DNA of 23,224 nucleotides from an uncultured Candidatus Melainabacteria bacterium (GTDB lineage: Bacteria; Cyanobacteriota; Vampirovibrionia; Gastranaerophilales; Gastranaerophilaceae). Position 1 is the stretch's first letter. Each line of letters starts with the position of its first letter. A program made the translations under genes and the position numbers. Positions 1 through 23,224 of the stretch are shown in pieces. The stretch covers positions 1 through 23,224 of the forward strand of contig CAKUZO010000025.1 in the NCBI GenBank assembly GCA_934717895.1, written 5' to 3'. Below the pieces are notes generated by a model. It was not told the origin of the DNA. It saw only the letters and a list, made by a program, of their open reading frames with translations, and did no database searches.

Positions 1-207
1 TGTTTGAGCTTTCAATTTGCTAGCTAGTTCATAAATTTCATCAACTCTTTTTGCTTGATTTTCAGGTAAATTTACCCAGTTCAAAAACTGACCTTTTTGG
101 TTAGCTCTTGAAGAAAATTCGTTTACAAATTCACTTACTTTTGATGAATATTCACCAAAATCAACCCCAGTGAATTTTACAGTTACGTTAGAATTTTTTG
201 TCAACAT
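1..207 (-). CDS. pgi: Glucose-6-phosphate isomerase, N-terminal fragment
   Basis: Open frame of 69 codons running off the left edge, starting at the ATG at 205-207. An AGAGG ribosome binding site precedes it. The translated N-terminus contains GQFLNWVNLPEN followed by an acidic/basic helix ending ELASKLKAQ. This matches, from memory, the N-terminus of bacterial glucose-6-phosphate isomerase, where a 'FLGW-DLP' segment precedes a helix and the glycine-rich GIGGSYLGA motif; that later motif lies outside the window, so the call rests on the first segment only. The enzyme interconverts glucose-6-phosphate and fructose-6-phosphate in the cytosol and would act directly after the ROK glucokinase encoded at 16913-17866. 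The only alternative is an unrelated protein with a chance match. Confidence 0.7.
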   Translation of the reverse strand, partial: MLTKNSNVTVKFTGVDFGEYSSKVSEFVNEFSSRANQKGQFLNWVNLPENQAKRVDEIYELASKLKAQT

Positions 208-237
208 AATAACCTCTTTCTTTGTGTAAAGTTTACA

Positions 238-265
238 TTAATATTCTACTATAAAAGTTTGTAAA
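238..265 (-). promoter_or_regulatory. Promoter for pgi
   Basis: Read on the minus strand, TTTACA (260-265) and TATTAA (238-243) are separated by 16 bases. The -10 lies about 30 bases before the pgi ATG, leaving room for its AGAGG ribosome binding site. Identified by eye from sigma-70-like consensus only. Confidence 0.45.
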
Positions 266-303
266 GTGAATATCTTTGAAGAAGATTATTGAAATCAACA
301 CTC

Positions 304-1074
304 CTATAATTGAAAAAGCAAATGGAGATTATTCGTCAGGTTACTAATAAACAACCAATTAACAAAGAGAATTATTGCTAAAAATATAATAAAAACTATT
401 ATTTTATTTGTTAAAGACGTTTTAATTCCATATTTTTGGTATTTTTCAATTTGTTCTTTTGTATGCTCTATTTCTCCTAAGCCTGAGAATTTGTACGAAA
501 ACTCCTTAACCGAACGCCCAACATCAATTATTGAATACATTGTGTTCATGGATCTTTGATTAGTTGTTAAAGAGAATATCCTATTATTAGGCACCGTAAG
601 ATTAAGATGGAGTTGTTTTACATCTACCATCGGAGTAACAACGTATTTTCTAGGGAGATAGGTAAGTCCGGTTTCTATTTCCATTTCAAGATTTTCGATA
701 TTATCGTACGCACAAGTAAAGTCGTATTGTGGACGATTAAAACAAAAATGAACTTTGTCAGGAAGAAAATCTATATATTTTAAATTTGGTTTTTTGTTGA
801 ATTCTTTTGTTTTAGCTTTTAGAGATGACACAATACGGCTTGTTGCAACTAGCCAAAGTACAGGTGGAGAATATACAAACACAATCTCTCTTGAAGAATT
901 CAAAAATTTATAAGCGTTACAATACCACTGCCAAAAATCGTCTAATGTTTTACCACCGGCAGCAATTGCATCATAGAAAAACCAAGTAAATAATATTGCC
1001 ACAATTGCAGTCGCAATAATAAATGTAACTGCTGCTTCCGTTGAACCTTTTCCATAAGTATTATAAATTCGCAT
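304..1074 (-). CDS. Membrane protein, paralogue of the 1527..2378 gene
   Basis: 256 residues, family not recognised. Hydrophobic segments lie at about 13-34, 62-82 and 226-245, so three membrane spans are likely. Between the second and third is a soluble domain of about 130 residues that is strongly shared with the gene at 1527-2378: both contain LPD-V-FCFNRPQY, then a YDNIENLEM stretch, and later a IID-GR-VK-FSYKFSG stretch. The alternating strand-like pattern followed by one helix would suit a bacterial PH-like domain, but that is only inference. Ribosome binding site and start context (AAAAAGGTGGTTATATG) are nearly identical to those of the paralogue, so the duplication included the translation start. 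It is the last gene of a three-gene operon, 24 bases after the TPR gene. Confidence 0.85.
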   Translation of the reverse strand: MRIYNTYGKGSTEAAVTFIIATAIVAILFTWFFYDAIAAGGKTLDDFWQWYCNAYKFLNSSREIVFVYSPPVLWLVATSRIVSSLKAKTKEFNKKPNLKYIDFLPDKVHFCFNRPQYDFTCAYDNIENLEMEIETGLTYLPRKYVVTPMVDVKQLHLNLTVPNNRIFSLTTNQRSMNTMYSIIDVGRSVKEFSYKFSGLGEIEHTKEQIEKYQKYGIKTSLTNKIIVFIIFLAIILFVNWLFISNLTNNLHLLFQL

Positions 1075-1098
1075 ATAACCACCTTTTTATTTTGCCTT

Positions 1099-1524
1099 TT
1101 AGAATATGAACTTATTCAATAAAAGAAATATTACAAGAAGAATAATTATTTTCACAATAAAAAGAGTAGTCGGTGAAAGTTTTGCAAAAAGTTTGTAGAT
1201 AAAATCCGGATATTTTTCTTCTTTAAAACTGTTTTCACAATTTCTAATTTCTAAAATTTCTTTTATACAATCAATCAAATCTTTTAAACCTTCAAATTCA
1301 GGTTTAATCTGAATTGCAAGTTCAAAGCATTTCAAAGCTTGTTCACTCTCCATTGTTGCCATGTAGTTTAGTCCTAAATAATACAGAGCATCAAAATTAT
1401 TGGAATCTACCTCCAAAATTTCATTTAAAAGCTTTCTTTGTTTAAGCGTTTCTTCGTCAGTTATGTTGCTTTCATCTAACATATCTATGGCTTCGTCTAA
1501 CTTTTTTTGAATTTCATCGTTCAT
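1099..1524 (-). CDS. Small TPR protein with C-terminal membrane anchor
   Basis: 141 residues. About residues 31-85 form TPR-type helical repeats (NFDALYYLGLNYM then EQALKCFELAIQIKPE, the typical A/G/A and proline-ending pattern). The last 20 or so residues are a single strongly hydrophobic segment ending KFIF, so the protein looks tail-anchored with the TPR part in the cytosol. There is no signal peptide. It lies between two paralogous membrane protein genes: its ATG is two bases beyond the stop of the upstream gene, and its AGAGG ribosome binding site is inside that gene, so translation is probably coupled. TPR repeats bind proteins; the neighbours suggest it is a partner or scaffold for the two membrane proteins, which is inference. 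Confidence 0.85.
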   Translation of the reverse strand: MNDEIQKKLDEAIDMLDESNITDEETLKQRKLLNEILEVDSNNFDALYYLGLNYMATMESEQALKCFELAIQIKPEFEGLKDLIDCIKEILEIRNCENSFKEEKYPDFIYKLFAKLSPTTLFIVKIIILLVIFLLLNKFIF

Positions 1525-1526
1525 TG

Positions 1527-2378
1527 TTAAAAACCTCTGTATTTTTTATCTCTGTATTTGTCGATAATAAGGATTATATCGAGTAAAAAAGATATTCCTA
1601 TAATTATTGCCCCAACTAGCATTAATGTTGCGAAAAATGCTTCCCGAGCATAATAAAACATATACACCAAAAATACCCCGCACAAAAAAGTAAAAACTGA
1701 AAAGAATTTATACTCAACTTCTTGATTGCTCGTAAGAATTGATGAATACCCATATACTTGATAATCTTCAACCCTTTCTTTTAAATCAGGTAGTTCTCCC
1801 ACACCTGAAAACTTATAAGAAAAATTTTTGACTAAACGTCCTGCATCAATGATTGCATATATTTTTTTTAATATATTGAATTCAGAGTAAGTAATAGATA
1901 GTTCTTTGTTATTAAGTATGGTAAAATCAAGTATAATCTGCTTTAATGTAATATAGCTTCCGTTTTTTGTGTGAACAATTTTAGTTTCCAAATCCATTTC
2001 AAGGTTTTCAATATTATCATAACCGCAAACAAAATTATATTGCGGACGATTGAAACAGAAATTAACTCTATCTGGCAACAAATCAACATATTTTAAATTA
2101 AGATTTTTGTTAAATTTGATTGAACGTTTAATATATAAATAAATCCGTATAATTATAAGACTCACCCAAACAAGAGTAACGCAATATATAATAATGGCCC
2201 CTTCAACAAAATCAGTTGTTTTATATAAATTAAAAAAACATTCAAAAAGTGTCCCAAGAGAATCAAATGAGCCGCAAAGCAAGAATACCCAAAGTATTAC
2301 AAGCAAAATCAAGAGTGCTAAAATCATTACCTCTTTATATAGTGGCAACATTCCCTCAAAGTTATTGTTAATTCGCAT
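1527..2378 (-). CDS. Membrane protein, paralogue of the 304..1074 gene
   Basis: 283 residues, family not recognised, first gene of a three-gene operon. Two hydrophobic spans near the N-terminus (about 11-37 and 59-82), a soluble domain of about 130 residues with LPDRVNFCFNRPQY and CGYDNIENLEMDLET, then two more spans near the C-terminus (about 228-247 and 250-273) and a basic tail. The soluble domain is clearly homologous to that of 304..1074, but this protein has an additional C-terminal span, so the two copies may end on opposite sides of the membrane. The start ATG follows an AAGGTGG ribosome binding site. A good promoter lies just upstream, so the operon starts here although prmC is only about 70 bases away on the same strand. 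Confidence 0.85.
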   Translation of the reverse strand: MRINNNFEGMLPLYKEVMILALLILLVILWVFLLCGSFDSLGTLFECFFNLYKTTDFVEGAIIIYCVTLVWVSLIIIRIYLYIKRSIKFNKNLNLKYVDLLPDRVNFCFNRPQYNFVCGYDNIENLEMDLETKIVHTKNGSYITLKQIILDFTILNNKELSITYSEFNILKKIYAIIDAGRLVKNFSYKFSGVGELPDLKERVEDYQVYGYSSILTSNQEVEYKFFSVFTFLCGVFLVYMFYYAREAFFATLMLVGAIIIGISFLLDIILIIDKYRDKKYRGF

Positions 2379-2397
2379 ATAACCACCTTTTTGTTTT

Positions 2398-2426
2398 ATT
2401 GTACCAAATTTTTAAGGACTTGTAAA
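2398..2426 (-). promoter_or_regulatory. Promoter for the membrane/TPR operon
   Basis: On the minus strand, TTTACA (2421-2426), a 17-base spacer and TACAAT (2398-2403). The -10 ends about 20 bases before the ATG at 2376-2378, with the AAGGTGG ribosome binding site between. Good consensus and position. Confidence 0.6.
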
Positions 2427-2450
2427 TATTGCTGTCAAAAGTCATGTTTT

Positions 2451-3290
2451 TTATTTGACTATTCTACCGCAACAAACTCTATCAATTCCTGCTAAATCTT
2501 TTATTATTTCAATCTCAGAAAAGCCACATTTTTCCATAATGTTTTTCACATCAGCGGATTGATCAATTCCGAGTTCAAACAGCAAATATCCGCCTTTGTT
2601 CAAGATTTTTGGTGCGCCTTGCGAAATTTTTTCGTAAAACTCTAAGCCTTTTTCATCTTTTGTAAAAAGTGCCAATTCCGGATCAAATTTTACTTCTGTT
2701 TGAATTCCTGCCTTTTCGCTCGGTGGAATGTAAGGCGGGTTTGAGATAATTATATCAAAGCTTTCACCGTCTTTGACGTTTGAAAAAATATCTGATTTTC
2801 TAAAAATTGCTTTGTTAAACAGATTTAATCTTGAAGCATTGTCGAGCGCTGTGTTCAAAGCGTCTGATGAAATATCAAGCCCGATGATTTGGCAATTTGA
2901 GTGTTTTGCGACCATACAAGCGATACAGCCGGAGCCTGTTCCGACATCAAGTGCCATTTTGAAATTGTTCGTATTGATTAGCTCAATCGCTTTTCTTACA
3001 AGAATTTCTGTTTCATCACGAGGAATTAAAACAGAAGGGTTTACGATGAATTTTTCGCCCATAAAATCTGCAAAACCGATTATGTGCTGGATAGGTTGAC
3101 GAGTTTTGGCTCTGAGCTCTGCTTTTTCTTTGACTAATTCAAGTTTTTCGGCGGTTAATTTGTTGCCCATGATGATATCTTTTGCGCCATAATTCGCGAA
3201 GTGTTCCAAAAGCATCTTAACTTCTATGTTTGCTTCATTAGACTCAATTCCGCTGTCTGTCAATATTTTCACAATTTCTTGAATACTCAT
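2451..3290 (-). CDS. prmC: Release factor glutamine methyltransferase PrmC
   Basis: 279 residues, the usual length. PrmC methylates the glutamine of the GGQ motif in peptide release factors using S-adenosylmethionine, in the cytosol. The N-terminal helical domain (about 1-75) is followed by the Rossmann methyltransferase domain with the SAM-binding DVGTGSG at 115-121 and the catalytic NPPY at 184-187, followed by IPPSE, which is the family signature. RDETEILV near residue 91 is also typical. The ATG lies two bases after the stop of the upstream gene 3293..3808, and its GAGG ribosome binding site sits inside that gene's end, so the two are translationally coupled. Confidence 0.96.
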   Translation of the reverse strand: MSIQEIVKILTDSGIESNEANIEVKMLLEHFANYGAKDIIMGNKLTAEKLELVKEKAELRAKTRQPIQHIIGFADFMGEKFIVNPSVLIPRDETEILVRKAIELINTNNFKMALDVGTGSGCIACMVAKHSNCQIIGLDISSDALNTALDNASRLNLFNKAIFRKSDIFSNVKDGESFDIIISNPPYIPPSEKAGIQTEVKFDPELALFTKDEKGLEFYEKISQGAPKILNKGGYLLFELGIDQSADVKNIMEKCGFSEIEIIKDLAGIDRVCCGRIVK

Positions 3291-3292
3291 AA

Positions 3293-3808
3293 TTATTCTT
3301 CCTCAAAATTCTCATCAAAGGCCGATTTTGGCGAGTGCTCTTTGATAATTTTATCGATTTCGTCACGTGCTTGCAATTTTGATGTAAGTTCAAGTTTGTC
3401 CAAATTGTAGGTTTTGCAAAGCTTTTCGTAATAATAAACTTGCTTTTTCGTCGGAGGTTCTTTGGACATTTTTACTTCACGCAAAAAAGCTCGTTTGCGT
3501 TTTTCATATTCTTTTTGTGCCTGAATAATCGGTTCTTGTTTTTTCTTGTAATCGTAGTATTTACGGCATTCTTTAAGATAGAGAGTCGTTTCTTTAAGAA
3601 AATCGTCGTTGTCGAGATAATCTTCTAAAAACTCAAAATGCGGATTGCCAATTTCGAGATAGTACCTTTCGTCTTCCAAAAACTTGTCTAAAATATCATC
3701 AACAGAAAGCTCCGGCGACTTTTTCACCAACGCACGGAGAAAGTTACACAGTGCCGATTTCTGGTTCTTTGTCATGTCGAGATAAATCTGGTTTTTAATC
3801 TGATACAT
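3293..3808 (-). CDS. Unknown protein upstream of prmC
   Basis: 171 residues if started at the ATG at 3806-3808, chosen because a good promoter ends just before it and no ribosome binding site supports the longer frame (which could extend to 3862). The protein is highly charged and helical. The last third holds PPTKKQVYYYEKLCKTYNLD and then a helix with ARDEIDKII; this 'T-KQ--Y---L' plus 'A---I--L' pattern resembles the small C-terminal helical module seen in several DNA-associated proteins (DUF3072-like), but I am not sure of it. No signal peptide or membrane span. It forms a two-gene operon with prmC. Probably a leaderless mRNA. Confidence 0.8.
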   Translation of the reverse strand: MYQIKNQIYLDMTKNQKSALCNFLRALVKKSPELSVDDILDKFLEDERYYLEIGNPHFEFLEDYLDNDDFLKETTLYLKECRKYYDYKKKQEPIIQAQKEYEKRKRAFLREVKMSKEPPTKKQVYYYEKLCKTYNLDKLELTSKLQARDEIDKIIKEHSPKSAFDENFEEE

Positions 3809-3815
3809 ACCAATT

Positions 3816-3843
3816 ATTTTAGTAAAAAAATGCTTTATTGCAA
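3816..3843 (-). promoter_or_regulatory. Promoter for the 3293..3808-prmC operon
   Basis: On the minus strand, TTGCAA (3838-3843), 16-base spacer, TAAAAT (3816-3821). Only seven bases separate the -10 from the ATG at 3808, so the transcript would start at or one base before the start codon. No ribosome binding site is present. Confidence 0.5.
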
Positions 3844-3898
3844 TAAGTAAGAAATTTAACAATTGTTTTTAAGATTTGTATATTTTCAATTTTTTTAA

Positions 3899-3927
3899 TT
3901 GTGTAAAATCTCAATTTTGTGTAAAAT
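3899..3927 (+). promoter_or_regulatory. Promoter for the lipoprotein/TonB operon
   Basis: TTGTGT (3899-3904), 17-base spacer, TAAAAT (3922-3927) preceded by TGTG. The same ten bases TGTGTAAAAT also occur at 3900-3909, so there are two -10-like copies 18 bases apart. It drives the gene starting at 3955 and is divergent from the promoter at 3816-3843. Confidence 0.4.
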
Positions 3928-3954
3928 TATGTTATCAGGAAGTATGGTGTTTAT

Positions 3955-4821
3955 ATGAATAAAATTGTTTTTATTTTTAAACGACTTTTTTTAGCTTTTG
4001 CAATTTTAAGTTGCTGTTTTGTTTCATCAGGTTGTATTAACCTCAAAATCGCTGATGAATATACGATTAATTCGGATATGTCAGCGGAGCATAGTTTTGA
4101 GTATTTAGTCGGTAACAATCTTTATATGTTTGAGGAACAAATTGATGATTCCATTTATGAGCATTTAGAAGATGCAGGATATACTGATATTACCAATGTT
4201 CGTGACGAAAATTATTTTGGAATGAAAGGCTCGCAATATATCAATTCTTTTAATTTTGATAATGTAAAGCAAAATGATTACGTGCAAATTACAGATAATT
4301 CAAAAGATTATTATATTTTTAAATATATAAATATTGATGCAAATGTAAACCTTGATGAAATTCTTAATACCGAAGATGCTGACGGAATGGTATCTTTAAA
4401 CGAATATAAACTTACCATAAATTTACCGATCCCGTTTGTTAAAACGAATGCACAAAAAATGTCTGACGATAATAAGAGTGCAACTTGGTTGTTTTATCCG
4501 AATAATGATAATTTTATGCATTTTGAAGTTATAATGCCTAACCAAAAAAATATTAAAATTGCTTTGATTGGACTTGCGGGAGTTGTTGGGCTTATTATTC
4601 TGATAAAACTTTTGCAACTTGCTTGTGGAAATAACAAAAAATCATCAAGTGAGCAAAAAAATATTACCGAAAAATGTCCAAATTGTTCAACTCCGATTAA
4701 TGGGCAAGAAGAATTTTGTGGAAATTGTGGAACAAAACTTTATAAATTCTGCCCTCAATGCGGTCATAAAAATCTTACCAATGCAGATTTTTGCGAAGAA
4801 TGTGGAAATAAACTTGATTAG
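3955..4821 (+). CDS. Lipoprotein with membrane span and two C-terminal zinc ribbons
   Basis: 288 residues. A lipoprotein signal peptide (basic start, hydrophobic 10-24, lipobox SSGC with Cys27) is followed by an outer domain of about 175 residues starting INLKIADEYTINSDMSAEHSFEYLV; this opening resembles the DUF3153/LppM family of lipoproteins. A second hydrophobic segment (about 203-226) then crosses the membrane, and the C-terminus (about 240-288) has two zinc ribbons with pairs CPNC, CGNC, CPQC and CEEC. The zinc ribbons should therefore be in the cytosol while the N-terminal lipid anchors the outer domain. First gene of a three-gene operon with 4839..5762 and 5734..7833. Function unknown; it may sense something outside and signal inside, which is inference. 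Confidence 0.88.
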   Translation: MNKIVFIFKRLFLAFAILSCCFVSSGCINLKIADEYTINSDMSAEHSFEYLVGNNLYMFEEQIDDSIYEHLEDAGYTDITNVRDENYFGMKGSQYINSFNFDNVKQNDYVQITDNSKDYYIFKYINIDANVNLDEILNTEDADGMVSLNEYKLTINLPIPFVKTNAQKMSDDNKSATWLFYPNNDNFMHFEVIMPNQKNIKIALIGLAGVVGLIILIKLLQLACGNNKKSSSEQKNITEKCPNCSTPINGQEEFCGNCGTKLYKFCPQCGHKNLTNADFCEECGNKLD

Positions 4822-4838
4822 TGAAAAGGAAAATACAA

Positions 4839-5762
4839 ATGAAATGTCCAAACTGTGGAAATGAATTAAACCCAAATCAAAAATTTTGTACAAAATGCGG
4901 AAAAGAGGTTCCTGAAAATATTAGAATTCTTGAAAATGTTGAAAAAGATAGAAAATTAGAGCTTCAACAAAAAATTATTATACTTTTGGTTGCATTAATC
5001 GTTTGTTTTGTAGTGGCTTTTGGGGCTATTCATTTTATTGGAAACAGGTCAGATGTAGATATTCCTAATGAAAACGAAAATAATGTAGAAGACAATAATA
5101 ACCAGATTTTCGACAATTCTGCAAGAAATTGTGAAGATGTCGATGTTAAAAATTTAGTTTTAAATATTTATAAAGAAAATAATTATTATTATAAAGATAT
5201 AGACCCGACATCAATTAGTAAAATTTATTTGGCTTCTCCTGTCGCAACAAAATATGAACGCTCAATTGATAAATATAGTTGCAGAGGTTTTGTAACTTTG
5301 GAGGCTCCAAATGGGTTTAGACCTAAAAAATATGAATTCAGCAATAATTTTTATAGCAAAGTTCACTCTTATGAAACAATTGATAATGGAGTTCAAGTAA
5401 TTCAAAAAACGACAAAAATCCAATGTCCGGTAACGTATTCTTCTCAAATTTCTGAGGGGCAAGTTTCGGTTTATTCTTCATATTGTAATGGCGGCTCTTT
5501 TTACGATAACGGCAATACCGATATATTTACTTATGATGAAAACAATCCTTATTTAGAGGTTCCGGGCTCAAGAGCTCAAATTCAAAAAGAAGAAAGGGAA
5601 CGCAAACAAAGACTTGAAAAAGAACGGCAAGAAGAATTAAGACGCCAAAAAGAAGAAGCGCGCTTAGAACAAGAAAGAATTCGAGAAGAACAAAAAGCAA
5701 GAGAAAGATATAACAACTCAGAAGAAGGAAGATATGAAAATGCCGAAAAAGATTTGTTCTAA
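4839..5762 (+). CDS. Zinc-ribbon membrane protein with charged coiled-coil tail
   Basis: 307 residues from the ATG at 4839, which has an AAAAGGA ribosome binding site eight bases upstream; a GTG at 4821 overlaps the previous stop but has no such site. It opens with a zinc ribbon (CPNC at 3-6 and CTKC about 17-20), then a membrane span at about residues 43-64, then an outer domain of about 165 residues with four cysteines, probably disulphide-bonded, and ends with about 55 residues rich in E, K, R and Q that look like a single helix or coiled coil. The zinc ribbon resembles those at the end of the preceding gene, so the two proteins may have exchanged or duplicated this module. Its last 29 bases overlap the start of the next gene. 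Family not recognised. Confidence 0.85.
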   Translation: MKCPNCGNELNPNQKFCTKCGKEVPENIRILENVEKDRKLELQQKIIILLVALIVCFVVAFGAIHFIGNRSDVDIPNENENNVEDNNNQIFDNSARNCEDVDVKNLVLNIYKENNYYYKDIDPTSISKIYLASPVATKYERSIDKYSCRGFVTLEAPNGFRPKKYEFSNNFYSKVHSYETIDNGVQVIQKTTKIQCPVTYSSQISEGQVSVYSSYCNGGSFYDNGNTDIFTYDENNPYLEVPGSRAQIQKEERERKQRLEKERQEELRRQKEEARLEQERIREEQKARERYNNSEEGRYENAEKDLF

Positions 5763-7833
5763 AAATAAATTATTACTACTACTTGTTTGTGTGCTGTTTT
5801 TGCTTAGTATAAATTGTAATACAGTAATAGCAGAGGAAATTGATAATATCAGTGCAATTGAACAACAAAAACAGGAAAATATTACTTCAACTTCTTCTAT
5901 AACTATCAACAAAACTGATAAACAAAAGTATGACAAAATTTGCCAAAAAGCAAATTCTCTTGTAGATAAAAAAGAATATGATAAAGCTTCAATGTTACTA
6001 GAACAAGCTTTTGCGATAAATAAAGAATTAGATATGGCAAATGCGGTGTTGAGTAAGGTTTTTCTATGTCAAAATTTGAATGATGATAACGCAATGTTTT
6101 ATGCTCAAAAAGCTTTGAGTTATAATTCTGAAAATTATATTGCAAATTATGTTATGGGAAAAGTTTATCTAAGAAAAAATGATTTTGAAAAGGCTTTAAC
6201 TTATTTTAATAACGCAATTATTGCAAAACCGACTTTTCATGAGCCATTACTTGATATTGGAATTGTGTATTGTAATAAAAAAGATTATAACAAATCTGTG
6301 GATTATCTTACAAAATATCTTACAACAAATTCTGATAAAGAGAGGAGCGAACAAGCTTATTTTTGGAGAATGAAAGCATACTTGTATGGGAAAATTTCTT
6401 TTGATAATGCATTATCAGACGTTAATACGTTAATAAAGTTTGATAATAAAAATCCTGAATATTTTTCTTATAAAGGCAGGATTTATTCAGAAATGGCTAA
6501 TCACAGAAAAGAAGCACTTGGATTTGCCGATAAATCAATAAAAATGTCAAAAAAAGATAAAAATTTTGACATTTACGCAAATAAAATATATATCTATTCC
6601 AAAGTCACCCCAATAGCTTATGGTGTTATACCTGATATAGATATTGCATTAATTCTTGCCGAGAAAGATGCAAAAAAACTTACAGAACTTTGTCAAATTT
6701 TAGATGGTTATAATAATCGCTATTACAAAACTTTTAAGAAATACTCAGAAAGTTTGTTAGGAAAATTAGTCGAGGTTTCTCAAAAAACACTTGATGTTGA
6801 GCCTAATAACAAAGAAGTGTTGACAATTAATTTGAAAGCAAAAGCAGAATTTGAAAAATTAAAAATTTCTCAAAATAAGGTAAATTTACCATCATTAAGA
6901 CCGGTATCAAATACCACAAAGCTGACAACAGGGCCAATAATTTCTGCAACAAATACTAAACCTGTAAACACAAATCCGACTCCTGTAATTGCCAAGAGTA
7001 GCATTCCGAAAACAGCTCCAACACCTAAAACTGTTTCAGGCGTTGGAACCGGTACTGGTGTCGGAGCTGGAAGAGCAACAGGTGGACAAAATAAAAACGG
7101 GCGTCCGGGAATAGATTCAATGCCTGAAAAATTGTCGGCTCCAAGTTGGATTGATACCCAAAACCCGATAGGTCCAAAAGTTTATCTTGATGCAAACAGC
7201 CAATATTATTACGGTTGGGGTGCTGTTTATACTGTAAAATATATGAAAGACGGCAAACCAATGTTTACTCAAATAGAGTTAAAAGGTTTGAGAGGCAATA
7301 AGGCTGCAATTTTGTCAGTAGATAGAAATTTTAAAACTGTATATAATATTCCACTTACAAGAGATTATAAAAATATAACTCCCGATCAGGCAATTTATAA
7401 TAGTACCAAAATGGTGTTAAATAATACTAAAAAACAAACTTGCCCTGATTTTATCTGTAAAGCAGATTATGGAAATAGGATTTCCAAAAGTGAAACAGAA
7501 ATTGGGACTTACAATAATATTGATGCAGGGAAAGAGCCTGATTTTGGTCCATATATGCGAGAGTTACAAAGACGAATAAAAATGAACTGGGATCCCCCAA
7601 AAGGCAATGAAAGCAAACGTGTTGTTTTGCTATTTAAAATTGCAAAAGACGGAAGGCTTTTATCTTGCAGCGTATTCAAATCATCAGGAATTTCAAAAGC
7701 TGATAAAGCTGCAATTAGTGCTGTTATGGCAACAGCTCCGTTTAGACCATTACCGTCAGAATTTAAAGGTTCAAGTATAGATATTCAATTCACATTTGAC
7801 TACAATGTGTTTGGAGCTCAGGGGCGTTATTAA
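5734..7833 (+). CDS. Secreted TPR protein with TonB C-terminal domain
   Basis: 699 residues. An N-terminal signal peptide (basic start, hydrophobic run to about residue 25, probable cleavage after VIA) leads into TPR repeats at about 47-360 (for example ANYVMGKVYLRKNDFEKALTY). A Pro/Thr/Ser and Gly-rich linker follows at about 385-465, then a middle domain of about 110 residues with KVYLDANSQYYYGWGAVYTV, and a TonB C-terminal domain at about 608-695 (YMRELQRRIKMNWDPP, then VVLLFKIAKDGRL, and AAISAVMATAPFRPLP). TonB proteins energise outer-membrane transport, but no ExbB/ExbD or receptor gene is in this window, and with a cleaved signal peptide the protein would not be membrane anchored, so a classic TonB role is doubtful. 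Starts inside the previous gene, with GAAGGAAG before the ATG. Confidence 0.9.
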   Translation: MKMPKKICSKNKLLLLLVCVLFLLSINCNTVIAEEIDNISAIEQQKQENITSTSSITINKTDKQKYDKICQKANSLVDKKEYDKASMLLEQAFAINKELDMANAVLSKVFLCQNLNDDNAMFYAQKALSYNSENYIANYVMGKVYLRKNDFEKALTYFNNAIIAKPTFHEPLLDIGIVYCNKKDYNKSVDYLTKYLTTNSDKERSEQAYFWRMKAYLYGKISFDNALSDVNTLIKFDNKNPEYFSYKGRIYSEMANHRKEALGFADKSIKMSKKDKNFDIYANKIYIYSKVTPIAYGVIPDIDIALILAEKDAKKLTELCQILDGYNNRYYKTFKKYSESLLGKLVEVSQKTLDVEPNNKEVLTINLKAKAEFEKLKISQNKVNLPSLRPVSNTTKLTTGPIISATNTKPVNTNPTPVIAKSSIPKTAPTPKTVSGVGTGTGVGAGRATGGQNKNGRPGIDSMPEKLSAPSWIDTQNPIGPKVYLDANSQYYYGWGAVYTVKYMKDGKPMFTQIELKGLRGNKAAILSVDRNFKTVYNIPLTRDYKNITPDQAIYNSTKMVLNNTKKQTCPDFICKADYGNRISKSETEIGTYNNIDAGKEPDFGPYMRELQRRIKMNWDPPKGNESKRVVLLFKIAKDGRLLSCSVFKSSGISKADKAAISAVMATAPFRPLPSEFKGSSIDIQFTFDYNVFGAQGRY

Positions 7834-7884
7834 AAAATATTCTCATCACAAAATGTCAATAACAAGTCTTCTAAACACAAAATG

Positions 7885-7913
7885 TTGTTTGGTTAGTAAA
7901 TTTAATCTATAAT
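7885..7913 (+). promoter_or_regulatory. Promoter for the small helix-turn-helix gene
   Basis: TTGTTT (7885-7890), 17-base spacer, TATAAT (7908-7913, perfect -10). Transcription would start near 7920, giving a leader of about 38 bases before the TTG at 7959. The presence of a good promoter argues that this small gene is expressed. Confidence 0.55.
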
Positions 7914-7958
7914 CAAAAGTTTTGCATAAAGTTTTTACCAAGGGTAATCTTTTAACAT

Positions 7959-8144
7959 TTGCCAATTAACGTAAAAAAATATAGACTTCAAGCGAATATT
8001 TCGCAAGAAAAATTGTCTGAAATATTAGAAGTTAATAGCAAATATATCGGGCATGTAGAACGTTTTGAACGATTTATCAGTTTGAAAAAAATAATTGAAA
8101 TCGCCCAATATTTTGATGTTCCGGTTAAAAATTTTTTTGAATAA
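7959..8144 (+). CDS. Small Cro/CI-type helix-turn-helix regulator
   Basis: 61 residues starting at TTG (a stop codon lies one codon upstream, so no earlier in-frame start exists). The sequence KKYRLQANISQEKLSEILEV followed by NSKYIGHVERFERFISLKKIIEIAQYFDVPVKNFF is a nearly complete HTH_3 DNA-binding domain: helix 2 (ISQEKLSEILE) and recognition helix (NSKYIGHVERF) are clear. The usual first few residues of helix 1 are short, and AAGGG is 14 bases before the start, which is far for a ribosome binding site, so weak translation or a slightly shortened gene is possible. It ends one base from the stop of proA, which reads the other way. Target unknown. Confidence 0.75.
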   Translation: MPINVKKYRLQANISQEKLSEILEVNSKYIGHVERFERFISLKKIIEIAQYFDVPVKNFFE

Positions 8145-8145
8145 A

Positions 8146-9393
8146 TTATAAGTCTTTATGGTGGAATTGTCTTTCGCCGGAAACGTAATCCCCAACAATA
8201 TTGCCGTTGCCAATTAATTTATATTTATAAATCGTCAAACCTTCGAGTCCGACAGGGCCTCTGGCATGGGTTTTGTTTGTAGAAATCCCAACTTCTGCTC
8301 CAAAGCCGTATCTAAACCCGTCAGCAAACCTTGTTGAAGCGTTAAAGTAAACACCAGCCGAATCAACTTTGTTCATAAACTTTTCGGCATTTTCAATATT
8401 TTTTGTAATTATACTATCCGTATGCCCGGAACCATAAGTGTTAATGTGTTCTATTGCCTCGTCAACACCATTAACAGTCTTGAAAGCCAAAATCTTGTCA
8501 CCGTATTCGTGAGCCCAACTTTCAGGTTCTGCAACAAGTTGAATTTCTGACAATTGCAACGCCGCAAGAAGCTCATCTTTATGTGCAAATTTTTCGTGAA
8601 TTAATAGGGTTTCAACGGCATTGCAAGCACTCGGATATTGAGTTTTTGCATCAGTCACAACCTTAATTGCCATATCTAAATCAGCACTTTCGTCCACAAA
8701 TATATGGCAAATTCCGTCAGCATGCCCCAAAACAGGAATTCTAGTGTTATCTTTAATAAATCTCACCAACTTGTTACTTCCTCGTGGAATAATCAAATTG
8801 ATATACTTATCGCACTTTAACATTTCATTAACTTCGTCGTGCGTAAAAATCTGTTGTACAACGTTTTGCGGAAATTCTTCAACTTCCGACAAGGCAGAAT
8901 TAATCACAGATAAGATTTTTTTGTTGGTGTTAATACTTTCCTTGCCACCTTTCAAGATTACGGCATTTGCGGATTTTATGGCAAGCGAAGAAATTTGTGC
9001 GATAACATCAGGCCTTGCCTCAAAAATTATTCCCAAAACTCCGATAGGGCAAGAAACTTTGTACAAAGTTAAGTCGCTATCAAGTTCTCGAACTAAAAGT
9101 TTTTTATTAATCGGATCTTCAAGCTTTGCAACGTCACGAATTCCGGCAACCATATCACGCATTTTTGCCTCGCTAAAAACAAGACGATTAAAAGTTGATT
9201 TTGACAATTTCCCTTCATCAACAAGCGTTTGTGCAAGTTCCAAATCAACCTTGTTAGCCTCAAAAATTCCGTCCTTCGCTGATTCAATACTGTCAGCGAT
9301 TTTCAAGAGTGCTTTGTTTTTGATTTCTGTTGATAAATCTGCTATTTTTAATGAAGCTTCTTTCGCGTTTTTTGCTATTTGTATAAAATCCAT
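8146..9393 (-). CDS. proA: Gamma-glutamyl phosphate reductase (ProA)
   Basis: 415 residues, the normal length. ProA reduces gamma-glutamyl phosphate with NADPH to glutamate semialdehyde, the second step of proline synthesis, in the cytosol. It has the aldehyde-dehydrogenase-like fold with CPIGVLGIIFEARPDV at about 115-130, KGGKES near 148, RGSNKLV near 204, and the catalytic cysteine in YPSACNAVETLL (Cys257). The AAAGGA ribosome binding site lies inside the 26-bp repeat at 9397-9422, so the repeat must be kept for translation. Its usual partner proB is on the same strand but about 815 bases upstream, separated by a toxin-antitoxin pair and palindromic repeats. Confidence 0.98.
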   Translation of the reverse strand: MDFIQIAKNAKEASLKIADLSTEIKNKALLKIADSIESAKDGIFEANKVDLELAQTLVDEGKLSKSTFNRLVFSEAKMRDMVAGIRDVAKLEDPINKKLLVRELDSDLTLYKVSCPIGVLGIIFEARPDVIAQISSLAIKSANAVILKGGKESINTNKKILSVINSALSEVEEFPQNVVQQIFTHDEVNEMLKCDKYINLIIPRGSNKLVRFIKDNTRIPVLGHADGICHIFVDESADLDMAIKVVTDAKTQYPSACNAVETLLIHEKFAHKDELLAALQLSEIQLVAEPESWAHEYGDKILAFKTVNGVDEAIEHINTYGSGHTDSIITKNIENAEKFMNKVDSAGVYFNASTRFADGFRYGFGAEVGISTNKTHARGPVGLEGLTIYKYKLIGNGNIVGDYVSGERQFHHKDL

Positions 9394-9396
9394 TTG

Positions 9397-9422
9397 CTTG
9401 TCCTTTTAATTTTTGTTGTCGA
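9397..9422. repeat. 26-bp direct repeat, copy 1 (before proA)
   Basis: Exact 26-base match to 10138-10163, beginning CTTGTCCTTTTAATTTTTGT on the plus strand. On the minus strand it supplies the AAAGGA ribosome binding site of proA. The two copies are 741 bases apart and bound the ParDE-like genes and part of the repeat cluster. Similarity continues weakly beyond the exact match (7 of the next 11 bases), followed in both cases by a palindrome. Confidence 0.9.
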
Positions 9423-9431
9423 ACTTTTGTT

Positions 9432-9448
9432 GTTAGGCAGTGCCTGAC
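9432..9448. repeat. Short palindromic repeat
   Basis: GTTAGGCAGTGCCTGAC: arms GTTAGGCA and TGCCTGAC pair apart from one wobble. A degenerate relative, GTTAGACGGTGCCCAAC, lies at 10060-10076 on the other side of the toxin-antitoxin pair. Appears to be part of a dispersed intergenic repeat family; not U-tracted, so probably not a terminator. Confidence 0.55.
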
Positions 9449-9461
9449 TTGACGTCGCTTT

Positions 9462-9758
9462 TTAATTGTAAAATAAATCTTGATAACCGGTTAAAACTCT
9501 TAAAACAAATATGTTTTCATTTTCTACACAATAAATAATTTGATAATGCTTTGCAACTACTAATTCTCTAATATTTCGTTTTAAAAGTTTTGATTTTCTA
9601 TAACCACTATTCGGAAACATTGATAATATTTTAAATTTTTCCTCAAATATATTTATTAATTCAATTGCTTTGGAAATATTATCTTGTGCAATATAATCAA
9701 ATATTTCTTGCATATCTGTTTCTGCAATCGCGGTAACAACAATATTTAAGTTACACAT
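9462..9758 (-). CDS. RelE/ParE-family toxin
   Basis: 98 residues, the usual size for the ParE/RelE toxin superfamily. N-terminal beta strand (NLNIVVTAIAE), helix with DMQEIFDYIAQDN and the second helix AIELINIFEEKFKILSMFP, then the characteristic GYRKSKL, IRELVVAKHYQIIYCVENENIFVLRVL strands and a C-terminal D-LF. The RELVV--YQIIY pattern is typical of ParE, which usually poisons DNA gyrase. Its ATG overlaps the end of the antitoxin gene by eight bases (antitoxin first), the standard arrangement. Which target it hits cannot be read from sequence. Confidence 0.88.
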   Translation of the reverse strand: MCNLNIVVTAIAETDMQEIFDYIAQDNISKAIELINIFEEKFKILSMFPNSGYRKSKLLKRNIRELVVAKHYQIIYCVENENIFVLRVLTGYQDLFYN

Positions 9759-9996
9759 ATTTTTTTCTCAAATCTTTAAATACTAAATCGCTGTTTCTAT
9801 AATTTCCATTTTGCATATCTTGCCAACCTTTTTCGATTTCTTCATTAAGAGTATTCAATTTTTCTTGGTTGACTTTATTATCAACAAATGCGAATTGGAT
9901 TGCAAAGGAAATTGCTTCGTCCATACTACTAAAAATTCCTTCAGAGATTTTTTCTTTTAAAATATTTTCAATATTGTTAGGAAGTGAAATATCCAT
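9751..9996 (-). CDS. ParD-like antitoxin
   Basis: 81 residues. The start MDISLPNNIENILKEKISEGIFSSMDEAIS is the ribbon-helix-helix DNA-binding pattern of ParD-type antitoxins (short strand, then two helices with G-F/Y-S-xxEAI). The remaining C-terminal part is acidic and would wrap the toxin. It would neutralise the 9462..9758 toxin and repress its own promoter. AGAGG ribosome binding site just upstream. The pair sits inside the proB-proA unit on the same strand. Confidence 0.85.
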   Translation of the reverse strand: MDISLPNNIENILKEKISEGIFSSMDEAISFAIQFAFVDNKVNQEKLNTLNEEIEKGWQDMQNGNYRNSDLVFKDLRKKYV

Positions 9997-10017
9997 ATTA
10001 ATACCTCTTTTTTATAT

Positions 10018-10046
10018 ATAATAGCAGTTTTTGAAACAAATTTCAA
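10018..10046 (-). promoter_or_regulatory. Toxin-antitoxin promoter with overlapping operator
   Basis: On the minus strand TTGAAA (10041-10046), 17-base spacer, TATTAT (10018-10023) preceded by TGC (extended -10). The -35 lies in a perfect palindrome TTGAAA-CAAA-TTTCAA (10031-10046), with a second palindrome CAAGT-TTTTG-ACTTG at 10044-10058. This is the expected layout for autoregulation by the ribbon-helix-helix antitoxin; the binding itself is inference. Confidence 0.6.
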
Positions 10047-10058
10047 GTTTTTGACTTG

Positions 10059-10208
10059 TTGTTAGACGGTGCCCAACCTACCGTAACAGCTGCGGTGCAT
10101 ACCGTTAAATTCTTATTGTCGGATTGGCAAATCCGACCTTGTCCTTTTAATTTTTGTTGTCGAGTTCTTATTGTCGGGATAGCAATCCCGACCTACACTT
10201 AGCCTTTT
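10059..10208. repeat. Cluster of palindromic intergenic repeats
   Basis: About 150 bases between the toxin-antitoxin operon and the proB stop, made of repeat modules. Two 30-base units, 10110-10139 and 10165-10194, share a TTCTTATTGTCGG start and a CCGACCT end, and each has an 8-bp perfect stem (10118-10125 with 10130-10137; 10173-10180 with 10185-10192) with a 4-base loop. The stems differ by paired changes. Between them lies copy 2 of the 26-bp repeat. The remaining part (10059-10109) has a degenerate palindrome and GTAACAGC-TGCGGTGC. Probably a mosaic of dispersed elements; no open frame. Confidence 0.75.
10138..10163. repeat. 26-bp direct repeat, copy 2
   Basis: Exact copy of 9397-9422. 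It contains the same AAAGGA sequence on the minus strand, but here no start codon follows. Located between two palindromic units, 45 bases downstream of the proB stop in the direction of transcription. Confidence 0.9.
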
Positions 10209-11348
10209 TTACAACAACGTTATATTATCTCTCGTAATGATTGCATCATAGTTTTTAAACCCGAGGATTTCCATAATGTTGTCGGAGTGGCACCCGATTA
10301 CTCGTCTGCAAGAATCTGAGGCATAGTTGACAATTCCACGTGCAATTTCATTTCTGCTTTCGTCCAAAATTGATACTACATCTCCTTTGTTAAATTCGTT
10401 TATAACCTCGCAAACTCCAATTGGGAGCAAGCTTTTTTGAGCCAAAAGTGCTTTTTTGGCTCCATTATTAACAACAATTTGACCAATAATATTTGTTGCA
10501 TAGCCAATCCAGCGTTTTTTGTCGGACATCTCTTCTGTTTGCGGAAGAAACATTGTTCCAATTTCTTCGCCTTCAAAGATTTTTTTGATGACATAAGGGA
10601 TTTTTCCGTTGGCAATCAACATTCTACCGCCAAAACGTGTAACCATTTGAGCTGCTTTAAGTTTAGTTCTCATTCCGCCACGACCGCCTTCTGAGGCATC
10701 TGTCCCAAGGGAAAGAATTTTGTCCGTAACTTCGTCGACTTTTCGGATTATTTTAGCGTCCGGATTTGTTTTTGGATTTTTGTCGTAAAGCCCTTCAACA
10801 TCAGACAAAATTACCAACAAATCAGCATCAAGTTCACTTGCAACAAGTGCCGAAAGCTTGTCGTTGTCTGAGAAACAAACCTGCATGTGCTCGTAATGCG
10901 GGTGAACTTCAACCGTAGAAACCGTATCATTTTGGTTAATAATCGGAATTACGCCGAGTTCCAAAAGCTTGTTCAATGTTGTTCTCAAACTCAAATATCT
11001 TTGGCGAAGTGAAAAGTCGTCCTCTGTCAATAAGATTTGAGAAGCGATTAGCCCATAAGTATCAAATCCGCTTTCGTAAATCGACATCAATTTGCCTTGA
11101 CCGATTGCGGCACATGCCTGTTTTAGAGCAACACCTTCTGTACTCTCAATTCCTAAACGCTTTTTGCCCAAGCCAACCGCGCCTGATGTTACAACGATAA
11201 CTTCTTTTCCCATTCTTGCAAGATGCGATAAGTCTTCAATGAATGAAAAAACTCTCGGCAACGAAACATAGCCGTCGTCACCTCTTAAAATATTTGTCCC
11301 AAATTTGAAAACGATACGTTTTGCATTAATAAATTCTTTTCTGTCCAT
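10209..11348 (-). CDS. proB: Glutamate 5-kinase (ProB) with PUA domain
   Basis: 379 residues from the ATG at 11346-11348; the open frame extends further upstream but without sense. ProB phosphorylates glutamate with ATP, the first and normally feedback-inhibited step of proline synthesis. The amino-acid kinase domain (about 1-265) shows VFKFGTNIL near residue 13, VVTSGAVGLGKKRLG near 52, INQND near 145, and SDVEGLYDKNPKTNPDA, GGMRTKLKAAQ further on. The last 100 residues are the PUA domain found in full-length bacterial ProB. No ribosome binding site precedes the ATG, and a perfect TATAAT ends six bases before it, so the mRNA may be leaderless. It should form an operon with proA but is separated from it by the toxin-antitoxin insertion. 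Confidence 0.97.
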   Translation of the reverse strand: MDRKEFINAKRIVFKFGTNILRGDDGYVSLPRVFSFIEDLSHLARMGKEVIVVTSGAVGLGKKRLGIESTEGVALKQACAAIGQGKLMSIYESGFDTYGLIASQILLTEDDFSLRQRYLSLRTTLNKLLELGVIPIINQNDTVSTVEVHPHYEHMQVCFSDNDKLSALVASELDADLLVILSDVEGLYDKNPKTNPDAKIIRKVDEVTDKILSLGTDASEGGRGGMRTKLKAAQMVTRFGGRMLIANGKIPYVIKKIFEGEEIGTMFLPQTEEMSDKKRWIGYATNIIGQIVVNNGAKKALLAQKSLLPIGVCEVINEFNKGDVVSILDESRNEIARGIVNYASDSCRRVIGCHSDNIMEILGFKNYDAIITRDNITLL

Positions 11349-11354
11349 AATTTG

Positions 11355-11360
11355 ATTATA
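11355..11360 (-). promoter_or_regulatory. -10 box of proB, leaderless layout
   Basis: TATAAT on the minus strand, then CAAATT and the ATG. With normal spacing the first transcribed base would be the A of the ATG. A second perfect TATAAT lies at 11373-11378 (minus strand) and would give a short leader instead. No convincing -35 for either. Confidence 0.45.
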
Positions 11361-11387
11361 ATACAAAAAATAATTATAGTAGCGAAC

Positions 11388-11417
11388 TTGATAAAATATT
11401 CTTTTTTTGTTTATAAT
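11388..11417 (+). promoter_or_regulatory. Promoter for the ferredoxin-nitroreductase gene
   Basis: TTGATA (11388-11393), 18-base spacer, TATAAT (11412-11417). Transcription would start about 11424, with an AGGAGG ribosome binding site (11429-11434) before the ATG at 11441. The promoter is divergent from proB. Confidence 0.6.
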
Positions 11418-11440
11418 GATTGAAAAACAGGAGGTTTTAT

Positions 11441-12301
11441 ATGTTTGAAGTTGATAAAGAAAAATGTATTCATTGCGGATTATGTATAAAAGATTGTTCA
11501 GCAAAAGCTTTAAGGTTTGACGAAAATCAAACTCCAATAATTGATGAAAAAAGATGCTTTAAATGCCAACATTGCCTTGCGGTATGTCCGGTAGGTGCAA
11601 TTAGCGTTTGCGGAAAAAGACCTGAAAATTCTGATAAAATTTATTCGCAAGATCCTGAAATGATTTTGAATTTAATTAAATCCAGAAGAAGTTTTAGGCA
11701 CTATAAACAGGAAAATCTTGCACCTGAAAAGCTTCAAAAACTTAAAGAAATGCTAAAATATGTGCCGACAGGCGTAAATTTTCATAAGCTTCACTTCGCA
11801 TTTATTGATGATATCGAGGTTATGAATGAGTTCAGAAATCATGTAAATCAAAGAGTTAAAGATGCTTTGACTGTAAAACCTGTCAAAGCTCTTGCGGAGA
11901 AATTCAGTAGATATACAAAAGCATTTTTGGACGGACAAGATATTTTGTTCAGAGGAGCTCCTCATTTGCTTGTGGTTTCTACTCCTGAAAACGCACCTTG
12001 CAAAACTGTTGATCCATTTATTGCGTTGAGTTATTTTGAGTTGTATGCACAAAGCATGAATGTTGGAACCTGCTGGTGTGGACTTTTGGAATACTGTATG
12101 ATGGCAATGCCTGAATTGTCGGATTATTTAGAAATTCCACAAGGCTACAAACCGTCTTATGTAATGCTTTTTGGTGAACCGGATATTAAATTTGCCAGAA
12201 CAGTTCAGCCGGAAGATTTTGAAATCACTTCTGCCCAAAAAGGTGAGTTTAAAAAATATGGATTGTTCGACAAGATTAAAAAATTAATAAATAAAAAATA
12301 A
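11441..12301 (+). CDS. Ferredoxin-nitroreductase fusion protein
   Basis: 286 residues from the ATG at 11441, which has an AGGAGG ribosome binding site; a TTG seven codons upstream does not. The N-terminus binds two [4Fe-4S] clusters: Cys9, 12, 15, 19 and Cys39, 42, 45, 49, in CIHCGLC and CFKCQHC patterns. From about residue 77 a nitroreductase-family FMN domain begins with SRRSFRHYK, ending about residue 260. This fusion is common in anaerobes; it would pass electrons from ferredoxin to a flavin that reduces nitro or quinone-like compounds, although the physiological substrate is unknown. A basic C-terminal tail follows. No operon partner. Confidence 0.93.
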   Translation: MFEVDKEKCIHCGLCIKDCSAKALRFDENQTPIIDEKRCFKCQHCLAVCPVGAISVCGKRPENSDKIYSQDPEMILNLIKSRRSFRHYKQENLAPEKLQKLKEMLKYVPTGVNFHKLHFAFIDDIEVMNEFRNHVNQRVKDALTVKPVKALAEKFSRYTKAFLDGQDILFRGAPHLLVVSTPENAPCKTVDPFIALSYFELYAQSMNVGTCWCGLLEYCMMAMPELSDYLEIPQGYKPSYVMLFGEPDIKFARTVQPEDFEITSAQKGEFKKYGLFDKIKKLINKK

Positions 12302-12345
12302 AATTACCATATTTTCCTATTTAACACTTGTACTTAAAGGGGATT

Positions 12346-12371
12346 ATTTTACGAAGAAAAAGTCGTAAAAT
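12346..12371. promoter_or_regulatory. Inverted repeat before the 12403 gene
   Basis: Perfect 9-bp arms ATTTTACGA and TCGTAAAAT separated by 8 bases (AGAAAAAG). It lies 45 bases after the nitroreductase stop and 31 bases before the next start. It could be an operator of the downstream gene or a weak hairpin end for the upstream gene; the run TTTAC after it is not a convincing terminator tail. Confidence 0.5.
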
Positions 12372-12402
12372 TTACATATAACATATTTGTGGAGTATTTA
12401 AC

Positions 12403-12711
12403 ATGTTAATGGGAAATGATTGCCACGATTGTGGTAGGTACAATCGTTTGGAAATGAAAAACGTAAATAAAGATATTCTTGCGTGGCTAGAAGACGTCGT
12501 TGAAGAAAATAACAGTCGCATTGAACGCAAAGAGTGGAAAAGCAAATACAACAGTTATGTAGTGTACGACTATGAACCGTTTTGCACCGACGGCTTTGAG
12601 ATTAATGTGGTGATAACTTCTTATAACGTGGCGTATTTGAATTTCATAAAATATCTTTATGATGAAAAAATCAGTACAATTGAATATCTAAACAGTTGTA
12701 TCGGTGTTTAA
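12403..12711 (+). CDS. Small unknown protein, CxxC near N-terminus
   Basis: 102 residues with no family recognised. Starts MLMGNDCHDCGRYNRLEM: a CHDC pair near the N-terminus may bind metal. The rest is a mixed helix/strand domain with WLEDVVEENNSRIERKEW and YVVYDYEPFCTDGFEINVVITSYN; it has no signal peptide or membrane span. A GGAG ribosome binding site is eight bases upstream. A strong terminator follows directly. The coding frame is clean and bounded by regulatory signals, so it looks like a real gene. Confidence 0.72.
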   Translation: MLMGNDCHDCGRYNRLEMKNVNKDILAWLEDVVEENNSRIERKEWKSKYNSYVVYDYEPFCTDGFEINVVITSYNVAYLNFIKYLYDEKISTIEYLNSCIGV

Positions 12712-12724
12712 AATACAGAGATAT

Positions 12725-12764
12725 AAAAAAGACCTATCGGCTTTGATTTCGACAGGTCTTTTTT
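12725..12764. terminator. Bidirectional terminator
   Basis: Stem AAAAAAGACCT (12725-12735) pairs with AGGTCTTTTTT (12754-12764), with TCG/CGA further in and one A-C mismatch. It has an A-run on one side and a T-run on the other, so it can stop both the plus-strand gene ending at 12711 and the minus-strand gene ending at 12784. Confidence 0.9.
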
Positions 12765-12783
12765 GTTGTTAAATTTTATTAAA

Positions 12784-13068
12784 TTAATTTTCAGTTTCTT
12801 CATGAGCTTTTGCAAAGCACTCTTTGCAAAAAACTTCTTTGCCAGGAATTGGTTTAAAAGGAACTTGGGTTTGAGCACCGCATTTAGAGCAAACAGCATC
12901 AAACATTCTTCTTTTTCTTCTGTTGTTGTTTCTGCGAGCCTTTCTGCATTCCGGACATCTTTTAGGTTTGTTCACTAAACCTTTTTCTGCGTAAAATTCC
13001 TGTTCACCTGCTGTGAAGATGAATTCTGCGCCACAATCTTCACAAACAAGTTTTTCGTCTTGGTACAT
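12784..13068 (-). CDS. Zinc-ribbon protein with four CxxC pairs
   Basis: 94 residues, cytosolic. Four cysteine pairs: CEDC (9-12), CPEC, CSKC and CKEC, with a basic RKARRNNNRRKRR stretch between the second and third. The first half, MYQDEKLVCEDCGAEFIFTAG then FYAEKG and RCPECRK, is the well-known small zinc-ribbon family common in anaerobic Firmicutes and cyanobacteria-like genomes. The second half carries a second zinc-binding unit. The basic stretch suggests nucleic-acid binding; function not known. Good ribosome binding site (AGGAG) and promoter upstream. Confidence 0.88.
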   Translation of the reverse strand: MYQDEKLVCEDCGAEFIFTAGEQEFYAEKGLVNKPKRCPECRKARRNNNRRKRRMFDAVCSKCGAQTQVPFKPIPGKEVFCKECFAKAHEETEN

Positions 13069-13128
13069 TTTTCTTCTCCTGATTTAAAATAATACTTTAA
13101 AGAAACCAAAATTCCTTTATTACATATG

Positions 13129-13157
13129 ATTATACACTATTTTTACAATTCTGGCAA
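13129..13157 (-). promoter_or_regulatory. Promoter for the zinc-ribbon gene
   Basis: On the minus strand TTGCCA (13152-13157), 17-base spacer, TATAAT (13129-13134). It leaves a leader of about 55 bases before the ATG at 13068. Near-consensus. Confidence 0.65.
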
Positions 13158-13236
13158 GAGGGGAAAAGATTTAAGATTAGCCATACAATGTTTTAAATTA
13201 AGTATTATCTAAGAAAACTTTTTTCTTTTTATATAA

Positions 13237-13665
13237 TTATTCGTTACAGCCCGGAACAATTAACAGGATTATCAACCATATTATTGCGATTAAGCCGAAA
13301 AATAATTTTAATAGTGGAATTATACTCCCAACGCATGTTAATATTGCAACTAGGAAGCCGATGGATTTGGAATTTAATTCGTCTGTCCAGCCAATATGAT
13401 ACATTCTATGTGCATAATTCATTGTGCATAAATATGTCAGAAGAATCACGCCTATAATATTTACAATTATTTTTGTTGAAATAATGTCGACTCCGAGAGC
13501 ACCAAATATCCAACCCAAAACACAGTATACAGCCATAAGAACGATATATATTAAAATATTTGCCCCTAAAAATTCTAATCTCCCGATACCATAATTTTGC
13601 GAAGAAAAAATATTATGTTTAACTTTTTCTTCCGGTTCTATTTGTTGCATTCCGTATTGTTGCAT
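13237..13665 (-). CDS. DUF805-like membrane protein
   Basis: 142 residues. A short polar Q/E-rich N-terminus is followed by four likely membrane spans (about 33-50, 60-77, 100-117 and 118-138). RLEFLGANILIYIVL resembles the GRI-RLEF/Y start of DUF805, and a short RMYHIGW after the second span resembles the family's RLHDIG motif, where the H and D are often conserved; here it is Y-H. Function of DUF805 is unknown. Stands alone, with its own promoter and AAAGGAG ribosome binding site. Confidence 0.72.
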   Translation of the reverse strand: MQQYGMQQIEPEEKVKHNIFSSQNYGIGRLEFLGANILIYIVLMAVYCVLGWIFGALGVDIISTKIIVNIIGVILLTYLCTMNYAHRMYHIGWTDELNSKSIGFLVAILTCVGSIIPLLKLFFGLIAIIWLIILLIVPGCNE

Positions 13666-13701
13666 TTGCTCTCCTTTATTTGTTGAGTAAGTGACTTTTG
13701 C

Positions 13702-13729
13702 ATTATATGCTTTTTGGGTAGCTTAACAA
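13702..13729 (-). promoter_or_regulatory. Promoter for the DUF805-like gene
   Basis: On the minus strand TTGTTA (13724-13729), 16-base spacer, TATAAT (13702-13707). Suitable distance before the AAAGGAG and ATG at 13665. Confidence 0.6.
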
Positions 13730-13779
13730 TCGTACGTATGAATGAATTTGCGGGAAAGTACAAATTTAATTTGTTCTTT

Positions 13780-16700
13780 TTAAATCAAATCCAACTTGCA
13801 CAAGTGTTTATAGGCACAGTTTTTACATTCGCCATTTTTGTCTTCTTTTATCGGTGCAAATTCGAGGTTATGTATTTTTTCATAAGTTGATTTTATTAAA
13901 TTTTCAATATAATTCATATCTTCGTTAATCAAGTTTTTGTAAACATTTTTTGAATGGTTTTCAACATAAATCAATCCAACTTGTGAAACTTTTTTGCCGG
14001 TTGCTTTTTCAAATGCATATTTATAGAAGCAGAGTTGGTTGAAATACCCTTCTTTATCTTGATTTGGGGCAACTTTTGTCGGAGTTACCGGGTGCCCTGT
14101 TTTGTAATCATATAATTTATAAGTTCCGTCAGAATTTTTTTCAATTCTGTCTATTTTTCCTGTCAAAAAGTCTTCACCTATCTGAACACCATCAAATGTG
14201 TATTCAACTTCTGCAATTCTATCAATCGGTATTGAGGCAAAGTGTGGGTAATAACTTTCAAGCATTTCTCTTCCGGTTTTTTCAAATTTTTCTTTCATTT
14301 CCTCAGATGTAAATTTTGAGTTATTAAGCCCGTTTTGGAATTCTTGTTTAATCTCTTCGATTTCAGGATAATTTCCTGTTTGTTTTGCAATTTTTGCGGC
14401 GTTTTCCAGTAGTTTGTGAATAATTGAGCCAAAGTTTGCATAATCCCAATCTGCATCTTCTACATTTACATCAAGAACTTTTACATAGAAAAATTTTCTT
14501 GGGCAAGCTAAATAATCATTCAATCTGCTTGGAGAAAGAACAATTTTTTTGACTCGTTCTTCAATTTCTGACTTGAACGCATTTTGATTATCATAGACTT
14601 CTCTCGAAATACTTCTGACAAATTCTTTCGTAAAGTCGTCTTCATTGTATTCAAACTGTTGGCTGTCAAAATCATAGTTTGTAAAATCAGCAAGATATTT
14701 TGTAATTTGTTGAGTTTTCTTGTCGCACATATCTGCAAAAGATAAGCACAAGCCATGTTTTGCCCTTGTAATTCCGACAAACAAAAGCTTTATCAGCTCT
14801 TTATCTTTTTTTTCTTGCACCTCTTCTTTGTCCAAAATCGGCTCTGTAATCAGCTTGTATTCCCCTGCCATTCTAAAATCTTCCCAGTTTTTTGAAATTA
14901 AATTAGGCAAGTAAACATACTCAAATTCTCGCCCCTTTGAACCATGGTAAGTTGTCAATTGTACAGCGTTTTGAATAAGAGAATCTTTATCCAAACAAAT
15001 ACTAATATCATTATTTAAACAATCATCTAAATATTCCACGAAATCTTTTAAGCCGGTTGTTTGATTAATGCTTGAAAAATCGGTAGCTTCTGACAATATT
15101 TTTTTTATTCCCAACAAATTTTCACTTCTGTTCAACTCTGTCGCAAAGTAAAATTCTAAAATTCCTGTTCGATTTAAAATCTCTATAATTGTATTCCTTA
15201 AATTATTTGTAGCAGAATATTTTTGGAGATAGAAAAATGTATTTAAGAAATTTTCGATTTTTTCAGGATTTTCCCAATCTTTAAATCTTTTCATAATCGA
15301 AATAAAATCACTTGGTTTATCTTTTTTAAACAGTCTTTTTTCTTCTAAAATCTTATTGTAATCTTTTAAATCAATTTTAAACGGTTCAGATAAAATTAGT
15401 CCAAAAAGCTTGTCACTGTTCAATAAATAATTATCAAGAGCTTTTAAATAAAAATAAACAATAATTGAAGATTTTATTGAAAAAATACTCTTTCCTTCAT
15501 CTATTTGAAACGGAATATTTTTTGCCTTTAAAAGTTCTCCAAAAGTTTGTAATTCTTGACGTTTTTTAGCAATTATGGCAATTTGCGATAACTCATTCGG
15601 GCAGTTTTCTGATTTAACGAGTTTTTCAATATCTTCAACAATATAATTAAATTCCTGAACGGTATCTCCAAATTGAAGACGTTTAATTTTTTTGTCTTTA
15701 ACAATAACATCTTGATTTTTTGCGGTTAACTTTTTAGAAATATTTTTTTCTTTAAATTTTTTATTGTTTTCTAATCTGGAATTATCCTGTTTTATAACTT
15801 CATAACTAAAATCAAGAATTGATTGAGTTGAACGATTATTTTCATTCAAACAAATTACTTTCGTTTCAGGATAGCGAAGAAGAAAGTTTTCAATATTGTC
15901 AATATTTGCACCTTGAAAACCGTAAATAATTTGATCATCATCACCTACAACCAAAATATTCTTTTCGTCATTTCCATCTAATAATTGAAAAATAATTTCA
16001 TTTTGCAAATCATTAGTATCTTGATATTCATCAACTAAAAAATATTTATATTTGTTTGAAACTTCTCTTAAAAAAACTGTATCTTCTTCAAAAGCTGTTA
16101 GGACAAAATTTATCATATCAGAAAAATCAATCAAGTTATGAGAATGCATTTTGTCAGAATAAAGCTCGTACAAAGTCCAAAGTTCTTTCGCTTTTTCAAT
16201 ATTTGTCTTAATTTTTTCAATTTCTGCAAGTCGAGTTTTGTTACGTGTTTCACCTTTTGCAAGTCGTTCTTCTACTTCAATTTCAAGCAGTTTTATTCTT
16301 GGCATAAGATTTGTGTTAGTATTGATTTTTTCAAGATAATCTTCTTTGCTAATTCTTTGACTCTTTAATTTTTCAACATGAGCAATAAAATCTTTTGCAA
16401 AGAAATACCTGTCTGCTCTGTTTGGAACAAAAAATTTTAAATTAGCTTCATCTATGCACTCTTTCATAATTTGAATTTTTTCTGTTTCAGTAATCAGTCG
16501 GACGCCGACGCCAAGAGAAAACTGTTGCGGATATAGTTTAATCACGTCGTTACAAAAAGAGTGATATGTATAAATATCAACAGAAGAGGCAAGAATTCCC
16601 ATTTTTTTTGTCAAACGTTGTTTCATTTCTGTTGCAGCTGCATCAGAAAATGTTAAACACAAAATAGAACTTGGCTCTATACCTTGTGCCAGCATCTTTT

Positions 16701-16818
16701 CTATGCGTTGAATTAGGGTAAAAGTTTTACCTGTTCCGGGGCCGGCAAGTAGCATTATTTGCCCGTTTAAATTATCAATCGCTTCTTGTTGCTTTGCATT
16801 AGGTTTAATTCTAGCCAT
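13780..16818 (-). CDS. UvrD-type helicase fused to RecB-like Fe-S nuclease
   Basis: 1012 residues. The N-terminal two-thirds is a superfamily-1 DNA helicase: Walker A GPGTGKT at 26-32, DEYQDTND near 261 (motif II), TYHGSKGREFEYV about 630, and GITRAKHG near 681 (motif VI). The C-terminal third is a PD-(D/E)XK nuclease: GKIDRIE about 887 and YDYKTG about 903. Cysteine 772 (in ACPRKFFY) and CKNCAYKHLC (998-1007) form the four-cysteine set, one before and three after the nuclease, seen for the [4Fe-4S] cluster in AddB and Dna2. It would unwind and cut DNA ends in double-strand break repair, acting alone or as one subunit of an AddAB/RecBCD-like complex; no partner gene is seen here. Whether to call it addA, addB or a distinct family cannot be settled here. 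Confidence 0.93.
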   Translation of the reverse strand: MARIKPNAKQQEAIDNLNGQIMLLAGPGTGKTFTLIQRIEKMLAQGIEPSSILCLTFSDAAATEMKQRLTKKMGILASSVDIYTYHSFCNDVIKLYPQQFSLGVGVRLITETEKIQIMKECIDEANLKFFVPNRADRYFFAKDFIAHVEKLKSQRISKEDYLEKINTNTNLMPRIKLLEIEVEERLAKGETRNKTRLAEIEKIKTNIEKAKELWTLYELYSDKMHSHNLIDFSDMINFVLTAFEEDTVFLREVSNKYKYFLVDEYQDTNDLQNEIIFQLLDGNDEKNILVVGDDDQIIYGFQGANIDNIENFLLRYPETKVICLNENNRSTQSILDFSYEVIKQDNSRLENNKKFKEKNISKKLTAKNQDVIVKDKKIKRLQFGDTVQEFNYIVEDIEKLVKSENCPNELSQIAIIAKKRQELQTFGELLKAKNIPFQIDEGKSIFSIKSSIIVYFYLKALDNYLLNSDKLFGLILSEPFKIDLKDYNKILEEKRLFKKDKPSDFISIMKRFKDWENPEKIENFLNTFFYLQKYSATNNLRNTIIEILNRTGILEFYFATELNRSENLLGIKKILSEATDFSSINQTTGLKDFVEYLDDCLNNDISICLDKDSLIQNAVQLTTYHGSKGREFEYVYLPNLISKNWEDFRMAGEYKLITEPILDKEEVQEKKDKELIKLLFVGITRAKHGLCLSFADMCDKKTQQITKYLADFTNYDFDSQQFEYNEDDFTKEFVRSISREVYDNQNAFKSEIEERVKKIVLSPSRLNDYLACPRKFFYVKVLDVNVEDADWDYANFGSIIHKLLENAAKIAKQTGNYPEIEEIKQEFQNGLNNSKFTSEEMKEKFEKTGREMLESYYPHFASIPIDRIAEVEYTFDGVQIGEDFLTGKIDRIEKNSDGTYKLYDYKTGHPVTPTKVAPNQDKEGYFNQLCFYKYAFEKATGKKVSQVGLIYVENHSKNVYKNLINEDMNYIENLIKSTYEKIHNLEFAPIKEDKNGECKNCAYKHLCKLDLI

Positions 16819-16839
16819 TGTTTACCTCTTTTTAAATAA

Positions 16840-16883
16840 ATTATAACCAAATTGTACGACAATATTGGTCATACAATTTGGTT
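16840..16883 (-). promoter_or_regulatory. Promoter and palindrome before the helicase-nuclease
   Basis: A perfect TATAAT (minus strand, 16840-16845) lies before the AGAGG ribosome binding site and ATG. It adjoins a near-perfect palindrome at 16845-16883: 12-bp arms AACCAAATTGTA and TACAATTTGGTT, one mismatch, three more pairs and an AATATTG loop. It overlaps where RNA polymerase would contact the -10 to -35, so it is probably an operator. As RNA it would also be a long hairpin after the ROK gene stop, but the following bases are not a clear T-run. Confidence 0.6.
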
Positions 16884-16912
16884 AAATGTAATGTTTTAGA
16901 AATTTTTGCGGT

Positions 16913-17866
16913 TTAGTTTTCGATTAACAAACTTGCACCGATTACACCGGCAGTATTTCCGAGTTCAGCCGGAACAATTTCAACAGCAGAGCCGGCAATT
17001 TTCATTGCACGTTTTTTCAACATTTCTTTCATTGGAGCAAGCAAATAATCTCCTGCGTCAGCAACTCCGCCACCTACAATAATTTTTTCTGGATTTAATA
17101 AATTTACAACACTAGCCATTCCAAAACCAATGTATTCACCCATCTTTGAAAAAATTCTTTGAGCGACAGGATCGCCGGCGTTAGCTGCTTTGCAAACAAT
17201 GAACGGAGTTATAGGAGCTCCATTTGCAATTTCTCTAAATTTTGCGGATTTCCCACCTTTAATATACTCTTCTGCCATTGCAACAATTGAAGGGCCTGAC
17301 GCAAACGCTTCCAAACAGCCTTCATCACCGCAACCACAAAGAGGTCCGCCATTCATTTGAAGTTTGATGTGTCCAATTTCTCCGGCAGCGTTTGAAGCTC
17401 CACGAACAAGCTTTCCGTTGATAATCAAACCTGACCCGATACCTGTACCAACAGTAATGCAAATCAAGTTTTCGCAACCTTTTCCGGCACCATAGTTAAG
17501 CTCACCTAATGCTGCACATCTGACATCGTTGTCTACACGAGTCTGAATATGAAATTCATCTTCGATAAGTTTTGCAATCGGAATTTCAACCCACCCCGGA
17601 ATATTTGGAGCATTTCTTACAATTCCTGCTTTATAATCAACTTGTCCCGGAAATCCAAAACCAATGCCTTCTATGTCTTTTGCATCAAGCTTTGTTTCCT
17701 TCAAAAGATCGCGTATTGCTTGTTTAATATTCTCAACAGTATATTCATAACCCATTTCTGCACGAGTCGGAATAGAATTTGAATACTTAATTTGCCCTTT
17801 ATCATCTACTAATGCTAATTTTACATTTGTACCACCGACGTCAATACCAATTCTATTTTTAACCAT
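16913..17866 (-). CDS. glk: ROK-family glucokinase
   Basis: 317 residues from the ATG at 17864-17866 with an AGGGAG ribosome binding site; the frame extends 15 codons further but without one. Contains the ATP phosphate-binding IGIDVGGTNVK (residues 6-16), the catalytic VDNDVR (about 111-116), the GTGIGSG site (about 140-146), and the ROK zinc site: His166 and CGCGDEGCLEAF (Cys177, 179, 184). ROK proteins are sugar kinases or repressors; this one lacks a helix-turn-helix N-terminus, so a kinase. Glucose is the most likely substrate from the family pattern and matches the glucose-6-phosphate isomerase at 1-207, but ROK specificity cannot be proved from sequence. Divergent from purB. Confidence 0.9.
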   Translation of the reverse strand: MVKNRIGIDVGGTNVKLALVDDKGQIKYSNSIPTRAEMGYEYTVENIKQAIRDLLKETKLDAKDIEGIGFGFPGQVDYKAGIVRNAPNIPGWVEIPIAKLIEDEFHIQTRVDNDVRCAALGELNYGAGKGCENLICITVGTGIGSGLIINGKLVRGASNAAGEIGHIKLQMNGGPLCGCGDEGCLEAFASGPSIVAMAEEYIKGGKSAKFREIANGAPITPFIVCKAANAGDPVAQRIFSKMGEYIGFGMASVVNLLNPEKIIVGGGVADAGDYLLAPMKEMLKKRAMKIAGSAVEIVPAELGNTAGVIGASLLIEN

Positions 17867-17895
17867 AATTTCTCTCCCTCTTAAATAGTAAAAAC

Positions 17896-17904
17896 ATTGT
17901 AGCA
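17896..17904 (-). promoter_or_regulatory. Extended -10 of the ROK kinase
   Basis: On the minus strand TGC-TACAAT (extended -10), about 29 bases before the ATG, allowing the AGGGAG site. No good -35 found. The 89-base gap to purB holds both divergent promoters. Confidence 0.4.
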
Positions 17905-17940
17905 TAAACAAGATTACAATATCTTATTCTCGAATATTCA

Positions 17941-17949
17941 TGCTATAAT
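17941..17949 (+). promoter_or_regulatory. Extended -10 of purB, leaderless layout
   Basis: TGC-TATAAT at 17941-17949 then AAAGCT and the purB ATG at 17956. Six bases separate the -10 from ATG, so transcription should start on the ATG. No Shine-Dalgarno sequence exists. No clear -35, as often with extended -10 promoters. Confidence 0.55.
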
Positions 17950-17955
17950 AAAGCT

Positions 17956-19254
17956 ATGATTGATAGATATTCACGTGAAGAAATGAAAAAAATCTGGGAT
18001 TTGAATTCGAAATTTCAGTATTATTTAGATGTAGAAATTGCTGTTGCAGAAGCTTATGCGGATTTAGGAACATTTCCAAAAGAAGATATTGAAGAGTTGA
18101 AGAAAAAAGCGACTTTCAACCTTGAAAGAATTGACGAAATAGAAGCGGAAGTTAAACACGATGTAATCGCTTTTTTGACTTGCGTAAACGAAAGTCTGGG
18201 CGATTTGGCAAAGTATATGCATGTTGGAATGACAAGTTCTGATGTGATTGATACCGCTTTTGCTCTACAAATTCAAGATAGCGGAAAAATTATTCTAAAA
18301 GATTTAGATGAAACAATTCAATCTATGAAAGACTTGGCAAACGAACACAGAGAAACCGTTTGTATCGGACGCTCGCATGGTGTTCATGCCGAAATTATGA
18401 CATTTGGAGTTAAGGTTTGTAATTGGATTGATATTTTGGAACGACAAAGGACAAATTTTATTCACGCTTTAAATGAAATTAAAGTCGGACAAATTTCGGG
18501 CCCTGTCGGAACTTATAGTAATATTTCGCCGGAAGTGGAAGCAATTACTTGCAAAAAACTGGGACTCGTTCCTGCAAGAATTTCAACACAAATTATCGCA
18601 AGGGATTATCACGCATATTTTATGCAATCATTATCCTTAATCGCAAGTGTTATTGAACAATTTGCAACAGAAATCAGGCACTTGCAAAGAACGGAAGTTT
18701 TGGAAGTCGAAGAAGGTTTTGGCAAAAACCAAAAAGGTTCTTCCGCAATGCCACACAAGAAAAATCCTGTTTTGTCGGAAAATTTATGCGGTCTTGCTCG
18801 TGTTGTTCGTGCAAATTCAATTGTTGCATTGGAAAATATTCCTCTCTGGCATGAAAGAGATATTTCTCACAGTTCTGCTGAAAGAATTATTTTCCCTGAC
18901 AGCTTAACTTTGATTGATTTCATGCTTAACAGATTTAACGGAATTGTTAAAAATCTCGTTGTGCATGAAAAAAACATGCTTAAAAATACGAACAAATTTG
19001 GCGGAATTGTTTACTCACAAAGAGTTCTGTTAAAGCTGATTGAAAAAGGTTTAACCCGTGAAGATGCTTATAGATTGGTACAAAGAAATGCTCTTGACGC
19101 CTTTGAAAACGATGGAGATTTTAGAGTAAATTTATTAAACGACAAAGATGTTCAAAAACTTTTGACTCCAATGGAAATAGATGAAATATTTAGTAAAGAA
19201 GACTTTTTGAAAAATATTAACAAGATATATTCAAGAGTATTAGGCGAAAAGTAA
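17956..19254 (+). CDS. purB: Adenylosuccinate lyase (PurB)
   Basis: 432 residues, typical length for the short bacterial type. PurB removes fumarate from SAICAR and from adenylosuccinate in purine synthesis, as a cytosolic homotetramer. MIDRYSREEM at the start is typical, as are GMTSSDVIDTA (about 93-103), RSHGVHAE (about 138-145), and the fumarase/aspartase signature GSSAMPHKKNP at about 261-271, with the catalytic serine in the flexible loop just here. HAEIMTF and the C-terminal domain are intact. It has no ribosome binding site. A weak TAGGAAT-A-ATTCCTA hairpin lies 11 bases after the stop (19265-19279). Confidence 0.98.
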   Translation: MIDRYSREEMKKIWDLNSKFQYYLDVEIAVAEAYADLGTFPKEDIEELKKKATFNLERIDEIEAEVKHDVIAFLTCVNESLGDLAKYMHVGMTSSDVIDTAFALQIQDSGKIILKDLDETIQSMKDLANEHRETVCIGRSHGVHAEIMTFGVKVCNWIDILERQRTNFIHALNEIKVGQISGPVGTYSNISPEVEAITCKKLGLVPARISTQIIARDYHAYFMQSLSLIASVIEQFATEIRHLQRTEVLEVEEGFGKNQKGSSAMPHKKNPVLSENLCGLARVVRANSIVALENIPLWHERDISHSSAERIIFPDSLTLIDFMLNRFNGIVKNLVVHEKNMLKNTNKFGGIVYSQRVLLKLIEKGLTREDAYRLVQRNALDAFENDGDFRVNLLNDKDVQKLLTPMEIDEIFSKEDFLKNINKIYSRVLGEK

Positions 19255-19280
19255 AAAACAAAAATAGGAATAATTCCTAC

Positions 19281-19309
19281 TTTACAAAAATAATTTTCTA
19301 TTGTAATAT
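19281..19309 (+). promoter_or_regulatory. Promoter for rubrerythrin
   Basis: TTTACA (19281-19286), 17-base spacer, TAATAT (19304-19309). Transcription would start near 19316, 42 bases before the ATG at 19358 with an AAAGGTGG ribosome binding site. No PerR-like palindrome recognised. Confidence 0.55.
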
Positions 19310-19357
19310 TGTGCATGTGAAAAAGCTAATTTTTTAATATAAGAAAGGTGGTAAAAA

Positions 19358-19900
19358 ATGGCTAAATTTGTATGTACAGTATGCGGTTGGTCAACCGAAA
19401 GTGATAAAGCTCCTGAAAGATGTCCTTTATGCGGAGCAACAACATTCAAGGAAATTAATACAGCAGAAGGAAAAGTTTACGCTTGCGAACACAAAGTTGG
19501 CGACGGAAAAGTTGAAGATAAAGAAGTAATGGACGGTTTGAGAGCTCATTTCTCAGGCGAATGTACAGAAGTTGGTATGTATCTTGCAATGTCAAGAGTT
19601 GCTGAAAGAGAAGGATATCCGGAAGTTGCAGAAGCTTATAAGAGATATGCATTTGAAGAAGCAGAACATGCTGCAAAATTTGCAGAATTGTTGGGTGAAG
19701 TTGTTACTGATTCAACAAAGAAAAACCTTGAAATGCGTGCAGAAGCAGAACAAGGTGCTTGCGAAGGCAAATTGGCAATTGCAAGACGAGCAAAAGAATT
19801 GGGTTATGATGCAATTCACGACACAGTTCACGAGATGGCAAAAGATGAAGCTCGCCACGGCAAAGGTTTTGATGGCTTGTTAAAAAGATATTTTTCATAG
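19358..19900 (+). CDS. Reverse rubrerythrin
   Basis: 180 residues. The rubredoxin-like iron site is at the N-terminus (Cys6, Cys9, Cys22, Cys25) and the ferritin-like diiron domain follows (from about 55), the reverse order to classical rubrerythrin. Diiron ligands include E68 in SGECTE, EEAEH (Glu101 with His104) and DEARH near the end, all intact. Such proteins take electrons from rubredoxin or NAD(P)H reductase to reduce hydrogen peroxide, and sometimes oxygen, in anaerobes such as Clostridium. Cytosolic, no signal. Own promoter and terminator, so monocistronic. Codon use rich in GAA/GCA/AAA as expected for a highly expressed gene here. Confidence 0.95.
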
Positions 19901-19908
19901 TATTTAAT

Positions 19909-19942
19909 GACTCCGGACTCCGATCCGGAGTCTATTTTATTT
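19909..19942 (+). terminator. Rubrerythrin terminator
   Basis: Nine-bp perfect stem GACTCCGGA / TCCGGAGTC (19909-19917 and 19924-19932) with a six-base loop, followed by TATTTTATTT. It starts nine bases after the rubrerythrin stop. Confidence 0.88.
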
Positions 19943-19963
19943 AGTAAGAGATTTTGAATAACA

Positions 19964-20003
19964 AGAATATTAAGTATTCGCTACACGCTTATACTAATAT
20001 TCT
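19964..20003. repeat. Imperfect inverted repeat in intergenic region
   Basis: AGAATATT (19964-19971) pairs with AATATTCT (19996-20003), and AGTAT (19973-19977) with ATACT (19991-19995), one bulged A and a 13-base loop. The following TTCAGAATGACGATAAT resembles fragments of common dispersed bacterial repeats of the CATTCTGA...GAATC kind, here degraded. The intergenic stretch 19943-20269 has no coding frame of note and also holds a tandem repeat and a minus-strand hairpin. Confidence 0.4.
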
Positions 20004-20049
20004 AAGTTTTCAGAATGACGATAATATTTTATATACCGTAACGAACTTA

Positions 20050-20081
20050 ACGTCTTAACGTCTTATCGTCCTATCGTCTTA
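20050..20081. repeat. Four tandem 8-base repeats
   Basis: ACGTCTTA, ACGTCTTA, TCGTCCTA, TCGTCTTA in direct succession, differing by one or two bases. Too short and without spacers for a CRISPR array. Role unknown. Confidence 0.65.
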
Positions 20082-20096
20082 GCTTTTTATCGACTT

Positions 20097-20142
20097 AAAA
20101 AAAAGACCTCTTTTGGAATAAGAGGTCAAGGTTGGTTATTTT
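20097..20142 (-). ncRNA. Possible small RNA ending in a strong hairpin
   Basis: On the minus strand a GACCTCTT / AAGAGGTC stem (20105-20112 with 20120-20127, 7-base loop) is followed by eight Ts (20104-20097), a textbook intrinsic terminator. No minus-strand gene precedes it. Upstream on the same strand are TTAACC (20172-20177), a 17-base spacer and TATAAC (20149-20154), giving a transcript of roughly 46 bases starting near 20142. A tiny RNA is possible; a leftover terminator is as likely. On the plus strand it would not terminate. Confidence 0.3.
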
Positions 20143-20254
20143 GGTTATGTTATAGTTTATATTTTAAAATAGGTTAATTATTATTTTACATTTTTTATAA
20201 TTCACGTGAACACAAATATTTGCCTAAAAATATTTAAAACTTTACAAAACTTTA

Positions 20255-20263
20255 TGATATTAT
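20255..20263 (+). promoter_or_regulatory. Extended -10 of the YkgJ-like gene, leaderless layout
   Basis: TGA-TATTAT (20255-20263), then GTAATT and the ATG at 20270. The six-base gap is the same as in proB and purB. No ribosome binding site is present; a weak TTAAAA -35 could be at 20234-20239. Confidence 0.45.
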
Positions 20264-20269
20264 GTAATT

Positions 20270-20695
20270 ATGCTTGAAGGTTTAAGAAAATTCATATTAT
20301 CAAAGATTTTAAGGCGTAAGTATTATAGGACTGGCAAATGCAAAGCTTGCGGAAAATGTTGCACTCAGATTTATGTAAAACATTATAAACATGTTGTGCA
20401 AGACGAGAAAGAATTTGAGCGATTGCAATATTTACACAGGTTTTACACATATTTAAATATTATTGGCAAAGACGATATCGGCTTGATTTTTGAGTGCAAA
20501 AATCTGGATCCGGAAACACACAAATGCAAAATCCACAAAAATCGTCCCGGAATATGTCGAAGGTATCCGCAAGAAGAACTTTTTTCGATGGGTGGAGCAT
20601 TGTCTGATGATTGCGGTTATAAAATGGAGCCGATTGTCCCATTTTGCGAGGTGTTGGAAAATGTGAAAAAAAGGTCAAAACGGCGTTGGCGTTAG
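20270..20695 (+). CDS. YkgJ-family cysteine cluster protein
   Basis: 141 residues. CKACGKCC near residue 24, CKNLDPETHKCKIHKNRPGIC (about 75-95) and a later CGY form the conserved cysteine pattern of the YkgJ/Fe-S or zinc-binding family, with the IHKNRPGICRRYP motif typical of this group. The metal is probably iron or zinc. The N-terminus is basic with no signal peptide, and the C-terminus ends KRSKRRWR, perhaps for binding nucleic acid. Biochemical role in the family is unclear; some members are tied to Fe-S handling or peptide modification. Its stop is four bases from the stop of the opposing 20700..21293 gene. Confidence 0.88.
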   Translation: MLEGLRKFILSKILRRKYYRTGKCKACGKCCTQIYVKHYKHVVQDEKEFERLQYLHRFYTYLNIIGKDDIGLIFECKNLDPETHKCKIHKNRPGICRRYPQEELFSMGGALSDDCGYKMEPIVPFCEVLENVKKRSKRRWR

Positions 20696-20699
20696 TTGC

Positions 20700-21293
20700 C
20701 TATTTATCCCATTTTAGTTCAGTGTTATTTAACTCTGTAATATCAAAAATTTGTTCCAGATTTTCTTCCGGAGAGGCATTTTTGTCGAGTTTAATCGGTT
20801 TATCAAATGTTAGTTCAATTTCATTGTTACGAGTATAAAGCGCACAATTTTCTTGTCCTTTTTTAGCGCCTACAAGAATTGAAGCATCAATATTCGGTTT
20901 ATCACAAACTATGTCTGCAATATCATCAAGAGTTTCAATTGTTTTTGTTCCGTTAGCACCATTCACACTGTCACCACCAATTATCCAAGCAGTTATGTTA
21001 TTCTTTGCTTTTTTGGTAAATTCGTCAATTTTATCACAAAGTTCAGATAAAATATTTTCATTTCGATTATTTGTTGGAATATGTGTTACGCAACCACCTT
21101 TGTCTGAATTTAAAACAACTACCAAGTTCTCCGGAGAAAGTTCTACTTGGTAGGCTTTCCACTTATTTATAACATTTGTTTTTGCCGTAGATTTGATGGT
21201 TCTTCGTTGAACTTCTGTATTATTTACGATTTCTTTAAATCTTTGAGGGTTTGGGTAAATGATTGATTTGCCTTGAAAACTGATATTATTCAT
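20700..21293 (-). CDS. Unknown protein with N-terminal NNISFQGK motif
   Basis: 197 residues from the ATG at 21291-21293 with an AAGGAG ribosome binding site ten bases upstream; longer frame has no site. Starts MNNISFQGKSIIYPNPQRFKEIV, a motif I associate with Gastranaerophilales proteins. The middle is alpha/beta: LVVVLNSDKGGCVTHIPTNN (with a Cys then His), ITAWIIGGDSVNGANGTKT and NIDASILVGAK. The GGC-TH pair and pattern loosely resemble the CheD/CNF1-type deamidase fold, but this is only a suggestion. No signal peptide, no membrane span. Alone on its strand. Family not confirmed. Confidence 0.82.
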   Translation of the reverse strand: MNNISFQGKSIIYPNPQRFKEIVNNTEVQRRTIKSTAKTNVINKWKAYQVELSPENLVVVLNSDKGGCVTHIPTNNRNENILSELCDKIDEFTKKAKNNITAWIIGGDSVNGANGTKTIETLDDIADIVCDKPNIDASILVGAKKGQENCALYTRNNEIELTFDKPIKLDKNASPEENLEQIFDITELNNTELKWDK

Positions 21294-21418
21294 AAAAATT
21301 TTACTCCTTTTGGTTTTATAAAAAACTGTCAAAATAATTTTTGCTACTTTTGGGGAATGAAAATTTACAAATTGTCACTTATGCTAAATATGTAGGTTAA
21401 TTGAAAGGTTGGTAAGAT

Positions 21419-21760
21419 ATGAAAAATATAAGAAATTTAGTAAAACTATTGTTATTGTTGGCATTTGGTGTGGTTGCGATGCCTGTTTTTGCGAGTTGTC
21501 CGATAAGTGGTGGAGCCTGTACCGCGTTTTCAAATTACAACAGTAAATCTTTGCAGGAAAAATATGCTCCTAATTACTTGCAAGAAATCCAAAAACCCAA
21601 TGCGTTTCAACCAAATTACGTAACACCATATTATAACGAGTTAATTAATACCGAAAGTAACAATGCGACTGCAAATCCACCGGCGAATGATTACAATTCA
21701 AACTGTCAATTTGGTGTTTGTTTGCCAGGTGTTGAAGGCGGTGGAAGTGTGTTGGAATAG
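21419..21760 (+). CDS. Small secreted protein with four cysteines
   Basis: 113 residues. A clear signal peptide (basic MKNIRNLVK, hydrophobic LLLLLAFGVVAMP, cleavage after VFA) leaves a mature protein of about 88 residues starting SCPISGGAC. It is rich in N, P, Y and Q, with a matching pair of cysteines near the end (CQFGVC), so two disulphides or metal ligands are likely, one near each end. No known family recognised. GAAAGG is before the ATG. Its 3' side is followed by a large inverted repeat. Confidence 0.75.
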   Translation: MKNIRNLVKLLLLLAFGVVAMPVFASCPISGGACTAFSNYNSKSLQEKYAPNYLQEIQKPNAFQPNYVTPYYNELINTESNNATANPPANDYNSNCQFGVCLPGVEGGGSVLE

Positions 21761-21772
21761 TTTGTTAATTTA

Positions 21773-21890
21773 GTGAGAGGTGAAAAGTGAGAAGTGAAAA
21801 GACCATTTAGTTCGCTTCGCTCAATAATAACTTTGGTGCGTAGCACTGTAACGGACTTTTCACTTTTCACCTTTCATTTTTCACTCCTCT
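21773..21890. repeat. Large imperfect inverted repeat before dnaK
   Basis: Left arm 21780-21801 (GTGAAAAGTGAGAAGTGAAA...) and right arm 21856-21877 pair in 19 of 22 positions, with further partial pairing outward (AGTGAGAG with CTCCTCT). The loop of 54 bases holds TTCGCTTCGCTC and a small hairpin GTGC-GTA-GCAC (21836-21846). Purine-rich direct repeats of GTGAAAAG make up the arms. Looks like a dispersed intergenic repeat element; it may end transcription of the upstream gene. The rest of 21761-22022 holds the dnaK promoter region. Confidence 0.7.
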
Positions 21891-21958
21891 TAAAATATTA
21901 ATTTTTTGTTTATTTTTTCAACCTTTTCAAAAAACAGTGTTATAAATAATAATATAGA

Positions 21959-21986
21959 TTGTAGGTGAGTATATAATCACTTGCAA
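21959..21986. promoter_or_regulatory. Inverted repeat over the dnaK -10 box
   Basis: TTGTAGGTGA (21959-21968) and TCACTTGCAA (21977-21986) match in 8 of 10 positions with an 8-base centre, and a perfect TATAAT (21972-21977) lies in the middle. It is 46 bases before the ATG. The layout suits a repressor site; it is not the usual CIRCE sequence (TTAGCACTC-N9-GAGTGCTAA) of HrcA. Confidence 0.45.
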
Positions 21987-22019
21987 CAAAATAAAATTTA
22001 ATTGAAAAGGAGATAATAA

Positions 22020-23224
<1,205 letters not shown>

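What the first reader, a model, noticed from the sequence alone, without database searches (positions are those of the whole stretch)
3955..7833. Coupled three-gene envelope operon with zinc ribbons and a TonB domain
Genes overlap or abut (17-base gap, then a 29-base overlap). The first two carry zinc ribbons on the expected cytosolic side of one membrane span and an outer domain; the third is a secreted TPR protein with a TonB C-terminal domain. A protein with cytosolic zinc ribbons, a membrane span and an outer domain could pass a signal or force inward to outward, in place of the missing ExbBD. No ExbB, ExbD or outer-membrane receptor is nearby. I know no described system with this set.
Basis: partly seen in the sequence, partly recalled or inferred. 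Interest (0 to 1): 0.7.

Follow-up and report, generated by a model that had tools for sequence, protein, structure and literature searches.

The report
Zinc-ribbon-anchored, tagged split TonB-like module
Three linked genes of a gut bacterium related to the Gastranaerophilales may make an envelope complex in which a zinc-ribbon membrane protein, ending in a short conserved tail, works with a soluble protein that carries a borrowed TonB/TolA docking domain; the set recurs, shuffled and fused, in relatives.

Summary
In detail: three co-directional genes (3955-7833), 17-base gap, 29-base overlap; zinc ribbons on the expected cytosolic side of single spans in g1 and g2; g3 a secreted TPR protein with a TonB/TolA C-terminal domain (CTD). 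Relatives show a real but rare, shuffled module. In 3 of 383 genomes of the order with a strong g1 ectodomain match, g2 is in the same cluster, once fused to g1; in G345 g3's parts are separate neighbouring genes (TPR; Adhesin_E+TonB), in G269 TPR and Adhesin_E. New here: ORFs directly upstream of strong-scoring Adhesin_E-like genes end in a tail [D/E]x(1-2)LF in 15 of 19 cases (20 of 1642 ORFs overall). g3 does not stand 'in place of missing ExbBD' in the relatives: ExbD is in 116 of 117, and g3's CTD is 93% identical to an ExbBD-linked TonB. g3 reads as secreted, without an SxxxH anchor. TonB-dependent receptors (7 of 117) and TolB (0 of 60) are nearly absent. Best reading, inferred: a split, zinc-ribbon-anchored TonB/TolA-like tether whose docking domain is recruited through the tail. 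New variant of a known kind; function unproven.

The parts
3955..4821 (+). g1: lipoprotein-type ectodomain + C-terminal span + cytosolic double zinc ribbon
   Evidence: strong ectodomain matches in G345, G355, G269
3955..4035 (+). g1 signal with lipobox ending at Cys27 (SSGC)
   Evidence: sequence; G26-C27 invariant between the window and P0002
4033..4554 (+). g1 ectodomain, probably LppM/DUF3153-like
   Evidence: g1 profile hits the L112 protein at 1e-21, which passes PF11353 DUF3153; L110 g1 matches PF21946 LppM weakly, 0.017; window g1 itself has no such hit
4558..4623 (+). g1 membrane span (by eye, approximate)
   Evidence: sequence
4675..4815 (+). g1 zinc ribbons (residues 241-262 and 266-287)
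4839..5762 (+). g2: zinc ribbon - span - ectodomain - charged rod - C-terminal tail
4845..4898 (+). g2 zinc ribbon (residues 3-20)
4974..5036 (+). g2 membrane span (about residue 46 on), no SxxxH motif
5121..5513 (+). g2 ectodomain with four conserved Cys (98, 148, 196, 216); only weak, NTF2/cystatin-like fold matches
5568..5723 (+). g2 long charged helix (rod); model helix residues 244-292, block pLDDT 65 at its start and 81-93 for residues 251-300
5742..5759 (+). g2 C-terminal tail ...AEKDLF
5740..7833 (+). g3: signal peptide - TPR - TonB-like linker - Adhesin_E-like domain - TonB/TolA CTD
5740..5832 (+). g3 signal peptide (site ...VIA|EE; VTA|EE in P0008), judged by eye
   Evidence: sequence
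5902..6834 (+). g3 TPR region (approximate), related to the separate TPR genes of L110 and L108
7045..7125 (+). g3 Gly-rich linker ending NGRPGIDS, like the linker of the L080 TonB (NGRPGIDA)
   Evidence: sequence
7138..7449 (+). g3 Adhesin_E-like domain
7534..7830 (+). g3 TonB/TolA CTD, 92.8% identical to the TonB CTD of G006
7959..8144 (+). small HTH_3 protein directly downstream (possible regulator; membership in the module unproven)
   Evidence: PF01381 3.8e-8

Best explanation
The genes encode a split, zinc-ribbon-anchored TonB/TolA-like tether. SHOWN by sequence: g2 is a zinc ribbon, one span, an ectodomain and a long charged rod ending in a tail [D/E]x(1-2)LF that recurs in most of the proteins encoded just upstream of strong-scoring Adhesin_E-like genes; g3 is a TPR protein with a signal peptide, an Adhesin_E-like domain and a TonB/TolA CTD very close to the CTD of ExbBD-linked TonBs of relatives; g1 is an LppM/DUF3153-like ectodomain with its own span and zinc ribbons, fused to g2 in one relative. 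INFERRED: g1 and g2 form the inner-membrane part; g2's tail binds g3's Adhesin_E-like domain in the periplasm; g3's CTD then docks on whatever the resident TonB CTD binds. Anchor, rod and docking domain, which are one chain in TonB or TolA, are thus divided over two proteins. Because the anchors lack SxxxH, the tether is probably not driven directly by ExbBD but links, stations or competes at the resident machine's partner. What the zinc ribbons bind in the cytosol is unknown.
Against: No binding or complex was tested; no multi-chain model could be run. The tail lies in an overlap with the next gene in nearly all cases, so part of its conservation may be shared ancestry or translational coupling; several of the 15 are close copies (L009, L011, L195, L197). 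Of the 18 tailed proteins of these loci only 12 show a ribbon motif; L190, L205 and L206 have a span but no ribbon, and L170, L198 and L203 are ORFs without either. L205 and L206 precede Adhesin_E genes without a TonB CTD; L014 is followed by a TPR-PDZ protein; g2 of L110 and L109 has no tail. Of the 18 genomes with a g2 match, 8 have an Adhesin_E or TonB-CTD gene nearby and 10 do not, four of these 10 on short contigs or at contig ends. g3's Adhesin_E-like domain has no direct Pfam hit. The set was not found at the prmC site of the five nearest genomes.
Confidence: 0.37

Rival explanations
1. g3 is a soluble TonB mimic: a secreted decoy or regulator that occupies the resident TonB's partner, with g1 and g2 as co-expressed but physically separate sensors or regulators.
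For: g3-type proteins look secreted and lack an SxxxH anchor (by eye); g3's CTD is 92.8% identical to a resident TonB CTD, with 36 synonymous against 7 nonsynonymous codon differences to L080, which suggests purifying selection.
Against: Strong-scoring Adhesin_E genes sit behind tailed, mostly span-bearing proteins; g1-g2 fusion; a chain with ribbon-like motif, span and TonB CTD exists.
Confidence: 0.22
2. A variable accessory island of envelope proteins (lysozyme-inhibitor-like and other ectodomains) shuffled by recombinases; neighbours are exchanged as cassettes and the genes need not form one complex.
For: Patchy distribution; recombinase- or integrase-like and HTH-like genes beside many loci (by eye); a LprI ectodomain on a zinc-ribbon-span protein in L011 (PF07007 5.3e-10).
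Against: Fusions between the same partners (L109; window g3 against L108) and a tail shared across different ectodomains point to interaction, not only exchange.
Confidence: 0.22
3. One reading: zinc ribbons pass a signal or force from cytosol to envelope in place of ExbBD.
For: Topology and cluster conservation.
Against: ExbD in 116 of 117 genomes of the order; no SxxxH motif in the 12 tailed anchors examined; no motor or enzyme seen in the module.
Confidence: 0.09
4. The tail is only a by-product of a conserved overlapping start (translational coupling), with no binding role.
For: Nearly all tailed genes overlap the next start in the same frame relation.
Against: Synonymous-only variation of L and F in the upstream frame; L108 keeps ENDLF without overlap; one overlapping pair has no tail (L088).
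Confidence: 0.1

Closest known systems
TonB-ExbB-ExbD
   Same: g3's CTD is a TonB/TolA CTD, nearly that of resident TonBs of relatives; g2 has a long spacer before its end, as TonB has (recalled)
   Different: No SxxxH anchor on g3 or on the tailed anchors examined; docking domain on a separate soluble protein; few TonB-dependent receptors in the order (7 of 117)
TolA of Tol-Pal
   Different: No TolB in 60 of 60 genomes; rod and CTD on different proteins; zinc ribbons
LppM / DUF3153 proteins (PF21946, PF11353)
   Same: g1 ectodomain by profile chain; lipobox plus C-terminal span
   Different: Window g1 itself gives no LppM/DUF3153 hit; C-terminal double zinc ribbon
Zinc-ribbon single-span envelope proteins such as S. 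aureus TcaA and B. subtilis YvbJ (architecture recalled; TcaA named a zinc ribbon protein in one passage of PMC10611510)
   Same: N-terminal zinc ribbon, span, outer domain (g2)
   Different: TonB/Adhesin_E partner and the LF tail; no sequence relation was tested
Surface-adhesin protein E family (PF16747; H. influenzae protein E)
   Different: Here joined to TPR and TonB CTD, and paired with tailed proteins

Membership tests
TonB (energy transducer) | TonB/TolA-fold C-terminal domain | tested here: met
TonB (energy transducer) | N-terminal membrane anchor with SxxxH (motif meaning recalled) | tested here: not met
   13 of 13 resident TonBs have it, 0 of 12 tailed anchors examined (12 of the 18 tailed proteins); g3's N-terminus, printed in the same call, reads as a signal peptide without it
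TonB (energy transducer) | ExbB/ExbD genes adjacent | tested here: not met
   no match among 24 window ORFs scanned; present elsewhere in relatives
TonB (energy transducer) | TonB-dependent receptors as partners | tested here: inconclusive
   Plug over cut-off in 7 of 117 order genomes; window genome not held
Tol-Pal (TolA) | TolB partner | tested here: inconclusive
   0 of 60 order genomes; own genome not held
Tol-Pal (TolA) | single chain anchor-rod-CTD | tested here: not met
   g2 has anchor and rod, g3 has the CTD
LppM/DUF3153 | ectodomain profile match | tested here: inconclusive
   no direct hit of g1; chain through L112 and weak L110 hits
Adhesin_E (PF16747) | profile or fold match of g3 7138-7449 | tested here: inconclusive
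Zinc ribbon proteins | CxxC...CxxC ribbons above Pfam cut-off | tested here: met
   PF13240 43.1 bits (g1) and 33.5 bits (g2), cut-off 25
Zinc ribbon proteins | zinc binding | not testable with these tools
   needs metal analysis
Known anti-phage systems (PADLOC) | any model match at E<=0.01 | tested here: not met
   0 hits for g1, g2, g3 and ORF 3293-3862

The most novel reading that the evidence does not exclude
A bipartite TonB/TolA-type trans-envelope machine: interchangeable, mostly zinc-ribbon-anchored proteins carry a C-terminal [D/E]x(1-2)LF address tail that recruits soluble Adhesin_E proteins, which deliver a TonB/TolA docking domain grafted more than once from the resident TonB, in a bacterial order that keeps TonB-ExbB-ExbD almost universally yet almost lacks TonB-dependent receptors and TolB.
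Probability: 0.3. Interest if true: 0.8.

Novelty: new variant of a known kind. Interest (0 to 1): 0.6.

Why it matters
It would show that the anchor, spacer and docking domain of TonB/TolA-type machines can be divided between proteins and rejoined through a short C-terminal tail, linking cytosolic zinc ribbons to the outer envelope. It also raises a testable question: what does the TonB-ExbBD machine of these gut bacteria act on, if receptors and TolB are nearly absent? The reuse of its CTD on TPR/Adhesin_E, DnaJ and zinc-ribbon-like proteins offers baits to find that partner.

Tried and rejected

Limits of the tail counts. The 'weak' control is small: 14 weak Adhesin_E hits, 5 with an upstream ORF, 0 tailed, and 2 of those 5 (L113, L115) are locus-end pieces of a strong-class gene, so only 3 are true controls. 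The 15 of 19 becomes 15 of 20 if the untailed TPR gene before the L108 Adhesin_E gene is counted, which was cut off in the row the script kept. Rows are distinct by their last 60 residues, so close copies remain. The 1642 background ORFs come from loci brought in by zinc-ribbon, Adhesin_E, TonB, Plug, PrmC and similar queries, not from a random sample. A Fisher test (4.9e-29) ignores this relatedness and is not used. Of the 30 loci that the Adhesin_E profile itself brought in (L187-L216), 13 have a tailed ORF directly upstream, 4 (L188, L191, L192, L196) belong to an element whose tailed g2 lies one gene further upstream, and 13 have none. In one search the two junctions of L131 and L014 were added by hand because they are tailed; of the 14 distinct junctions found through Adhesin_E genes, 13 have LF.
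Full report
WHAT IS THERE. g1 has a lipobox (SSGC), an ectodomain, one span and two C-terminal zinc ribbons; g2 has an N-terminal zinc ribbon, one span, an ectodomain with four conserved Cys, a long charged helix and a tail ...AEKDLF; g3 has a signal peptide (by eye), TPRs, a Gly-rich linker, a roughly 105-residue domain and a TonB/TolA CTD. Flanks look like ordinary chromosome: prmC, proA, an AA_kinase+PUA gene (proB-like), a UvrD-type helicase, adenylosuccinate lyase, rubrerythrin, Hsp70. None of 24 window ORFs scanned matched ExbB, ExbD or a receptor. The four best contig matches of g2 are MAGs titled Candidatus Gastranaerophilales; 'the order' below is that of G006, the genome of one of them (L003). 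The window's own genome is not held.

CONSERVATION. g1 was searched in 383 genomes of the order: 202 match at E<=1e-3; among the matches listed (the list was cut) nearly all lie over the ribbons, 3 are strong over the ectodomain (G345 1.7e-56, G355 8.9e-51, G269 5.0e-40) and 2 weak (G024, G324). g2 was searched in 367: 18 at E<=1e-9, including those 3. In G345 (L108) the order is g2 - TPR protein - Adhesin_E-like protein with span - Adhesin_E+TonB protein - g1 - TPR protein; in G269 (L110) g2 - TPR - Adhesin_E - g1; in G355 (L109, a 5.5-kb contig) g1 and g2 are one 565-aa ORF. The TPR part of g3 is related to the separate TPR genes (27% over 351 residues, 6.8e-23, L110; 29% over 190, 2.6e-14, L108). 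So window g3 unites what are separate neighbouring genes elsewhere, and g1 and g2 are united in G355. The more distant G024 (L112) has a DUF3153-type protein and, one gene further, an Adhesin_E+TonB gene (PF16747 2.3e-13, PF13103 1.7e-11). Against: of the 18 genomes with a g2 match, 8 have an Adhesin_E or TonB-CTD gene nearby (G006, G007, G044, G184 with near-identical loci; G345; G269 and, weakly, G020 with Adhesin_E only; G008, matched only by its ribbon part), 10 do not, four of them on short contigs or at contig ends. The prmC regions of the 5 nearest genomes lack the set. It is an accessory, patchy module.

THE TAIL. Zinc-ribbon-span ORFs with a TonB-CTD gene directly downstream all ended in LF (6 of 6; 7 of 153 others). 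Starting instead from Adhesin_E genes over all held loci: 21 distinct strong hits (60 bits or more), 19 with an upstream ORF in reach, 15 of these ending in [D/E]x(1-2)LF(N); 20 of 1642 distinct ORFs of 100 aa or more have the tail at all. The weak-hit control is thin: 0 of 5, of which only 3 are true controls (see Tried and rejected). In the 30 loci brought in by the Adhesin_E profile alone, 13 have a tailed ORF directly upstream, 4 one gene further, 13 none. Of the 20 tailed ORFs, 15 lie directly before an Adhesin_E gene, 3 (L108, L131, L014) are related zinc-ribbon proteins with a TPR, TonB-PDZ or TPR-PDZ gene next, and 2 (L102, L106) are unrelated. Of those 18, 12 have a ribbon motif and a span, 3 (L190, L205, L206) a span only, 3 (L170, L198, L203) neither in that ORF. 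Their ectodomains differ: g2-like, TPR (L204), none but a rod (L200), and others. Single-linkage BLAST joined 15 of them in one group, leaving L200, L204 and L205 apart, so how many are truly non-homologous outside ribbon and tail is not settled. In 16 distinct overlapping junctions (2 added by hand because tailed) 15 have LF, 14 as LF* and one as LFN*; the exception is an Adhesin_E/Adhesin_E pair. In the 14, Leu uses TTA (10) or TTG (4) and Phe TTC (8) or TTT (6), which changes the downstream gene's residues but not the tail. L108 keeps ENDLF before a non-overlapping gene. This argues for selection on the tail of the upstream protein, though coupling of translation may add to it.

THE TonB DOMAIN. 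Two relatives inspected have a tonB-exbB-exbD-exbD operon (L080, L082); L080's four genes are confirmed by Pfam. Of 15 genomes searched with the L080 TonB, 13 have a full-length TonB, G355 only a 104-residue CTD piece (treated as resident in the tree), and G004 only its module gene. ExbD is in 116 of 117. The g3 CTD is 92.8% identical to the TonB CTD of G006 and 86.3% to that of its sister P0008; the tree joins g3 with P0008 (89/85) within an unresolved group of resident TonBs; the CTD of a DnaJ-TonB protein of G008 joins G008's own TonB (99/96); that of G345's Adhesin_E+TonB protein is nearest to G345's own TonB (80.4%), weakly supported. The modules of G006, G007 and G008 have divergent CTDs (34-38% to their own TonB) and those of G001, G002, G003 and G005 are intermediate (55-63%). 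Against L080, the window CTD has 54 identical, 36 synonymous and 7 nonsynonymous codons. All 13 resident TonBs examined carry SxxxH in the span; 0 of 12 tailed anchors do (12 of the 18). TonB-dependent receptor plugs pass the cut-off in 7 of 117 genomes (8 at E<=1e-3) and TolB_N in 0 of 60; in both searches E. coli, Caulobacter and Bacteroides ring among 14 controls. Hence the CTD's natural partner in this order is mostly neither.

READING. The mechanism that best uses all of this is a split tether: zinc-ribbon anchor, span, spacer and tail in one protein; Adhesin_E-like receiver and TonB/TolA CTD in another; g1 as a second ribbon-anchored ectodomain. A protein with ribbon-like motif, span and TonB CTD in one chain (L085, 189 aa) and one with ribbon-like motif, span, rod and tail only (L200) look like intermediates; both ribbons score below Pfam's cut-off. 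Shown: architecture, cluster conservation, fusions, tail association, CTD kinship, lack of SxxxH. Inferred: binding of tail to Adhesin_E, docking on the resident TonB's partner, and any effect on it. Not known: what the ribbons bind, and the biological role; one LprI-type (lysozyme inhibitor) ectodomain in a sister locus (L011) hints at envelope protection in the gut, no more.

VERDICT. Observation confirmed; interpretation partly supported. No description was found in eight searches of the paper library; most subscription papers are not held there. New variant of a known kind (TonB/TolA-type trans-envelope proteins), interest 0.6.

Noticed in passing
L080:6675-9462, L082:5519-8333; order-wide: Resident tonB-exbB-exbD-exbD operon (ExbD in 116 of 117 genomes) in an order that almost lacks TonB-dependent receptors (7 of 117) and TolB (0 of 60): what it drives is unclear. 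In L082 large proteins that look AsmA/TamB-like by eye flank it (not tested).
   Followed up: partly
L084:6146-7093 and L085:5926-6495: TonB CTD on a DnaJ protein (PF00226 1.1e-8) and on a protein with a sub-threshold zinc ribbon and a span; a protein in L165 that looks WG-repeat-like by eye carries one too.
   Followed up: partly
L209, L210, L213, L215, L216: A second class of Adhesin_E+TonB genes beside a 63-aa gene that reads like ribosomal protein L28 (by eye), without tailed upstream genes; tandem copies in L213 and L216.
   Followed up: partly
L001, L005, L008, L011, L014, L131, L135, L195, L197, L199: Related loci often lie near recombinase/integrase-like genes, some also near HTH-like genes (by eye); a zinc-ribbon-span protein of L011 has an LprI lysozyme-inhibitor ectodomain.
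   Followed up: partly
L001:10986-12056, L135:10241-11527: Secreted-looking TonB-CTD+PDZ and TPR+PDZ proteins in such clusters; a PDZ domain could also be a receiver for a C-terminal LF tail.
   Followed up: no
window 3293-3862 (-): Gene without Pfam hit, kept next to prmC in 5 of 5 nearest genomes examined.
   Followed up: no
window 9462-9996 (-): ParE-type toxin gene (PF05016 2.9e-10) with an overlapping small upstream gene (9751-9996, no Pfam hit), perhaps its antitoxin, between proA and the proB-like gene.
   Followed up: no
window 7959-8144 (+): Short HTH_3 protein right after g3; HTH-like genes lie near several related loci too (by eye).
   Followed up: no
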